Below are positions 1 through 64,000 of a stretch of 64,000 nucleotides of DNA, one piece after another. Below the pieces are notes generated by a model. The model made no database searches, had not been told where the DNA came from, and saw only the letters and a list, made by a program, of their open reading frames with translations. The stretch is from Caldicellulosiruptor kronotskyensis 2002 (GTDB lineage: Bacteria > Bacillota > Thermoanaerobacteria > Caldicellulosiruptorales > Caldicellulosiruptoraceae), in NCBI RefSeq assembly GCF_000166775.1, contig NC_014720.1:2350501-2414500 (forward strand), in the 5' to 3' direction. The first letter of the stretch is position 1; the number at the start of each line of letters is the position of its first letter. A program made the translations under genes and the position numbers.

Positions 1-729
1 TAATGCATCTTTTATTATGCCAAAATCCCATATATGATTTTCGTAACCTTTTGCACCAGCACACCACCAATTTCCATCACCTGATACTGCGTATAATGTC
101 ATTTCTCCAATATTGACAATTTTTACATCACTCTTCATGCCCCGTTGTACCAAATATTTTTCCAAATTATTTACTGCATTACCCAATGAATCATTACCAA
201 ACACTCCAGTATTCACTATATAATTGTTCATTTTACTATCCCACTCGATAAGAAGATATCCAACAGGTATATTATCGTAATATACAATTCTTGCCCATCC
301 ATTGTCTACAAATTCAGTATTAAAAACATCTTTCCAAGAGTTAAATCTCAAATTTTTAATTTTATCTTTTACCTCATCTCTTACAATATGATATGGACGC
401 CCATTTTCAGCTATTTTAACTTCAGTTGGAATATGAAATACCCTGTAATATTCATACTCTTTGCTCAACTTGAATTTTTCAATGTTATACGGTCCATTGA
501 TATTTGTTATTTCATTTAACGATTGCAGCATAGGTGAGTCTTTTATAGAATTTTTAATAAGAGTACTGATATAAAGATTGAGCCATGACTCGGCTAAGTA
601 CTGCCTTCTGAGTATATTAATTTCATCATTGTGGTCGATTGAATAGCTTGCTCCAGTAGCTGAAAATGTCGTAAAGAAAAGCAACAAAAAGGTCATTACA
701 AAACCAATATATACCTTATTCTTTTTCAT
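1..729 (-). CDS. Secreted protein of unknown function, C-terminus beyond the window
   Basis: The frame is open from an ATG at 729 to the left edge of the window (243 codons), so the C-terminus is missing. The first ~27 residues look like a Sec signal peptide: KKNK, then a long hydrophobic run ending near SATGA. The rest is soluble and rich in Trp, Tyr and Asn, with no motif I recognise. A strong GGGGGGTGA ribosome binding site lies 8 bases before the ATG. It starts 22 bases after the stop of the interrupted cysteine protease upstream, so the two are probably co-transcribed. An exported partner of the protease is possible, but nothing in the sequence proves it. Confidence 0.75.
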   Translation of the reverse strand, partial: MKKNKVYIGFVMTFLLLFFTTFSATGASYSIDHNDEINILRRQYLAESWLNLYISTLIKNSIKDSPMLQSLNEITNINGPYNIEKFKLSKEYEYYRVFHIPTEVKIAENGRPYHIVRDEVKDKIKNLRFNSWKDVFNTEFVDNGWARIVYYDNIPVGYLLIEWDSKMNNYIVNTGVFGNDSLGNAVNNLEKYLVQRGMKSDVKIVNIGEMTLYAVSGDGNWWCAGAKGYENHIWDFGIIKDAL

Positions 730-751
730 TCTATTTCACCCCCCTGTTATA

Positions 752-1381
752 TCAATATGGTTTAAATACTCTTATCGCATCTAAGTAATCCTGGTAATTG
801 TCATTATCCCTCAACTCAGAATCAGGAATACTAATTACTCCACCTATAGCTGGATCCATAATCATTATATAATTTTGTAGATATCCATTTGAGTCAAAAT
901 ATTGCTATATACCATTTAAAATAACAAAATGATTTTGACTTACTGTTGCTGTAATTACTAATCCTATTGGACTTTTATAATTTACAATTTGCTCTGCAAT
1001 TTGCCCATATGAAATTATCCAGCCACTTACTGGTATCATGCGTGTAGAACCAACACCATAATAGCTCAGTGCTCTTTGTATATCATAAAGAGATGCAGGT
1101 TTATTTACATAGCTTCCATAAATATATTTCACTATATCCCACTGTGTTGCCTCTCTTCCAAAACCTAAATAGTTTTTGCAATAGTAAAGTATTGACTCAC
1201 TTCCTGCTGCCCAGCACCAATTTGAATATGCCTGACTTACCTTTTTAACTGGAAGTTCAACATACGTAACTGTATTTTCTGCAAACGCATCACTAAGGTT
1301 CAGTAAGAGTAATGTAAAAAACACAATAACACTAATCACGATTCTTTTGTACCTTCCCTTTTTTAGTAATTTTCTGACCAT
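752..1381 (-). pseudogene. Secreted papain-like (C39/C70-type) cysteine protease interrupted by an in-frame TAG
   Basis: The gene starts with an ATG at 1381, followed by a signal peptide (about residues 1-34, ending SDAFA). The expected catalytic cysteine is in the motif QAYSNWCWAA (about residue 56), and a histidine is in NHFVILNGI near residue 152. These are hallmarks of C39-like and AvrRpt2-like papain-fold peptidases. The frame stops at TAG (905-907), 158 residues in. Reading on in the same frame gives QYFDSNGYLQNYIMIMDPAI and a further ~30 residues to a TGA at 752-754. That extension supplies the MDP segment that normally follows the catalytic histidine in this fold. The 210-codon frame is otherwise intact, so this is a recent nonsense mutation, a sequencing error or readthrough. 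Only the 158-residue product would be made by ordinary translation. Confidence 0.7.
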
Positions 1382-1842
1382 ATCTTCTCACTCTTTCGTT
1401 TTTTAATTCTATTTCATTTAAGAACCTTTAATTATAATTTATAACTGCTGTTTTAATTTCAATTCATAATATTGTTTTTTTTGCAATATTCTGCACTCAA
1501 TCTTACATTATTTTGTCTTGCCAAAGATAAAAATTTACCCTGGACTGTTTTCTGTTTTTAAATTAAACCAATTACTATATTTTTTGCACTCCAATTACAC
1601 ACTTAAAAAACAAACATAAATCCAAAGGGAAAAATCACATGAAATGACCGTTGTGAACTGATTCAAAGTTATCTTTATTAGACATAAAAACCTCTCGCAA
1701 AGCTTTAAAATTCTGCAATTAAAGAAAGTGGTTTTAAAATCGCGTCTTTTTCACCTGAATTCTTATCGATATGATATAATATTTGATGTTGATTAATATA
1801 GGACAATTTTAAAATACATTTAATCAGGAGAGATATACAGCA
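1382..1842. other. 461-base intergenic region between divergent genes
   Basis: No open frame here has a ribosome binding site. The right end carries a good minus-10 hexamer TATAAT at 1775-1780 that would serve aspA; I see no convincing minus-35 at the right spacing. The left end must hold the promoter for the minus-strand protease gene. I see no riboswitch, repeat or terminator hairpin. Confidence 0.5.
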
Positions 1843-3228
1843 ATGTCAAGAATAGAAAAAGATTTCTTGGGCAGTATTGAACTTTCTGACATTGAACTTT
1901 ATGGAATTCACACAAAACGCGCTTTTGCTAATTTTAACGTCTCTGGAAAGAGTGTTGACAAAGATTTAATAAAAGCGTTTGTCATGGTCAAAAAAGCGTG
2001 CGCAATTGCAAATTATGAAGTTGGTCTTTTGGATGAAAAAATTAAAGACGCTATTGTCTTTGCATGTGACGAAATTTTGGCAGGAAAATATGATGACCAG
2101 TTCATTGTAGACAGATTCCAGGGCGGTGCGGGAACATCTACAAATATGAATGTAAACGAAGTTATTGCAAATGTAGCCTTAACTCACATTGGAAGAAAAC
2201 CAGGTGAGTATGACATAATTCATCCAATCAATCATGTTAATATGTCACAGTCAACAAACGATGTGTACCCTACAGCCCTGCGAATTGCTACAATATGGAA
2301 TGTAAGAGAGCTTTCAGAAGAGTGTGCAGAGCTTCAAAAAAGCCTCCAGAAAAAAGAACATGAATTTGAAGATGTAATCAAGGCAGGAAGAACACAGCTG
2401 CAGGATGCCCTGCCTGTAACACTTGGTCAGGAGTTTGGTGCATATGCCCAAGCCATCTCACGCGACAGATGGAGACTATACAAGGTTGAAGAGCGGCTAA
2501 GAGTTGTCAATCTCGGTGCAACTGCTGTTGGCACAGGAGTAAACGCACCTTTGAAATACATTTTCAAGGTGATAGAAATATTAAGAAACTTAACTAAAAT
2601 TGGCTTGGCAAGGTCTGACTATCTCATGGATGCAACACAAAATGCAGACGTTTTTGTTGAATGCTCGGGGCTTTTGAAAGCATTAGCAGTGAATCTCTCA
2701 AAGATTGCAAATGACCTTCGTCTTCTTTCCTCTGGCCCAAACACAGGATTAAATGAGATAAACATGCCAGCTGTTCAGGCAGGTTCAAGTATTATGCCAG
2801 GAAAGGTAAATCCTGTTATACCAGAGCTTATAAACACAGTAGCTTTTCAGGTGATGGCAAATGACTTTGCGATAACTTTAGCAGCACAAGCTGGTCAGCT
2901 TGAACTGAATGCCTTTTTGCCTTTGATAGCCAATAATCTTCTTGAGAGTCTTAAAATTCTCAAAAACGGTATTAAAATTTTCAGGCAGCAGTGTATAGAT
3001 GGTATAACAGCAAACAAAGAAAAATGTTTAGAGTATGCAAAAAAGACTCCTGCTATTGCAGCAAGCTTAATTGACAGGATTGGATATGACAAGGCAGCAG
3101 AAATTGCAAAAAAGGCTATTCTTGAGAACAAACAGATAATTGATGTTGTCAAAGAGCTAAATATTATGGATGAAAAAGAAGCACAAGAGCTTTTGAATCC
3201 TTTTGAGTTTATAAAGTTTAAAGAATGA
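1843..3228 (+). CDS. aspA: Aspartate ammonia-lyase
   Basis: This 461-residue protein of the fumarase/aspartase superfamily interconverts L-aspartate with fumarate plus ammonia as a cytosolic homotetramer. The family signature GSSIMPGKVNP lies at about residues 314-324 and supplies the catalytic serine loop. The substrate-binding segment MSQSTNDVYP is also present. Length matches aspartases and class II fumarases; the N-terminal sequence ELYGIHTKRA favours aspartase. The start ATG has a GGAGAG ribosome binding site about 10 bases upstream. hydF starts 27 bases after the stop, indicating an operon. Known genomic association of aspartase with [FeFe]-hydrogenase maturation genes fits a role in supplying ammonia for the bridging dithiolate amine, but that role is inference here. 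Confidence 0.93.
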   Translation: MSRIEKDFLGSIELSDIELYGIHTKRAFANFNVSGKSVDKDLIKAFVMVKKACAIANYEVGLLDEKIKDAIVFACDEILAGKYDDQFIVDRFQGGAGTSTNMNVNEVIANVALTHIGRKPGEYDIIHPINHVNMSQSTNDVYPTALRIATIWNVRELSEECAELQKSLQKKEHEFEDVIKAGRTQLQDALPVTLGQEFGAYAQAISRDRWRLYKVEERLRVVNLGATAVGTGVNAPLKYIFKVIEILRNLTKIGLARSDYLMDATQNADVFVECSGLLKALAVNLSKIANDLRLLSSGPNTGLNEINMPAVQAGSSIMPGKVNPVIPELINTVAFQVMANDFAITLAAQAGQLELNAFLPLIANNLLESLKILKNGIKIFRQQCIDGITANKEKCLEYAKKTPAIAASLIDRIGYDKAAEIAKKAILENKQIIDVVKELNIMDEKEAQELLNPFEFIKFKE

Positions 3229-3255
3229 AATATTATGGAAAGGACTGACTTTAAG

Positions 3256-4467
3256 ATGAACACAACACCGCGCAGTGAAAGGCTTCACATAGCTATATTT
3301 GGAAAGAGAAACGCTGGCAAATCAAGTTTAATCAATGCAATCACAAACCAGCCAATTGCAATTGTGTCTGACATGCCGGGCACTACAACCGACCCTGTTT
3401 ACAAATCAATGGAGATTTTGCCACTCGGTCCTGTTGTTTTGATTGACACAGCAGGAATTGACGATGAAGGCATACTTGGCAAGCTCAGAGTTGAAAAGAC
3501 CCTGGAGGTTTTAAATAAAACAGATATTGCAATCTTGGTGGTATCTGATATAGATGATTTGACGTATGAAAAGCAGCTTGCAAAACTTTTTGACGAGAAA
3601 AAAGTGCCAAAAATCGGTGTTTTGAATAAGATTGACAAAGACCCAAATTATAAAGAAAAACTTTCTTTTTTGCAAACAAGTTTGGGAATGCCATTTTTAG
3701 CTGTGTCATGTGTTACTTTAAAAGGAATTGATGAGCTAAAAAGTTCACTTTCAAAGCTTGTACCAGATGTTGGTGAGGATTTGCGAATAGTAGGAGATTT
3801 GATAAACCCAGGCGACTTTGCAGTTTTAGTTGTACCAATTGACAAAGCTGCCCCAAAAGGAAGACTTATTTTGCCCCAGCAGCAGACAATAAGGGATATT
3901 CTTGATTCTGATGCAATTGCAATTGTGACAAAGGAATACGAGCTTAAAGAAACTATCGAAAATCTTGGTAAAAAACCTGCGATTGTAATCACAGACTCAC
4001 AAGCCTTTTTAAAGGTTGATGCTGACACCCCACCTGATATACCACTTACTTCATTTTCTATTTTGTTTGCAAGATACAAAGGCGATTTGGTGGAGTTTGT
4101 TGAAGGAGTCAGGAAAATTAAAGATTTAAAACCTGGAGATACAGTCTTGATTGCCGAGGCATGTACACACCACAGGCAATCAGATGATATTGGAACTGTT
4201 AAAATTCCAAGATGGCTTCGCCAGATAGCTGGATTTGATATAAATTTTGAGTGGGTATCAGGCTACAATTATCCAAAAGACCTTACAAAGTACAAGCTTA
4301 TAATCCACTGTGGCGGGTGTATGATAACAAGGCGAGAGATGCTATTTAGAATTGAGCTTGCAAAACAGCAAGGTGTGCCAATAACAAACTATGGTCTAAT
4401 GATTGCATATGTTCACGGGATTTTGCCAAGAGCATTAAAACCGTTTGGGATTGAGTTTGAATATTAA
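3256..4467 (+). CDS. hydF: [FeFe] hydrogenase H-cluster maturation GTPase HydF
   Basis: HydF is the GTPase scaffold on which the 2Fe subcluster of [FeFe] hydrogenase is assembled and then delivered to the apo-enzyme. The N-terminus carries an Era/TrmE-like G domain: GKRNAGKSS P-loop, DMPGTTTDP switch, DTAG, and NKID base-recognition motif. The C-terminus has the iron-sulfur ligands C303-x-H305 and H351-C352-x2-C355, the diagnostic HydF pattern. The longer reading frame opens with an ATG at 3235, but the ATG at 3256 has GGAAAGGA about 11 bases upstream and gives the usual HydF start MNTTPRSERLHIAIFGKRNA, so I place the start there (403 residues). HydE, HydG and the hydrogenase are not in this window. 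The gene ends just before a strong terminator hairpin. Confidence 0.95.
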   Translation: MNTTPRSERLHIAIFGKRNAGKSSLINAITNQPIAIVSDMPGTTTDPVYKSMEILPLGPVVLIDTAGIDDEGILGKLRVEKTLEVLNKTDIAILVVSDIDDLTYEKQLAKLFDEKKVPKIGVLNKIDKDPNYKEKLSFLQTSLGMPFLAVSCVTLKGIDELKSSLSKLVPDVGEDLRIVGDLINPGDFAVLVVPIDKAAPKGRLILPQQQTIRDILDSDAIAIVTKEYELKETIENLGKKPAIVITDSQAFLKVDADTPPDIPLTSFSILFARYKGDLVEFVEGVRKIKDLKPGDTVLIAEACTHHRQSDDIGTVKIPRWLRQIAGFDINFEWVSGYNYPKDLTKYKLIIHCGGCMITRREMLFRIELAKQQGVPITNYGLMIAYVHGILPRALKPFGIEFEY

Positions 4468-4469
4468 GA

Positions 4470-4508
4470 CCCCTTCCAACTTTCTTAGGAAACTGGAAGG
4501 GGCTTTTT
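4470..4508 (+). terminator. Rho-independent terminator after hydF
   Basis: A nine-pair stem CCCCTTCCA (4470-4478) / TGGAAGGGG (4494-4502) with a 15-base loop is followed by CTTTTT. It sits between the convergent hydF and SIMPL-domain genes. Confidence 0.85.
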
Positions 4509-4513
4509 GCCAC

Positions 4514-5248
4514 TTATTTTATTATAAACTCGCAGTTCACAACAGCAGTTATTTCTTTATCTATTGATGTTGTATCATTTATTCCATAGTCACTAACTTC
4601 AGTTGAATAAAGCGGAGTTATCTGAAAAACACCCATAGAAGCAGATTTTAGTCTTTCGACTTGACTTCCTGTGCTCTTTGCAATCTGTTTTGCTCTTCTT
4701 ACAGCATCTTCTGTCGCTAAAGAAAGCATTTCTATTTTTAAATCTGCAAGCTTTGTATAATAATACTGAGGTGGCATAGACTCAAACTGAACACCGGAGT
4801 TTATAAGCTCTGTTGACTTTCGAGAAAGCTCTGTAATCTTGTCTACATCCTTTGATGTAATCTGAATGCTTTGCGAAAGCTTGTAGCTATCAACCTTTGT
4901 TGAATATATTCCATTTGGAAGCATCTCGTATATTGTTTGAGTTGAAATTGAAGAAAAAATCAAGTCCTTTTCAGAAAGACCTTTTGAAAGGAAATAGTCT
5001 TTCACCTTCTTTTGACTTTCTTCCAAAAATTTGTAAGCTTCTTTTAAATCTTTTGCCACAACAGTGTACATCCCTGTCCACTTGACAAGGTCAGATCTGA
5101 GCTGTTTTTTTGCAGAACCTGTTACTGTAATGACCTTTCTTTCTGCCCTTAAATTTATAAGGCCGTTTGATAAAAAGTAAGAAGAGATTGTAAAAGAAAT
5201 CCCTATAATTAAAGCAACCAGAACATAGGTAAAATTCTTATTGTTCAA
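4514..5248 (-). CDS. SIMPL (DUF541) domain protein, membrane-anchored
   Basis: An N-terminal hydrophobic segment (about residues 6-26) is followed by a SIMPL/DUF541 domain that begins VITVTGSAKKQLRSDLVKW. Members of the family, such as the E. coli YggE type, are exported proteins of unclear function linked to stress resistance. The frame can open with GTG at 5272 or ATG at 5263, but GGAGGT at 5261-5256 sits seven bases before a TTG at 5248. That makes MNNKNFTYVLVALI the likely start (244 residues). The gene is convergent with hydF and upstream on the minus strand are small membrane-protein genes. Function cannot be deduced from context. Confidence 0.8.
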   Translation of the reverse strand: MNNKNFTYVLVALIIGISFTISSYFLSNGLINLRAERKVITVTGSAKKQLRSDLVKWTGMYTVVAKDLKEAYKFLEESQKKVKDYFLSKGLSEKDLIFSSISTQTIYEMLPNGIYSTKVDSYKLSQSIQITSKDVDKITELSRKSTELINSGVQFESMPPQYYYTKLADLKIEMLSLATEDAVRRAKQIAKSTGSQVERLKSASMGVFQITPLYSTEVSDYGINDTTSIDKEITAVVNCEFIIK

Positions 5249-5346
5249 AATTTTAACCTCCATTTTTTTCACTTTATTACATTATATCATTAAATTCCTG
5301 AGGCTACAATCAAAATTTTATAAAAATAAAGTAACTATCTGCTCGA

Positions 5347-5523
5347 TTATTTTTTTTCTGCTTCAAAATAACCAATTACTGTAACAATAATGCCTATAAA
5401 TTTAAATGTTTTTACTATAAATCGCAAAAATTCCTCTGGAGCATAACCAATTAACGTTACTTCGTAAGCAATTCCAAATAGAATAATTGCAATTCCTAAC
5501 AGCATGAGTCTATAATCTTTCAT
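5347..5523 (-). CDS. Small two-helix membrane protein (58 residues)
   Basis: ATG at 5523 opens a 58-codon frame ending in TAA at 5347-5349. GGAGGT lies about 10 bases upstream of the ATG. The protein has two hydrophobic stretches, about residues 7-20 (MLLGIAIILFGIAY) and 38-52 (FKFIGIIVTVIGYF), joined by a short loop with PEEF, and a charged EAEKK tail. This is the pattern of a small integral membrane protein. I recognise no family. Confidence 0.6.
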   Translation of the reverse strand: MKDYRLMLLGIAIILFGIAYEVTLIGYAPEEFLRFIVKTFKFIGIIVTVIGYFEAEKK

Positions 5524-5832
5524 TTTAAATTAAACCTCCATTAAAACAAAAATTTGAGCTTATATTTGGCAACTCCAATGTAAAAATAAAATTTTTCAAT
5601 TGTAGCAGCAGATTTAAAACTGAGTCAATATAAATTTTTTGTAAAAGAGGTTATTGAAGAAAATATTACCAACAATACATAAAACAAAAAAGTTTTTTAT
5701 TCCATTTATAAGCAAAAGATAAATCTGTTTTACAAACTTGACCGAGAAGTTGCTCAAATAAAATGTAATTAATATCAAACCAGTTTTTTGCTCTGAAAAA
5801 CTTTTACACATTGTTTCTTTTTTATAAGTTTT
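5524..5832. other. 309-base region without a supported gene
   Basis: The only open frame (65 codons, minus strand, start near 5811) lacks a ribosome binding site and has the low-complexity Phe/Ile/Lys/Asn composition expected of AT-rich non-coding DNA. A ribosome binding site and probably a promoter for the 58-residue protein lie at its left end. I see no hairpin with a T-run. Confidence 0.4.
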
Positions 5833-6402
5833 TTAAGTATTAATATGGAACATATAAAGTATTCCTTTTTTTGTATCGTAGATTGCCAAATAAAAATCAT
5901 ATGAATTAAGGTTGATAAGAGTTTTAATATCGAGGTTTTCATAATCTATAAACCTTGCTGTGATAACCGACTTGTCACCAATTGCTTTCCAATATCCCGA
6001 AGAAATTTTAGGAAGACCAACTTCTTTTGCAAAGCCTCCAAATCCTGTAACATTACCAGAAAAATCTTTAACTTCTCCGCCATATATTAGTGCTTGATAT
6101 GATTGACTTAAAGGTAGCTTTTCCCAGTCTTTTTGTTTTTCGATGTATGAAACAAAACTTTTCATACCTTTGGGAGTAAAAACAAATTTGTAAAGTTTCA
6201 CACCATCATTGTGAAAACCACTATAATCGTCATATATTTTTTCTGAAACTGTACCTCTTGGAAGTCTTATGTTAAAATTTTCTTCGAATTCTTTTACACC
6301 GCTGTCTTGTGAAAATAAAAGACTAAACGAAAAAATTGCAAATAAGATGGAAACCAAGATTAAGCTTAAAAAAACTACTGAAAAGAGAACAAATTTTTTC
6401 AT
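5833..6402 (-). CDS. Membrane-anchored protein of unknown function
   Basis: This 189-residue protein has one N-terminal hydrophobic helix (about residues 5-31) that could be a signal anchor. An extracytoplasmic domain with scattered aromatic residues follows. No cysteine lipobox and no catalytic motif are visible. The start ATG is preceded by ATGGTG, a weak ribosome binding site, and by an AT-rich TATAATATAG block that may be the minus-10. It is a separate unit from the acetyltransferase gene, whose terminator lies upstream. I do not recognise the family. Confidence 0.65.
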   Translation of the reverse strand: MKKFVLFSVVFLSLILVSILFAIFSFSLLFSQDSGVKEFEENFNIRLPRGTVSEKIYDDYSGFHNDGVKLYKFVFTPKGMKSFVSYIEKQKDWEKLPLSQSYQALIYGGEVKDFSGNVTGFGGFAKEVGLPKISSGYWKAIGDKSVITARFIDYENLDIKTLINLNSYDFYLAIYDTKKGILYMFHINT

Positions 6403-6481
6403 AGTTTGTTCACCATTTTTATTTTGCTATATTATATCACTAAATCTATATAACTACAACCAAAAATTTAAAAAAATAATA

Positions 6482-6507
6482 AACCACCTGCAAAATCACA
6501 GGTGGTT
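6482..6507 (-). terminator. Rho-independent terminator after the GNAT gene
   Basis: A nine-pair stem AACCACCTG (6482-6490) / CAGGTGGTT (6499-6507) with an eight-base loop is followed on the minus strand by TATTATTTTTTT. It ends the alpha-galactosidase/GNAT transcript. Confidence 0.8.
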
Positions 6508-6529
6508 AAGTCTGTTTGAAACAAATACT

Positions 6530-7348
6530 TTACAATCCCAATGTTATCCATGTGCCAATCTGCTGAAAACCAATTTTTCTGTATATATTGGCAGCTTTTG
6601 GGTTGTCACAAAACAAGCAAAGCGATTTACCCTCTTTAATCAAATCACTGCAAAGTCTTTTCATGCACATAGTAGCATATCCTCTTGAACGATACTCGTG
6701 CATTGTGCAAACACTTAAAACCATTGCCATGTCTGCAATTTCTGCACCTGTTCGTGCTGACGATACAACCATTCCATCTTCTTCAATATAATATATTCTA
6801 CTTCTTCCCATCAAAACATCCTGTCTTAGCTGTTCAAACGTTGAGGGATTTAAAAATTCTTCTATAGACTGATATAGGTATACTATCAGTTCAAGCTTGT
6901 CAAGGTTTTCTTCTAAATTGTCCTTATTAATTACCCTGACCTTTTCAAATTCTTTCTGAGAAAGTTCTAATTTATTCTTATCTACACTGCTATCAAGCTT
7001 CATAAAAAGCTGCTCTCTTTTATTGAGCACATTCAGTACTTTCAAAAACGGCATAACAGCATCCTTTTTGCCAGAAAAAACCTTGCATTTTGTTGTAAGT
7101 ATAATATTGCAAAATGAGTCAATGTCCCAGCCGTAAGAATCTGAATAGAAAATTAAATCTCTGCGATAGCGAAGAAGAACTGCTTTTAAATTTCCAGAAG
7201 TAACGTCAAATTCTCCCCAAACCTCAACAACCGGTGAGTCAAAACCAAAGCTTAAAATATCGCCAATTATAAAAATATTCCACTCTTTTTCCTTTCGGAC
7301 AAAATCCATGAGAGTTTTAAAATCGGCATTTGAAAGTTTTCTTATCAT
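6530..7348 (-). CDS. GNAT-family N-acetyltransferase
   Basis: The C-terminal half is a GNAT fold that transfers an acyl group from acyl-CoA to an unknown acceptor. MVLSVCTMHEYRSRGYATMC contains the acetyl-CoA pyrophosphate loop (R-S-R-G-Y-A) and NPKAANIYRKIGF is the usual motif B. The N-terminal half (about residues 1-140) is less conserved, as in two-domain GNAT proteins. The frame can extend to a TTG at 7405, but that has no ribosome binding site; the ATG at 7348 has AGGAAAG about 11 bases upstream, giving 272 residues. It lies 49 bases after the alpha-galactosidase stop on the same strand, so they are likely co-transcribed, with no obvious functional link. Confidence 0.82.
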   Translation of the reverse strand: MIRKLSNADFKTLMDFVRKEKEWNIFIIGDILSFGFDSPVVEVWGEFDVTSGNLKAVLLRYRRDLIFYSDSYGWDIDSFCNIILTTKCKVFSGKKDAVMPFLKVLNVLNKREQLFMKLDSSVDKNKLELSQKEFEKVRVINKDNLEENLDKLELIVYLYQSIEEFLNPSTFEQLRQDVLMGRSRIYYIEEDGMVVSSARTGAEIADMAMVLSVCTMHEYRSRGYATMCMKRLCSDLIKEGKSLCLFCDNPKAANIYRKIGFQQIGTWITLGL

Positions 7349-7397
7349 AAGAATCACACTTTCCTGCTTTTTTACAATTATACTACCAAATCTAAAT

Positions 7398-9587
7398 CTA
7401 ATCAACTGCTTTCAGTATCCAAATATGAGAATTAAAATCACCCCACATTTGAGGAATCATAAGCCCAATGTTCATAAGCTCATCGCCAAACCTTGTTTTT
7501 TGCTCACCTTCAATCAAATAGCTCTTGCTGGGGTCAAGACCATCTAATTTTAACCTTTTGATTGGTGGGTTTGGCTGCCTTAAAATTTCCACATAGAATA
7601 CAACCGCCTCATTTTTATCTTCTGTTACAAACATCCAAGCAGCTGCATTTTCTTCAAATGGGGAAATTAGCCTGTACAAATCACCTTTAAGCACTATATG
7701 CCATATTCTCTTGTAAATCTCAATTTGCTTTTTTATCTCCTCTTTATCCTCTTGAGATAGCTTTGTCAAATCAAGTTCATATCCAAAAGCACCCGAAAGT
7801 GCTACAACCCCTCTTGTTTTCATTGGTGTTATCCTACCAACCTGATGGTTTGGCACAATTGATACATGCGCACCCATAGTTGATGCAGGATAAACTATGC
7901 TTGTTCCAAACTGGATTTTAAGCCTTTCGATTGCGTCTGTGTCATCACTTGTCCAAATTTGAGGCATGTAATACAAAATTCCCGGGTCAAACCTTCCACC
8001 ACCGCCAGAACATCCTTCAAATAAGATGTATGGAAACTCATAAGTGAGCTCCTCCATCATCTGATAAAGTCCAAGTACATACCTGTGGAAGACCTCTTTT
8101 TGTCTTTCTGGTGGAAGGTCAAGCGAACCTACCTCTGTTAAGGGCCTGTTCATGTCCCACTTGATATATTCAATTGGAGCTGCTTTTAGAATCTCTTTCA
8201 TCATCCTTAAAATTTCTTTTCTAACATCTTCTCTTGTGATGTCCAAAACGTACTGGTTTCTGCATTGTGTCAACGTTCTTCCTCGTACCTGTATGCACCA
8301 ATCAGGATGCTTTCTGTAAAGTTCGCTGTCTGGTGAGACCATCTCAGGCTCAAACCACAGTCCAAATTTGAGCCCCATTTCATTTAACTTTTTCCCAAGC
8401 CCGTCCAAACCGTTTGGAAGCTTTCTTCTGTCAACAAACCAGTCTCCAAGTGAGCTTGTATCATCGTCTCTTTTACCAAACCAACCATCATCTAAAACAA
8501 ACAGCTCAATCCCAAGATCTTTTGCCTCTTTTGCCAAAGAAAGAAGTTTTTCTTCATTGAAATTGAAATATGTAGCCTCCCAGTTGTTAATCAGAATTGG
8601 TCTTCTTTTATCCCGATATGCTCCTCTGCAAAGTCTTTTTCTGTAAAGCTTGTGGTATGTGCGAGACATCCCTCCCAAGCCCTCTTGTGAATAAACCATC
8701 ACAACCTCTGGTGTCTGAAAACTGCTTTGCGGCTCTAAAACCCATGTAAACTCAAATGGATTTATTCCCATAGTCACTCTTACCAGATTGTATTGGTCTT
8801 TCTCTACAATTGCAGCAAAATTACCACTGTAGACAAGAGAAAACCCATAAACATCTCCAAACTTTTCGGTCGCACCCTTTGATAAAAGTGCTATAAATGG
8901 ATTGTGCTGATGTGAACTTTCACCTCTTGCGCTGTCAATTATCTGAGTTCCATGGATAAGAGGGGTTCTCTCTATGAATCTCTCTCTTGCCCATGAACCC
9001 CACAGGTGCAAAAGTTCGAAGTCCCCTTCTGGGAAATCAACACATGCGCTCATTGCACGAAGGATTTTGAGAGTTTGTTTTCCTAAGTTCTCAAACCTTA
9101 CACTCCTTGTTATTGTATCAAAATCTCTGAAAGCTGTATATGTCAATGTAACTTTCAAACCAATCAAATCATCATAAAGTTCTATCTCCAGTGTTTGAGC
9201 CTCATCAGGTGACTCAACATATGTTGCTGGAAGACCTTCAAGTTTTGGCTTTCCATCATAAATTCTGTGTGTTTTGTAAACAAGGTTTGTGATACAAGAG
9301 CCGTCTTCCTGCTCTACTTGAAATGCAGGATGCCTGAAATCTGAATTTCCATATGCAGGGTACTCCAAAAGCATTGTATCAAATGTGTATGTTTTGTCAT
9401 TTGGGTCAGGTGTTGCACCAAATGCTCTTCCTCCTGTCACATCAAAATCTGTCCACTCAAATTCTTTAATTTTTTTCCCCCAATAAACATGGGACAAAAA
9501 CTTTCCTTTGAAAAGCTTTATCACATAGCTTGTGTTCTTTGCTTCTATGAAAAACATATTTGTCTGTGGGTTAAAGGTTATTGGCAT
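7398..9587 (-). CDS. Alpha-galactosidase, GH36
   Basis: This 729-residue cytosolic enzyme hydrolyses terminal alpha-1,6-galactosyl residues from raffinose-type sugars and galactomannan fragments, retaining configuration. It has an N-terminal beta-sandwich, a central TIM barrel (from about residue 330, motif LFVLDDGWFG) and a C-terminal beta domain. The nucleophile is Asp478 in YIKWDMNR and the acid/base is Asp548 in WTSDDTDAIERL. Length and both catalytic numbers match the well-studied Geobacillus GH36 enzymes. The CXXGXGRFDPG-type motif (EGCSGGGGRFDPG) is present. No signal peptide, so the substrate must be imported, but no sugar transporter is in the window. The gene is divergent from cas6. 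Confidence 0.95.
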   Translation of the reverse strand: MPITFNPQTNMFFIEAKNTSYVIKLFKGKFLSHVYWGKKIKEFEWTDFDVTGGRAFGATPDPNDKTYTFDTMLLEYPAYGNSDFRHPAFQVEQEDGSCITNLVYKTHRIYDGKPKLEGLPATYVESPDEAQTLEIELYDDLIGLKVTLTYTAFRDFDTITRSVRFENLGKQTLKILRAMSACVDFPEGDFELLHLWGSWARERFIERTPLIHGTQIIDSARGESSHQHNPFIALLSKGATEKFGDVYGFSLVYSGNFAAIVEKDQYNLVRVTMGINPFEFTWVLEPQSSFQTPEVVMVYSQEGLGGMSRTYHKLYRKRLCRGAYRDKRRPILINNWEATYFNFNEEKLLSLAKEAKDLGIELFVLDDGWFGKRDDDTSSLGDWFVDRRKLPNGLDGLGKKLNEMGLKFGLWFEPEMVSPDSELYRKHPDWCIQVRGRTLTQCRNQYVLDITREDVRKEILRMMKEILKAAPIEYIKWDMNRPLTEVGSLDLPPERQKEVFHRYVLGLYQMMEELTYEFPYILFEGCSGGGGRFDPGILYYMPQIWTSDDTDAIERLKIQFGTSIVYPASTMGAHVSIVPNHQVGRITPMKTRGVVALSGAFGYELDLTKLSQEDKEEIKKQIEIYKRIWHIVLKGDLYRLISPFEENAAAWMFVTEDKNEAVVFYVEILRQPNPPIKRLKLDGLDPSKSYLIEGEQKTRFGDELMNIGLMIPQMWGDFNSHIWILKAVD

Positions 9588-9650
9588 CTTTTAAACCTCC
9601 TTCTTTTTAAGCTGGTTCTTTTAAAATTTATAATATCATCATGTGAGATG

Positions 9651-9671
9651 TTTTGCTATATTCACTTAAAA
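9651..9671. repeat. 21-base sequence repeated upstream of bglA
   Basis: The 21 bases here are identical, in the same orientation, to 26127-26147 upstream of the GH1 beta-glucosidase gene. The shared block contains TGCTATATT, which could be an extended minus-10 element. Here it lies in the 206-base space between the divergent alpha-galactosidase and cas6 genes. Confidence 0.45.
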
Positions 9672-9793
9672 AAATTAAATAAACACTAAAATTTTGATAT
9701 GTCTTTTCAAAAGCTGCCGTGCAAATTCTTGATTTTCCTGATAAAATATTTTTATGGAAAATAAAACTTCATTTTAAGGAAAGGGAGCGAAAT

Positions 9794-10546
9794 ATGAGAA
9801 TAAAAGTAGTCTTTGAATCCCAAAAGCCAATAGAACTTCCTATTCATTACAACTATTTTGTCCAGTCAATGATATACAATACTATTGATGATAAAATCTA
9901 TGCAACATTTTTACATGACAAGGGATATGAGGTTGATTTGAAAAACTTTAAACTGTTTTCATTTTCTCGCTTAGAAGGTCCATTTAAAATTGTAGGAAAT
10001 GACTCAAATAAAAAGATAGTCTTTGACAAAAAAGTTTCACTTATAATCTCTTCACCTGTTGAGGATTTTATTACAAAGTTTTCAACCGGGCTTTTAAAAA
10101 AAGACCAAATTTATCTAAAAGATAATACACTATATGTGACATCTGCAAATATGCTCAGAAAACCGAAATTTTCAAGCTTCCATAAAATAAAAATGTTATC
10201 TCCTATGTGTGCATACAAAACAATCAGAAACGAAAATTCAGAACACAAACACTTTTTTACTCCTTTTGAGGATGAGTTCTATAACCTTATTTCTCAAAAC
10301 TTAATGAAGAAATGCAAACTTTTAATAAAAGACTTTGATGAAAAAAGCTTCAGATTTGATTTAAAACCACTAAAGGTTGAAGAAAAAACACACTTTAAAC
10401 CCCTGCTTTTCAAAAAAACGCCTATAAAAGGCTGGCTTGGTTTTTATACAATTGAAACTGACCCAATAATAATGGAGGTAGCATATTACTGCGGACTTGG
10501 CTCAAAAAATTCTCAAGGATTTGGACTTTTCGAAATCATTGAATAA
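9794..10546 (+). CDS. cas6: CRISPR-associated endoribonuclease Cas6 (orphan)
   Basis: This 250-residue RAMP protein has the Cas6 architecture: an N-terminal ferredoxin fold starting MRIKVVFESQKPIELPIHYN and the C-terminal glycine-rich loop GLGSKNSQGFGLFEI that closes the family. Cas6 cleaves CRISPR precursor RNA within repeats; a histidine in the IHYN segment is a candidate catalytic residue. The frame opens further upstream at 9719, but the ATG at 9794 has GGAAAGGGAGCG just before it and gives the canonical Cas6 N-terminus. No CRISPR array and no other cas gene lies in this window; the next gene, 22 bases downstream, is an ABC exporter. It must act on arrays elsewhere or be a leftover. Confidence 0.88.
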   Translation: MRIKVVFESQKPIELPIHYNYFVQSMIYNTIDDKIYATFLHDKGYEVDLKNFKLFSFSRLEGPFKIVGNDSNKKIVFDKKVSLIISSPVEDFITKFSTGLLKKDQIYLKDNTLYVTSANMLRKPKFSSFHKIKMLSPMCAYKTIRNENSEHKHFFTPFEDEFYNLISQNLMKKCKLLIKDFDEKSFRFDLKPLKVEEKTHFKPLLFKKTPIKGWLGFYTIETDPIIMEVAYYCGLGSKNSQGFGLFEIIE

Positions 10547-10568
10547 GTTTTTTTAAGGAGATGATTGT

Positions 10569-12329
10569 ATGGGGTATTTGATAAAGCTTGTGAAGATGGC
10601 AAGACCATACTGGAAATATCTTGTTGTTTCTGGTATCTCTATGCTTGCAATCACAGCACTAAACCTTCTTGGTCCGTGGCTTGTGAGGGATTTGACAGGA
10701 ATAATTACAAATATTAGCAAGTACCCAAATGCAAAAAGAATGATAATCAACATCTCTCTTATATTGATTCTATCTTACATTTTAAGGATTGTATTTCAGT
10801 TTTTAAATAGTTATCTCTCACATTATGCTGCATGGAATTTAGTTGCACATGTGAGAACTTTGGTTTATAGCAAGCTTCAACAGCTTTCTTTCGGGTACTT
10901 TGTAGACAAACAAACAGGGCAGCTTATGTCAAGAGTTGTAAATGATACTGCAAACTTTGAAGTCTTGATAGCTCATGCAGTACCAGAGCTTTTTACGAAT
11001 TCTCTTATAATACTCGGTGTTGCATGTATCCTTTTTATCATAAACCCTGTTCTTGCTGCGCTATCTTTAATTCCTATACCATTTTTGATCTTGAGCGGCA
11101 CAGTCTTTGCTAAAAAGATTTTGCCAAATTTTAGAGAAGCTCAAAAAGCTTTAGCAGATTTAAATGCCGACTTGCAAGACAATCTTTCAGGTATCCGTGA
11201 AATACAGATTTTCAACAAGCAGGAAAAAGAGCTTTTAAAAATAAAAGAAAAAATTTACAGGCACATTAACGCACTTTTGAGTGCGCTTAAACTCTCAGCA
11301 ATATTTCATCCAACTGTAAGTTTTCTAAGCTCTGTTGGAACAGTGATAGTAGTTTCTTTTGGTGGACTTATGGCCTTGAGAGGAAAAGTACCTGTGCAAG
11401 ATATTGTTGGATTTATTTTGTATCTTAGCATGTTCTATCAACCAGTGACTCAGCTATCTCAAGTCATTGAAAACGTTCAGCAAGCTTTGGCAGGTGCTGA
11501 GAGAGTTTTTGAGATTCTTGAAACAGAGTCTGAGATAAAAGAAAAAGAAAATGCGCAGAAACTCAAAAATGTTCAAGGTAAAATCACCTTTGAAAATGTC
11601 TCTTTTTCTTACAATCCTGAAGTTCAGGTTTTAAAAAATATATCGTTTGAGATTCTGCCAGGACAAATGGTTGCATTTGTTGGCCCAACAGGTGTTGGAA
11701 AGACAACAATTATGTATCTTTTAAATCGTTTTTATGACCCAGATTCAGGTACAATCAAGATTGATGATATTGATATAAAGGATGTTACATTGAAATCTCT
11801 GCATGATAATATCAGTATGGTAATGCAAGATGTGTTTTTGTTCAATGGAACAGTTGCTCAAAATATTGCATACGGAAAAGAAAATGCTACCATGGACGAA
11901 ATAATTCAAGCTGCAAAAATTGCCTGTGCTCACGACTTTATCCAAAATCTCCCTCAGGGTTATGACACTGTAATTGGTGAAAGAGGGGTAAAACTCTCTG
12001 GAGGCCAAAAACAGCGCCTTGCAATTGCAAGAGCTGTTTTGAAAAATGCACCGATATTAATCTTAGATGAAGCAACTTCTTCTGTTGATACAGAAACAGA
12101 AAAAGAAATTCAAGAAGCCATAAACAACTTAGCAGGTACAAGGACAATTTTAATTATTGCTCACAGGTTATCTACTGTAAAAAAGGCAGATAAGATTATA
12201 GTTTTGAAAGATGGCGAAATTGTGGAAATGGGTACACATGAAGAACTTTTTGCTAAAAAAGGACTTTATTATCATTTGTGTTCTGTGCAGTTAATTGATG
12301 AAAATAATAGCTTAATAAGGGAGGTATAA
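10569..12329 (+). CDS. ABC exporter, fused membrane and ATP-binding domains
   Basis: A 586-residue type IV (exporter) half-transporter that would act as a homo- or heterodimer. The six-helix membrane domain spans about residues 1-310; the nucleotide-binding domain follows, with Walker A GPTGVGKTT (Lys378), signature LSGGQKQR (476-483), Walker B ILILDEATSS and an H-loop histidine in IIAHRLST. The substrate (drug, lipid or peptide) cannot be read from sequence. AAGGAG lies eight bases before the ATG. It sits between cas6 and an aldo/keto reductase gene, closely spaced on both sides. Because most exporters of this class pair with a sister gene and none is adjacent, a homodimer is likely. Confidence 0.93.
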   Translation: MGYLIKLVKMARPYWKYLVVSGISMLAITALNLLGPWLVRDLTGIITNISKYPNAKRMIINISLILILSYILRIVFQFLNSYLSHYAAWNLVAHVRTLVYSKLQQLSFGYFVDKQTGQLMSRVVNDTANFEVLIAHAVPELFTNSLIILGVACILFIINPVLAALSLIPIPFLILSGTVFAKKILPNFREAQKALADLNADLQDNLSGIREIQIFNKQEKELLKIKEKIYRHINALLSALKLSAIFHPTVSFLSSVGTVIVVSFGGLMALRGKVPVQDIVGFILYLSMFYQPVTQLSQVIENVQQALAGAERVFEILETESEIKEKENAQKLKNVQGKITFENVSFSYNPEVQVLKNISFEILPGQMVAFVGPTGVGKTTIMYLLNRFYDPDSGTIKIDDIDIKDVTLKSLHDNISMVMQDVFLFNGTVAQNIAYGKENATMDEIIQAAKIACAHDFIQNLPQGYDTVIGERGVKLSGGQKQRLAIARAVLKNAPILILDEATSSVDTETEKEIQEAINNLAGTRTILIIAHRLSTVKKADKIIVLKDGEIVEMGTHEELFAKKGLYYHLCSVQLIDENNSLIREV

Positions 12330-12333
12330 AAAT

Positions 12334-13356
12334 ATGAAATACAGAAGGCTTGGTAGGACAAATATTGAGGTTTTCCCAATAGCATTTGGTGGAATACCAA
12401 TACAAAGAATCGATGAGGAGTCTGCTGTGAAAGTAGTAAGAAGAGCAATAGAACTTGGAATAAACCTTATAGACACTGCAAGATCATATACAGACAGCGA
12501 AATAAAGATAGGCAAAGCTCTACAAGGAATCAATAAAAAAGTTTATTTAGCATCTAAATCACAAAATAGAATAAAAGAAGGTATTTTGAAGGATATTGAA
12601 ATAAGCCTTAAAAATCTTGGTGTTGAACAAATTGATATTTATCAGCTACATGGTGTTAATGATATAGATACATTCAATAGGGTTTTTGCTGAAGATGGAG
12701 CTTACTGGGGACTGGTTGAAGCAAAGGAAAAAGGATTTATTAGATTTATCGGCGCTTCAAGCCACAGTACAGAAATTCTTGAAAAGTTAATAAATACAGA
12801 TAAATTTGATGTGATCCAACTTTGCTATAATATAATAGAAACAGATGTAGAAGACAAAGTTTTCCCATTAGCACTCCAAAAAGATATTGGAATAATTGCA
12901 ATGAAGCCAGTTGGTGGTGGTGTTATCCCAAATGCTGCACTATCTTTAAAATACGTCTTGCAAAAAGAATTTGTTGTACCCGACCCTGGAATAGAAACTA
13001 TTGAGGAATTAGAACAAAACGTAAATGTAGCAATGAACCTTAGCCCTTTGACTGATGATGAAATGAAAGAAATAGAAAGGATACGAAAAGAGCTCGGCAA
13101 AGAATTTTGTAGAAGATGCAGTTATTGTCAACCATGCCCTCAACAAATTCCTATTTGGGTTATACTCCATGCAGATTCAGCAATAAAAAGGCTACCTTAT
13201 CAAACTCTAAAGTCTGGTTGGTTTTATGATGCCTATCAAAAAGCAAAAAATTGTATTAAATGTGGAGTTTGCGTGACAAGATGCCCATACAATTTGCCAA
13301 TACCTGATATGATTGAGAAAAAGCTTGAGATTATTCGAGTAACAATTGGCGATTAA
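12334..13356 (+). CDS. Aldo/keto reductase with C-terminal 4Fe-4S ferredoxin domain
   Basis: This 340-residue protein has an aldo/keto reductase TIM barrel (residues 1 to ~250). The catalytic Asp-Tyr pair is seen in INLIDTARSYTDSE, and the Lys and His positions in YLASKSQN and YQLHGVND. The C-terminal ~90 residues hold two cysteine clusters, CRRCSYCQPCP and CIKCGVCVTRCPYNLP, fitting two 4Fe-4S centres. Such ferredoxin-type reductases are common in anaerobes; the substrate is unknown. AGGGAGGT is eight bases before the ATG, four bases after the ABC exporter stop. The convenient electron source may be reduced ferredoxin rather than NADPH, which is inference. Confidence 0.92.
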   Translation: MKYRRLGRTNIEVFPIAFGGIPIQRIDEESAVKVVRRAIELGINLIDTARSYTDSEIKIGKALQGINKKVYLASKSQNRIKEGILKDIEISLKNLGVEQIDIYQLHGVNDIDTFNRVFAEDGAYWGLVEAKEKGFIRFIGASSHSTEILEKLINTDKFDVIQLCYNIIETDVEDKVFPLALQKDIGIIAMKPVGGGVIPNAALSLKYVLQKEFVVPDPGIETIEELEQNVNVAMNLSPLTDDEMKEIERIRKELGKEFCRRCSYCQPCPQQIPIWVILHADSAIKRLPYQTLKSGWFYDAYQKAKNCIKCGVCVTRCPYNLPIPDMIEKKLEIIRVTIGD

Positions 13357-13449
13357 TCTAATCTTCAAGCCTCTTCCCTTTAAAATTCAAGAGATGATAC
13401 TATTTGTCTTAGATTAAATAGCTAAAAATTTATAGAAAATTTTTGCTTA

Positions 13450-13477
13450 TTGAATGTTCTTCATTTTTTGATAAAAT
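13450..13477 (+). promoter_or_regulatory. Sigma-A-type promoter for the SNF2 helicase gene
   Basis: TTGAAT at 13450-13455 and TAAAAT at 13472-13477 are separated by 16 bases. The downstream gene starts at 13541 with AAAGGATGTG as its ribosome binding site. Confidence 0.5.
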
Positions 13478-13540
13478 CAATATGAATGAAAATTCCTGCA
13501 TAAAATTTACTTACTAAAGGGATAAAGGATGTGAAATACA

Positions 13541-16500
13541 ATGTCAATAGAGCTTAATTATCAAACAATTGTGCAGTTTTTAACAGACAGTCAACTTGCT
13601 CAACTTGCAAAAAATAGAAAAGCTTTTGAAAAGGGAATATCTCTTGCTCGAAAAATACAAAAAGAAGATATTCAATATGATCAAGAAGAAAATGCAATAT
13701 TCGGCAAAGTAGAAGATGGTAAAAATGAATATTGGGTTTTTGTTGATTTTGATTTGCCTTCATACATGACTCAGGACTTTTTTGGTAATATCAAAATTGA
13801 AAATATAATCATAAGTGCTGCGTGTACATGCAGTTTGGAAAATATTGATTTAGAATCGGAAGAAGATATTGATATAGAAGATTTTGTTCTATTCGATGAT
13901 TTTTGTCGGCATATAATTGCTGTGTTAAAAAGTTTTGCCGATGGTAAGTATATTCTCAATAGCCTAAATAAAATGCAAGAAACTTTGCTTCAAATGTTAG
14001 AACAAAAATTAAATGAGGCTATTGAGAAGGAAAGAAAACAAAATTCCCGGATTTATCAATTCTTTGCAAACAATTTTGAAGAAAATTATATAAAGTTTTC
14101 ACTTGATAATTTATCTATAAAGTCTCCTAACATATTTTTAGAAAAATACTTCGGATATTCTACTAATGATGTAGTAACTTTAAAATTAAAAGTAAAAACT
14201 TCAGATTTAAAAAGAGACTATGTGGTTTCAAATATACCAGAATTTTTAAAAGCATACGAACAAAAACAACCATTTCAGTTTGGTAAAAATTTTGTGTATA
14301 ATCCTACTTATCATTTTTTTGGTGAAAAAGACAAAAAATTTTTGAATGCGCTATTGAATTATTTGAACTTTTTAGATTTAGAAACAGAAAAAAATACTAT
14401 TTACCTACCTGTAAAGATAGCAAATGAAATAATCGAAATCCTTGACAATGAAGAAATTTTTATATCTTTTGATTATTTTGTGGCAAATTATTATGATGCT
14501 CAAAAAGTAAAAGTTGATCTTTGCACTAAAGTAAAACCAAAGATTTTATTTAAACTTGAAGACAATCAGGTAAGACTTTATAGTGATTTAATAGACACTG
14601 CCAACAAAAAATTTTTATATAGCGATGGTAGTTATTTTGTCTCAGGTGACACTTTATATAAGCTTTCGCCAGAGCAAAAGATATTTTCTTCAATTATCAA
14701 AAAAATGGCTGAAGCAAATAGAGTATTTAATTTTTTCAAAGTTGAATACGTTAAATTTTTTACCCTCAATAAAGAAGACTTTTGTGAGTTCATGAACAAA
14801 TATTATTTATTTTTAAATGAACACTTTGAATTCGAAATTGACCCAGACCTCAAAAAATTAATATTAGAAGATTATATTATTAAACCCAAACTATACTTAG
14901 AATTTGAAAATGAAAGGTTTGTTGCAAGAATCAGTGGAATGAATGAAATATTTAATATAATATCAAAAACAAAGAAAGTTCCATTGTTTGATTATTTTGG
15001 TTTGTTTGAGATACAAAGTATTTTATTTGCTTATAGGTTTAATAAGATAAAGTCTGACCAAGAATTCTGTTATGAATGTGTTGACCCTGATCTGTTTATG
15101 GAATTTTTAGCAGAAGGTGTCCCACAAATCCAAAATATAACTGATGTTTATTATTCGGAAGATTTTAAGAAGCTTAAAATAAAGAAAGATGTAAAAATTA
15201 TTCCCTGCTTAAAATATTCTAAACACTCAATTGACTTCTGGCTTGAAAGTGATGATCTTGATAGCTCAGAACTTAAAAATATTCTTGATGCAATAAAGAA
15301 AAAGAAGAAGTATTACAAACTCAAAGACGGCTCAATTTTGATTTTAGATAGTCCAAATATAAAAAGATTTGCTTCATTTTTAGAATCTGCATCTGACATT
15401 GGCCAGGTTGTAAAAGAAAAAGCTGAGCTTTCTTTACAAGAAGCAGTGGCTGTAACAAAACTTTTAGAAGAAAGCGAAATTCAGGCAAATGGAGTTGAAA
15501 GTATAAAAAATATTGTTGAAAAGATAGAAAATATTAGGGAAATTGATATTAAAATCCCTGTTGAGCTTCAAGGTGTGTTAAGAGATTATCAGAAACTTGG
15601 AATAAAATGGTTGTCTTCTCTATTTGAAAATGAACTTGGTGGAATTTTAGCTGATGATATGGGGCTTGGAAAAACTCTACAGGTACTTGGCTTTATCCTT
15701 GCAAATAAGCAAAAAATTAAAAAGCCGGTATTAACCATTGTGCCAACATCACTTATTTATAACTGGAAACAGGAAATTGATAAATTTGCGCCAACCTTGA
15801 AAACTCTAATTATAGACTCAACACCTGCAAAGCGCAAAAAAGCTATAGAAAAAATACCAGAGTATGACATTGTAATTACATCATATGCACTTTTGAGAAA
15901 AGATATAGAATTTTATAAAGACATCGATTTTAGTGTTTGTATTTTAGATGAAGCACAGTACATAAAAAATCCTCACTCACAAATAAAGTTGGCTGTAAAA
16001 GAAATCTGTGCAGATGCTAAATTTGCCCTGACAGGTACACCAATTGAAAATAATCTCATTGAACTGTGGTCAATCTTTGATTTTATACTTCCTGGATATT
16101 TAGGAGGCGAAGAAAAATTTGTTGAGCGTTTTGTAATACCGATTTATAGCGGAGACAATAATTCTTTAGAAAAATTAAAAAAGTTGATAAAACCGTTTGT
16201 TTTAAGAAGAGTAAAACAAGATGTATTAAATGAACTTCCTGAGCTAATAGAAACAAATATCCAAGTTGCAATGAGTCCAGAGCAGGAAAAAATTTACAAG
16301 CAATTTTTAGTCTCAGCCAAAAAAGAGATTGAAAAAGAAATAGATTCAGCTGGGTTTGAAAAAAGTCAAATAAAAATATTTTCTTTGCTGACAAGACTAA
16401 GACAGATCTGCTGTCATCCAAAGCTTGTATTTGAAGATTACAAAGGAAGCTCTGGTAAGATGGAAGCACTGAAAGAAATTTTACAAGACTGTTTAGAAAG

Positions 16501-16963
16501 CGGGCACAGGGTAATTATATATTCTCAGTGGACTTCAATGTTATCTATTATCAACAAAATGCTTGACAAGGAAAAAATTTTATACTTTTATTTAGATGGT
16601 GCAACAAAAGCTGAAGACAGAGTTGAAATGGTGAACAGGTTCAACAGTGGAGAGAGAAATGTCTTTTTACTTTCTCTAAAAGCTGGTGGATTTGGACTCA
16701 ATATTACTGGCGCAGACGTTGTTATTCACTTTGATGCATGGTGGAACCCGGCAGTTGAAAACCAGGCAACAGCAAGAGCACATAGGCTGGGTCAGAAAAA
16801 TGTTGTTCAGTCATTCAAGATTATAGCCAAAAATTCAATAGAAGAAAAAATACTTGCTTTACAACAGAAAAAGAAAGACTTATTTGATAGCTTAATAGAA
16901 GCAAGTCAATCGTTTATAGGAAAATTTACAAAAGAAGAAATAATGGAGTTGTTGGAACAATGA
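13541..16963 (+). CDS. SNF2-family DNA helicase with SWIM zinc finger
   Basis: This 1140-residue protein belongs to the bacterial Swi2/Snf2 helicases. An N-terminal SWIM zinc finger is visible as C95-x-C97 and C122-x-H124. A long middle region (about 150-620) matches the bacterial SNF2-associated domain in position. The ATPase core starts with DYQKLGIKWL, Walker A DDMGLGKT (Lys711), DEAQ box in CILDEAQYIKNP, TGTPIENN (motif III) and the C-terminal RecA lobe with AHRLGQ. It would translocate on double-stranded DNA and remodel protein-DNA complexes or transcription. It has its own promoter and is followed by the smpB promoter. Not linked to a restriction or defence cluster here. The middle region is Lys/Glu/Phe-rich and poorly conserved. 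Confidence 0.93.
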   Translation: MSIELNYQTIVQFLTDSQLAQLAKNRKAFEKGISLARKIQKEDIQYDQEENAIFGKVEDGKNEYWVFVDFDLPSYMTQDFFGNIKIENIIISAACTCSLENIDLESEEDIDIEDFVLFDDFCRHIIAVLKSFADGKYILNSLNKMQETLLQMLEQKLNEAIEKERKQNSRIYQFFANNFEENYIKFSLDNLSIKSPNIFLEKYFGYSTNDVVTLKLKVKTSDLKRDYVVSNIPEFLKAYEQKQPFQFGKNFVYNPTYHFFGEKDKKFLNALLNYLNFLDLETEKNTIYLPVKIANEIIEILDNEEIFISFDYFVANYYDAQKVKVDLCTKVKPKILFKLEDNQVRLYSDLIDTANKKFLYSDGSYFVSGDTLYKLSPEQKIFSSIIKKMAEANRVFNFFKVEYVKFFTLNKEDFCEFMNKYYLFLNEHFEFEIDPDLKKLILEDYIIKPKLYLEFENERFVARISGMNEIFNIISKTKKVPLFDYFGLFEIQSILFAYRFNKIKSDQEFCYECVDPDLFMEFLAEGVPQIQNITDVYYSEDFKKLKIKKDVKIIPCLKYSKHSIDFWLESDDLDSSELKNILDAIKKKKKYYKLKDGSILILDSPNIKRFASFLESASDIGQVVKEKAELSLQEAVAVTKLLEESEIQANGVESIKNIVEKIENIREIDIKIPVELQGVLRDYQKLGIKWLSSLFENELGGILADDMGLGKTLQVLGFILANKQKIKKPVLTIVPTSLIYNWKQEIDKFAPTLKTLIIDSTPAKRKKAIEKIPEYDIVITSYALLRKDIEFYKDIDFSVCILDEAQYIKNPHSQIKLAVKEICADAKFALTGTPIENNLIELWSIFDFILPGYLGGEEKFVERFVIPIYSGDNNSLEKLKKLIKPFVLRRVKQDVLNELPELIETNIQVAMSPEQEKIYKQFLVSAKKEIEKEIDSAGFEKSQIKIFSLLTRLRQICCHPKLVFEDYKGSSGKMEALKEILQDCLESGHRVIIYSQWTSMLSIINKMLDKEKILYFYLDGATKAEDRVEMVNRFNSGERNVFLLSLKAGGFGLNITGADVVIHFDAWWNPAVENQATARAHRLGQKNVVQSFKIIAKNSIEEKILALQQKKKDLFDSLIEASQSFIGKFTKEEIMELLEQ

Positions 16964-16994
16964 TATATAGAGCAAATGTAATGCATATTGGGGA

Positions 16995-17023
16995 TTGACA
17001 AAAATTTGTTTCTATTATATAAT
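16995..17023 (+). promoter_or_regulatory. Consensus sigma-A promoter of smpB-tmRNA
   Basis: TTGACA (16995-17000) and TATAAT (17018-17023) are both perfect hexamers at the ideal 17-base spacing. Transcription would start near 17030 and read through smpB into the tmRNA, which abuts it. Confidence 0.9.
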
Positions 17024-17073
17024 AAAAGTTTGCAGAGAATAATTGTTTGGAATCAATTGCAGGAGTTGATTAG

Positions 17074-17550
17074 ATGTCTGAAAAGAATAAGAAGGATGAC
17101 ATAAAAGTCATAGCAACAAACCGTAAAGCATATCATGATTACTTCATTGAAGAGACAATCGAGGCAGGAATTGAGCTAAAAGGCACAGAAGTAAAGTCTG
17201 TGCGCCTTGGTCATGTTAATCTCAAAGACAGTTTTGCCAGGGTTGAAAATGGTGAAGTTTTTCTCTACAACATGCATATAAGTCCCTATGAAAAAGGCAA
17301 CATCTTTAACGTTGACCCAATGAGAGATAGGAAACTACTTTTGCACAAACATGAAATCAACAGGCTTGCGGGTTATGTTCAGCAAAAAGGTTACACTTTA
17401 ATCCCATTGAAGATTTACATCAAAAGAGGTAAAATAAAAGTAGAGCTTGCAGTTGCAAAGGGTAAAAAACTTTATGACAAGCGTGAAGCAATAGCAAAAA
17501 GGGATGCTGAGCTTGAGATAAGAAAGAAGATGAAGGAGTATTTAAGATAA
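17074..17550 (+). CDS. smpB: SsrA-binding protein SmpB
   Basis: SmpB is the tmRNA partner that brings it to stalled ribosomes for trans-translation. This 158-residue protein shows the family features: [28 protein letters not shown] at the N-terminus with GTEVKS in the oligonucleotide-binding barrel, the [22 protein letters not shown] segment, and a basic C-terminal tail ([18 protein letters not shown]) that enters the decoding centre. The start follows GCAGGAGTTG. The stop codon at 17548-17550 directly precedes the tmRNA 5' end. Confidence 0.97.
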
Positions 17551-17916
17551 GGGGGCGTGTTTTGGAATTCGACGGGGGCAGTCGGATTCCAAATAGCGGG
17601 TAGTGGTTTTCTCGGTGCCACTATAAAAAACCGAGAAGAAAAATAACTGCAGACAAAGCAGAACTCGCTTTAGCTGCCTAAAGCGCAGCTAACGTCCGCC
17701 GGAGGTGCCCACGGCCTCCGAGTCGGGCGCCAACCGTCGTGGGGCACCGAAAGTAAGGTCGCCTGAGCCTTACTTTTGGGACTAATTTCAGGCTGGGGAA
17801 GAAAAAGCCTGTCAGTGGGCGTTTTCTTCCCGAGAATTTAAGTACACTGACTGCACCCGGAGAAGTTTGGGGTTCGATGCCTTCGGACGGGGGTTCAAAT
17901 CCCCCCGCCTCCACCA
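17551..17916 (+). ncRNA. ssrA: tmRNA (transfer-messenger RNA)
   Basis: The 5' end GGGGGCG pairs with CGCCTCC before the encoded CCA at 17914-17916, forming the tRNA-like acceptor stem (one G-U pair). The 3' T arm GGGTTCAAATCCC is present. The tag reading frame runs 17649-17681: GCA GAC AAA GCA GAA CTC GCT TTA GCT GCC TAA, giving ADKAELALAA, a typical clostridial-type degradation tag ending in LAA-like residues. Pseudoknot-forming GC-rich segments follow (17690-17760). It rescues stalled ribosomes with SmpB, whose gene ends on the base before. The 5' end must be made by RNase P cleavage within or next to the smpB stop codon if they share a transcript. Confidence 0.97.
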
Positions 17917-18022
17917 AAATAAACAATTCTACAATGTTTTAGGATTATGAGACTACACTTCTAAGAAGAACTCCCATTAGAAAAATAATGAGGTATAGTA
18001 TATTAATTCAGAGGTGAAATTA

Positions 18023-18220
18023 GTGAAAGCAAATAAAAATCTTTTATTAAAGCTAATTGAGGAAATCCCGGAAAGTCAACTTGAAGAAGTTATTGACTTT
18101 ATTTTGTTTTTAAAACACAAGCAAGATAAAAAGTTATTAAGTGATTTGGTGTCCGCCAGTGAGAGTAGTATAGATTTTTGGAACAACGATATTGACGATG
18201 AGGTTTGGAACAATTTGTAA
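18023..18220 (+). CDS. DUF2281-like small protein, possible antitoxin without a toxin
   Basis: The protein has 65 residues, mostly helical and acidic: LLLKLIEEIPESQLEEVIDFILFLKHKQ, then a tail ending DFWNNDIDDEVWNNL. This matches the DUF2281 pattern often found as the antitoxin member of toxin-antitoxin pairs. The frame opens with GTG at 18014, but that GTG lies within the AGAGGTGA ribosome binding site; the GTG at 18023 is better placed. No toxin gene follows: the next 110 bases hold only a hairpin and then the convergent sugar transferase gene. It is therefore a solitary antitoxin-like gene. Confidence 0.65.
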   Translation: MKANKNLLLKLIEEIPESQLEEVIDFILFLKHKQDKKLLSDLVSASESSIDFWNNDIDDEVWNNL

Positions 18221-18301
18221 GAAGTCGGCAGTGCATTACCCAATTGGTAGTGCCGCTTTATGCTGATTGCTCATTTTTATTGAGATTTTACCATAAACAG
18301 A

Positions 18302-18331
18302 GGGCTGCCTCACAAAATAGAAAAGCAGCCC
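18302..18331. terminator. Possible bidirectional terminator hairpin
   Basis: Seven-pair stem GGGCTGC (18302-18308) / GCAGCCC (18325-18331) lies between convergent genes, adjacent to the stop codon of the sugar transferase. The T-run is weak on either strand, so termination strength is uncertain. Confidence 0.45.
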
Positions 18332-19678
18332 CTATTCATTTTTAGCTTTTACCCCCTCAGCTGCCTCTTTTGTAAAGATTGTTTTTAAGGTCAACAGTAA
18401 AATCTTGATGTCCAAAAAAACAGAGTAATTCTTTATATATATCAAATCAAGCCTGAGCTTATCTTCTGGACTTGTTGCATACTTGCCGTAAACCTGTGCA
18501 AGTCCTGTGAGCCCTGCCTTTACATTATGACGAAGAGAATACTCAGGATAAAGCTTTTTAAACTGCTCAACAAAATAAGGACGCTCTGGTCTTGGTCCTA
18601 TAAAACTCATCTCACCCTTTAGAATATTTATAAGCTGTGGAAGCTCATCAAGCCTTGTTGCGCGCAAAAACCTTCCAACCCTTGTTATTCTGGGGTCGTT
18701 TTCGGTTGCCAGCACAGGACCTGTCATTTTCTCTGCATCTTTTACCATCGTCCTAAACTTTAAAACATAAAAATCTCTCTCTCCTTCTGTAATCCTTTTT
18801 TGCCTATAAATCACTGGACCTTCTGAGTCAAGTTTTATGGCAATTGCAATCAAGATCATTATAGGAAAAGAAATAACCAGTGCAACTGATGCAAGAAGAA
18901 TGTCACAAAATCTTTTTATAAGCTTTTGCTCGGAAGTAAGTTCTGGCTGTTCAATAGAAAGTGTTGCAACATCGTCAAACTGAATCACCCTCGCACGTGA
19001 TACCAATATATCTCTAAAGTCTGGTGCTATGAAAATATGTTTTTTGAATTCTATCGCCTTTCTTACAATCTCACTTTTTAAGTTTTCATCCATTTTTGAA
19101 TAAATATAAATTGTATCAACAAGTTTTATATATGGTATCAATTCTTCTATAGCTTTTGGCTCAAGAACATACTTTACATCTATCCAACCTTTCGAAATAT
19201 TTTGAAGCTTTTGAGCAAACTCCTGCGCTTTTGACATCTCTCCAATCACAAGTACATGCTTGACACCTTGAACTCTTTTGAAAACATATAAAACAAGTCC
19301 TCTCCAACCCAAAAGCAACAAAAACTGTACAAAAAAGGCAATTATAAATATACTTCGTGGGAAAGCAAAGTGTCTGTAGAAAAATGTTGATACAACTGTT
19401 AAAAATTGTAGAAGCATAAGTGCCAGACCAAGCGAAAATGCAATTTCGCTAATGGTTTTCATTGTTATTGTATAAAGTCCATAGATATTTAAAAGCACAA
19501 GTGTAAAAAGAGTTATTTGTGGAATCAATGTATAATAAGGCATAAAATTTTTTTCTGGGAATGTAAAGTTAAACTTGATTATATATGCAAGAATGTAACC
19601 TGCGTGTACAAGTAAAATGTCCATAAGGACAACAAAAAATTTGCTCAGCTTGTGATAGCTTTTAATATATGATTTCAT
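18332..19678 (-). CDS. Polyprenyl-phosphate sugar-1-phosphate transferase (WbaP/WcaJ type)
   Basis: This 448-residue membrane protein would start exopolysaccharide or glycan synthesis by moving a sugar-1-phosphate from a UDP-sugar to undecaprenyl phosphate. Four N-terminal hydrophobic helices fall at about residues 10-110. A CoA-binding-like middle domain starts [10 protein letters not shown], and a fifth helix precedes the catalytic domain ([20 protein letters not shown]). The catalytic domain shows the family motifs [36 protein letters not shown] and [10 protein letters not shown]. It lies 16 bases after the GT4 gene and is probably co-transcribed. No flippase or polymerase gene is near, so the remaining pathway lies elsewhere. 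Confidence 0.93.
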
Positions 19679-19694
19679 CTCCTACCATCTCCGC

Positions 19695-20918
19695 TTATAA
19701 TATTTTTTCTAACCTCTCTGCAAGCACCTTTATATCATGGTACTTTTGAACATATTCTCTTCCCTTTTGCCCAATTCTCTCTCTTTCTTCTTTGGACATA
19801 CCATACAAGCTCAATATTGCCTCAGCAAATGCTTTGCTGTCATAACTTTGGCAGGAAATTCCTGCACCTGACTCTTTGACAATATCATTTGCTACATTAC
19901 CCGCAAAAACAATCGGCTTTGCAGCACAAAGATAGTCAAAAAGCTTATTAAGTGATATTCCGAACCTGTAAACTTTTAGATTGTGCATTGAAACAAGTGT
20001 TATGTCAACGCGCTCAAGTAAGCTTGGCACAGAAAGCTTTGAGATAGGAGAATAAAAAAATACATTTTTAAGTTCAAGCTCTTTTGCCATATTCTCAAGC
20101 TTTTCTTTTTCTGGCCCGTCACCTATTATCAAAAAATGAACTCTATCACCTATATTTTCCTGGACAATTTTTGCTGCCTCTATTATGGTCTCCATTGCAT
20201 TTGCCTGTCCAAGCGCACCCAAGTAACAAGCCTTAAAATATCCATTATGTTCATCTAAAATCCTTTTCGTTTCCTCTGAGAGAATATTTTTAAGACTATC
20301 AAACCTTTCTATATCACATCCGTTAGGAATATGAACAATCTTCTTTTTATCAATACCTAAACTTTCAATGTATTGGTCTGCCTTTGGCAATACCGTTACA
20401 ACATAGTCTGCTTTTGTGTAAATAAATTTTTCAAGACTTCTTAAAAGCTTTACAATTACACTTCCTTCCTTCAAAGCACCAAGGTCAATACCACTTTGCG
20501 GCCAAAGGTCTCTGACCTCTGCAATGAATTTACATTTAAATTTTTTTGACAGCAAATACCCCACAATCCAGGCAAGAGGATGAAATGAAGATGCCAATAT
20601 TACATCAGGTCTTTCAAACTTTCTTGCAATGAAATAAAGGTTTTTGGCATATGAAAATATGTTAAAAAGTCTTTTTATATCATTCTTTTTATAAGGAAAC
20701 GTCTTTATCCACACGAATTTTACTTTCTCATATTCCTCTATTTTAAATTTCTTGCCTTTTTCTAACATCTCAACCCTCTGTTTGTGGTCAAAACTTGAAG
20801 CAAAGATAGTAACGCTATAGCCTCTTTCTGCAAGCTGCTTAGCAAAATCAAAATGCCTTGTAATTCCCCCAACTTTTGGCGGGATTGCATAGTGATTAAA
20901 TATCCAAACCTTTTTCAA
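19695..20918 (-). CDS. GT4-family glycosyltransferase
   Basis: This 407-residue GT-B fold enzyme would transfer a sugar to a lipid-linked or surface glycan precursor in the cytosol. The N-terminal acceptor domain contains PPKVGGITRHFDFAKQLAERG; the C-terminal donor domain has GDGPEKEKLENMA and the E-x7-E region near GISLNKLFDYLCAAKPIVF. The organisation resembles WbuB-like amino-sugar transferases. The start is TTG at 20918, preceded by GGGAGAAG at good spacing. It precedes the sugar-1-phosphate transferase gene in a two-gene unit, suggesting the second step of the same glycan. Donor specificity is unknown. Confidence 0.9.
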   Translation of the reverse strand: MKKVWIFNHYAIPPKVGGITRHFDFAKQLAERGYSVTIFASSFDHKQRVEMLEKGKKFKIEEYEKVKFVWIKTFPYKKNDIKRLFNIFSYAKNLYFIARKFERPDVILASSFHPLAWIVGYLLSKKFKCKFIAEVRDLWPQSGIDLGALKEGSVIVKLLRSLEKFIYTKADYVVTVLPKADQYIESLGIDKKKIVHIPNGCDIERFDSLKNILSEETKRILDEHNGYFKACYLGALGQANAMETIIEAAKIVQENIGDRVHFLIIGDGPEKEKLENMAKELELKNVFFYSPISKLSVPSLLERVDITLVSMHNLKVYRFGISLNKLFDYLCAAKPIVFAGNVANDIVKESGAGISCQSYDSKAFAEAILSLYGMSKEERERIGQKGREYVQKYHDIKVLAERLEKIL

Positions 20919-21094
20919 CTTTCTTCTCCCTTTCCAAAAAGTACAACAGATATTCTTGATTATTTGAGGATCAGCAAAATTTTGTCCATATTGAGTATAT
21001 CATAATTTGGGCTGATTATTAATATCTAAAATCAAAGCTTTGGGTAGACTGTTTCATGACAAAATAGTGCAAAATAAAAGCAAAATAATTAAAG

Positions 21095-21121
21095 TTGGCA
21101 GTTTGGCAAAAAAGGTATAAT
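21095..21121 (+). promoter_or_regulatory. Possible promoter of the GH94 operon
   Basis: TTGGCA (21095-21100) and TATAAT (21116-21121) are 15 bases apart, shorter than ideal. They lie about 55 bases before the cellobiose phosphorylase start. No LacI-type operator like that before the amylase is visible. Confidence 0.4.
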
Positions 21122-21174
21122 TAAGATAGGCATATTATCTTATTGAATATGTTTCGAGAAAGGGGTTTTCAAAA

Positions 21175-23610
21175 ATGAAGTTTGGCTATTTTGACGATGC
21201 TAAAAGAGAATATTTAATCACAACACCGCTTACTCCATATCCTTGGATAAACTATCTTGGAATGAAAGATTTTCTATCTCTGATTTCAAACCACGCTGGA
21301 GGCTACTGTTTTTATAAAGATGCAAGGCTTCGAAGAATAACAAGATTTCGTTATAACAACGTTCCGCTTGATATGGGTGGAAGATATTTCTACATAAAAG
21401 ATGGGGATGATGTCTGGTCACCCTCATGGATGCCAACAAGAAAAGACCTTGAATTTTACCAGTGCAGGCATGGTCTTGGTTATACAATTATCACGGGCAG
21501 AAGAAATGGTATTGAGGTTGAACAAAGGTTTTTTGTTCCTGTTGATGAAAACTGTGAGATACATCATTTGAGAATTACTAACAAGACAAATACTAAAAAA
21601 GAAATTAAACTTTTCTCTTTAATCGAATTTTGTCTGTGGAACGCACTTGACGATATGACAAACTTCCAGAGAAACTTTTCAACAGGTGAAGTTGAAATTG
21701 AAGGTTCTGTAATCTACCATAAGACTGAATACAGAGAAAGAAGAAATCATTTTTCTTTTTACTCTGTAAATGTTCCTATTTCTGGGTTTGATACAGACAG
21801 AGATACTTTTCTTGGGCTTTACAGAGGATTTGAAAACCCTGCAGCTGTTGAATTAGGAAAAAGTTTTAATTCAGAAGCTCATGGCTGGTCACCAATTGCA
21901 TCTCACATGATTGAAATTAGCCTTTTGCCAGAAGAAACAAAAGAGCTTGTATTTGTTCTTGGCTATGTTGAAAATGAACCTGAAAAGAAGTGGTTTAAAA
22001 AAGGCGTTATAAATAAAGAAAAGGCGTATAAGATGATTGAAAAGTTTTCAAAACCAGAAGATGTAAATGCTGCATTTGAAAAATTGAAAGAATTCTGGGA
22101 TGGGCTTTTGGACAAGTTCAATGTATCAACAGGAATTGACAAAGTAGATAGAATGGTAAATATATGGAATCAATATCAATGCATGGTTACATTTAACCTC
22201 TCCAGAAGTGCATCATATTTTGAATCCGGAATTGGTAGAGGAATGGGATTTAGAGATTCAAACCAGGATATTCTTGGTTTTGTTCACCAGATCCCAGAGC
22301 GTGCAAGAGAAAGAATCTTAGACTTAGCTGCAACCCAGTTAGAAGATGGTGGGGCATACCACCAATATCAGCCACTTACAAAGAGAGGTAACAATGAAAT
22401 TGGTGGAAACTTCAATGATGACCCTTTGTGGCTGATACTTTCAACAGTTCACTATATAAAAGAAACTGGAGACTGGTCAATCCTTGACGAAGTAGTACCA
22501 TTTGAAAATAACCCTGAAAAAGTGGGAACACTGTTTGAACATCTGAAAAGAGCATTTTATCATGTAGTCAACAACTTAGGCCCACATGGACTTCCTCTTA
22601 TCGGCAGGGCTGACTGGAATGACTGTTTGAACCTCAATGCTTTTTCAACAAACCCTGACGAGTCGTTCCAGACATGCGACAACAAGGATGGCAAGACTGC
22701 TGAATCGGTCATGATTGCAGGGATGTTTGTATATGTAGGAAAAGAATTTGTAAGGCTGTGTGAAAAGACAGGAAATTTTGAGCTGGCCAAAGATGCCCAA
22801 AAACACATTGATAATATGAAAGAGGCTATTTTAAAGTATGGTTATGATGGTGAATGGTTTTTAAGAGCATACGACTATTTTGGCAACAAAGTTGGAAGCA
22901 AAGAAAATGATGAAGGAAAAATTTTTATTGAAACACAGGGTTTTTGTGTAATGGCAGGAATAGGACTTGATGATGGAAAAGCTATTTCTGCGCTCGATTC
23001 TGTTAAAAAATATCTTGATACAGAACATGGAATAGTCCTTGTTCAGCCAGCTTTTACAGAGTACAAAATTCATCTTGGTGAGATTACAAGCTATCCGCCG
23101 GGCTACAAAGAAAATGCAGCAGTTTTTTGTCACAATAATCCATGGATTATGATAGCAGAGTGCATAGTTGGAAGAGGAGACAGAGCATTTGAATACTGGT
23201 CAAAGATTGCTCCATCGTACAGAGAAGATATAAGTGAAATTCATAAGCTTGAACCATATGTATACTGCCAGATGATTGCTGGAAAAGATGCATACAAACC
23301 GGGAGAGGCAAAAAATTCATGGCTGACAGGTTCTGCTGCTTGGAACTTTGTGGCAATGACACAGTGGATTTTAGGAATAAGACCTGACTTTGATGGACTT
23401 TTAATAGATCCTTGTATACCAAAAGAATGGAATGGATTTACTGTAAAAAGAGTGTTCAGAAATGCAGTTTACAATATCAAAGTAAAAAACCCTGATGGTG
23501 TTTCAAAAGGTATAAAAAAAGTTGTAGTTGATGGTAAAGAAATGTCTTCTAATTTAATACCAGCTTTTTCAGATGGCAAAGAGCATTTTGTTGAAGTGAT
23601 AATGGGATAG
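21175..23610 (+). CDS. Cellobiose phosphorylase, GH94
   Basis: This 811-residue cytosolic enzyme cleaves cellobiose with phosphate into glucose-1-phosphate and glucose with inversion, saving ATP. It has the N-terminal beta-sandwich ([29 protein letters not shown]), a helical linker and an (alpha/alpha)6 barrel. The barrel carries the catalytic motif [10 protein letters not shown], with aspartates 480 and 483; one of these is the general acid. From recalled family sequences, length and N- and C-terminal motifs closely match clostridial cellobiose phosphorylases, including [14 protein letters not shown] and [20 protein letters not shown]. No signal peptide. A second GH94 gene follows after 25 bases with its own AAGGAGGG site, so the pair is an operon. 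Confidence 0.95.
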
Positions 23611-23635
23611 AAAAATTTTAAGGAGGGCATTTTTT

Positions 23636-26008
23636 ATGAATTATGGATATTTTGATTCTCAAAACAGAGAGTATGTTATAACAAACCCCAAAACACCAAC
23701 TTCATGGGTAAATTATTTAGGAACAAGTGATTATTGTCTTATAATCTCAAATAACGCTTCAGGTTATTCTTTTTACAAATCTCCAAAACTTGGAAGGGTC
23801 ACTCGTTTTAGGTTTAACAGCATCCCAATGGACAGACCTGGAAGATATGTATATATCAAAGATGAAAAGACAAAAGACTTCTGGTCAATAAGCTGGCAAC
23901 CTGTTGGAAAGCCTCTTGAGAAGTTCCTGAGCATCTGTCGACATGGTCTTGGATATTCAATATTTGAAAGCAAATACAGCAATATAACTTCATCTTTAAA
24001 AATCTTTGTCCCAGTAGACAAACCAATTGAGATCTGGGAAGTTAAAATCAAGAATGAATCAGATGAGAAAAAAGAACTATCGATATTTACTTATACAGAG
24101 TTCTGTCTATGGAATTCTATGCTTGACATGATGGATTTTCAGTATATTCTTTACACCTGCAGAATGGGTTACAACAAAGAAGATGAAATTGTAGATTATT
24201 CTATCAAACTCTGGAGTCCTTATGAACCAAAAGCATTTTTCACGTGCACAAATAAAAAGATTGAAAGTTTTGATACAGATAGAGATGTATTTATTGGTCC
24301 ATATAACAGTGAGGCTAATCCAGAAGCAATTCAAAACGGCAGGTGTTTTGGGTCAATTGCAATAGGTGGAAATCCATGTGCTGCAACACAGGTAAAAATT
24401 GAACTTCAGCCCGGTCAAGAAGAATACTTAGTGTTTGTACTGGGAATAGGAGATGCATACAAGGAAGGAAAAGAATATAAAAAACTATTTGCATCAAAAG
24501 AAAATATTCAAAAAGAATTTGAAAAAGTACAAAAGTATTGGGATGAACGACTTAGTAAGTTTAAATTTTCAACGCCAAGCGAAAAGATGAATTTGATGTT
24601 AAATATATGGAATCAATATCAGTGCCATACAACATTCAACTGGTCAAGGTCTGCTTCATTTATTGAAGCTGGTGGAAGAGATGGACTTGGCTTTAGAGAT
24701 TCTTCACAGGACATTCTGGGCGTTGCACATTCAATCCCCCAAGAGGTAAGAAAAAGACTTATTGAACTTCTTAAGGCCCAGCTTTCTGAAGGATATGCGA
24801 TGCATCACTTCCAGCCTCTTACATTGACTCAGGGAGAACATAATATACCTCCACGAGATAGAATTTACTCAGATGACCATTTATGGCTTTTAATTGCTGT
24901 GCCACACTATATAAAAGAAACAGGTGACTTTTCTATCTTAGATGAAGTTGTGGAATATGCGGACAAGGGAAGTGCTTCTGTTTATGAGCATTTAAAACAA
25001 GCTTTGGAGTTCTCATGGAATCACAGAGGAAAACATGGACTTTTGCTTGGTCTTGCTGCTGACTGGAATGACTGTATCAACCTCAAAGACGGTGGCGAGA
25101 GTACATGGTCAACCCAGCTTTATTACAAAGCTTTATCTGAGTTTATAGAACTTGCTGAGTATATTGGAAAGACTGATGATGCTGAAAAGTATAAAGCTTA
25201 TAGAAATGAAATCAAAAAGGCAATGGAAGAGTATACATGGGATGGCGAATGGTTTGTAAGAGGGTATTTGGCAAGCGGTAAAAAACTTGGGTCAAAAGAA
25301 AGTGAGCAAAGCAAAATATTCTTAAACTCACAGTCTTGGGCAGTGTTTTCTGGGGCTTTTATTGATGAAAAAGGCAAAATGGCAATGGATAGTGTTAAAA
25401 AGTATCTTGCAACAGAGCATGGTTGTGTTAAGAACTGGCCAGCTTATGTTGATTATATCATAGAGGTTGGGGCTGTAACTTCTTTCCCACCAGGATTAAA
25501 AGAAAATGCTGCTATTTTCTGTCATGCTAATACATGGGTAATTATTGCAGAGGCTGTACTTGGAAGAGGCGATTATGCTTTTGAATACTATATGTCGTTC
25601 CTTCCTGCAAACAAAAATGATATTGCTGAAATATATACCACTGAACCTTATGTTTATTCCCAGTTTATCACTGGAAAAGAACATCCATATTATTTTGGTC
25701 GCGCGCGAAATCCATGGTTGACAGGTACTGCAACATGGGCATTTGTTGCTGCAACACAGTATATCCTTGGAATAAGACCTCACTATAAAGGGCTTATCAT
25801 TGACCCATGTATACCAAATCAGTGGGACAGTTTTGAAGTTGAGAGAGTTTTCAGAGGAAGAAAACTTTCTATTAAGGTTTCAAATCCAGACCATATTTCG
25901 AAAGGTGTTAAAAAAATATTAGTAAATGGAAAAGAGATTGCAGGAAATTTAATCCCAGTAGAATTACTTGGCAATGAAAATGTAGTTGAAGTTGTGATGG
26001 GAAAATAA
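23636..26008 (+). CDS. Second GH94 phosphorylase, specificity uncertain
   Basis: This 790-residue paralogue of the upstream cellobiose phosphorylase shares the beta-sandwich, linker and barrel order. Its catalytic motif is LAADWNDCIN (aspartates 476 and 479), followed by the C-terminal WLTGTATWAF and LIIDPCIPNQW segments. The usual label would be cellodextrin phosphorylase, but well-known cellodextrin phosphorylases are nearly 200 residues longer with a different N-terminus. Segments such as MDRPGRYVYIKD and FWSISWQPVGKPL recall chitobiose phosphorylases as much as cellobiose ones. It therefore converts a beta-linked disaccharide or oligosaccharide to a sugar-1-phosphate; the exact substrate is open. 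A terminator follows. Confidence 0.85.
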   Translation: MNYGYFDSQNREYVITNPKTPTSWVNYLGTSDYCLIISNNASGYSFYKSPKLGRVTRFRFNSIPMDRPGRYVYIKDEKTKDFWSISWQPVGKPLEKFLSICRHGLGYSIFESKYSNITSSLKIFVPVDKPIEIWEVKIKNESDEKKELSIFTYTEFCLWNSMLDMMDFQYILYTCRMGYNKEDEIVDYSIKLWSPYEPKAFFTCTNKKIESFDTDRDVFIGPYNSEANPEAIQNGRCFGSIAIGGNPCAATQVKIELQPGQEEYLVFVLGIGDAYKEGKEYKKLFASKENIQKEFEKVQKYWDERLSKFKFSTPSEKMNLMLNIWNQYQCHTTFNWSRSASFIEAGGRDGLGFRDSSQDILGVAHSIPQEVRKRLIELLKAQLSEGYAMHHFQPLTLTQGEHNIPPRDRIYSDDHLWLLIAVPHYIKETGDFSILDEVVEYADKGSASVYEHLKQALEFSWNHRGKHGLLLGLAADWNDCINLKDGGESTWSTQLYYKALSEFIELAEYIGKTDDAEKYKAYRNEIKKAMEEYTWDGEWFVRGYLASGKKLGSKESEQSKIFLNSQSWAVFSGAFIDEKGKMAMDSVKKYLATEHGCVKNWPAYVDYIIEVGAVTSFPPGLKENAAIFCHANTWVIIAEAVLGRGDYAFEYYMSFLPANKNDIAEIYTTEPYVYSQFITGKEHPYYFGRARNPWLTGTATWAFVAATQYILGIRPHYKGLIIDPCIPNQWDSFEVERVFRGRKLSIKVSNPDHISKGVKKILVNGKEIAGNLIPVELLGNENVVEVVMGK

Positions 26009-26046
26009 TATTTAAGACAGGAAAATAAAACTGCAAAAAGAGGAGG

Positions 26047-26084
26047 CACACCATTGCATATTTAAAGTGGTGTGTCTCTTTTTT
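26047..26084 (+). terminator. Terminator after the GH94 operon
   Basis: CACACCA (26047-26053) pairs with TGGTGTG (26068-26074), with further flanking AGAGG/TCTCT complementarity across a bulge. It is followed by a six-T run at 26079-26084. Confidence 0.75.
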
Positions 26085-26126
26085 GTTTCTTTTCTAAAAC
26101 ATCTACTGGTTAAAAACATCTAAAAA

Positions 26127-26147
26127 TTTTGCTATATTCACTTAAAA
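26127..26147. repeat. 21-base sequence repeated upstream of alpha-galactosidase/cas6
   Basis: Identical in the same orientation to 9651-9671. It lies about 100 bases before the bglA start codon, inside the probable promoter region. Confidence 0.45.
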
Positions 26148-26248
26148 TTTTTATTTGCAAACTCAAATTTTATATGGCAATATATTTTGATATGAGTGTA
26201 ATTGATTTCACAACTAAAAATTTCTATTACTCAAGGAGGTTTACAAAC

Positions 26249-27607
26249 ATGAGTTTACCAAAAGGATTTCTGTGGGGTGCTGCAACTGCATCATATCAGA
26301 TTGAGGGTGCTTGGAATGAAGATGGAAAAGGTGAATCTATATGGGACAGGTTTTCTCATCAAAAAGGGAATATTCTATACGGTCACACAGGCGATGTTGC
26401 CTGTGACCACTATCATAGGTTCGAAGAAGATGTTTCTCTTATGAAAGAACTTGGACTAAAAGCATACAGATTCTCTATTGCTTGGACAAGAATATTTCCA
26501 GATGGCTATGGTACTGTAAATCAGAAAGGTCTTGAGTTTTATGATAGACTCATCAAAAAGCTTGTTGAAAACAATATTGAACCGGTTGTCACCATTTATC
26601 ACTGGGATCTTCCTCAAAAGCTTCAAGACATTGGCGGTTGGGCAAACTCAGAAATCGTGAATTATTATTTTGAATATGCAATGCTTCTTATAAATCGCTA
26701 CAAAGATAAAGTAAAAAAATGGATAACATTTAATGAACCTTATTGTATTGCCTTTTTGGGACACTTTTATGGAGTTCATGCACCGGGAATAAAAGATTTT
26801 AAAGTTGCAATGGATGTTGTACACAATATTATGCTTTCACACTTTAAGGTTGTAAAAGCGGTAAAGGAAAACAATATTGATGTTGAGGTAGGAATTACAC
26901 TTAATTTAACTCCAGTTTACCTTCAAACAGAGCGTCTTGGATATAAGGTAAGCGAAATTGAAAGAGAAATGGTAAACCTCAGTAGCCAGCTTGACAATGA
27001 ACTTTTCCTTGACCCAGTACTCAAAGGAAGCTATCCACAAAAGCTGTTTGATTATCTTGTTCAAAAAGATTTGTTGGAAACTCAAAAAGCATTGAGTATG
27101 CAGCAGGAAGTAAAAGAAAATTTCGTTTTCCCTGATCTTCTTGGTATCAACTACTATACACGTGCCGTCAGGCTTTACGATGAAAATTCTTCTTGGATAT
27201 TTCCAATAAGATGGGAACATCCTGCAGGAGAGTACACCGAGATGGGCTGGGAAGTATTCCCACAAGGACTTTTTGATCTTTTGATTTGGATTAAAGAAAG
27301 TTACCCACAAATTCCAATTTATATAACAGAAAACGGTGCTGCTTATAACGACAAGGTAGAAGATGGAAGGATTCATGACCAAAAGAGAGTGGAGTATTTA
27401 AAACAGCACTTTGAACAAGCAAGAAAGGCAATTGAAAATGGAGTGGATTTGCGAGGCTATTTTGTATGGTCTCTGATGGACAATCTTGAATGGGCAATGG
27501 GGTATACAAAAAGATTTGGAATTATATATGTGGATTATGAAACTCAAAAAAGGATTAAAAAAGATAGTTTTTATTTTTATCAGCAGTATATAAAGGAAAA
27601 TTCATAA
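26249..27607 (+). CDS. bglA: Beta-glucosidase, GH1
   Basis: This 452-residue cytosolic TIM-barrel enzyme hydrolyses cellobiose and other beta-glucosides with retention. The acid/base is Glu163 in TFNEP and the nucleophile Glu361 in ITENGAA. The N-terminal GH1 signature FLWGAATASYQIEGAWNEDG is intact. The frame is open back to 26129, but an AAGGAGGT lies eight bases before the ATG at 26249, which gives the standard GH1 start MSLPKGFLWG. It follows the GH94 operon but is separated by a terminator and has its own upstream region, so hydrolytic and phosphorolytic routes may be controlled separately. A clear terminator follows. Confidence 0.96.
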   Translation: MSLPKGFLWGAATASYQIEGAWNEDGKGESIWDRFSHQKGNILYGHTGDVACDHYHRFEEDVSLMKELGLKAYRFSIAWTRIFPDGYGTVNQKGLEFYDRLIKKLVENNIEPVVTIYHWDLPQKLQDIGGWANSEIVNYYFEYAMLLINRYKDKVKKWITFNEPYCIAFLGHFYGVHAPGIKDFKVAMDVVHNIMLSHFKVVKAVKENNIDVEVGITLNLTPVYLQTERLGYKVSEIEREMVNLSSQLDNELFLDPVLKGSYPQKLFDYLVQKDLLETQKALSMQQEVKENFVFPDLLGINYYTRAVRLYDENSSWIFPIRWEHPAGEYTEMGWEVFPQGLFDLLIWIKESYPQIPIYITENGAAYNDKVEDGRIHDQKRVEYLKQHFEQARKAIENGVDLRGYFVWSLMDNLEWAMGYTKRFGIIYVDYETQKRIKKDSFYFYQQYIKENS

Positions 27608-27622
27608 ATACAAATATAAACG

Positions 27623-27658
27623 GGCTTTTGGAGGGGTTCTACTTCAAAAGCCTTTTTT
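27623..27658 (+). terminator. Terminator after bglA
   Basis: Stem GGCTTTTG (27623-27630) / CAAAAGCC (27645-27652) is followed directly by a six-T run. Confidence 0.85.
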
Positions 27659-27810
27659 ATATTATTGTAGAAATCTTTTCTATCTATATTCTTTATGTTT
27701 TTAAATACATTTCACAATTTTTTTCTTTACACCTTATATCCTTTTGTTAGCATTAAATGAATAGTATTCTATTTATTTAAGTCAAAACAACTAAAGTATT
27801 TAAGCTACTA

Positions 27811-27838
27811 TTGACTTTTTTCAGCTATTTTTTATAGA
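27811..27838 (+). promoter_or_regulatory. Promoter of the alpha-amylase gene
   Basis: TTGACT (27811-27816) and TATAGA (27833-27838) are separated by 16 bases. Transcription would begin around 27845, directly at the first operator-like site. The 356-base region 27608-27963 otherwise holds the bglA terminator, two operator-like sites and the amylase ribosome binding site. Confidence 0.6.
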
Positions 27839-27846
27839 ATATAATT

Positions 27847-27859
27847 ACAAACGATTGCA
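27847..27859. promoter_or_regulatory. LacI-family operator-like site 1 (amylase)
   Basis: ACAAACGATTGCA is an imperfect palindrome around a central CG, close to MalR-type operators (GCAAACGTTTGC). It overlaps the expected transcription start, a position suited to repression by blocking polymerase. Confidence 0.5.
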
Positions 27860-27911
27860 TTCAACTATGAGAGGAGGAATAGCTAAACAAGAATTTTTAA
27901 GTTACATTTAT

Positions 27912-27926
27912 CGAAAACGTTTGTTA
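27912..27926. promoter_or_regulatory. LacI-family operator-like site 2 (amylase)
   Basis: CGAAAACGTTTGTTA contains the perfect palindrome AAACGTTT. Its central CG lies 66 bases after that of site 1, in the leader of the amylase mRNA. Two such sites about six helical turns apart could be bridged by a tetrameric repressor or bound independently. Confidence 0.5.
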
Positions 27927-27963
27927 CGATTAATTCAAAATCAAAACAAGGAGGGTGTTTGGT

Positions 27964-29412
27964 ATGAATGGTTTATTTAAAAAATTATCTAAAAAACTTA
28001 CCATCATTTCCCTTATTGTAATTATTGTATTTTTACTTACTTCATCACTATCTATCTATGCTGGTGTGATGATGCAAGGTTTTTATTGGGATGTACCAGC
28101 AGGAGGCACGTGGTGGAACACTCTTGCTTCAAAAGCGTATGAGCTTAAATACATGGTAGGAGGAAGTTACGGTATAAATCGTATATGGTTCCCTCCAGCC
28201 TATAAAGGTCAAGGCGGGGCTTATTCAATGGGGTATGATCCTCATGACTACTATGACCTTGGTCAATATTATCAAGATGGAACAACTGAAACAAGGTTTG
28301 GATCTCAATCTGAATTAAAAAATGCTATTTCAAAATATAAAAGCTATGGTATATCTGTAACAGAAGATATTGTCTTGAATCACCGCTCTGGTGGAAAGAG
28401 TGAATACAATCCTAAGACTGGTACAAATACATGGACAGATTTTACAAATACAGCAAGCGGTATGTGTCAGTGGCACTGGGATGCTTTCCATCCAAATAAC
28501 TATTGCAGTGGTGACGAAGGAACATTTGCTGGATTCCCAGATGTCTGCTATACTTCAGGTCCAGCTTACAATGACATGAAAGCATGGATGAACTGGCTGA
28601 AATCATCCACAAACGCTGGTTTTGATAGCTGGAGATATGACTATGTAAAAGGTTATGGCTATTGGGTTGTAAAAGATTTTAATGCTGCAACATCCCCCAC
28701 ATTTAGCGTTGGGGAATACTGGGACGCAAACACATCAACACTTGACTGGTGGGCAAATTCAAGTGGTTCCTCTGTATTTGACTTTGCACTTTACTATACC
28801 TTAAGAGACATTTGCAACAATACAAGCGGCAGCGGATATTTGCCAAACGTCTTTGACTATAGCAAAAGCTATGCTGCAAAAAATCCTTTCAAAGCTGTAA
28901 CTTTTGTTGCAAATCATGACACAGATGAAATTGTAAATGACAAAATGATGGCTTATGCTTTCATTTTGACTTATCAAGGTTATCCATGTATATTCTGGAA
29001 AGATTACTATGATTATGGTCTTGCGACAGGCGGTGGAGCATCTCCTGGTGGATGGGGAAATGGTATAAAACAGCTTGTATGGTGCAGAGAAAAACTTGCT
29101 GCTGGTGCACCTAATATTGAAATTCTTAAAAGCAATGATGGTGATATTATAATTTACGGAAGCAAAGGCTATTCAACCTCAAGCCCAGGATACATCGTTG
29201 TAATAAATGATCATCCAAGTCAATGGAAAGGTGCATGGGTTCAAACAAGCAATAGTTACTTAAAAGGCAAGACTTTAAAAGCTTATGCTTGGTCATCCAC
29301 AGTTTCAGGTCAAAATGTTCAGCCGCAAAACAAATACTGTGATGCAAACGGTTGGGTAGAAGTATGGGCACCACCAAGAGGATATGCTGTATATTCTGTA
29401 GATGGTCTATAA
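27964..29412 (+). CDS. Secreted alpha-amylase, GH13, archaeal-type
   Basis: This exported enzyme endo-hydrolyses alpha-1,4 bonds of starch. The signal peptide is residues 1-33 (ending SLSIYA); the mature protein begins GVMMQGFYWDVPAGGTWW. Catalytic residues are nucleophile Asp226 in SWRYDYVKGYG, acid/base Glu251 in SVGEYWD, and Asp319 in FVANHDTDE. The sequence follows Thermococcales amylases closely: YSMGYDPHDYYDLG, EGTFAGFPDV, FKAVTFVANHDTDE. The 25- and 68-residue catalytic spacings are also almost identical, placing it with subfamily GH13_7 rather than the usual bacterial subfamilies. The frame extends to a GTG at 27955, but AAGGAGGG is well spaced for the ATG at 27964 (482 residues). It has its own promoter, two operator-like sites and a terminator. 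Confidence 0.93.
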   Translation: MNGLFKKLSKKLTIISLIVIIVFLLTSSLSIYAGVMMQGFYWDVPAGGTWWNTLASKAYELKYMVGGSYGINRIWFPPAYKGQGGAYSMGYDPHDYYDLGQYYQDGTTETRFGSQSELKNAISKYKSYGISVTEDIVLNHRSGGKSEYNPKTGTNTWTDFTNTASGMCQWHWDAFHPNNYCSGDEGTFAGFPDVCYTSGPAYNDMKAWMNWLKSSTNAGFDSWRYDYVKGYGYWVVKDFNAATSPTFSVGEYWDANTSTLDWWANSSGSSVFDFALYYTLRDICNNTSGSGYLPNVFDYSKSYAAKNPFKAVTFVANHDTDEIVNDKMMAYAFILTYQGYPCIFWKDYYDYGLATGGGASPGGWGNGIKQLVWCREKLAAGAPNIEILKSNDGDIIIYGSKGYSTSSPGYIVVINDHPSQWKGAWVQTSNSYLKGKTLKAYAWSSTVSGQNVQPQNKYCDANGWVEVWAPPRGYAVYSVDGL

Positions 29413-29429
29413 TACAAAAACTTTTACAA

Positions 29430-29468
29430 GTTCCCTTAGGGGCAAAACCCCTAAGGGAACAATATTTT
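29430..29468 (+). terminator. Strong hairpin after the amylase gene
   Basis: A perfect 13-pair stem GTTCCCTTAGGGG (29430-29442) / CCCCTAAGGGAAC (29448-29460) with a five-base loop, followed by AATATTTT. The T-run is short, so it may partly protect the 3' end as well as terminate. Confidence 0.75.
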
Positions 29469-29490
29469 AGGTGGAGGTAACAATAATAAA

Positions 29491-30672
29491 ATGAGTAAAA
29501 GAAAAAAAATAGTGGTTTTTATCTCATTGTTTCTATTGATAGCCTTGATTATTGCAAACATTGTTGTTGTGTACAACAATCAGCCCGAAAATTTAATAAA
29601 CCTTTTCAGAAAAGCAGAATCTGTAATTAGCGGCAAATACATTGTTGATTTTTACCCTACAAAGGTGGAATTTCTACAAACAGTCAAAGACCTGATATAC
29701 GATTTTGATAAAAATTCCTTACTAATTGATTATAAAGGACTCAAGATAAAGGCTAATCTTTCATCTCTTTTCCCAGAAGAAAACAAAGTAGGCATAAGAC
29801 TCAAAATGTATATAGAAAACCTTACAGGTAATAAGTTAACTTTAAACACAACAAATGTACTGTTGGGTTACAAAGGTGATTTGAACCAGTACTCATTTTT
29901 ACCTCACCTTATTCAAAATTCCAGCTATCCGCTTAATGTCGGAAAGAAATTAGAATTAAATTTGGTATATTATCCAGAAAATAATATATACACCCTGAGA
30001 AAATACGGCTATTATGGAGACCTTCGAGAAACATATTTTTTGGATCTAAGCTCTGCTATACTAATGAATAATCTAAAAAGTGTATTACCTATTAGAATCT
30101 ATTTTTCTGCAGACAAAAAAGATTATTCGAAATATAAAAAAGTATTTAGTAAGGAAAATATTTATACTGACTATGTCTGTAGGCTAACCTTCGAACAACT
30201 TTCTCTTCTAAAGTCCAGAAAAATAATTTTTTATCAGGATCAGATAGGTACTACCTTTATAAATGAACAGGTACCATTAAGTTTAAATGCTTTTGAACAT
30301 AAAGGAATATTGTTTGTACGTATTAAAATACCCCAGGGAAATCTAATAATTGACGAAAAAGATATTTCCGTCTCTTATGATGGAACAACTTGGGAAAGAA
30401 GTATAAATAAATTTAAAGACTTGTCCACTCAATTCAAAAAAATGCTTATTAGTCCTAATGTATTAAATCTTGATATTAACTACCCATTCGAATATACCTT
30501 TAAATTCAAAGCCAAAAATACAAAAAAGATTTACTTAGATTTAAGCGGAATTGTATTAAAAATTGACCATCATGACAATGAAAAAGGTAATGCAAAGTAC
30601 AATGAAAAAAGCTCTACAAAATACTCAGCTCTTGTTCCCATAAAACTTCAACTTGTTGAGGCTGGCAATTAG
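29491..30672 (+). CDS. Membrane-anchored extracytoplasmic protein of unknown function
   Basis: This 393-residue protein has an N-terminal signal anchor (residues ~7-27, KIVVFISLFLLIALIIANIVVV) followed by a Lys/Tyr/Leu-rich, mostly beta-like domain facing outside. No catalytic motif, cysteine lipobox or sugar-binding module is recognisable. GTGGAGGT lies upstream of the ATG, past the amylase hairpin, so it may receive some readthrough from the amylase transcript. Association with amylase suggests a surface role, but this is not shown by sequence. Confidence 0.7.
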   Translation: MSKRKKIVVFISLFLLIALIIANIVVVYNNQPENLINLFRKAESVISGKYIVDFYPTKVEFLQTVKDLIYDFDKNSLLIDYKGLKIKANLSSLFPEENKVGIRLKMYIENLTGNKLTLNTTNVLLGYKGDLNQYSFLPHLIQNSSYPLNVGKKLELNLVYYPENNIYTLRKYGYYGDLRETYFLDLSSAILMNNLKSVLPIRIYFSADKKDYSKYKKVFSKENIYTDYVCRLTFEQLSLLKSRKIIFYQDQIGTTFINEQVPLSLNAFEHKGILFVRIKIPQGNLIIDEKDISVSYDGTTWERSINKFKDLSTQFKKMLISPNVLNLDINYPFEYTFKFKAKNTKKIYLDLSGIVLKIDHHDNEKGNAKYNEKSSTKYSALVPIKLQLVEAGN

Positions 30673-30690
30673 AATAAGCCAGCCTATTCT
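30660..30690 (+). terminator. Possible terminator at the end of the anchored protein gene
   Basis: GGCTGGC (30660-30666) pairs with GCCAGCC (30678-30684), overlapping the stop codon at 30670-30672. It is followed by TATTCTTGTT, a modest T-rich tail. Confidence 0.5.
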
Positions 30691-30755
30691 TGTTATTACC
30701 AAAATTATTAGTTTAGACAGTCCAAATTTTATTCTCGAACACAAACACAACCATT

Positions 30756-31217
30756 TTAAAAAGTCACCCTTTCATGTTCTAAGAGCCATATCTTTTTATC
30801 AATTCCTGCACTATATCCTCCCAAAGTTCCATCATTTTTTATAACTCTGTGGCACGGAACAATTATCACAGCTGGATTTTTCTTGGCAGCATTTCCAACA
30901 GCTCTTGCACCATGGGGCTTTCCAACTTTTTTTGCAAGCTCTCTATAAGAAACTACACTTCCAAAGGGAACATTTATAAGTTCATTCCAAACTCTCTTTT
31001 GAAACTCTGTCCCCTCTAAACGAAGTTTTAGCTCAAAATTGGTTCTCTTCCCTCCAAAATACTCTTCAAGTTGCAAAATAGCTTCTTTTATAACAGGGCT
31101 AATCAGCTCTTTTTCATCTTTTCGTGAAACAAACTCCACTGATACTATGCTATCGTCTTGTCCTACAATCTTTATCAGTCCAATTGGAGATATTAAATAA
31201 CCAACAGATTTTTTCAA
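30756..31217 (-). CDS. ogt: Methylated-DNA-[protein]-cysteine S-methyltransferase
   Basis: This 153-residue suicide repair enzyme transfers methyl groups from O6-methylguanine in DNA to its own cysteine, in the motif IVPCHRVI. The DNA-binding helix-turn-helix region (FQKRVWNELINVPFGSVVSY) and the arginine-finger segment (GKPHGARAVGNAAKKNP) are present. The length fits the Ogt/AGT class without an Ada domain. The start is TTG at 31217 with AGGTGA six bases upstream. Next on the minus strand upstream is a DUF1232 gene, with 43 bases between. Confidence 0.95.
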   Translation of the reverse strand: MKKSVGYLISPIGLIKIVGQDDSIVSVEFVSRKDEKELISPVIKEAILQLEEYFGGKRTNFELKLRLEGTEFQKRVWNELINVPFGSVVSYRELAKKVGKPHGARAVGNAAKKNPAVIIVPCHRVIKNDGTLGGYSAGIDKKIWLLEHERVTF

Positions 31218-31260
31218 TTTAAATCACCTGCTCTTTTTAACTAATACTTTTCACAACTTT

Positions 31261-31620
31261 TTAAATAATCAATCCAATAATCAACATCCAAAAAATAATA
31301 ATGGGAATAGCATAATACCATTTCTTTGGCTTTCCTTCTCGCCAAAGATTCTCTGCCTCTTTCTGGCACTCATTTAAAATGGAATCTGGTATAAGCTTTA
31401 TTGTTATTGTAACTAAAAATGGAAGAATTATTATATCATCAAGATAACCTAAAATTGGTATAAAATCTGGTACAAAGTCGATTGGCGACAAGGCATATAC
31501 AATGGTAATTAAAGCAAATATCTTAGCTAAAAGAGGTGTATCTCTTCTTTTCATTGCTAAAAAAATAGCCGGAATTTGTTTTTTTAATAATTTTGCCTTT
31601 TCTCTTATATTTTTACTCAA
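31261..31620 (-). CDS. DUF1232 (YkvA-like) membrane protein
   Basis: A 119-residue protein with the DUF1232 signature ALSPIDFVPDFIPILGYLDDIIILP in its middle and a C-terminal hydrophobic helix (WYYAIPIIIFWMLIIGLII). The family is small membrane-associated proteins of unknown function. The frame opens with GTG at 31629, but that codon is inside the AGAGGTGG ribosome binding site, so the TTG at 31620 is more likely. It starts 14 bases after the stop of the RNA methyltransferase gene, in the same transcript. Confidence 0.85.
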   Translation of the reverse strand: MSKNIREKAKLLKKQIPAIFLAMKRRDTPLLAKIFALITIVYALSPIDFVPDFIPILGYLDDIIILPFLVTITIKLIPDSILNECQKEAENLWREGKPKKWYYAIPIIIFWMLIIGLII

Positions 31621-31634
31621 TGAATCCACCTCTT

Positions 31635-32990
31635 TTAACTATTACACTTTTTAAACAATGTCACGCACTCTACATGAAATGTCTGTGGAAACATATCAAC
31701 AGGCTGAACTTCCACAACTTCATAGCCATTTGAACAAAGTATATTTGCATCTCTTGCAAGTGTTGAAGGATTGCAGGATACATAAATTATGTTTTGTATC
31801 TTGTGCTCTATCAAGCTTTCTAAGAGCTGTTTTTCACAGCCACTTCGCGGAGGGTCAAGTATCACAGCCTGGGGTATAATTCCACTTTTCAATAACTTTG
31901 GAATTTCAATCTCAGCACTACCGCATATAAATTCAATATTTGAAATGCTGTTATTCTTGCTGCTTTTTTTTGCATCTTCAACTGCATCTCTAACTAACTC
32001 TATGGCGTAAACCTTTTTGCAAAACCGAGCTACAAACATTGAAATGGTACCAATTCCAGAGTATATATCAAATACGACTTCTGCCTCAATATTACGCAGA
32101 TATTTTACTACCTGACGGTAAAGTACCTCTGTTTGCACAGAATTTACCTGAAAAAATGACTTTGGGGAAATCTCAAATGTTAAATTCCCTATCTTGTCTT
32201 TTATTGTGCTATTGCCCCAGATCAATATATCTTCCTCACCAAGTATTACATTTGTCCTTTTAGGATTCAAGTTGACGAAAAAGGATTTGATCTCGGGAAA
32301 CTTATCTAAAATGTCATTTTTGATAGCTTCTAAATTCTCAGGTACTTTTGTGCAAACAAGAATGAGCATCATCTCATTAAATGCAAATGAATTTCTAACA
32401 ACAATGTGCCTCAAAACTCCTTTATGCTTTTTTTCGTCATAAACCTCTATCTTGTGTTTTCGGATTAGATCCTTCATACCTTTTATCACATTATCGCAAA
32501 ACTCATGCTGAATAAGACAGTAATCTATATCAACAATATCATGTGTCATCTTTTTATAAAATCCTATTTGTGGTTTTTTATAATCTCCACCTACCGGAAG
32601 TGCTGTTTTGTTTCTGTATCTAAATGGGTTTTCCATTCCAATAACATCATTTATTTTGGGGCTGAGCTTTCCTATTCGCCTAAAAGCATCTTCAACAAGA
32701 AGCTTTTTTAGGCTTAGCTGATGCTGGTATTTTGCATGCATCAAATGACATCCACCACAAAAGTCATAATAAGGGCATTCAGGGTCTTTTCTATATGGGC
32801 TTTTTTCTAAAATTTCAACTAAGTTTGCTTTGGCATACTCTTTTTTTACCTCTTCTATTTTGATTTTTACAACCTCATCAATTAAAGTATTGTCAACAAA
32901 CACTACAAAACCATCAATTCTTGCAATGCCCTGTGCCTGGTGATTGAGTGTGTCAATTTTGACAATATACTCTTGCGACTTTTTTACCAC
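31635..32990 (-). CDS. rlmD: 23S rRNA (uracil-5)-methyltransferase, RlmD/RumA-type
   Basis: This 451-residue SAM-dependent enzyme makes 5-methyluridine in 23S rRNA (some homologues modify tRNA). The order is an N-terminal TRAM domain (VKIDTLNHQAQGIARIDGFVVFV), an iron-sulfur cysteine cluster (CPYYDFCGGC), a central RNA-binding part, and a Rossmann methyltransferase domain. The last holds VFDIYSGIGTISMF for SAM binding, VILDPPRSGC, and the catalytic cysteine motif IIYVSCNPSTLARD. GTG start at 32990 with GGGGGAGA five bases upstream. It heads a minus-strand unit with DUF1232 and ogt. The target base (1939, 747 or 54 in tRNA) cannot be told from sequence. Confidence 0.92.
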   Translation of the reverse strand: MVKKSQEYIVKIDTLNHQAQGIARIDGFVVFVDNTLIDEVVKIKIEEVKKEYAKANLVEILEKSPYRKDPECPYYDFCGGCHLMHAKYQHQLSLKKLLVEDAFRRIGKLSPKINDVIGMENPFRYRNKTALPVGGDYKKPQIGFYKKMTHDIVDIDYCLIQHEFCDNVIKGMKDLIRKHKIEVYDEKKHKGVLRHIVVRNSFAFNEMMLILVCTKVPENLEAIKNDILDKFPEIKSFFVNLNPKRTNVILGEEDILIWGNSTIKDKIGNLTFEISPKSFFQVNSVQTEVLYRQVVKYLRNIEAEVVFDIYSGIGTISMFVARFCKKVYAIELVRDAVEDAKKSSKNNSISNIEFICGSAEIEIPKLLKSGIIPQAVILDPPRSGCEKQLLESLIEHKIQNIIYVSCNPSTLARDANILCSNGYEVVEVQPVDMFPQTFHVECVTLFKKCNS

Positions 32991-33152
32991 ATCTTCTCCC
33001 CCTGATACTTCTTTGTTTTTTCGCTTTAATATTTTACACCATTTTTTAATAGCAAGAAAATAATAATTTCATAAAGTCTTAGAGAAAATATATATTGAAA
33101 ATCTAAAAGCTACTGTTCATAAGACATTCAATCAAAAGGAGGTTTAAAAAAA

Positions 33153-34418
33153 TTGTTCAACCCGTTTGAAGAAAAGCCAAAGCCGATTGAAAATTTTCTT
33201 ATGGACTGGAAAACAATATACCCCAAGTCGTACTGCAAAAATGAAGTTGACCCTTATACAAAGACAAGAATAATTCTCATGAACGGGATTGAAGTTGAAG
33301 CCTCGATGTTTTTCCATCAGTTTCACCGCCATTGTATAGACAACAACGTAAGACGCGATTTAGCAATGATGAGAAGAATTGAGCAAATGCAACAAAAACA
33401 CATCAACTGGTTAAAGCCAATTGATGAGACACCTCTTGAAACTACAATAGGATATGAGCATGTGGCTGTAGACCTTACCGCTTGGCTTGCTCAAAACGAA
33501 CCTGACCCTTATGTTAAACAAACTCTTGATTTTATTTTGCTTGAAGATTTTGACCATCTTTACCGCTATGCAAACCTTCTTGACATGGACTCGAATATCC
33601 CAGCAAACAATCTGGTAAAAAACTATGTTGAAATCATCCCTGGTCGGCCGACAATTGCCCATCACAGACATCCTTATGATACTGTCAGCAGATGCGTTGA
33701 TTTTAAAAAAGCAGATATTAGAACAAAGTTAAACATTTTCATCATAACAGCCGGTGAGCAGCAGACAATGAATTTTTATAACAACATTGGTAACACCTAT
33801 TACAACGACCTTGGAAGACAGCTCTACTTAGAAATAGCCTTAGTGGAAGAAGAACACGTAACCCAGTATGGTTCGTTGATTGACCCGAGACTCACATGGT
33901 TCGAAAGTCTTCTTTTGCATGAATACACCGAATGCTATCTGTATTACTCATTCTATGAATCTGAGGTTGACCCAAATGTAAAATCTATATGGGAGATGCA
34001 CCTTGATGCTGAAATTGCCCATCTTCATAAAGCTGCAGAACTTTTGCAAAAATATGAGAACAAATCTTGGTATGAAGTTATCCCGGGTGGGCAGTTCCCA
34101 AATCTTTTGCTGTTCCATGATACGCGTGAATATGTACGCAAAGTTATTTCACAGATGGTTGAAATAACTGCTGACAAAGAGGATTTAAAAAATGTAAATG
34201 ATCTACCAGAAAATCATACGTTTTTCTGGTTCCAGAATAAAGTGAACCATGATATAAATTTGGTTGCAAGCCATGTGGTGATTGATAAGCACAAAACGGT
34301 AAAAGGTGAAGATTACAGGTGGGAGATGGCTCCACACCCAGTTGAAAGCTTGAGAAATAGAAAAGAAGACAATAGCTCAATTGGAAGAACAAAGCAGAAA
34401 AAGCTTGTTAGCATATAA
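33153..34418 (+). CDS. Ferritin-like di-iron protein built of four helical-hairpin repeats
   Basis: A 421-residue cytosolic protein. I see a four-fold internal pattern in which a Glu is followed 30 residues on by Glu/Asp and 33 on by His: E102/D132/H135, E202/E232/H235, E257/E287/H290. A degenerate first unit E47/E77/Q80 has the His replaced by Gln. Three units also share Asp at +16 and Val at +19 (D63/V66, D118/V121, D273/V276). This E...ExxH hairpin is the half-site of ferritin/rubrerythrin-type four-helix bundles, so units 1+2 and 3+4 could form two bundles, the first lacking one ligand. Start is TTG with AAGGAGGT at good spacing. It faces, convergently, a bacteriohemerythrin gene. The C-terminal 130 residues have no pattern I know. 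Function is unknown; oxygen or peroxide handling or a di-iron oxidase are possible. Confidence 0.75.
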   Translation: MFNPFEEKPKPIENFLMDWKTIYPKSYCKNEVDPYTKTRIILMNGIEVEASMFFHQFHRHCIDNNVRRDLAMMRRIEQMQQKHINWLKPIDETPLETTIGYEHVAVDLTAWLAQNEPDPYVKQTLDFILLEDFDHLYRYANLLDMDSNIPANNLVKNYVEIIPGRPTIAHHRHPYDTVSRCVDFKKADIRTKLNIFIITAGEQQTMNFYNNIGNTYYNDLGRQLYLEIALVEEEHVTQYGSLIDPRLTWFESLLLHEYTECYLYYSFYESEVDPNVKSIWEMHLDAEIAHLHKAAELLQKYENKSWYEVIPGGQFPNLLLFHDTREYVRKVISQMVEITADKEDLKNVNDLPENHTFFWFQNKVNHDINLVASHVVIDKHKTVKGEDYRWEMAPHPVESLRNRKEDNSSIGRTKQKKLVSI

Positions 34419-34426
34419 ATAAAAAA

Positions 34427-34456
34427 GCTGTCTACCGTTGCGGTGGACAGCTTTTT
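34427..34456. terminator. Bidirectional terminator between ferritin-like and hemerythrin genes
   Basis: GCTGTCTACCG (34427-34437) pairs with CGGTGGACAGC (34441-34451), one G-U pair included, and is flanked by A-run and T-run on either side. Confidence 0.85.
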
Positions 34457-34477
34457 GCAATTTCCGAAACCTTTCAT

Positions 34478-34894
34478 CTATTTTGATTGCATCTTTTCTT
34501 TCAAAAAAGCTCCAAGTTTTCTATCTGTTCCAAGGATATGATTTTTGAGCCAGTCAACAACAAGTCTGTTTGTCTTTATAACTGCTGCAACTCCTGCTCC
34601 TTCCTTCTCTATCTCCTCTCGAAACTTTTTGTAGTTTTCAACAAAGTTGTCATGTTCTTTTTTATGATATAGATACTCTGGGTACAGATACTCTTTCATG
34701 TATTTTTCCTCAGTTGAAAAATGAAAAACAACATAATCACCTAAAAAGTCTAAAACTTCTGGCAATACCTTCTTCCCCTCACCCTGAGCACAAGCATCCA
34801 AAAGTCTATTTATTCTTTCAAAAAGCTCTTTGTGCTGATTGTCTATTGACTCAACTCCAACAGAGTACTGGTCAAGCCACTCTATTTGCGGCAT
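34478..34894 (-). CDS. Bacteriohemerythrin
   Basis: This 138-residue four-helix protein binds O2 at a non-haem di-iron site. The ligand set is visible: His in DNQHKELF, His and Glu in HFSTEEKYM, two His in YHKKEHDNF and His plus Asp in LKNHILGTD. The N-terminal signature WLDQYSVGVESID is typical. AAAGGAGTG precedes the ATG. It lies 69 bases downstream of the GT2 synthase gene on the same strand and could be the last gene of that operon, followed by a terminator. In a strict anaerobe it may scavenge or sense oxygen. Confidence 0.95.
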   Translation of the reverse strand: MPQIEWLDQYSVGVESIDNQHKELFERINRLLDACAQGEGKKVLPEVLDFLGDYVVFHFSTEEKYMKEYLYPEYLYHKKEHDNFVENYKKFREEIEKEGAGVAAVIKTNRLVVDWLKNHILGTDRKLGAFLKEKMQSK

Positions 34895-34963
34895 TATTTC
34901 ACTCCTTTCAAATTGAAGTTATATTCAAATATTATATACCCCAATTAATTAAAAAGTAACACA

Positions 34964-36358
34964 TTATAACTTCTTTCTCTCAGGCTTTGCCCAACCTTTC
35001 TTTCTAAGTATAGCTTCAAATGTACCAACAATTCTGAATAACACTGTCATCTGTCTGTAGCCAAAATTTTCTAATATCGCAAACAATACAAGTATACCGA
35101 ACTCTCTCCACCCTTCATATTTTCTATCAGAAAATTCTCCAAGAAGAACTGCTAAAATCGAAATAACTATTCCGTACATTATCTCAACTGCAAAGAAAAA
35201 TAAGGCCACTTCTAAATTGATTATGTGAGCAAAATACGATATAGGTATAAAAATATAACCCAACATCTCCACGAATGGCCCCAATAGTTCAAACATAAGC
35301 TGATATGGCATAGCAAAAAGACCTAATATGCCATACTTAGGATTAAATAGAATATCTTTGTGCATGAAAATAACTTGGCAAAGACCTCTTTGCCATCTTC
35401 TTCTTTGTTTTGAAAGGTCTTTTAAAGTCTCTGGACATTGAGTCCATACAATCGGATCTGGTACAAATTCAACTCTTCCCAGTGCGCCTTCTTTATAAGA
35501 GTTTTTTCTGAGCTTTACAACAATCTCCATATCCTCGCCAACAGTTCTATCAGAAAACCCTCCAACCTTTATAATAGCATTTTTATTAAATGCTGCAAAG
35601 GCTCCAGATGCAATAACAAGACTTCCTATCATAGAAAGACCTTTTCTCGCACCCAAAAAAGCTCTCAAGTATTCTATTATCTGAAATCTTGCAAGACTTG
35701 AACTTGGTAGCTTTAATTTTTTTATATTGCCAAAGGAATCCAATTCGGATCCATTTACAATCCTAACAATACCCGTTGTGGCTACAACTTCATAAGGGTT
35801 ATCAAAAAATGGTTGCATAACCTTGGCTATTGAATCTCTTTCTAAAATTGAATCGGCATCAAGTGAACAAACATATGGGTATGTACATACGTTTATCCCT
35901 GCATTGAGAGCATCAGCTTTTCCCCCATTTTCTTTATCCACTACAATTAAATTTGAATACTTTTTGGAATAGTATATGGCCTTTATCTCTTTTGTTGACA
36001 AAATCTTTCTAAATTTCCTATCTACAATGTAAAGGTCAAATTCGTTTTTTAATACATCCAATGTCCCATCTTTTGACCCATCATTAATTACTACTACTTC
36101 ATATTCTGGATATTCAATCTGCAAAAAAGATTTTACAGATTTTGCTATTGTTTCTTCTTCATTGTATGCCGGTACCAGCAGTGATACAGGTGGTGCAAAG
36201 TCTGATGAGACAATCTCCACAATCCTTCCTTTTATCTTATTTCTCCAGTAACTAACAATACCAAAAAAAGATATTAAAATTAAAATAGCATAAATAGTAT
36301 TCAAAACTAAAACATAATAAGATACAAACCATGAAAACCAGTTTATTATATGTCGCAT
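34964..36358 (-). CDS. GT2-family membrane glycosyltransferase (poly-GlcNAc synthase type)
   Basis: This 464-residue processive synthase has an N-terminal helix (about residues 13-35), a cytosolic GT-A domain, and three to four C-terminal helices. The GT-A domain carries PVSLLVPAYNEEETI, NDGSKDGT, the DADS metal-binding motif (VCSLDADSI), VGEDMEIVVKLR and the QRRRWQRG motif of processive synthases. The pattern resembles PgaC/IcaA and cellulose-synthase-like enzymes, making a beta-linked surface polysaccharide from a UDP-sugar. Its start overlaps the end of the HEAT-repeat gene by 13 bases, so the three genes are translationally coupled. No deacetylase or export partner is adjacent. Confidence 0.9.
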   Translation of the reverse strand: MRHIINWFSWFVSYYVLVLNTIYAILILISFFGIVSYWRNKIKGRIVEIVSSDFAPPVSLLVPAYNEEETIAKSVKSFLQIEYPEYEVVVINDGSKDGTLDVLKNEFDLYIVDRKFRKILSTKEIKAIYYSKKYSNLIVVDKENGGKADALNAGINVCTYPYVCSLDADSILERDSIAKVMQPFFDNPYEVVATTGIVRIVNGSELDSFGNIKKLKLPSSSLARFQIIEYLRAFLGARKGLSMIGSLVIASGAFAAFNKNAIIKVGGFSDRTVGEDMEIVVKLRKNSYKEGALGRVEFVPDPIVWTQCPETLKDLSKQRRRWQRGLCQVIFMHKDILFNPKYGILGLFAMPYQLMFELLGPFVEMLGYIFIPISYFAHIINLEVALFFFAVEIMYGIVISILAVLLGEFSDRKYEGWREFGILVLFAILENFGYRQMTVLFRIVGTFEAILRKKGWAKPERKKL

Positions 36359-37581
36359 TCGTTATTCACTACCTCTTTCTCGGTTATAAGATATTCAAAT
36401 CCTTCATCTTTCATTCTTTGATAAAAACAGTGGGGGTTAGACGATTTAAGTATTTTAATTATTTCTAAAGCTAAATCTTTCTCCTGTTCATTTCTGTAAT
36501 TCAAAGCACTCTTGATAATATAATCAAAATTCACTGGACTATAAAAAACTTCTCTTATTTTGTCCCTTGCAAATTTATCATTTGTTGTATAGTAAAATTT
36601 TAGAAGATCATTTAAAATAACTGGTCCAAACTCAGATAGCATCTTTCTTGCAAAGTCTCTCATGTAGAACCAGTCATCTTCAAGGGAGGCAAGTAAATAT
36701 TTTAAAGAACCCTTAGGTGAAACATTGCTCAACGCCCTTAAGGCTCGTAACTTCACAAAATTTATCTTTTCGTTTTTTATCAGAGTTTCAAGTTTTTCTT
36801 TGCAGTTTCTACATCCTACTTTTTCAATTACTCTGCAGAAAGCTGATCTGACTTCTGGTGATGGATGATTTATAAGAAAATCAATGTGTTCTAAATCTTC
36901 TAATGCCGCAATCTCTGAAAATATATTCAAACATGATATCAGAACTTTATCCGACGGGTTTTCTTTTATCACGTATAAAATTATATCTTTTATTTTTTCG
37001 CCACCATAAACTGCAAAAAATTCTATTCTTCTTCTAACCGAATCTGTATATTTATCAATGTTTAAAAAAATAGTTTTTAAATAAGGTTTAAAAACATTTA
37101 AATTCTGTATCTCATCTATGTTTTTGAAAATGGCTTCGGCAGTTGTATCTATCAGATACGGCTCTTTAATGCTAATTTTTAAAAGCGTTTTTAGCTCATC
37201 TTCTTCGCCCACTATACTAATAACTTTTGCAAACCTAAGTTTTTGAACTTTATTCCCTTTTTGAACCATCTTAATAGCAATATCAAAAAAGTTCAATTTC
37301 TTTAAAGCTATATATAGCTGTTTTTTTTCTTCTCCATTTACCCATGAATAATATATATTTATAACATCACTCAGAATGTAAATGTTTGAAGAATCAATAA
37401 CATTTTTCTTTCCTGTTATCACATCATAGACATTTTCACTGTTATTTTTAAAAATCTGCTTTATTTTTTCTTGACGGATACTATTAATAACTTTGTATAA
37501 AAAAACAACTCCCGAAGTTATAACTAAAAGAATAACAATAATAATAACACACAAGATAACAAAATTTATATTATCTATCAT
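36346..37581 (-). CDS. Membrane-anchored HEAT-repeat protein
   Basis: This 411-residue protein has a hydrophobic helix at about residues 7-32, then cytosolic alpha-helical repeats. HEAT-like units are seen around CLNIFSEIAALEDLEHIDFLINHPSPEVRSAF, LETLIKNEKINFVKLRALRALS and LKYLLASLEDDWFYMRDFARKML, the last two units being clearest. HEAT repeats form a curved scaffold for partner proteins. The gene starts 11 bases inside the end of the response regulator gene and overlaps the GT2 gene by 13. I infer it links the regulator to the synthase at the membrane; no direct evidence for that exists in the sequence. Confidence 0.82.
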   Translation of the reverse strand: MIDNINFVILCVIIIVILLVITSGVVFLYKVINSIRQEKIKQIFKNNSENVYDVITGKKNVIDSSNIYILSDVINIYYSWVNGEEKKQLYIALKKLNFFDIAIKMVQKGNKVQKLRFAKVISIVGEEDELKTLLKISIKEPYLIDTTAEAIFKNIDEIQNLNVFKPYLKTIFLNIDKYTDSVRRRIEFFAVYGGEKIKDIILYVIKENPSDKVLISCLNIFSEIAALEDLEHIDFLINHPSPEVRSAFCRVIEKVGCRNCKEKLETLIKNEKINFVKLRALRALSNVSPKGSLKYLLASLEDDWFYMRDFARKMLSEFGPVILNDLLKFYYTTNDKFARDKIREVFYSPVNFDYIIKSALNYRNEQEKDLALEIIKILKSSNPHCFYQRMKDEGFEYLITEKEVVNNECDI

Positions 37582-38332
37582 TTAATTCACTCCAAAGTTC
37601 TAAAACTTTCTTTAGAAGAATTAATCTTTTATTATCATTCAGAATTTTGAATATAAAGTAATAAGTTTCTTCCTTATTGTTAAGTTTTATAATCGAATAA
37701 CTGCTTGAATTTATTCTGTCCTCATCATTTAAACAGCCAATAACCTTTTTAATTTCATATTCATCAAAACCTCTGTTATAAATCACCTCTTTTGTAGTAT
37801 CATTTAAAGCCAAGAAGTGATATGAAACAAAATATTCTGATAAAAATTCATCTATAATTTTGGGAACTACAATGATATGTTCATTTGCCATTTCATTCAA
37901 AAAAGAAATAAGATGTACAACTTCATTAATATGTAAATATTCATCTTGAGTGTACAAAAGTGACCTTACCATATTGTAAACTTCTAAAGTTGAAAAAGGC
38001 TTTGGAATAACTCCAATAGCTCCAAGCTCGTATGCCTTTGCTCTTGTTGCACGATGAATATTGCTACTGAGCAAAATTACTGGAATGTGAGCTTTAACAG
38101 AACTTTTTTTGATAGTTCTCAAAACTTCAAATCCACTAATTTTAGGCAAGTTTGTATCAATTATTGCAACATGAATACTGTTCTCACCAATTTTGTTCAA
38201 AGCTTCTTCACCATCAGCAGCCTCAAAAAATACAAAGTGATGTACTGAATCAAAAGAATTTTCAAACTTTTCAATTATTGCTTTTCTTATGTATTCATTT
38301 TCATCTGCAATCAACACATTTTTAACTATCAT
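37571..38332 (-). CDS. Response regulator, receiver domain with unclassified output
   Basis: Residues 1-125 are a receiver domain: acidic pocket D10/E11 in LIADENEY, phosphoacceptor Asp59 in AIIDTNLPKISG, the LLSSN switch residue and the conserved lysine in PKPFS. Residues ~130-253 have no HTH, GGDEF or other output motif I recognise. The frame extends to an ATG at 38359, but GGGAGA is seven bases before the ATG at 38332. No histidine kinase is nearby. The gene overlaps the HEAT-repeat gene by 11 bases, suggesting phosphorylation-controlled activity of the downstream HEAT/GT2 proteins rather than transcription control. Confidence 0.85.
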   Translation of the reverse strand: MIVKNVLIADENEYIRKAIIEKFENSFDSVHHFVFFEAADGEEALNKIGENSIHVAIIDTNLPKISGFEVLRTIKKSSVKAHIPVILLSSNIHRATRAKAYELGAIGVIPKPFSTLEVYNMVRSLLYTQDEYLHINEVVHLISFLNEMANEHIIVVPKIIDEFLSEYFVSYHFLALNDTTKEVIYNRGFDEYEIKKVIGCLNDEDRINSSSYSIIKLNNKEETYYFIFKILNDNKRLILLKKVLELWSELNDR

Positions 38333-38411
38333 ATATTGTTCTCCCATGTTTAGTACCATCTTAATTCTTTATTACCCCTTATTTTTTATTTAAAAACAGC
38401 AAAAATAAAAA

Positions 38412-38454
38412 CCCCTTTTTTAAAACCATTAAAAGGTCTAAAAAGGGGTTTTTT
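38412..38454. terminator. Terminator downstream of tRNA-Leu
   Basis: CCCCTTTTT (38412-38420) pairs with AAAAAGGGG (38440-38448) and is flanked by A and T runs on both strands. It would end the minus-strand tRNA transcript. Confidence 0.75.
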
Positions 38455-38468
38455 ACTTTTTTCTCTTC

Positions 38469-38558
38469 TGGTGCCGAAGGCGGGAGTCGAACCCGCACGG
38501 CCTCAGCGGCCACCGGATTTTGAGTCCGGCGCGTCTGCCAGTTCCACCACTTCGGCAC
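38469..38558 (-). tRNA. tRNA-Leu (anticodon CAA), CCA encoded
   Basis: Read on the minus strand, the acceptor stem is GTGCCGA / TCGGCAC. The anticodon stem-loop CCGGA-CTCAAAA-TCCGG has anticodon CAA, reading UUG. The long variable arm (GGCCGCTGAGGCC) is typical of leucine tRNAs, the T loop is GGTTCGACTCC, and the 3' CCA is genomic at 38469-38471. Total 90 bases. Confidence 0.95.
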
Positions 38559-38784
38559 ATTTTCTTTTTGAATTTTAAGCAAGATTGATTATATCATAAA
38601 TTTTTGAGATTGTCAAAGCCGAAGATTTTGATAAAATTCTGCCGGTAGACTGAATTACTAACTTCATTTTATCTTCTTTCAAGGTAAAAAGTCAAGGGTC
38701 TAAAAGTGAAAATTTCTAATTTTAATATTCAAATGGTTAGGATATAATAGAAATAAAATTTAAAAAAAGCGAGAGGTTATTTGT

Positions 38785-39930
38785 ATGGAAACCTTTTGGC
38801 TGTTTATAATATGCTCTTTATTATTTGCTCTAAATTTTTTCGTTACTAAAAAATTTGGACTAAAAAACGTTGAGTATGAAATCTACTTTGAAGAAAATAA
38901 AAAAACTGAAGGTGATGAGATTCATATTGTTGAAAGAATTTACAACGGTAAAGCTCTGCCACTTCCATGGGTAAAATCCGAATTTGAAGTATCAGCATCA
39001 TTTTTCATGGAAAATGCAAAAAATTATGTAGTGGGAGATAAATTAAGGTACATCAGCATTTTCTTTCTTCTACCTTACCAGCAAATAATTAGGCGTCATA
39101 AATTTGTTGCAACAAAAAGAGGGTTTTATAAGCTTGACAAAATTTATCTTGTCACTGGTGACCTTTTCGGTCTTTCAATGGATGACAGGTGTTACTATGT
39201 AAATTCCAATATTACCATTTACCCTGCATTTTTGGACCTGAAAAAACACCTTCTGCCCCGTTCAAGCCTCTCAGGCGAAGTTGTGGTAAAAAGGCATTAT
39301 TATGAAGATATATTTCACTTTGCAGGGATAAGAGAGTATCAGTCTTTTGACTCTTTCAACAGAATAAACTGGAACGCAACTGCAAAATATAATACTTTGA
39401 TGGTAAACAAGTATGAATACACCTCGTCAGGTGATGCTTTAATACTTTTAAATGTCCAAAGTTCAGAGTATGAAAGAAAAGAGGTTTTCAACAAAAACGC
39501 AATCGAACTTGGAATAAAGATTGCAGCAAGCCTGACAAAAGAATGCTTAGATAATCACATTCCAGTTGGTTTTGTTTGCAATGGCATAGATGAAGAGACT
39601 CTTGAGCCGCTTGAAATCTTGCTGCCATCACAAGATTCAAATCAGCTTTTAAAAATTCTCGAAACACTTGCACACATTAAAATTCAGGTAAACGAATACT
39701 TTGAAGCTTTTCTTTATCAAGTTTTAAGAAGTTACAACTTTCGTGAGCTTTTTATAATAACTTCTTTTGTTAACAAGGAGATGGAAAACTCTATCCTTCT
39801 TTATTCCTCACTCGGAGTTAAGTTTACTATTATTCTTCTTGAATATGATGAAAAACCTTTCAAATTAGAATCAGAAAATGTAAGAATTTTTCTGGCAAAA
39901 CAGCATCTTTTAGAAAATGTTAGAACTTAA
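38785..39930 (+). CDS. DUF58 domain protein
   Basis: This 381-residue protein has an N-terminal hydrophobic helix (FWLFIICSLLFALNFFV). The DUF58 core lies around residues 170-260, with the signature IFHFAGIREYQSFDSFNRINWNATA followed by LMVNKYEYTSSGDALILLNVQ. The family often has a von Willebrand A-like fold and pairs with MoxR ATPases and transglutaminases; neither partner is adjacent here. Function is unknown beyond a likely chaperone or metal-insertion-related role. GAGAGGT precedes the ATG; a TATAAT at 38743-38748 may be its minus-10. Confidence 0.88.
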   Translation: METFWLFIICSLLFALNFFVTKKFGLKNVEYEIYFEENKKTEGDEIHIVERIYNGKALPLPWVKSEFEVSASFFMENAKNYVVGDKLRYISIFFLLPYQQIIRRHKFVATKRGFYKLDKIYLVTGDLFGLSMDDRCYYVNSNITIYPAFLDLKKHLLPRSSLSGEVVVKRHYYEDIFHFAGIREYQSFDSFNRINWNATAKYNTLMVNKYEYTSSGDALILLNVQSSEYERKEVFNKNAIELGIKIAASLTKECLDNHIPVGFVCNGIDEETLEPLEILLPSQDSNQLLKILETLAHIKIQVNEYFEAFLYQVLRSYNFRELFIITSFVNKEMENSILLYSSLGVKFTIILLEYDEKPFKLESENVRIFLAKQHLLENVRT

Positions 39931-39936
39931 ATAATA

Positions 39937-39980
39937 GCCGCAGGCAGGTTCTTCTTTTTTATTGTACCTGCGGCTTGAAT
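39937..39980. terminator. Terminator between DUF58 and pullulanase genes
   Basis: GCCGCAGG (39937-39944) pairs with CCTGCGGC (39967-39974). The genes on both sides converge on it. Confidence 0.7.
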
Positions 39981-40004
39981 TCTTTGAGTAAGTTCAAAAA
40001 GATT

Positions 40005-42482
40005 TTATTTCTGATATGCTATAAAAAGACTGACAGGTGAAATTTCAAAACTGCCTATTGCTTCCAGTTCATTTTCTTCTGAAAATATTATACCATCATT
40101 TGCTTTTATCTTCCATACTCCTTCAGGAAGTGTAATTACCTTCTTTTCTTTAAAAGGATTATATGCAACAATTATTTTTTTCCATGCATCATAGGGATAC
40201 GAAATCAAAAAAACCACAATGCCATCAGGTGCTGGCAAGAATTTTAAATATTTTCTTATTTCACCTGATGAACGCATTCTAAACGCCACATGTTCTTTTC
40301 GCAGTTTTATAAGGTCACAATAAAATTTAAAAGTGTCATAAAACTTCTCTTTTAAACTCCAGTCAATCTTGTTTATACTATCCCCTGCATTGTATGTGTT
40401 CGGATGTCCTCCTTTGCTCCTATTGAACTCAACTCCACCATGCAAAAACGCAATGCCCTGAGATGTTAAAATTATTGAATTCGCCAAGCGGCATACCCGG
40501 TCAATCCAGAATATATCTTCGCCAACCATTGTCTTTAGTGCCTTGTCAAAAAGAGTTAAATTATCATGGCATGAAACATAATTAACACATTCATCTGGTT
40601 CCTTTGCAAAATCGTCAATAGCTGCCTTTATACCTTGTTTTAATCTCTCAACATCAGAAAGATTTCCATGCATATACCCTGTTTTAAATCCGTCAAGGTC
40701 ACCTCTTATACTATCTCTTATTCTATCGTTAAAAAGTCCAATGGAATATCCATGGTGCGCTGTTGACTCAATTGTTGCCCTCTCTTCTAAAAGGCACACA
40801 CTATCTCCCATCACCCATCCTTCACCATAAATAAGGGCATACGGATTTCGCTTGCGCACTTCTTTTGCAATCATTCTCATGGTAAGTGTATCAATAAGCC
40901 CCATTAAGTCAAATCTAAAGCCATCTATGTGAAAATCTTCTGTCCAGTATATAATTGTATCAAGTATAAACTTTCGGACCATTGGCTTTTCTGTCGCAAT
41001 CTCATTACCACAGCCTGTTGCGTTTGAATAGTCGCCATAGTCATCTATTCTGTAAAAATAGCCGGGAACAATTTTGTCAAAAATAGAGAACTTGCCACCT
41101 TTTATATGGTACGTGTGGTTGAAAACAACATCCATCACAACACCTATGCCGTTTTGGTGCAAAGTTTTAATCATGGTCTTAAGTTCTTTTAAAGCCTCAA
41201 TTCTACCACTTTTTGTTGAATACCAGTACTCAGGACATTGATACAAAACAGGGTCATATCCCCAGTTGTATTTTTTATCAGGATTTTTATCATCAACACT
41301 CCCAAAATCAGAAATAGGAAGAAGATGAATATGTGTAATTCCAAGCTCTTTTAAATGTAAAAGCCCTGTTGAAAACTTTTCTTTGTAAAAACTCTTCTGA
41401 CAAAGACCTAAAAACTTTCCTCTAAACTTTTCATCTACACCTGAGGTTTCATCAATTGTAAAGTCTCGCACATGCATCTCGTAAATGATAGCATCTTGTT
41501 GTTTTTCTATCGTTTTCACAAACTCATCCTGCTGCCAGCCTTCAATAATAGTATCTGCTGGGTCAAATATGAAAGATTTTTGAGAGTTTGAGGAAGAAGC
41601 TTTCGAGTAAGGGTCAGGAACCTCATACACAATAAACCCTTCGTCTTCATCATAATTGTAATGCCAAACCTCATAAAGATAGTAGTGGTTTTTCAAGTCT
41701 CCTGTAAGATATATGTTCCATGTACCATTCTCAGAACGTGCCATCTCTTTTTCGAACCTGAAATTTTCACTCTCATCATATACCTTAACCTTTACTTTGT
41801 ATGCTGTGGGTGCCCACAGTTTAAAGTAAGTGCCGTATGGCTCATACTTTATTCCAAGCTCACCTGGGTAAAAAAACTCAGGCCTTGTTAGAATTTCTCT
41901 TGGTCTTGCCCAGATATGCTCTGATTTATAGACAACCTTGTATTTTAAATTTGGCAATAATCTATTTGAGGTGGTAATTCTTATTATATTTGTAAAAGCC
42001 GTTTCTCTGTTAAAGTATTCAGTTATAACAATATCGTTACCAAATCCTGGTGGATACCAAAGTTTTTGGCTCGCACCTTCTGCAAATTTAAATTTTTGTC
42101 CTATCTTTATTTCTTTTAAATCCTTTATAAGCTCATATCTGCCTCTCAATTTAGAGTATGTCATCTCCCACTCAGGTGAAATTTGCCAGTCGTTCATTTC
42201 ACCAATTACGAAAACTGGTTTTTTGTATGGTTTTCTATGATAGTCAAAATGTCCTTCTTTTAAAACAAACCTTATCTTTCCTTTTTGTTCGCATATTTCA
42301 TAACCTCTTGCTTCTGCTTCAACTGGATTGTCAGAGTGAGGAATTACCTTGTCTATTTTTTCTATGTTTATTTCTTCTTCATTCAGAAACACTTTAAAAT
42401 CTTCTTTCTTTACAGGGTGAACCATTTGGGAAAGTACTACAACTATTTCGTTAAAATCATCTATATATGCTCTCACTAACAT
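40005..42482 (-). CDS. pulA: Type I pullulanase, GH13
   Basis: This 825-residue debranching enzyme cleaves alpha-1,6 branches of pullulan and branched maltodextrins. An N-terminal region (1-~200) precedes a CBM48-like segment (GIKYEPYGTYFKLWAPTAYKVKVKVYD). The catalytic barrel carries the type I signature YNWGYDP, nucleophile Asp525 in DGFRFDLMGLID, acid/base Glu554 in YGEGW and Asp640 in SCHDN. No signal peptide is visible, so it probably acts on imported oligosaccharides. The frame opens with GTG at 42491, but AGGTGG is placed for the ATG at 42482. Divergent from a GGDEF-EAL gene. Confidence 0.94.
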   Translation of the reverse strand: MLVRAYIDDFNEIVVVLSQMVHPVKKEDFKVFLNEEEINIEKIDKVIPHSDNPVEAEARGYEICEQKGKIRFVLKEGHFDYHRKPYKKPVFVIGEMNDWQISPEWEMTYSKLRGRYELIKDLKEIKIGQKFKFAEGASQKLWYPPGFGNDIVITEYFNRETAFTNIIRITTSNRLLPNLKYKVVYKSEHIWARPREILTRPEFFYPGELGIKYEPYGTYFKLWAPTAYKVKVKVYDESENFRFEKEMARSENGTWNIYLTGDLKNHYYLYEVWHYNYDEDEGFIVYEVPDPYSKASSSNSQKSFIFDPADTIIEGWQQDEFVKTIEKQQDAIIYEMHVRDFTIDETSGVDEKFRGKFLGLCQKSFYKEKFSTGLLHLKELGITHIHLLPISDFGSVDDKNPDKKYNWGYDPVLYQCPEYWYSTKSGRIEALKELKTMIKTLHQNGIGVVMDVVFNHTYHIKGGKFSIFDKIVPGYFYRIDDYGDYSNATGCGNEIATEKPMVRKFILDTIIYWTEDFHIDGFRFDLMGLIDTLTMRMIAKEVRKRNPYALIYGEGWVMGDSVCLLEERATIESTAHHGYSIGLFNDRIRDSIRGDLDGFKTGYMHGNLSDVERLKQGIKAAIDDFAKEPDECVNYVSCHDNLTLFDKALKTMVGEDIFWIDRVCRLANSIILTSQGIAFLHGGVEFNRSKGGHPNTYNAGDSINKIDWSLKEKFYDTFKFYCDLIKLRKEHVAFRMRSSGEIRKYLKFLPAPDGIVVFLISYPYDAWKKIIVAYNPFKEKKVITLPEGVWKIKANDGIIFSEENELEAIGSFEISPVSLFIAYQK

Positions 42483-42671
42483 TAAAACCACCTATCTTTT
42501 TCTAAAGAATAGGATATGCAATATTCTGAAATTATATATCATTTATACCCTTTTTTAAAGTAAAAAAAATTGTAGCTTAAGAATACATATGTAAAAGATG
42601 TTTTTAGTCTATTTTTTCTGGGTATATAATATGAGAAAAAAATCTTCTACATATTCAGTGGTGATTAAAAA

Positions 42672-44321
42672 ATGTCTGAAAAAAATAAAGACTTAAACTG
42701 TAAAGCAAATAATTATGCAGCTAAAATATCAATAATATATGCAGTTGTGAGCGCAATTTGGATTTTAATCTCTGATATGCTAACAACAATTTTCTTTGCT
42801 AAAAAAGAGCTTGTTACTTTCATTTCAGTAATTAAAGGCTGGCTCTTTGTGCTTATCACTGCAAGCCTTTTGTATTTTATGATTCGCAAAAAAATCTATT
42901 CGCTTTACCTTTCCGAAAATAAGCTCCAAAATGCTATCGAAGAACTTCAAAAGACAAATGATGAACTTTCTAAAACACAGGAAAAGCTTGTTATCCAGTA
43001 CAAAAAACTTGCAAAAAATCAAGAAAAGATAAAAGAGCTTGCTTACTTTGACCAGCTAACTAATCTGCCAAATAGAAATCATTTTATGTTAGCTCTCGAA
43101 AAGGCTATCAGGGATGCTCATTTCAAAGGGCAGCAACTTGCTCTGATGTGTATCGATATTGATAATTTCAGTAAAATTAATAATACTCTTGGTCATGCGA
43201 CTGGTGACGTTGTTTTAAAAGAAATTGCGCAAAGGCTTAAAGAAGCGGTGGGTAATAACGGGTTTGTTGCAAGACTAACAGGAGATGAGTTTGGAATAAT
43301 AATTTATAATTTTCTTGATTTTAACGTCTTGAATTACTTTATCTATAAAATTTTTAATTTATTTTCAATATCATGGGAAATAATGGAATATAATTTTAAC
43401 ATTACACCAAGTATGGGGATTGCTATATATCCTTCAGATGGGCAGGATGGGATATCACTTTTGAAAAACGCCGACAAAGCTTTAAAACTTGCAAAAGAAA
43501 AAGGTAAAAATACTTTTTGTTTTTACAACCTGGAAATGGATAATATACTTCAACAGAGGCTTGAATTCGAATCAGATTTAAAAAAGGCGATTGAAAAAGA
43601 CCAGTTCGTTTTGTATTATCAGCCTATTGTGGACCTCGAAAAAATGCAGATATGTGGAGCAGAAGCACTTATTCGCTGGATACATCCACAAAAGGGGCTT
43701 ATACCGCCCATGTCTTTTATTCCAATTGCTGAGCAGACAGGGCTCATATCACAAATTGGTCAATGGGTATTGGCAAAGGTCATATCGGATTTGAAGAGCA
43801 TCAGAGATGTAACAAATCACAACTTTTATATTTCTTTCAATGCGTCTTTAAGAGAGTTTTCAAGCGCAAATTTTGTTGGTAACGTACTTCATACAATTGA
43901 AGCCTTAAAAGGAGACTCAAATTCCTTGGGAATAGAGATTACTGAATCAGTTGCAATGGCAGACCCTCAAAATACCATAAAGTCACTCAATACTTTAAAA
44001 GAAAAAGGTATTAAAGTTTTTCTTGACGACTTTGGAACAGGCTACTCTTCTTTAAACTATCTAAAACAGCTTCCCATTGATGTTGTTAAAATTGATAGAA
44101 GTTTCATAGCCAATATGAGCACTGACACAAAAGAACAAAAAATAGCCAAAAGCCTGATTGACCTTTCTCACATCTTAGATTTAAAGGTTGTAGCAGAAGG
44201 TATTGAGGATAGTCAGCAGGCTGAGATACTAAAAGCATTTAAGTGTGATTTCGGACAGGGATATTTGTTTGGAAAACCTCTTCCAAAAGACCAATTTATA
44301 GAGTTTGCAAAGAGGTTTTGA
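42672..44321 (+). CDS. Membrane GGDEF-EAL protein, probable c-di-GMP phosphodiesterase
   Basis: This 549-residue protein has two N-terminal hydrophobic segments (about residues 18-38 and 49-70), a coiled coil (~75-120), a GGDEF domain and an EAL domain. The GGDEF active site reads TGDEF (203-207), missing the first glycine, so cyclase activity is doubtful and a GTP-sensing role possible. The EAL motif at 331-333 (AEALIRW) is intact, as are the metal and lysine motifs DDFGTGYSSLNYL and VVKIDRSF. That predicts hydrolysis of cyclic di-GMP at the membrane. No PilZ gene is near, although a GT2 polysaccharide synthase of the type often controlled by c-di-GMP lies 6 kb away. Confidence 0.92.
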   Translation: MSEKNKDLNCKANNYAAKISIIYAVVSAIWILISDMLTTIFFAKKELVTFISVIKGWLFVLITASLLYFMIRKKIYSLYLSENKLQNAIEELQKTNDELSKTQEKLVIQYKKLAKNQEKIKELAYFDQLTNLPNRNHFMLALEKAIRDAHFKGQQLALMCIDIDNFSKINNTLGHATGDVVLKEIAQRLKEAVGNNGFVARLTGDEFGIIIYNFLDFNVLNYFIYKIFNLFSISWEIMEYNFNITPSMGIAIYPSDGQDGISLLKNADKALKLAKEKGKNTFCFYNLEMDNILQQRLEFESDLKKAIEKDQFVLYYQPIVDLEKMQICGAEALIRWIHPQKGLIPPMSFIPIAEQTGLISQIGQWVLAKVISDLKSIRDVTNHNFYISFNASLREFSSANFVGNVLHTIEALKGDSNSLGIEITESVAMADPQNTIKSLNTLKEKGIKVFLDDFGTGYSSLNYLKQLPIDVVKIDRSFIANMSTDTKEQKIAKSLIDLSHILDLKVVAEGIEDSQQAEILKAFKCDFGQGYLFGKPLPKDQFIEFAKRF

Positions 44322-44334
44322 ATAGTATAAAATT

Positions 44335-44778
44335 CTAAAGCCACAGCCACATAATTATGGCATCATCCGGGGGATTAGAATAGTAATTTTTTCTTATACC
44401 CTCCTGGACAAATCCAAAGCTCTTGTAAAGCGAAATAGCAACATGGTTTTTGCTTCTTACCTCAAGTGTGAGACCAACCAAACCATTTTCTTTTGCATAT
44501 GAAATGAGGGCAGAAAGAAGAAGTTTTCCTATCCCCTGCCCTCTTTTTTGAGGATGTACAGCAATATTTGTAATATGACCTTCATCCACAATATGGTGCA
44601 TTCCTGCAAAACCCCATACTCTGCCATCTTCTTCATATACATAATATATAGCAAACTCATTTTTAAGCTCATATTCAAAGCTTTCTCTGCTCCATGGCAC
44701 AGAAAACGATAAAATTTCTATCTCATGCACCATATCAATGTCTTTTTCTGCCATTCTTCTTACTCTACCTTTTATCAT
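44335..44778 (-). CDS. rimI: Ribosomal protein S18-alanine N-acetyltransferase
   Basis: This 147-residue GNAT enzyme acetylates the N-terminal alanine of ribosomal protein S18 (known of the family). The acetyl-CoA loop QKRGQGIGKLLL and the motif ISLYKSFGFVQEGIRKNYY are characteristic. It overlaps tsaB by four bases and completes the common rimI-tsaB-tsaE order found in Firmicutes, which supports the name over other GNATs. Confidence 0.92.
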   Translation of the reverse strand: MIKGRVRRMAEKDIDMVHEIEILSFSVPWSRESFEYELKNEFAIYYVYEEDGRVWGFAGMHHIVDEGHITNIAVHPQKRGQGIGKLLLSALISYAKENGLVGLTLEVRSKNHVAISLYKSFGFVQEGIRKNYYSNPPDDAIIMWLWL

Positions 44779-45440
44779 ATATTTTGTTCCCTCTCTGCAT
44801 ATGACTTTTTTAGATAAATGGGAACAAGGTCAAAGTGCGAACAAATCTTGCCTTCTTGGGCAATTTCATAAGCTAAAACTCCAACATTTGATGCTTTTTG
44901 ATATTGCAAAAACTTAGGCGAAATTCTAAATTCAGAAAAATCATAAATATCCAAACCCTCACCAAGCAAAATGGGGTTATATTTTTTTGCAAGTTCTTTT
45001 GCTTCTTCAATATCAAGTATCGAAGTTGGATGGTATGTTTTGAGTTTGTCCTCCTCGAATCTGAAAATTCCAGTAAATACCTTTTGTGACTTTGCATCTA
45101 AAACGGGCATTAAAAAATCCGAACAAGCCCAGAAGTTATAGCAAAGAGCCATCAAAGTATCAACACCTATACATGGCTTTGAAGTAGCATAGCAAAAACC
45201 TTTTATTGTTGAAACACCTATTCTGAGCCCAGTAAAAGAACCAGGTCCTACCGATGCTGCAAATAGGTCAACATCTTCTATTTGAATTGATGCATTTTTT
45301 AATACCTGATCAATTAAATCGATTAACATCACAGAGTGAACAAGTTTTGTGTTAAGAACTATCTCAGAAATCACCTTGTAATCTGCCAGCAAAGCAGCGC
45401 TTGCAACCTTGCCAGACGTCTCAATCGCCAATATCTTCAT
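44775..45440 (-). CDS. tsaB: tRNA threonylcarbamoyladenosine biosynthesis protein TsaB
   Basis: This 221-residue ASKHA-fold protein is the partner that holds TsaD during t6A37 modification of ANN-decoding tRNAs. The N-terminus MKILAIETSGKVASAALL and the motif SVGPGSFTGLRIGVSTIKG define the family. It overlaps tsaE upstream by 20 bases and rimI downstream by four. TsaD itself is not in the window. Confidence 0.95.
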   Translation of the reverse strand: MKILAIETSGKVASAALLADYKVISEIVLNTKLVHSVMLIDLIDQVLKNASIQIEDVDLFAASVGPGSFTGLRIGVSTIKGFCYATSKPCIGVDTLMALCYNFWACSDFLMPVLDAKSQKVFTGIFRFEEDKLKTYHPTSILDIEEAKELAKKYNPILLGEGLDIYDFSEFRISPKFLQYQKASNVGVLAYEIAQEGKICSHFDLVPIYLKKSYAEREQNI

Positions 45441-45894
45441 CTTTTTCTATCACATCCTCAACATTTTTGTACTTTTCCCCAACACCTGTTATCAATATTT
45501 TTCGAATATCCTCATCTATCTTCTGAATCTCAACCTTTAAATATTCTTTGGGATGAAGCCTTTTTAACTTATCAGCCCATTCAATTATCACTATACCATC
45601 ACCATAAAAATACTCCTCATACCCTATATCCTCAAGCTCTGTCTCTTCAATTCTGTAAATGTCAAAATGATAAATTAAAATGCCATCTTTTCCTTCATAC
45701 ACATGAAATATAGTAAACGTTGGACTTGAAATATCTTCAATCCCAAAAGCCTTAGCAATTCCAGATGTTAGTGCAGTTTTTCCGCTACCAAGTTCTCCTT
45801 CTAAGGTAACAATTGCACCTTTGAAAAGATTTCTTCCAATGTTATATCCAATCGAAACTGTCTCATCATACGAATAAGACATTATCTCCTTCAT
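45421..45894 (-). CDS. tsaE: tRNA threonylcarbamoyladenosine biosynthesis ATPase TsaE
   Basis: A 157-residue P-loop ATPase with Walker A GELGSGKTAL. The segment SSPTFTIFHVYEG and the motif HFDIYRIEETELEDIGYEEY are typical of TsaE. It drives turnover of the TsaBD complex. First gene of the tsaE-tsaB-rimI set, 19 bases after the amidohydrolase stop. Confidence 0.95.
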   Translation of the reverse strand: MKEIMSYSYDETVSIGYNIGRNLFKGAIVTLEGELGSGKTALTSGIAKAFGIEDISSPTFTIFHVYEGKDGILIYHFDIYRIEETELEDIGYEEYFYGDGIVIIEWADKLKRLHPKEYLKVEIQKIDEDIRKILITGVGEKYKNVEDVIEKDEDIGD

Positions 45895-45913
45895 TTTTCA
45901 TAGTTTCCCCTTT

Positions 45914-47080
45914 TTATTTGCGATGATATACAACTTTGCCATCAATCAAGACATATTCAACCTCGGAAAATATATCAAAAGGATGACCTTTGTATATTAC
46001 AATATCAGCATCTTTGCCTTCCCTTATACTCCCAACTCTGTTATCAATTCCTAAAATCTTTGCAGGGTTTATAGTAATTGCTTTTAGAGCCTCTATCTCA
46101 TCCATTCCGCTCTTGCACGCAAGCGCGCTACATAAAACAAGATATTTTTGCGGAATGACAGGATGGTCAGTCATAATAGCAACAAGAATGCCTTCTTTAG
46201 AAAGTATTCCTGGATTTTTGAAATCAAGGTTTTTAAGCTCAACCTTTGACCTATCAGTAAGGTTTGGTCCAACAATACATGGAATATTTTCTTGTTTTAG
46301 CTCATCCACAATCAAATATCCGTCTGTGACATGGTCGAGAGTGAGATTCACATCAAATTCTCTGGCAATCCTTATTGCCGTGAATATGTCATCTGCTCTG
46401 TGAGCATGTGCTTTCAGCGGAATTTCTTTTGTTAAAACCTTTATAAGGCTTTCACTTTTCATATCAAACTCTGGCATATCTTTTTCCTCATCCTGCTGAG
46501 CCTCAAGCTTTTTATTTAAGTACTCTCTTGCCTTAAAAAGTGCCTCTCTTAAGATTGCAGCAGTTGCCATGCGTGTTTGAGGCATCTGGTGTTTTTCGTG
46601 ATAAACGCTTTTGGGATTTTCACCGAAAGCAACCTTCATTGCAGCAGGTTCTTTCACAACCATCTTGTCAATTCTCTTGCCAAAAGTTTTGATGACACAA
46701 AACTGCCCACCTATCACATTGGCACTTCCTGGCCCTGTTGCAACACATGTAACGCCACCTTCAATTGCTTCTTCAAAACTTCTGTCAAATGGATTTATAG
46801 CATCAATTGCTCTTAAGTGTGGCGTGACAGGGTCTGAGTCTTCGTTCCCATCAGCTCCTTCAAACCCGACAGAGTCTTCCCACATTCCTATGTGTGAGTG
46901 CGCATCTATAAACCCTGGAAAGACAAGCCTGCCTGTTGCATCTATTACATGAGCATCTTGACTATGTATATTCTCATCAATTAGTGCTATTTTCCCATCT
47001 TTTATCAAAATATCGCCTTTTTCAAGTATTCCTTTCTCATCCATTGTATAGATTTTTGCATTTTTTATTATGATGTCCAT
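45914..47080 (-). CDS. Amidohydrolase, unassigned substrate
   Basis: This 388-residue metallo-hydrolase has the amidohydrolase barrel. It shows the first metal motif HSHI in FIDAHSHIG, a second-site histidine in HAHRADD, another in LDHVTDGY, the catalytic aspartate in MTDHPV, and the C-terminal beta-sandwich strand GSIREGKDADIVIY. This is the imidazolonepropionase-like branch often found near unrelated genes in clostridia; the substrate is unknown. No signal peptide. AAAGGAGG lies upstream of the ATG. It may be the first gene of the unit running into tsaE. Confidence 0.88.
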   Translation of the reverse strand: MDIIIKNAKIYTMDEKGILEKGDILIKDGKIALIDENIHSQDAHVIDATGRLVFPGFIDAHSHIGMWEDSVGFEGADGNEDSDPVTPHLRAIDAINPFDRSFEEAIEGGVTCVATGPGSANVIGGQFCVIKTFGKRIDKMVVKEPAAMKVAFGENPKSVYHEKHQMPQTRMATAAILREALFKAREYLNKKLEAQQDEEKDMPEFDMKSESLIKVLTKEIPLKAHAHRADDIFTAIRIAREFDVNLTLDHVTDGYLIVDELKQENIPCIVGPNLTDRSKVELKNLDFKNPGILSKEGILVAIMTDHPVIPQKYLVLCSALACKSGMDEIEALKAITINPAKILGIDNRVGSIREGKDADIVIYKGHPFDIFSEVEYVLIDGKVVYHRK

Positions 47081-47115
47081 ATCCTTGATTTTCCTCCTTT
47101 AAATGTATTGCAAGA

Positions 47116-48555
47116 TTATTTGGTTGCATGCATAAGATATGTCATATCAAATTTGGGTTTTAGCGCTAAGTGCGCCTCAACAGGTTTCTGGTAAAGATAT
47201 ACTTTCCCATATTCTTTTGTCAAAACATAAACCTCTTCAAATCCACTTGATTTTATAAGATTTATATACTCAGATGTACTTTTTAGAGTTTTCACCTTTT
47301 CCATAAATTCTGGTCTTATGCCTAAATCAAAATCAAGTTTTAAGACCTCGCCAGAAAGTTTATCAAATGTAATTTCAAGTTTTCCATTCATTATGTAGGC
47401 ATTTCCTATATAGAGTTTATAACTTACAGTGTGTTGATTGTCATTTTCAAATATATAAGATTTAGCTACAACGTATTTGCCAACAAGCAGCTGCATAATC
47501 TGTTCTGCTTTGTCATTTAAAATCTTAGAGTCAACCTTTTTTATTTCACCAGATGATTTTAAATTAGCCATGGCTTTTAATATATTCCCGTACTTGTCAG
47601 CAGTTATACTTACAGTGCCAAAAAAACTTTTTTTAGTGTATGAGTATTCTCCACCTGAAGATACACTAAATTCAGAAGCAGAAAAAGAAATATGTCTTGC
47701 CTGAGAAGAAAGCAGATCTAAAATTTTTCCAAATTTCAGCTTTACGTAGTCAACCTTGGCTCTTTTTTGAGCATAATCAACATAGCTATTGTAATACCGA
47801 ATGCTTAAAGTGTTTGTAGGTAGATTAATTTGTGGATACACCTTACCATCGACAAAGTCATAGTAGACATCCTTTAATCCAAGTATATTGTTCATTGTTG
47901 TATATTTTAAAAAAGAATCACTACTCAAAACAGGTACAACCTTTATGCTACTCAAAATTTTGCTCTCTTCATTTCCTTTTTTGGCTGCACTTTTGAAGTT
48001 AATATCTATATACCAGTTTATATTAAATTCTAAAAGTTCACCATTATCTCTGTTAAGTACAACTGTTGCCCAGTTTCCTAAAACCTTTTTGTCTCCTTCG
48101 TATCGATTAAAAACACAAACATAAGCGTTTGGCATTGACGCTACTTCAATCTCAACATTCCCTTTTGTATACGGCGCAAATTTATACAAAAGCTTGAAAG
48201 CTTTTGCTTTTACATCACTTATCGAAAATCTGTTAACTGTATCTGAGGGAGTCAATTTCTTAAAAAAAACTATTGACTGGTCTTCTTTCATATATATTTC
48301 ATATTTTGATTTTGTGTCTTCAAAAAGATATTTGAACATAAAGGTATCATCCGGTAACTTTTCAATGATAATGTTGTCCTCAACAAGCTTTGCATTTTTC
48401 AGTTCAAACATATTTTTTATATAGGTTATGTTGTCATTTTGGGATGGTGTATTTTTGACCGTAAAATTTCTGATTAAAAGGATTATAAACAAAATTCCAA
48501 ATACAAACGCTGCAATGCTTATTCCAAGTCTTTTTGTATAGATCTTAATTTTCAT
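47116..48555 (-). CDS. Membrane-anchored protein, possible YcdB/YcdC-type repeats
   Basis: This 479-residue protein has an N-terminal signal anchor (LGISIAAFVFGILFIILLI). The extracytoplasmic part has at least two similar units, around VKAKAFKLLYKFAPYTKGNVEIEV and LNDKAEQIMQLLVGKYVVAKSYIFEN. Each is followed by LDRDNGELLEFNINW-like or FDKLSGEVLKLDFDLG strands. That layout resembles YcdB/YcdC and PepSY-type inhibitory repeats, an assignment I hold loosely. The neighbouring genes do not suggest a role. Confidence 0.65.
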   Translation of the reverse strand: MKIKIYTKRLGISIAAFVFGILFIILLIRNFTVKNTPSQNDNITYIKNMFELKNAKLVEDNIIIEKLPDDTFMFKYLFEDTKSKYEIYMKEDQSIVFFKKLTPSDTVNRFSISDVKAKAFKLLYKFAPYTKGNVEIEVASMPNAYVCVFNRYEGDKKVLGNWATVVLNRDNGELLEFNINWYIDINFKSAAKKGNEESKILSSIKVVPVLSSDSFLKYTTMNNILGLKDVYYDFVDGKVYPQINLPTNTLSIRYYNSYVDYAQKRAKVDYVKLKFGKILDLLSSQARHISFSASEFSVSSGGEYSYTKKSFFGTVSITADKYGNILKAMANLKSSGEIKKVDSKILNDKAEQIMQLLVGKYVVAKSYIFENDNQHTVSYKLYIGNAYIMNGKLEITFDKLSGEVLKLDFDLGIRPEFMEKVKTLKSTSEYINLIKSSGFEEVYVLTKEYGKVYLYQKPVEAHLALKPKFDMTYLMHATK

Positions 48556-48616
48556 AACAATCGGTTTTTTAAAACCTTCCCTCGCTTTTTCAAAGCAGAT
48601 TGTTACTTTAATTGTA

Positions 48617-49387
48617 TCATTTTGTTATTTCACCTTCAATATACGCAAAGGCATTGTGGTTGTGAATACTCTCAATTGACTCAACAAAAACCTTATACCA
48701 CTTTATTCTATTGTCTTCCTTTATTTTCAAAACAACCTCTCTCAAAAGATCTTCAACAAAGCGAGGGTTCTGGTAAGCTCTCTCTGTTACCCATTTTTCG
48801 TCAGGTCTTTTTAAAATAGAATAAAGAGGGCATGACGCAGAAGCTTCTGCAATCTCAACAAGTTCCTCAATCCACATAAATTTTTTCATCCTCACTTCTA
48901 TCGTCACATAAGCTCTCTGGTTGTGAGCTCCATACTCCGAAATTTCTTTTGAGCATGGACACAGAGTGTGAACAGGAACAATCACACCCACTTTAAGGTC
49001 AAATTTCTGGTCTTTTTCAGCTTCAAAATAACAGTCAACTTTAAGTGGAGAAAGCGTTGCTGTCACAGGTGTTCTTTTGTTGATAAAGTAGGGAAAATCA
49101 AACCTTATATAGGCTTTTTCTGAATTCAGCTTCTCTTTTATTCTATCCAAAAGCTTTTCTATCTCCTTAGGTCCCACAACTTTCAGCTCATCTATCGCTT
49201 CAATGAACCTGGACATGTGCGTGCCTCTGATATCACCTTTTAGCTCTGCTGCAGCGATGATTTTTGCAATTGTTGTCTGAGTTTTGTTTTCTCTATCCAT
49301 TACAACAATTGGCCAGTTTAAATCCTTTATTCCAACTTTTTGAATACTGATACCACGAAGGTCTTTCTGGCTCTGAACATCAATCAT
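48617..49387 (-). CDS. folE2: GTP cyclohydrolase FolE2 (type IB)
   Basis: This 256-residue enzyme opens GTP to 7,8-dihydroneopterin triphosphate, the first step shared by folate and queuosine pathways. It belongs to the zinc-independent FolE2 class rather than FolE1. The motif THMSRFIEAIDEL and the active-site cysteine segment HTLCPCSKEISEYGAHNQRAYV support this, as does ASCPLYSILKRPDEKWVTE. The start codon overlaps the queD stop (ATGA), so the two are translationally coupled and FolE2 probably feeds QueD. Confidence 0.95.
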   Translation of the reverse strand: MIDVQSQKDLRGISIQKVGIKDLNWPIVVMDRENKTQTTIAKIIAAAELKGDIRGTHMSRFIEAIDELKVVGPKEIEKLLDRIKEKLNSEKAYIRFDFPYFINKRTPVTATLSPLKVDCYFEAEKDQKFDLKVGVIVPVHTLCPCSKEISEYGAHNQRAYVTIEVRMKKFMWIEELVEIAEASASCPLYSILKRPDEKWVTERAYQNPRFVEDLLREVVLKIKEDNRIKWYKVFVESIESIHNHNAFAYIEGEITK

Positions 49388-49746
49388 TCATCTTCACCCC
49401 TGTATATGACGCTACTGTCCTCTGTCTCCCACACTTCAATTTCATAAAGCTTGACGCCTTGTTCTTCTATTTTTTTGCTCAGTTTTTCCCATATCCACTT
49501 TGCAATGTTCTCAGCAGTAGGATTTTCAATAATGTCATTTATATACGCATGGTCTAAGATGTCAATCACTTCATCCTGTACAATCTTCTTTAAAAGCATA
49601 AAGTCTATCACCATGTCTTGGTTATCGGGTTTTCCTTCTACTGTGACAGCAAGCTTGTATGTGTGCCCGTGAAGGTTTTCACATTTTCCATTGTACTTTG
49701 TAAGATTATGCGCTGCATCAAATTTGAAAATTTTTTTAAGAAGCAT
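49384..49746 (-). CDS. queD: 6-carboxytetrahydropterin synthase QueD
   Basis: This 120-residue T-fold enzyme turns dihydroneopterin triphosphate into 6-carboxytetrahydropterin for queuosine. The zinc histidines are in DAAHNL and LHGHTYK and the catalytic cysteine is in NGKCENLHGH. The frame opens upstream at 49803, but GGGAGGAT is placed for the ATG at 49746, giving the standard MLLKKIFKFDAAHNL. QueE and QueC are not adjacent. No preQ1 riboswitch could be recognised upstream. Confidence 0.93.
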   Translation of the reverse strand: MLLKKIFKFDAAHNLTKYNGKCENLHGHTYKLAVTVEGKPDNQDMVIDFMLLKKIVQDEVIDILDHAYINDIIENPTAENIAKWIWEKLSKKIEEQGVKLYEIEVWETEDSSVIYRGEDE

Positions 49747-49786
49747 GATTAAATCCTCCCTTTTATGAAAGCTAACGAAAAAATTT

Positions 49787-49823
49787 AAGAGGCTGTTCTT
49801 CAAGACCCAAAATACAGCCTCTT
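49787..49823 (-). terminator. Terminator downstream of the decayed PIN gene
   Basis: AAGAGGCTGT (49787-49796) pairs with ACAGCCTCTT (49814-49823); on the minus strand the stem is followed by AAATTTTTT. It separates the toxin remnant from queD. Confidence 0.75.
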
Positions 49824-49832
49824 TTAAAGTTC

Positions 49833-50250
49833 TTAAGCAGAAAAGATGTGAATGAACTCTTTTGGAGTATTTATTTTTATATCAACACTTTGTATGCCTT
49901 CATCACGGGTAACAAAATAATCCGCATGTACTCTCTTTGAACAAAATATTTGCAGGGCATCTTCCAAGTCTTTATACCCGCTCTTTAATGTCTTTAATGA
50001 TTTTATTATATCACTTTTTAAAACACTCACAATATCAATTTTTTTAAACATTATGAGTAATAATTTTCCAATTTTCTCCTCTTTAATATCTTCTTAGCAA
50101 TGTAGAATATATCAGTAACACTGTTTGAAGTTATATATGCTTTTATATCTTCTCTCAATGCTATAATCTCAAACATTTTCTCTGCAGCATACTTAAATGA
50201 CTCTCTTCCAAGTATCCAATCTAACACCACATTAGTTCAATTACAACCTT
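49833..50250 (-). pseudogene. Decayed PIN-domain (VapC-like) toxin
   Basis: Two pieces of one PIN protein lie in different frames. The upstream piece reads TNVVLDWILGRESFKYAAEK and continues through ITSNSVTDIFYIAKKILKRR to a stop at NYYS. The downstream piece, 72 codons from 50051, reads FKKIDIVSVLKSDIIKSLKT, then DLEDALQIF and YFVTRDEG with the acidic active-site residues. A one-base deletion also spoils the first PIN aspartate (expected I-D-T-N, GTA ATT GA ACT AAT), and no start codon remains. At least two frameshifts make the toxin non-functional. Confidence 0.7.
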
Positions 50251-50493
50251 TGTCTTTTCCTAAAATTCTCTCCTCTCTTATCGAGTCTGCATCCATATTA
50301 AGTTCCTTTGCAATTCCTGCTAACTCCTTGATTACATTGAGAATTTCCTCTTGAGATTTTTTCTTTTTTCTTCTTTTCTTGATTGGAATAATTTTTGCAA
50401 TTTTTTGACCATTTTTTCTAAAATAATTTCTTATTCTATTATTTTTATATATTTATCTACATCAGGAATTATCTTATCCGCATCTATTATCAT
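50237..50493 (-). pseudogene. Decayed Phd/YefM-like antitoxin
   Basis: ATG at 50493, with GGGGTGA upstream, opens MIIDADKIIPDVDKYIKIIE and then hits a TAA. After a one-base slip in an A-run the frame continues as NGQKIAKIIPIKKRRKKKK and on through VIKELAGIAKELNMDADSI to REERILGKDKGCN and TGA at 50237-50239. The KNGQKIAKIIPI strand is the Phd-type antitoxin core and the ERILGK-like tail is common in antitoxins paired with PIN toxins. One internal stop plus one frameshift. It sits directly before the PIN remnant. Confidence 0.65.
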
Positions 50494-50552
50494 CACAAAT
50501 CACCCCATATATATCAATTACTTTCAAAATTTATTATTCCAAATTCTTTATA

Positions 50553-53500
50553 CTATTTTCTCACAGCCTGAACTGACACTGAATTTCCAGCCAAGTCCTT
50601 GACATTCGGTGATATATTCACAATGCTTCCTGCTGGAAGCGGGTTTGTGAATGTGATTTCAACAACTCTGTTGTCAGAAGACTTTACAAAGTTTACAATG
50701 CTGCCGCCTGCAACGCATGAGAAGTTTTGAGCAATTAGTGTTGAAGCATCCATAGGTTCAGAAAATATGAGTTTGACTTTTCTTGTATCAGTCGAAGAAA
50801 ACTCTGCTGTGACATCAGGTGAAGTCCTTTCTGTCACATGCTCAACAGTTTGAGCTTTCAAGACAATAGAAGGATTTCCATTGTTATCTACTATTAAATC
50901 TGGTCTTTTTATCTCCAAGCTTACCTTGCTATCCACAATCCCCGGCTTTTTGACTTTCACATAAACTATACCGTTTTGGATGTAAGCTGTGTAGTCAACA
51001 TCAGGAATTAAAGTAGTACCTCCAACCTTTAGCTCAATTCCTGCAGCCAAAACTGTATTATTTATACCTGGCAAGGCAAAAACTGGTTCATCAAATGTAA
51101 TAGCTATTGTGTCTGATTGATTTCCACTTCCAACAGAAACCCCTGTCTGCTGTGGAGAAATTTTGTCTTTGAGTAATATCGACGGATAAAAGTTAATATC
51201 AAGTGTTGGCGGAATTACAAGGCTCTGTTCAAACTGGTCTTTTATATTCGAATTTACTGTAAATATTTTCAGCTGTTCAGCATCTTGACCGGAATCATTT
51301 GTATCAGCCATAGCGCTTGAGGTCAAAGAAATTGATGTTTTTAAAGTAATGGTCTTTTTATCTTGAGAAATTGTATAACTTACAATTCCAAGGCTAACCA
51401 CTTTATCGTTGTCAGGATTTCCATTTAAACTTGAAGTCGAATATGCGTTTCTGAACATTATCGCTGCAGGGTCAAACGATGCAAAGATGTATCCATTCAA
51501 AGCCTTAAGCTCAATTGTGTTTTTATCAATAGCAACAATTTCTATGTCTTGCGCAGATATTCCTCTAAAGTTTGCCGACACAGAAACCGGCATTGCAATT
51601 GTAGCATTTGCTATAAAGTTGTCTGCTTTGTCAGTGAGGGTAGGAGCTGCCAATTTGTCAACTACAGCTCCAGATTGACTCCATCTGCCAGGCGTTGAAT
51701 CGTCTGCCCCTGGAATTAAAAGGGTGATTCTGTCGCCGTTTGGTGAGATATAATCAATTTTTGCTCCTTTTACGCTCGAAAGTGGAATTGTTGCACTTGA
51801 TGCCCCTACAAAATAACTGCTCAAATTTTTTAATTTTTCAACATCCATAGGTTCTGAGAAAAATATGTCTATTTTGTCTACATCCGAAGAAGAATCATAC
51901 TTGGCAATTGCAGCAGTTATGGTTGGTGCAAGTGTGTCTTTTGCATCTATTGCATATGTGCTGCTGTCCATAACATTTTCTCTTACAGATGTATCACAGA
52001 TGCCTGAAATCTTCAAAGTATATCTTCCACCATTTATTGCTGCAAGTGTCGAAAACTCAACAGCAAATGTTGAATTATCTTCCTCCTTAAGCGGTTTTAC
52101 GCTTTTTGCATAAGCTTCCACTATTTGTGTGCCATCTCCTGAAAGAAGGGAAAAGCTTTGAACCTTATCAGTAGCATTTACGTTTTCAGTAAATGTTACT
52201 TTTATAATATTCCCATCCAAGACTTCGATACTTTTGACTGACGGTTTTGTAGTATCATCCTGAGCTTTGGATGTTACTGATACCCAATCTGATACCTTGT
52301 TGCCAAGAAGGTCTTCAACGTATCGGAACCTCACTTCAAATGAAACAAGTGCCCTGCTATCAAGCTTCAATTGTGGATTTAACTGAATGTCAATTGTTTT
52401 TTCATCTGAAAGAAGTGTTATTTTTGCGCCAATTGCATGGTTAGTACTGTCCTGTGCTTGATAAACCTCATACTCACCTGTTGGAATCAAACCATCTAAG
52501 CTTCTTATCTCTTCATCAAATACAAGCCTTATTTGATTATTTGAAACAAGTTCTAAGGACACAAGCTTTGGTGGATTTTTTTCAAGCACTGTTGTAAATG
52601 TTGCTCTAAAGTCAGGAGCTTTATATCCTGCAAAGTCTTTCGCTTCTGTTATTTCAATTATGTGATTCCCATCAGCAAGAGGATATAAAAGTTCAATATC
52701 AATAGCATTCTCTTGATGTTTTGGTGTAACTTTTGCATACACATAATTTGAGTCAATTCTGATATTTGCTCCAACCGAAGATAAATCACATACCTTGTAA
52801 GCATTTGCAGAATCAATATTCATAGGCTCAGTGAAGATAACTTTAAACTTTTTGCTGTTAATGAGCCTAAAATCCACAACCTTTGGCTGGGTTGCATCAA
52901 TAACTGTTAACTCTTTTGTTGTGCTTAAGCTCTGGCCTGTTTCTGAAAGAAGGTTTGAAATCTCAACCATCAATTTGTCAGTTTGATTTAATTTGTTTTG
53001 GAAGATTATACTCACAGTTTTAAAATCTATTGAAATGATCTTTTTTACATCTGTAACTTCTTTGCCATTGACATAGATTTTTATTGGCAGGTTATCCTGC
53101 TGGCTTTTTGAAATGGCCTTTGTAAACTTCAAATTCACTTTCTTTAAACTCTCTATTTTGATATCCTCTGCAAGTGAAAAAGGTATTGTCTTTGCCACAA
53201 ACTTTAAAGTTGTAGCTTGCCCTTTGTAAAAAAGCGTGTACTCTTTCCCCTCTTGCTGCAAAGATGTTTTTATCTCAACAACCCTTTTGCTTGAGTCTGC
53301 AAACTTTGCATCCAAAACATAAAGTCCTCCATCAAACGAAAAGTCAGATTTAACAATTGAAGAAAGCTCCTTATCAAATGTCACCTTTAAAGTTTGCATA
53401 TCAATTATTTCAAGCCCGACAGGTTTTGCAGCTTTCAGACTTTCATTCAAAAACGCATTGTAAAGTATAGCTGCCGTCTGCCCTCTTGTGACAAGCTTTC

Positions 53501-54026
53501 CTATCTCAATCTCGGATTCTATCCCATAAAAAATGTTCATCGAATATGCTTTTTGGATATAATTTAGTGGCCACTTGCCTTTGAGTTCTCCCTCCTTCAC
53601 ACCAAGTGCCCTTACAACTATGGCAGTTAACTCCTCAACTTTTAAGTATTGCTCTGGCTTGAAAGTACCATCTGTATACCCTGAAATCAATCCTATTGCT
53701 TTTGCAGCTTCTATGTAGCCAAGTCCCCAGTAATTTGTCTTAACATCTTTAAAAGAAGACTTTTTCTGATTTGCATAAAAATCAGCTAAAGGCTTTTTGC
53801 CAAGCAGCATGATAATCATTTTGGAAATCTCTGAACGTTTGAGAGGTTTGTCAAGATTCAAATTTCCTTTTGTGTCACCTGTCATTATTCCTTTTTCCTT
53901 TAAAACCTGTGCTGCTTGCTGATAGTATGAAAGGTTTTGAGAAAATGAAGTATTTACCAAAAAGCTTAATAATAAACTCAGTAAGCTCAAAAAGGCAAAA
54001 AGTTTCTTACCCCAACTTTTATTCAT
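50553..54026 (-). CDS. S-layer-homology surface protein with Ig-like repeats
   Basis: This exported 1157-residue protein has a signal peptide (~1-29). Three SLH domains at about 30-200 anchor it to cell-wall polymers: QVLKEKGIMTGDTKGNLNLD, VKTNYWGLGYIEAAKAIGLI and YIQKAYSMNIFYGIESEIEI. From ~200 onward there is a series of Ig-like (SbsA/Big_5-like) modules whose first strand repeats as KFKVIFTEPMN, IRLVFDEEI, IKVTFTENVN, IDIFFSEPMD and VKLIFSEPMD. It probably forms or binds the S-layer. AAAGGAGAG precedes the ATG. A terminator separates it from the sigma factor operon upstream. Confidence 0.93.
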   Translation of the reverse strand: MNKSWGKKLFAFLSLLSLLLSFLVNTSFSQNLSYYQQAAQVLKEKGIMTGDTKGNLNLDKPLKRSEISKMIIMLLGKKPLADFYANQKKSSFKDVKTNYWGLGYIEAAKAIGLISGYTDGTFKPEQYLKVEELTAIVVRALGVKEGELKGKWPLNYIQKAYSMNIFYGIESEIEIGKLVTRGQTAAILYNAFLNESLKAAKPVGLEIIDMQTLKVTFDKELSSIVKSDFSFDGGLYVLDAKFADSSKRVVEIKTSLQQEGKEYTLFYKGQATTLKFVAKTIPFSLAEDIKIESLKKVNLKFTKAISKSQQDNLPIKIYVNGKEVTDVKKIISIDFKTVSIIFQNKLNQTDKLMVEISNLLSETGQSLSTTKELTVIDATQPKVVDFRLINSKKFKVIFTEPMNIDSANAYKVCDLSSVGANIRIDSNYVYAKVTPKHQENAIDIELLYPLADGNHIIEITEAKDFAGYKAPDFRATFTTVLEKNPPKLVSLELVSNNQIRLVFDEEIRSLDGLIPTGEYEVYQAQDSTNHAIGAKITLLSDEKTIDIQLNPQLKLDSRALVSFEVRFRYVEDLLGNKVSDWVSVTSKAQDDTTKPSVKSIEVLDGNIIKVTFTENVNATDKVQSFSLLSGDGTQIVEAYAKSVKPLKEEDNSTFAVEFSTLAAINGGRYTLKISGICDTSVRENVMDSSTYAIDAKDTLAPTITAAIAKYDSSSDVDKIDIFFSEPMDVEKLKNLSSYFVGASSATIPLSSVKGAKIDYISPNGDRITLLIPGADDSTPGRWSQSGAVVDKLAAPTLTDKADNFIANATIAMPVSVSANFRGISAQDIEIVAIDKNTIELKALNGYIFASFDPAAIMFRNAYSTSSLNGNPDNDKVVSLGIVSYTISQDKKTITLKTSISLTSSAMADTNDSGQDAEQLKIFTVNSNIKDQFEQSLVIPPTLDINFYPSILLKDKISPQQTGVSVGSGNQSDTIAITFDEPVFALPGINNTVLAAGIELKVGGTTLIPDVDYTAYIQNGIVYVKVKKPGIVDSKVSLEIKRPDLIVDNNGNPSIVLKAQTVEHVTERTSPDVTAEFSSTDTRKVKLIFSEPMDASTLIAQNFSCVAGGSIVNFVKSSDNRVVEITFTNPLPAGSIVNISPNVKDLAGNSVSVQAVRK

Positions 54027-54127
54027 TGCTATTCTCTCCTTTGATCAATATTTGCATTTCTTCACAGCATTTATATAAGGTATTATATCATGTTTTTTGG
54101 AAAATGTTTAGAAAAAGGATGATAAAA

Positions 54128-54175
54128 AAGACTGCCGCGCAGAAAAAATTGGTTTTTGCCTACAACGGCAGTCTT
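54128..54175 (-). terminator. Strong terminator after the sigma-factor operon
   Basis: AAGACTGCCG (54128-54137) pairs with CGGCAGTCTT (54166-54175), followed on the minus strand by TTTTTTATC. It insulates the SLH gene from the operon. Confidence 0.88.
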
Positions 54176-54185
54176 GTATGTTTGC

Positions 54186-54959
54186 TTATTCTTCTTTTTT
54201 CTCTTCAATGAAATCCTTTAATTTTTTTAGCACCTTTTTCTCAAGGCGTGAAATGTACATCTGCGAAACGTTCATCTCCTCAGCAATTTCCTTTTGAGTC
54301 TTCTCTTCAAAAAACCGCTTTTGAACAAACTCTCTCTCAAAAGGCGAAAGCCTTTCAATCGCCTTTTTTACAGCTTCAACATTTTCCACCTGCAAGATGT
54401 TTTCATCGCTCTTGCCAAGAACATCTCCAAGCGTCATCTCTTCATCCTCATACATGGTCTGGTCCAAAGACTGGGGAAGATAGTTGTTAGATGCTTCCAT
54501 TACCTCTAAAACTTCTTCAGTACTCATGTTAAGATGCTGAGCAATCTCTTCTACCTTCGGTGGTCTTTTTAATTTTGTTGAAAGCACTTCTGTTGCAAGT
54601 TTTATCTTGGCAGAAGTTTCATAGATTCTCCTTGGAAGTCTGATGATTGAAGCTCTATCTCTGAAATATCTTTTTATCTCTCCCATTATGGTCGGGGTTG
54701 CAAAACTTGTGAATTTATAGCCCTTGTTGGGTTCAAATCTCTCAACAGCGTTTATTAGTGCAATACATGCAACCTGATAAAGGTCTTCATAGTCTATTCC
54801 TCTTCCAACAAACTTTTTTGCTATAATCTCGGCTATATAAAGGTACCTGTTTACAAGTTCATTTCTAAGTTCAATAGACTTTGTTTTTTGATATTCTTCG
54901 AAGAGTCTATCAATTTTTTCATCATCAATCTCTAATGTCCTTTTTTCATCAACCATCAA
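54186..54959 (-). CDS. Sigma-B/F/G-family RNA polymerase sigma factor
   Basis: This 257-residue sigma-70-family factor has region 2 (RGIDYEDLYQVACIALINAVERFEPNKGYKFTSFATPTIMGEIKRYFRD), region 3 (LATEVLSTKLKRPPKVEEIAQHL) and region 4 (LSPFEREFVQKRFFEEKTQKEIAEEMNVSQMYISRLEKKVL). Sequence alone does not separate SigB from SigF. The preceding rsbW- and rsbV-like genes show it is controlled by a partner-switch anti-sigma. It directs stress or developmental genes at promoters I cannot identify here. One base separates it from rsbW. Confidence 0.93.
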   Translation of the reverse strand: MMVDEKRTLEIDDEKIDRLFEEYQKTKSIELRNELVNRYLYIAEIIAKKFVGRGIDYEDLYQVACIALINAVERFEPNKGYKFTSFATPTIMGEIKRYFRDRASIIRLPRRIYETSAKIKLATEVLSTKLKRPPKVEEIAQHLNMSTEEVLEVMEASNNYLPQSLDQTMYEDEEMTLGDVLGKSDENILQVENVEAVKKAIERLSPFEREFVQKRFFEEKTQKEIAEEMNVSQMYISRLEKKVLKKLKDFIEEKKEE

Positions 54960-54960
54960 A

Positions 54961-55338
54961 TCAGACCCCTCGATGATATTTTTTGAGTTTTACTCTATGA
55001 CCATCCTCAGTTTTTTCAAATTCTGCTTCATCTATTAAAGTTTGAAGAATCATCTTTGCAAGCTCGTTGTCTCTCAGCTCACCATTGGGCACATCAATTC
55101 TTATGTCCAAAAACTCACTTGCAATGTTAAACTCCACAGATATTTTCCCTTTTAGCTTTTCTATTTCAAATAGGTTGAAAACCTCTGATATGGCCATTTT
55201 CAAATCTTCTATTGTTTCAAAATCAAAGCCTGCTCGCGCTGCTATCCCAGATAGTGTTAATCTTACTACCATAATATATTCAGCTTTTGGCGGAATTGTT
55301 AACATAATTTGGTCCATATTCGACTTTTGCCCCCTCAT
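54961..55338 (-). CDS. rsbW: Anti-sigma factor, RsbW/SpoIIAB-type kinase
   Basis: This 125-residue GHKL-fold serine kinase would bind and silence the downstream sigma factor and phosphorylate the antagonist. The N box appears in FETIEDLKMAISEVFN, with the glutamate and asparagine replacements usual in the RsbW group. It is compact, lacking the more glycine-rich ATP lid of SpoIIAB, so ATP binding should be checked. The start overlaps the antagonist gene by four bases. Confidence 0.87.
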   Translation of the reverse strand: MRGQKSNMDQIMLTIPPKAEYIMVVRLTLSGIAARAGFDFETIEDLKMAISEVFNLFEIEKLKGKISVEFNIASEFLDIRIDVPNGELRDNELAKMILQTLIDEAEFEKTEDGHRVKLKKYHRGV

Positions 55339-55643
55339 TCAATTCTGAACACCTTGTCAAGCCCGGTGATAGTGAAAACCTTCTTTACGTTGGGTTTTAA
55401 GTTCTTAAGAACAATATTTGTACCTTTTTGCTTTGATTTTTTCAAAGCACCTACAAATACACCAAGCCCGGTTGAGTCTATATAGCTTACATCGTTCATA
55501 TCAATAATAACATCACTTGATGATGTATCAATCAATGAATAAAGCTTGTCTTTCAAAGTTGGTGAAGAAAATATGTCAAGCTCACCTTTAAGCTCTATCA
55601 CAACACCATTTTCAGAAATTTTCTCTTTTAAATCAAGGTTCAT
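55335..55643 (-). CDS. rsbV: Anti-sigma factor antagonist, RsbV/SpoIIAA-type
   Basis: This 102-residue STAS-domain protein releases the sigma factor when unphosphorylated. The phospho-acceptor is Ser57 in YIDSTGLGVFVGALK, the canonical STAS motif. It heads the rsbV-rsbW-sigma operon. No phosphatase (RsbU/SpoIIE-like) gene lies in the window, so the input signal is elsewhere. Confidence 0.93.
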   Translation of the reverse strand: MNLDLKEKISENGVVIELKGELDIFSSPTLKDKLYSLIDTSSSDVIIDMNDVSYIDSTGLGVFVGALKKSKQKGTNIVLKNLKPNVKKVFTITGLDKVFRIE

Positions 55644-55695
55644 AACAAAAACCTCCGTAAATATTTTTGTATATCTTATTATACCATTTTAAAAT

Positions 55696-57090
55696 CTACT
55701 TTTCCAACCAGTATATTTTGTTTTCATAAATGTAAATATATACTGGAATAAAAAGTTCTCCTGTTTTCCTATATACAATATCAATATCAGATGGTTCTAC
55801 ATCTTTAAGGTTATATCTTTTTTCAAATTCTTTTACAGCCGTTTTTACATCTATTATTTTCATACTTTTAAATTTTGAAAAGTTTTTAAGATAAATCCTA
55901 CCACCAATAACATCTGCATTGTTTGAATAATCAATAAAACTGTCCACATCAAATATCCTGTATCCGTTAAAATAAAAGACAACCTCCGCCCTGTAGCCCT
56001 CCTCTTTGGGAAAGACAGATATTTTGTAATCCTTTATACCAAGTTTTTGTAAAATAAGGTCAGTCTTATTATAAACACTCTTTAAAACTTCTTCTTGTTC
56101 TTTGTACTCTGAGAAACGGTAAATTGAAACCTGTATATCTCTTTTGGCTACCACAAAATTTAAATAACCATCATAGACATCAGCTTGAACAATATTTTGG
56201 GGAGTAAAATACACTTTTTCATACACACCAGATGACACAATGGTTGATAAAATATCCAAAACATGTTCTTTGTCTATTTTAAGTTCCTCCTCTTTTAAAA
56301 CATAAACACTTTCCAAAACATTCTCTTCTTGCACTTTTACTATCATATCTTGCTTTTCTTTTTCAACTTCTTTACTCTGTTTTGTAACAATTACGGATGT
56401 ATCTGAACTTTCATTTTTAGAATTTGAATCAGAATCTTTCTCTATACTCTGCTTTGTTTTACTTTCAAAATCACTTTTAACAATTTTGGAGTTTTCAGCA
56501 TTCTGCAAAGATACACTTGAATTTTGAACTTTTTTGTCTGTATTATTTTTGTTTCCATTTATAGTAGAACTTGATTTTTTTGTAACTTCAGAAGATTTTT
56601 CAGACTCTGATTTTGTTGAAAATGATGTTACAAATGTCCCTTTACTGTCACTGCTCATCCTTTTATCATCATTTGAAGTTTGCTTTTGCTCTGTGCTCTG
56701 CGTCTGACTTTTCCCAAGATTATCACTTTTTTGTAAAGTCTCTTGCTTGGTAAAAAGATTGCTATTTTTGCTATTGTTATCATTCTGCTCTGTCTCTTGT
56801 CTTGTACTTGTATCCTGCTGTTGGAAAACTCTTTCCATCTCCGTCTTTACAAACGAGGTGTCCTGAATATTCAATCTCATCAAATCAAATTTAACAGCCC
56901 CAAAAACAACAATAGCTAAAATTATACATGCTGCAACAACTGTTGATATCCTAAAGAAAAATCTTCCTTTTTTTCTCTTATCATATTCTTTTAACAACAA
57001 ATCTTTCAGCTCTTGTTTAAATTCTTTGCGATATTCAACTTTAAAAGCCTCTTCAAAAATTTTGTCAAGTTTTTCATCATTCACTTTCAT
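55696..57090 (-). CDS. Putative membrane anti-sigma factor with long extracellular Ser/Lys/Asn-rich linker
   Basis: This 464-residue single-pass protein has a cytosolic N-terminus (1-~43, Lys/Glu-rich), a membrane helix (~45-66, ISTVVAACIILAIVVFGAV), and a low-complexity Ser/Thr/Asn/Lys/Gln stretch from ~90 to ~240. A folded C-terminal domain (~270-464) has a VLDILSTIVSSGVYEKVYF start. The gene overlaps the upstream ECF sigma gene by 14 bases, the usual arrangement of a sigma and its membrane-bound inhibitor. No zinc-finger (ZAS) signature is visible in the N-terminus, so the anti-sigma role rests on context and topology. The linker suggests wall-spanning sensing. Confidence 0.72.
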   Translation of the reverse strand: MKVNDEKLDKIFEEAFKVEYRKEFKQELKDLLLKEYDKRKKGRFFFRISTVVAACIILAIVVFGAVKFDLMRLNIQDTSFVKTEMERVFQQQDTSTRQETEQNDNNSKNSNLFTKQETLQKSDNLGKSQTQSTEQKQTSNDDKRMSSDSKGTFVTSFSTKSESEKSSEVTKKSSSTINGNKNNTDKKVQNSSVSLQNAENSKIVKSDFESKTKQSIEKDSDSNSKNESSDTSVIVTKQSKEVEKEKQDMIVKVQEENVLESVYVLKEEELKIDKEHVLDILSTIVSSGVYEKVYFTPQNIVQADVYDGYLNFVVAKRDIQVSIYRFSEYKEQEEVLKSVYNKTDLILQKLGIKDYKISVFPKEEGYRAEVVFYFNGYRIFDVDSFIDYSNNADVIGGRIYLKNFSKFKSMKIIDVKTAVKEFEKRYNLKDVEPSDIDIVYRKTGELFIPVYIYIYENKIYWLEK

Positions 57091-57619
57091 GCACCTCTTT
57101 TAAAAGCATTTCTTTGAGCGAATGTATTGCTCTGAAAAATAGGGCTCTAACAGCTACATCGGATTTGTTTTTTATCTTTGCAATCTCATGAAATTTCATG
57201 TTAGCACCGTACCGCAGAATCACAACTTCCTGCTGGTCCTTTGTAAGCTTTTTAAGTGCACTTTTAATTATATCTTTCTCAACTTTATCTAAAAGCTCAT
57301 CCTCTGGATTTTTCATCCATGTACTGTCTGAAATTTTTTCAATATCAACAAATTCTTTTTTGTTCCTGTAATAGTCATTTACAACATTCTGGGCAATACG
57401 GAATATCCATGCTGAAAAAGAACCATTTTCTTTCCATTCAAACCTGTCAAGTGACCTCAGCACTTTTATAAAGGTTTCGCTTGTCAGGTCTTCTGTAATA
57501 AGATGGTTGAAGGTTCTATAGTATATGTAAGAGTAAATCTTGTCGAAATACATCTCATATAACTTTTCAAAGTATTTCTTATCTTTCTTTGCTTTTTCCA
57601 CCAATTCTCTTTCATCCAT
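57077..57619 (-). CDS. ECF-family RNA polymerase sigma factor
   Basis: This 180-residue SigW-like sigma factor has region 2 (YEMYFDKIYSYIYYRTFNHLITEDLTSETFIKVL) and region 4 (LTKDQQEVVILRYGANMKFHEIAKIKNKSDVAVRALFFRAIHSLK). No region 3, as expected for ECF factors. Its translational overlap with the membrane protein downstream implies signal-controlled release. The regulon is unknown. Confidence 0.94.
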   Translation of the reverse strand: MDERELVEKAKKDKKYFEKLYEMYFDKIYSYIYYRTFNHLITEDLTSETFIKVLRSLDRFEWKENGSFSAWIFRIAQNVVNDYYRNKKEFVDIEKISDSTWMKNPEDELLDKVEKDIIKSALKKLTKDQQEVVILRYGANMKFHEIAKIKNKSDVAVRALFFRAIHSLKEMLLKEVHESE

Positions 57620-57779
57620 TGTCTACTTTTATTCCCCTCTTGCTTATTTTTTATCACACACCTAAAATTTTACTATATTTATTATAACGCGAAAAGCAAA
57701 AATTTTGTTTCGTTACCAAAATAACTTGTTGTTCGTATAATAATAAAGACTAAAAGGTGGCAGGTGCACACATTTTAGA

Positions 57780-58406
57780 ATGAATATATACCAGATCTTC
57801 GTGGTGATTTTGTCGCTTAACCTTGACGCACTCTTCTTTGGAGTTGCATTTGCTGCAAAAGGAATTAAAATTCTTACAAAGTCAAAGTTAATCATCTTTT
57901 TTACATCTATGAGTATCACCATAATTTCATTTTTCATGGGAAAAGGCTGTGGTAAATTTCTTGAACCTCAACTTTCTTCACACTTGGGCGCTATTTTTAT
58001 GATAATAATCGGCATAGTATTTGTAATTAGAACACTTATTGAAAAGAACAACAGCCCTTTACCCAAGACACTTGTTAACCTCTCTTTAAAATCGATCGGA
58101 CTTACTATAAAAATCATAAAAGAACCTGGACTATCCGACATTGATAGTTCAGGGTCAATTGAACCTGCAGAAGCTCTCTTAGTCGCTCTTGCGCTTTCGT
58201 TTGATAGCCTTTCTGCTTCATTCTCATTGGGTCTTTCAAACCTTGCAAATATATATCAAATACTTCTTATACCAGTATTTCAATTTATAGCTATCTCTGT
58301 AGGAAATGTCTTTGCCTACTTTTTTAAACCCTTCAAAAAATCAATTATTGCCAATTACATCCCCGGAATTGTTTTAATTATTCTTGGAATTTACAACCTA
58401 TTTTAA
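57780..58406 (+). CDS. ytaF: YtaF/MntP-family membrane protein
   Basis: This 208-residue protein has six predicted hydrophobic segments. The paired MntP-like motifs are SLNLDALFFGVAFAAKGIKI near the start and ALALSFDSLSASFSLGLSNL in the second half, both with the conserved aspartate. It resembles sporulation protein YtaF; MntP homologues export manganese. Because the organism type suggested here is not known to sporulate, a metal-efflux role is at least as likely. Divergent from the ECF sigma gene, with a good terminator after it. Confidence 0.85.
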   Translation: MNIYQIFVVILSLNLDALFFGVAFAAKGIKILTKSKLIIFFTSMSITIISFFMGKGCGKFLEPQLSSHLGAIFMIIIGIVFVIRTLIEKNNSPLPKTLVNLSLKSIGLTIKIIKEPGLSDIDSSGSIEPAEALLVALALSFDSLSASFSLGLSNLANIYQILLIPVFQFIAISVGNVFAYFFKPFKKSIIANYIPGIVLIILGIYNLF

Positions 58407-58412
58407 AAAAGA

Positions 58413-58465
58413 CAAAGAGGCTGAAAAGTCCTGTTCAAAAACAAGACCACGGCCTCTTTGCTTTT
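58413..58465. terminator. Terminator between ytaF and pepV genes
   Basis: CAAAGAGGC (58413-58421) pairs with GCCTCTTTG (58452-58460), followed by CTTTTT for the plus strand. Confidence 0.8.
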
Positions 58466-58467
58466 TA

Positions 58468-59859
58468 CTATTCTTTTGCAAGCCTGTAAATAGCATTTGC
58501 ATAGATTTTGCTGCAAAGGATTAGCCTATCTATAAGGATATATTCATCTTTCTGATGGGCAACTTCTTCATCACCCGGCATATTTGGACCAAAAGCAACC
58601 ACATTTTTTGCCCACCTTGCGTATGTTCCACCGCCAATCACAAGCGGCTGTGTATCGTCATTTGTAAATTCTCTGTAGACCTTAAGCAAGGTTCTGATTA
58701 AAAAGTGGTCAGCTTCAAAATAAAGAGGGGGAACGTTTGTCACCAAACGATATTCAATATTATAATCCTGCAGCACTTCCTTTACTTTATTTTCTATCTC
58801 CTCATATGAGGTGTCAACTGGATAGCGAACATTTATTGTAAGGACAAGTCTGCCTTTTTCTTTCCGTATCATCCCGACATTTAACACAAGCTTGCCTGAC
58901 TTTTCATCTTCAAACCCTATTGAAAGTTTTTCTCCAAACACATCAAATCCAATATGATTATTATAAAAGTCAATAAATCTTCTAAACTCATCCTCTTTTG
59001 TCCAAAGATCATTTAAAATATCAAACATATACGATATTGCATTTTCACCTTTGAAAGGCAGACTCCCATGAGCAGAAACTCCCTTTGTAATTATACATGT
59101 CTTACCAGCTTCTTCAAAAACTTCTGCCTTATCATTCAGCCCTTTTATACTAATAATTTCTTTAGCTTTTTGGACATCAAAACTGCCTTCGAACCTGCAC
59201 CTGTCAGGCACCATGTTAGGTCGATGTCCTCCTTCAATCTCAAAGGTATCTTCCACATCTTTTGTAAGCTCAAACACCAGAAAACCTTTTTCACCTTGAA
59301 TGACAGGAAAATCAGCATCTGGAGTAAATCCAACAGTTGGATATTTTGCTCTTTCAAAATAATACTGAAGACACTTAGAGCCACCCTCTTCGTTTGTACC
59401 AAAAACAAACCTTAGCTTTCTTTTAAGAGAAATCTTCCCTTCCTGGGCAAGCTTTTTAACCACATACATGCCATAAAGAGCCGCAACAGTCGGACCTTTG
59501 TCATCAATCGCGCCACGCCCAAAAATTTTACCGTCCTTTACAACCCCTTCATAAGGTGGCACACTCCATCCTTCCCCTTCGGGTACAACATCTAAATGAC
59601 CTATAACACACACATCTTCATCCTGATTTCCATAGACCGCCTCAAGCGCATATCCATCATAGTTTTTTGTTTCAAATCCCAAGCTTTTGCATAGATTTTC
59701 GCATACAAGCAGGGCATCATTAATTCCCTTGCCAAAAGGCATATTAGGTGCAGGTGTATCCTCAACACTCCTGATTTTTATAAGCTTTAAAGTAGTATTC
59801 ACTATTTCATCTTTTAAATTTTCAATTTCTTTATTTATCATCACTTTTACATCATTCAC
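58468..59859 (-). CDS. pepV: M20-family dipeptidase PepV
   Basis: This 463-residue cytosolic two-zinc peptidase cleaves dipeptides. Metal motifs include VCVIGHLDVVPEG (first His/Asp), GRGAIDDKGP (bridging Asp), FGTNEEGGSKC (catalytic and metal Glu), TPDADFPV (Asp) and a C-terminal His in DEEVAHQKDEY. Length matches PepV and is longer than simple M20 peptidases because of the extra lid domain. It starts at a GTG, overlapping cwlD by eight bases. In a four-gene tightly packed minus-strand unit with cwlD, TVP38 and the RACo-like gene. Confidence 0.93.
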   Translation of the reverse strand: MNDVKVMINKEIENLKDEIVNTTLKLIKIRSVEDTPAPNMPFGKGINDALLVCENLCKSLGFETKNYDGYALEAVYGNQDEDVCVIGHLDVVPEGEGWSVPPYEGVVKDGKIFGRGAIDDKGPTVAALYGMYVVKKLAQEGKISLKRKLRFVFGTNEEGGSKCLQYYFERAKYPTVGFTPDADFPVIQGEKGFLVFELTKDVEDTFEIEGGHRPNMVPDRCRFEGSFDVQKAKEIISIKGLNDKAEVFEEAGKTCIITKGVSAHGSLPFKGENAISYMFDILNDLWTKEDEFRRFIDFYNNHIGFDVFGEKLSIGFEDEKSGKLVLNVGMIRKEKGRLVLTINVRYPVDTSYEEIENKVKEVLQDYNIEYRLVTNVPPLYFEADHFLIRTLLKVYREFTNDDTQPLVIGGGTYARWAKNVVAFGPNMPGDEEVAHQKDEYILIDRLILCSKIYANAIYRLAKE

Positions 59860-60613
59860 TTTTTACCATCTCCTTTTTTTGGTCTAAATAGCTTAAAACT
59901 CCTTTTAATATTGAGTATGAAAGCCAGTCTTGGTATTGATGGTTCTGGAGCAAAGACAGTTCCATTTTGTTTGACATAAAACCACACTCTATCAATATAG
60001 CAGGAATTTTTAGGTTTTTTAGGATATATACATCTATTGGTTTTGGCTGTCGTCTATTTACAAGTCCATTTGGCATATATCTCAGTTCATTTTGGACAAA
60101 CAAAGCAAGTTTTTTCGCCTCCTCATTCGATTTGTCATAAAACACCTGCGCACCAAAGTACTTACTCACCGGAAAGCTATTTAAATGAATAGAGATAAAA
60201 ACCTGAGGATTATTTTCTAAAACAATCTCTTTCCTCTTTTTTAGGTCATGCGCCTTTTTATCATATTCGCTCAAATCTTCTTCTGTTGAACGTGTAAGAA
60301 GAACTTTAAAACCAAACATCTCAAAATATTCTTTCAATTTTCTTGCAATCTGAAGGTTTATCACAGATTCTTTTATATCACCACTCACTGCCCCCGGGTC
60401 AAACCCACCGTGCCCCGGGTCAACAACAACAAGATTTTTTGCTTGACAATTATTTTCACTAAATATCTCAACAACTTTTAACATATTGGTATTTAAAAAC
60501 AAAAAAACTGTGAAAGCTATAAAAGCTAAAAACGCTGTGCAAACTGAAAATAGCTTTAATTTTTTATTTTTCAATCTTTTTATTCCTTCCCTTATCTCTA
60601 TTTCCCATTTCAT
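59852..60613 (-). CDS. cwlD: N-acetylmuramoyl-L-alanine amidase, CwlD-like
   Basis: This 253-residue amidase_3 enzyme is anchored by an N-terminal helix (KLFSVCTAFLAFIAFTVFLFL) and acts outside the membrane on peptidoglycan. Zinc ligands appear in VVDPGHGGFDPGAVSG, SIHLNSFP and the glutamate in ILIECGFMSN. In spore-formers CwlD makes muramic delta-lactam of the cortex; in an apparently asporogenous host it may have a vegetative wall role. Fourteen bases after the TVP38-family stop. Confidence 0.9.
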   Translation of the reverse strand: MKWEIEIREGIKRLKNKKLKLFSVCTAFLAFIAFTVFLFLNTNMLKVVEIFSENNCQAKNLVVVDPGHGGFDPGAVSGDIKESVINLQIARKLKEYFEMFGFKVLLTRSTEEDLSEYDKKAHDLKKRKEIVLENNPQVFISIHLNSFPVSKYFGAQVFYDKSNEEAKKLALFVQNELRYMPNGLVNRRQPKPIDVYILKNLKIPAILIECGFMSNKMELSLLQNHQYQDWLSYSILKGVLSYLDQKKEMVKSE

Positions 60614-60627
60614 AATTAAATTTTATG

Positions 60628-61317
60628 CTAATTCTCTTCTTCTTTATCATCCTGCAAAAATTCTTTTATTGTTTTTGCAAAAAGAACTGGCGTGAGGGAT
60701 ATAACAATTACTAAACACAAGCTTAAATAAAATCCTTTAGAAAACGGTCTTAAGATATTTTCACCAAGATAAGCGTACAAAAAACATGCAGGTACTGTTC
60801 CAATAAAGGTGGCAAGTATAAAGTCTCTGTACCTTATCTTTGAAAGACCACATATATAGTTTATAGCATCATAAGGGAGGATTGGCACAAGCCTCAAAAG
60901 TAGTATGATTAAAAAACCTTTTTCAGCTATCTTCTTACCTACATTAGAAAACTTTGTGTTTTTAAGCTTTTTTTGCACATAGTCTTTACCAAAATACCTT
61001 GCAAACACAAAACCTATGGTAGATGAAAGAAGAGTACCTACAATTAAAATAAGTGCCCCAAATAATGTGCCAAATGAAAGTCCTGCAGCAAGCATAAATA
61101 CTCCTGCCGGAATGAAGATTATAAAAGATTTTACTGAGTAGAGTATTAAAAATGCAACTGGTGCCCAAACCCCAAAATGGGTGATATACTGTTTTATAAA
61201 CTTGGGGTTTAGCTGATGTTGTTTTTCAGCATATACAAGAGCAAATATGGAAAGTACCATGATAAAAATGAATATCCAAAGTTTTATTTTATCTTTCACT
61301 CTTATCTCTTCAACCAT
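60628..61317 (-). CDS. TVP38/TMEM64 (DedA-like) membrane protein
   Basis: This 229-residue protein has five to six hydrophobic segments and the SNARE-associated/VTT core: SFIIFIPAGVFMLAAGLSFG, STIGFVFARYFGKDYV and LRLVPILPYDAINYICGLSK with the conserved R-x-x-P-x-x-P. The family acts in lipid transport across membranes. The frame opens at a TTG (61353) but the ATG at 61317, preceded by AAGGTGAG, is better. It overlaps the RACo-like gene end by eight bases. Confidence 0.88.
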   Translation of the reverse strand: MVEEIRVKDKIKLWIFIFIMVLSIFALVYAEKQHQLNPKFIKQYITHFGVWAPVAFLILYSVKSFIIFIPAGVFMLAAGLSFGTLFGALILIVGTLLSSTIGFVFARYFGKDYVQKKLKNTKFSNVGKKIAEKGFLIILLLRLVPILPYDAINYICGLSKIRYRDFILATFIGTVPACFLYAYLGENILRPFSKGFYLSLCLVIVISLTPVLFAKTIKEFLQDDKEEEN

Positions 61318-63127
61318 CTTGCTTCTGCTCACCTTCTTGACTGAGGTTCTCAAATATCATACTTTCAACAAAAAACTGATTAAATTCCTGAGAATTTGAA
61401 AGTTCTATATAATCTACTTTCTTTACTATCTCCTGAGCTTCAAACTCCATTTTCTTGCCCAAAAGCACAAGCAAAGCTCCCGCACCAGCACTGTTCCCAA
61501 CAGAAACTATTTTATCTTTCAGTTTCCTTGGAATAATACCAATTCCAACAGCAGATTTCGGATTTATGTAATTCCCAAAACCGCCAGCTAAATATACATT
61601 TTCTATATCATCTTCTTTAATTTTAGCATGTTTTATCATCGTCTTTATTCCAGCTGAGATTGCTGCCTTTGCAAGCTGAATTTCTCTTATATCTTTCTGA
61701 GTTATATAGACAGAGTCGGTGATGAAAAAGGCTTGTTGATTGTTCACTTCTTTCATGTATGATTTATATGTATCATTTTGAACACAAAACCTGCCAGTTT
61801 CATCTATGATACCTTCTTTAAGCATATAAAAAACAGCATCAACTATCCCTGAACCACAAATGCCAAGTGGCGGTTTTTGCCCTACTGTTGTAAAATGTAC
61901 CCTACCTTCTTCTATTTTTACACTATCAACTGCTCCCTCAACAGCACTAATTCCGCATGAAATATTGACACCTTCAAATGCAGGACCTGCAGCAGTTGAA
62001 CATGCAATCAAAAATTGATTATTTCCAAGTACCATCTCGCCGTTTGTTCCAAGGTCCAAAAGAAGCGAAACCTTAGGACTTTTATGCATTCTAATTGAAA
62101 GTATCCCAGCAACAATATCAGCACCAACATATGCTGAAATGCTATTTAAAATCTTGACAGCACCTTCTGAATTTATTTCGAGCCCCAAATCATTCGGTTT
62201 TGCAATAATATTTTCGGTAAAAATCGGCACAAATGGAGAAACTGCAATTGTTTGAGGGTCAACCCCCAGAAGAAGATGTAACATTGTTGTATTACCTACA
62301 AATACTGCAACATATATATCATCTTGAGATATAAAGTTTTTCTGTGTAAGAATTTTTAATGCTCTGTTTAGTGAATTTAAAATTTCTTTTTGAAGAATAA
62401 AAAGCCCTTCTTCTTTTTCTCTTGCAAAATCTATTCGTGAAATAACATCAGCACCAAATTTCTTCTGAGGATTTACAAAAGAGTAAAAATCCACTACTCT
62501 TTTTTTAATCATATCAACAAGATAACATACAACAGTAGTTGTTCCAATATCCACAGCAAGACCAAATGCAAGGGAAGAGTTTTTCACATCCACAATCTCA
62601 TCTGAATAAATAACTGCATAAAAATCCTGGTCCTTCAGTCTTGCAAGCTTTTGCAATGTTCTTGGCAAAACTTTTAAATTGCTATTACCAATTACTTCTT
62701 TTAGCCTCAGTTCAAAACTTTTTTGGTCGTCTAAAGAAGGTTTCTGTAAAACCACCTTTTTTACAATTATATTTTCTTCATACTCAAAATCATTCAAGGT
62801 AAAATGTGAAAGTACATTTGTCTTTTCAGAAAATTTTTCTAAAAAAACATCTAAATCTTCGCAAACCTCTACCTTACATGCAAGCCGAACACCTCTTGAT
62901 ATCTCATCTTCTCTCAGGTGTCTTCTTTCTTCCGGTGTAAGATTTTCTAAATAAGGTTTTTGACCTTTTTTGACTCTCACCTTGCACTTTCCACACACGC
63001 CTCTGCTGCCACAACTTGCTTCAATGTCAAATGAGCTTCTTTGAAGAACATCCAAAAGATTTGATCTTTTTTCTGCTTCTATTTCTATCGCAGATTTATT
63101 TTCAGTATATATTCTTAAAACAGGCAT
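61310..63127 (-). CDS. RACo-like corrinoid-activating protein (2Fe-2S ferredoxin plus ASKHA/DUF4445)
   Basis: This 605-residue protein has an N-terminal plant-type 2Fe-2S ferredoxin domain with cysteines in CGSRGVCGKCKV and a fourth in RLACKVEV. It continues with a middle region and a C-terminal ASKHA ATPase-like domain: AVDIGTTTVVCYLVD, LLLDLGTNGEMVLG, ACSTAAGPAFEG, GICGSGIVDAVFYM. The family (RACo and DUF4445 proteins) uses ATP to reduce the cobalt of corrinoid methyltransferases. No corrinoid protein or methyltransferase is in the window, so the target is unknown. It starts 11 bases after the AI-2E-family stop. Confidence 0.88.
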   Translation of the reverse strand: MPVLRIYTENKSAIEIEAEKRSNLLDVLQRSSFDIEASCGSRGVCGKCKVRVKKGQKPYLENLTPEERRHLREDEISRGVRLACKVEVCEDLDVFLEKFSEKTNVLSHFTLNDFEYEENIIVKKVVLQKPSLDDQKSFELRLKEVIGNSNLKVLPRTLQKLARLKDQDFYAVIYSDEIVDVKNSSLAFGLAVDIGTTTVVCYLVDMIKKRVVDFYSFVNPQKKFGADVISRIDFAREKEEGLFILQKEILNSLNRALKILTQKNFISQDDIYVAVFVGNTTMLHLLLGVDPQTIAVSPFVPIFTENIIAKPNDLGLEINSEGAVKILNSISAYVGADIVAGILSIRMHKSPKVSLLLDLGTNGEMVLGNNQFLIACSTAAGPAFEGVNISCGISAVEGAVDSVKIEEGRVHFTTVGQKPPLGICGSGIVDAVFYMLKEGIIDETGRFCVQNDTYKSYMKEVNNQQAFFITDSVYITQKDIREIQLAKAAISAGIKTMIKHAKIKEDDIENVYLAGGFGNYINPKSAVGIGIIPRKLKDKIVSVGNSAGAGALLVLLGKKMEFEAQEIVKKVDYIELSNSQEFNQFFVESMIFENLSQEGEQKQDG

Positions 63128-63138
63128 TTTCTATATTT

Positions 63139-64000
63139 TCACTCCTTTTTTGTCAAAAAGAGATTTTCTCTTATCTTTTTAATTGCACCTGTCTCATACA
63201 CTGCTTTCAAAAACACAACCAGAAGCGGACCTATCACAAACCCCCACGCTCCAAACACTTCAACACCTGCATAGATAGAAACAAGTGTTGTAAAGGTCGA
63301 AATCCCCACCTGGCTCGCAACAATCTTGATAGACGCAAATTCACGAATGCCTAAAATTATAAGATATACAATCAACAGTTTTATGCCAAAATTGGTATCC
63401 CCAGCTATAAAACTGCCTGCAATCCACGGAAGCAATATTATGCCTGAACCTATGATTGGAATTATACTCAACAGCCCCAGAAGAAGACTTACCACCAAAA
63501 AGTAAGGCGCCTTTATTATAGAAAGCCCTACAAGCCCTGAGAGAAACATTAAAATCGCCAGAATTATCTGAGACTTTGCATAGTCTACAACAGAGTCTAT
63601 AACTTTAAAAGCAATTGATGAAAGTTCTTTGTAAATCTGGACTGAAAAGTTTTGAATTAGCCATGACCTCATTTTGTGTCTGTCGCGCATAAAGAAAAAG
63701 GCTGACAGAACAGAAAAAAACCACACCGTGACACCTTTTAAGGTTGCTGGTATAACCTTTATTACCTTTAAACTCATTGTGGCAATTTGGTTAAGTACAT
63801 TTGTAAGTTCGTCAACACCTGATTGAATAAAATTTACAATAGGTCCCGGCAATCCTGAGTATATATTTTTTACATTTGAAAAGAGCTTGTCTAAAGCCTG
63901 ATAAATTTTATCATAATCAATATTTTGAAGACTCGCAACTAATCTCATGCACTCATTCACAAGTATATATATGCCCTCTGCAAACATAAAACCAAGTATT
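63139..64000 (-). CDS. AI-2E/YtvI-family membrane permease, N-terminus beyond the window
   Basis: The frame stays open to the right edge: upstream of the first visible ATG (63987) it reads ILGF with no stop, so the N-terminus is missing. The 287 visible residues have the family pattern: VTVWFFSVLSAFFFMRDRHK, the helix pair around ILAILMFLSGLVGLSIIKAP and LLGLLSIIPIIGSGIILLPW, and the C-terminal GVEVFGAWGFVIGPLLVVFLKAVYETG. That matches AI-2E transporter-type proteins including sporulation YtvI. It may exchange ions or small solutes; the class is loosely characterised. Confidence 0.87.
   Translation of the reverse strand, partial: ILGFMFAEGIYILVNECMRLVASLQNIDYDKIYQALDKLFSNVKNIYSGLPGPIVNFIQSGVDELTNVLNQIATMSLKVIKVIPATLKGVTVWFFSVLSAFFFMRDRHKMRSWLIQNFSVQIYKELSSIAFKVIDSVVDYAKSQIILAILMFLSGLVGLSIIKAPYFLVVSLLLGLLSIIPIIGSGIILLPWIAGSFIAGDTNFGIKLLIVYLIILGIREFASIKIVASQVGISTFTTLVSIYAGVEVFGAWGFVIGPLLVVFLKAVYETGAIKKIRENLFLTKKE

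Follow-up and report, generated by a model that had tools for sequence, protein, structure and literature searches.

A receiver–HEAT–GT2 gene cassette recurring across bacteria and its probable role in extracellular polysaccharide synthesis in Caldicellulosiruptor kronotskyensis 2002

Gene content of the locus

The window, that is, the whole stretch of DNA that was analysed, comprises 64,000 nucleotides of Caldicellulosiruptor kronotskyensis 2002 (contig NC_014720.1, positions 2,350,501 to 2,414,500). The features of the locus, numbered from the first letter of the window, are the following.

38469..38556, minus strand: tRNA-Leu(CAA), detected with ARAGORN and flanking the cassette
37571..38332, minus strand: response regulator, with a receiver (residues ~1-125) and a C-terminal alpha/beta domain of ~125 aa
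36346..37581, minus strand: HEAT-repeat protein, with an N-terminal helix (residues 2-55) that includes the membrane span, followed by the HEAT solenoid
34964..36358, minus strand: membrane GT2, a processive-type polysaccharide synthase according to Pfam GT2 families and motifs
34478..34894, minus strand: bacteriohemerythrin (NF033749), judged a neighbour outside the cassette

The coordinates of the four genes, all on the same strand, were confirmed, as were the spacings given in the sequence-only reading, with overlaps of 11 bases (regulator and HEAT) and 13 bases (HEAT and GT2) and a gap of 69 bases between the GT2 and hemerythrin genes. No kinase gene adjoins the regulator in the window.

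The sole Pfam match of the regulator was Response_reg (6e-20, above the cut-off), and the acidic pocket D10/E11, D59, S89 and K111 were all present; the protein is thus a response regulator, having a receiver with a phospho-acceptor Asp (D59) and the conserved Lys (K111). The AlphaFold model had a pLDDT of 80, and its receiver matched solved receivers with Z values of ~20-21. The fold search gave no clear match for the C-terminal domain, which in the model has, as an impression only, a GAF-like appearance. All 45 cassette receivers scanned were Response_reg proteins, 42 of them with the full phosphorylation pocket; most are stand-alone, with no further output domain. No DNA-binding family was detected by the domain scan in the regulator of the window, as had been proposed, nor in the 44 other cassette receivers.

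The second protein combines a HEAT_2 match above the Pfam cut-off (5e-9) with a model of an alpha solenoid, and is therefore a HEAT-repeat protein; HEAT_2 was also matched by 38 of the 38 cassette HEAT proteins scanned. Its AlphaFold model (pLDDT 93.7) consists of a single N-terminal membrane helix and the solenoid, which is predicted to lie on the cytosolic side, in keeping with the membrane location suggested earlier. A conserved patch, D302-x-x-W/F305-W/Y306-V/M307-R308, was identified. Matches in the fold search were generic HEAT/ARM and designed alpha-Rep solenoids only.

The synthase was above the Pfam cut-off for Glycos_transf_2 (6e-27). Its motifs D93, D167xD169, E275-D276 and Q318-R319-x-R321-W322 were invariant in 24 diverse members, and hydrophobic segments were counted in the GT2 homologues. 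With D, DxD, ED and QxxRW motifs and membrane helices, it is a processive membrane synthase, in accordance with the earlier proposal of a polysaccharide synthase. The hemerythrin matched NF033749 with 132.5 bits (cut-off 84).

Distribution of the cassette

The cassette is intact in 5 of 12 congeners, missing in six and cut by IS200/IS605 in one. In the five species none of the three reading frames is disrupted, and dN/dS values of 0.06-0.24 indicate purifying selection. Of the six congeners without the cassette, at least five retain tRNA-Leu(CAA) in its position, according to alignments of the flanks. Apparent scars of the GT2 3' end were found at the former site in two or three congeners; in the ungapped alignment that was used, a gapped version being too loose for AT-rich DNA, G005 and G001 were strongly supported, G010 moderately and G004 weakly.

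When the HEAT protein was used as query against the genome contigs no relatives were obtained, and the GT2 was therefore taken as the search query. A model of the HEAT protein was also run against 398 genomes of the phylum; past close relatives the matches were mostly partial, general HEAT proteins, and these were excluded from the counts. The locus set consists of the best 80 genome loci of the GT2-only search, many of them from Mesorhizobium. A HEAT gene is clustered with a GT2 of this family in the window and in 79 of the 79 testable loci among these 80 (L056, which begins at the GT2, is untestable). The HEAT gene usually lies directly upstream of the GT2, overlapping it by 4 bases in 44 loci and by 1 base in 12. 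In 73 of the loci the HEAT protein has a hydrophobic helix at its N terminus.

A receiver was found upstream of the HEAT gene in 53 of the 64 loci having 3 kb of upstream sequence and was missing in the other 11. In L051 and in at least eight loci of Bacillota (L020, L023, L025-L028, L033 and L045) none occurs in the upstream stretch searched, which was up to 3.5 kb long (1.5 kb only in L028). The receiver is therefore dispensable.

The order receiver-HEAT-GT2 was shared by the window genome, four congeners, another genus of the family and a distant Eubacteriales MAG. In the window and in the genomes most closely related to it, the three genes overlap or abut. The linkage of HEAT and GT2 spans many phyla, and the receiver-HEAT-GT2 gene set recurs in ~15 bacterial phyla. 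Distances among GT2 proteins and among HEAT proteins were correlated over 36 non-redundant pairs (Spearman 0.70, 0 of 2000 permutations), partly as a reflection of species history. Genes scattered in relatives, or a regulator that binds DNA, had been named as findings that would speak against the arrangement; neither was encountered for the regulator, HEAT and GT2. Grouping beyond chance is restricted to these three, which form one conserved unit.

Some clusters also encode parts of a kinase or phosphorelay system: in Mesorhizobium a 5TMR-PAS-HisKA-HATPase-REC kinase, in Omnitrophota Hpt-GGDEF-REC proteins, and in both Actinomycetota and Gemmatimonadota Hpt-REC proteins. A literature search over papers available without subscription found no published account of a HEAT-GT2-receiver system.

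Comparison with known synthases and export systems

The scores of the GT2 were below the cut-offs for a PgaC/IcaA poly-GlcNAc synthase (TIGR03937, 170.3 against 422.3 bits), a cellulose synthase catalytic subunit (TIGR03030, 71.6 against 699.1 bits) and a NodC chitooligosaccharide synthase (TIGR04242, 48.6 against 550 bits), and these identities were rejected. PgaC/IcaA is the top-scoring NCBIfam equivalog, likewise a lone membrane GT2 that is comparable in size and carries QxxRW, but the GT2 of the window has no adjacent PgaD, PgaB/IcaB-type deacetylase or PgaA and is accompanied instead by a HEAT subunit and a receiver. With BcsA and the chlorovirus hyaluronan synthase it has in common the GT2 core and the processive motifs, and its profile aligns, over profile positions 18-416, with most of the hyaluronan synthase 7sp6; unlike BcsA, however, it lacks a PilZ domain, and the cluster has no BcsB partner.

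The sfz/xag-like stalk clusters of iron oxidisers are also centred on a GT2 and are proposed to make exopolysaccharide, but differ in a BcsB-like protein and in the EpsE-like N-terminal domain of their GT2; HEAT and receiver genes are not reported in the portions available of these accounts (PMC8250860, PMC4643136). Shewanella mxdABCD similarly has a membrane GT2 (MxdB) within a biofilm cluster beside a signalling gene, but there MxdA alters c-di-GMP levels and MxdC is efflux-like, with no HEAT protein in the accessible part of the report (PMC3691769).

A YaiO/TPR outer-membrane barrel is a frequent addition in diderms, being present in 47 of 64 loci and adjoining HEAT-GT2 in most diderm loci, whereas in the organism of the window, a Bacillota relative, no gene of this kind adjoins the cassette. 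Clusters of YaiO and glycosyltransferase genes are seemingly uncharacterised in the literature searched. In Bacillota a large secreted protein often adjoins HEAT-GT2. The absence of an export or modification partner, stated in the sequence-only reading, holds within the window, but not for the whole genome, which encodes a homologue of this secreted protein (1051 aa) ~237 kb from the cassette. The protein belongs to no Pfam family, has no solved relative and gave no NCBIfam match above cut-off; it has the look of a putative TIM-barrel hydrolase. Within the genus the partner is not tied to the cassette. Partner and cassette occur together in G000, G003 and G009, the cassette alone in G002 and G007 and the partner alone in G005; that is, the partner is present in three of five congeners with the cassette versus one of seven without it, numbers too few for a claim of co-occurrence.

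Proposed function and alternative explanations

The receiver-HEAT-GT2 unit is probably responsible for the synthesis of an extracellular polysaccharide and for its control. In this scheme the GT2 would polymerise a sugar nucleotide at the cytosolic face and the chain would pass through its own membrane helices. The HEAT protein, anchored by its one membrane helix with the solenoid in the cytosol, would serve the synthase as a dedicated subunit or clamp. A histidine kinase or phosphorelay may phosphorylate the receiver, which in most lineages would bind the HEAT solenoid and so control the complex. The large secreted protein of Bacillota may act on the polymer outside the cell, its gene lying elsewhere on the chromosome in the genus of the window and missing from some species. 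We infer the physical complex, the control by phosphorylation, the identity of the polymer and the role of the secreted protein, as well as the direct switch from phosphorylated receiver through HEAT to GT2. The scheme as a whole, with a GT2 synthase, a dedicated HEAT subunit and control by a receiver binding to HEAT in most lineages, is given about an even chance of being correct. In its favour are the constant HEAT linkage, the correlated GT2 and HEAT distances, the intact receivers, the kinase or phosphorelay parts and the export or outer partners of other clusters, purifying selection and the HEAT model; the loci without a receiver, the lack of a kinase gene next to the regulator of the window, the loss or wreckage of the cassette in 7 of 12 congeners and the loose association with the secreted partner within the genus speak against it.

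The sequence-only reading had added oxygen sensing by the hemerythrin, as a fourth component of a phosphorylation- and oxygen-linked synthase. The gene follows the GT2 closely on the same strand and adjoins the cassette in each of the five genomes of the genus that have it intact. However, it is present in every one of the 12 congeners, also in the seven where the cassette is lost or wrecked, and ~47 bases upstream of it, with the ribosome-binding site, are retained where the cassette is gone. Cassettes with no adjacent hemerythrin occur in G012 and G053, and outside the genus none was found near the cassette, the one weak match lying 6 kb off on the other strand (L095). The hemerythrin is therefore judged a passenger or neighbour outside the system and rejected as a component of the cassette; the oxygen link is not supported, and the four-gene explanation is largely refuted and highly improbable.

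It is also conceivable, if rather unlikely, that the synthase needs the HEAT protein as an obligate subunit, for assembly or structure, and that the receiver makes no contact with HEAT, being only co-expressed and signalling elsewhere, for example to a kinase, a phosphorelay or a c-di-GMP enzyme. The constancy of HEAT in the testable loci, set against the loci lacking a receiver, agrees with this, and the Hpt-GGDEF-REC proteins of some clusters could signal through c-di-GMP; the overlapping or abutting genes in the window and closest relatives, the stand-alone form of most receivers and the lack of PilZ in the GT2 of the window argue against it. The losses in six congeners, the insertion in another, the GT2 scars and a secreted partner absent or broken in several congeners could instead mean that in this lineage the cassette is a remnant whose function is being lost, its GT2 yielding a minor glycan or nothing detectable, but this is improbable considering the intact frames and purifying selection in five species.

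Synthase-dependent exopolysaccharides are best known as systems gated by c-di-GMP, through the PilZ domain of BcsA, PgaC/PgaD or Alg44. More tentatively, the receiver-HEAT-GT2 unit might represent a widespread, previously undescribed class of polysaccharide synthases that have a membrane HEAT solenoid as their regulatory subunit and in which polymerisation is switched on or off post-translationally by a phosphorylated receiver instead of by c-di-GMP through a PilZ domain; this possibility is regarded as somewhat doubtful. The cassette, with its HEAT gene overlapping the synthase gene and preceded by a receiver that lacks a DNA-binding output, is found in Caldicellulosiruptor as well as in Mesorhizobium, Gemmatimonadota and Verrucomicrobiota, and this points to a second way of controlling such synthases, based on phosphorylation. 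Its proteins are named candidates for testing in culturable and genetically tractable genera, among them Mesorhizobium, Methylobacterium and Lysinibacillus.

Composition of the cassette and relation to the hemerythrin

The genome of strain 2002 (G000; a single contig of 2.84 Mb, which holds the window) was compared with 11 congeners resembling it in size, 12 genomes of the genus in all. Domain searches confirmed a receiver, HEAT repeats, GT2 and bacteriohemerythrin in the following genes:

34478-34894, minus strand, hemerythrin
34964-36358, minus strand, GT2
36346-37581, minus strand, HEAT protein
37571-38332, minus strand, regulator (receiver)

The four genes, their strand, the overlaps of 11 and 13 bases and the gap of 69 bases were as described in the sequence-only reading, which had also proposed a four-gene, phosphorylation- and oxygen-linked polysaccharide synthase including the hemerythrin. 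Judged on presence and absence across genomes, the unit has three genes and the hemerythrin lies outside it. The hemerythrin was detected in all 12 genomes (88-99% identity in congeners; the copy of G011 carries two in-frame stops, in an extended frame), and GT2 was intact in only five (G000, G002, G003, G007 and G009), in which all four genes run collinearly between similar flanks; the cassette was missing from six other congeners. Two genomes outside the genus, G012 (a different genus of the same family) and G053 (a distantly related Eubacteriales MAG), repeat the regulator–HEAT–GT2 order without hemerythrin.

Convergent with the hemerythrin is a gene for a 421-aa protein with no Pfam match (33153-34418, plus strand), whose repeated ExxH-like helices suggest a ferritin-like di-iron protein. 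It adjoins the hemerythrin in most congeners, is lost, partly or wholly, in G003, G006, G008, G009 and G011, and may encode the real companion of the hemerythrin. The window also contains a tmRNA gene (17574-17916, plus strand; tag ADKAELALAA).

Distribution of HEAT-GT2 and features of the synthase

A search of genome contigs with the GT2 alignment alone yielded 80 loci (39-60% identity) that represent the top of the match list and are rich in Mesorhizobium. When the linked proteins were clustered, one HEAT cluster spanned 77 of the loci; a HEAT protein was also present in L088 (by Pfam) and, at the corresponding position, in L094, and the sequence of the remaining locus, L056, starts at GT2. 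The HEAT stop and GT2 start overlapped by 4 bases in 44 loci and by 1 base in 12, and HEAT was 1.9-6.2 kb upstream in L035, L062 and L098; six large negative spacings are most likely start-codon artefacts of the ORF calls. All 38 scanned HEAT proteins matched HEAT_2. In the tree, the window grouped with G012 and the Eubacteriales MAG, beside other Bacillota, with support of 99/93 for a seven-row group that includes Clostridia. Members elsewhere were assigned to Pseudomonadota, Gemmatimonadota, Actinomycetota, Verrucomicrobiota, Planctomycetota, Nitrospirota, Nitrospinota, Acidobacteriota, Armatimonadota, Deinococcota, Fibrobacterota, Omnitrophota and Krumholzibacteriota, labels that may individually be wrong because many are metagenome bins. 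GT2 and HEAT distances were correlated (0.70, 36 non-redundant pairs), in part owing to shared species history.

The processive motifs were invariant in GT2. The window protein could be aligned with both hyaluronan synthase and cellulose synthase, and remained below the equivalog cut-offs of PgaC/IcaA, cellulose synthase and NodC. The high-confidence model of the HEAT protein shows a long helix with a membrane span at the N-terminus and then a solenoid, which would be cytosolic, on the side of the GT2 catalytic domain, since basic residues come after the span. Its most conserved patch, D302-x-x-W-W-V-R (F305-Y306-M307-R308 in the window), is a candidate interface.

Receiver, possible partners and proposed mechanism

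Of the 64 loci whose sequence extends at least 3 kb upstream, 53 had a receiver upstream of HEAT. The only families matched in the 45 receivers scanned were Response_reg, Hpt (three proteins) and PDE8A_N (one match), none of them DNA-binding; 42 retained the full acidic pocket, Asp, Thr/Ser and Lys, as does the window regulator (D10, E11, D59, S89, K111). The C-terminal ~125 residues of the latter gave an alpha/beta model of modest confidence and no clear match in a fold search. Kinase or phosphorelay parts were present in other clusters. Since at least eight Bacillota loci showed no receiver in the upstream stretch searched, the core consists of HEAT and GT2, to which the receiver adds control. 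Receivers upstream of HEAT in L030, L088 and L094 (305 and 293 aa) have an uncharacterised N-terminal region of ~170 aa and a C-terminal receiver domain, a layout inverted with respect to the window regulator. Directly 3' of GT2 in the sister genus (G012), a 302-aa membrane protein with no Pfam match (L016:3663-4571) resembles a degenerate histidine-kinase-type ATPase and is possibly the cognate kinase. A membrane protein with GGDEF- and EAL-like sequence (42672-44321, plus strand), 4 kb from the cassette, is probably unrelated to it, since the gene is retained in G005 and G001, both without the cassette.

Regarding outer partners, a TPR/YaiO barrel was encoded in 47/64 loci and was frequent in diderm clusters. 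In several Bacillota, a secreted protein of 700-1060 aa and of no known family directly adjoins HEAT-GT2. The strain 2002 homologue lies ~237 kb from the window:

G000:C1:2650615-2653767 (L170:10613-13768), minus strand, secreted-protein homologue, 1051 aa

This protein had no Pfam or NCBIfam match, its kin stand beside HEAT-GT2 in Clostridia and Lysinibacillus, and G005, G009 and, with one internal stop, G003 also have homologues. In G000, G005 and G009 the next genes encode a Band_7/SPFH-like protein and an amylase/debranching-like product; in G003 the genes that follow look CRISPR-associated. As the secreted protein co-occurs only imperfectly with the cassette, it is a candidate partner rather than an established one.

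Beyond these gene-level facts, binding, control by phosphorylation and the nature of the polymer are inferred: GT2 most likely polymerises and translocates a polysaccharide, and HEAT is most likely its dedicated cytosolic subunit; the phosphorylated receiver would bind HEAT and alter synthase activity. No description of the HEAT–GT2–receiver arrangement was found in the open literature searched. It is a variant among synthase-dependent polysaccharide systems, not a novel type of machine.

Loss of the cassette within the genus

In G006, an IS200/IS605-type pair (L017:6467-8001) occupies the place of the HEAT C-terminus and the GT2 N-terminus; its products, TnpA-like (138 aa) and TnpB-like (374 aa), were named by appearance, not by family search. 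The regulator and the hemerythrin both persist despite the insertion, and this cassette is a natural knockout. In G005 and G001, a 25-base stretch in the spacer ahead of the hemerythrin matches the final codons of the window GT2 (21/25 and 18/25, respectively; 0/1000 shuffles each) at a distance of 82-84 bases, close to the 75 expected; the evidence was moderate in G010 and weak in G004. The persistence of this stretch suggests that the cassette was once present and later deleted in at least the scar-bearing lineages. Where the cassette exists in the genus, dN/dS values of 0.06-0.24 indicate purifying selection on its genes. Conserved by selection yet often lost, the cassette would therefore serve a function that the cells can do without, for example surface adhesion or a biofilm matrix.
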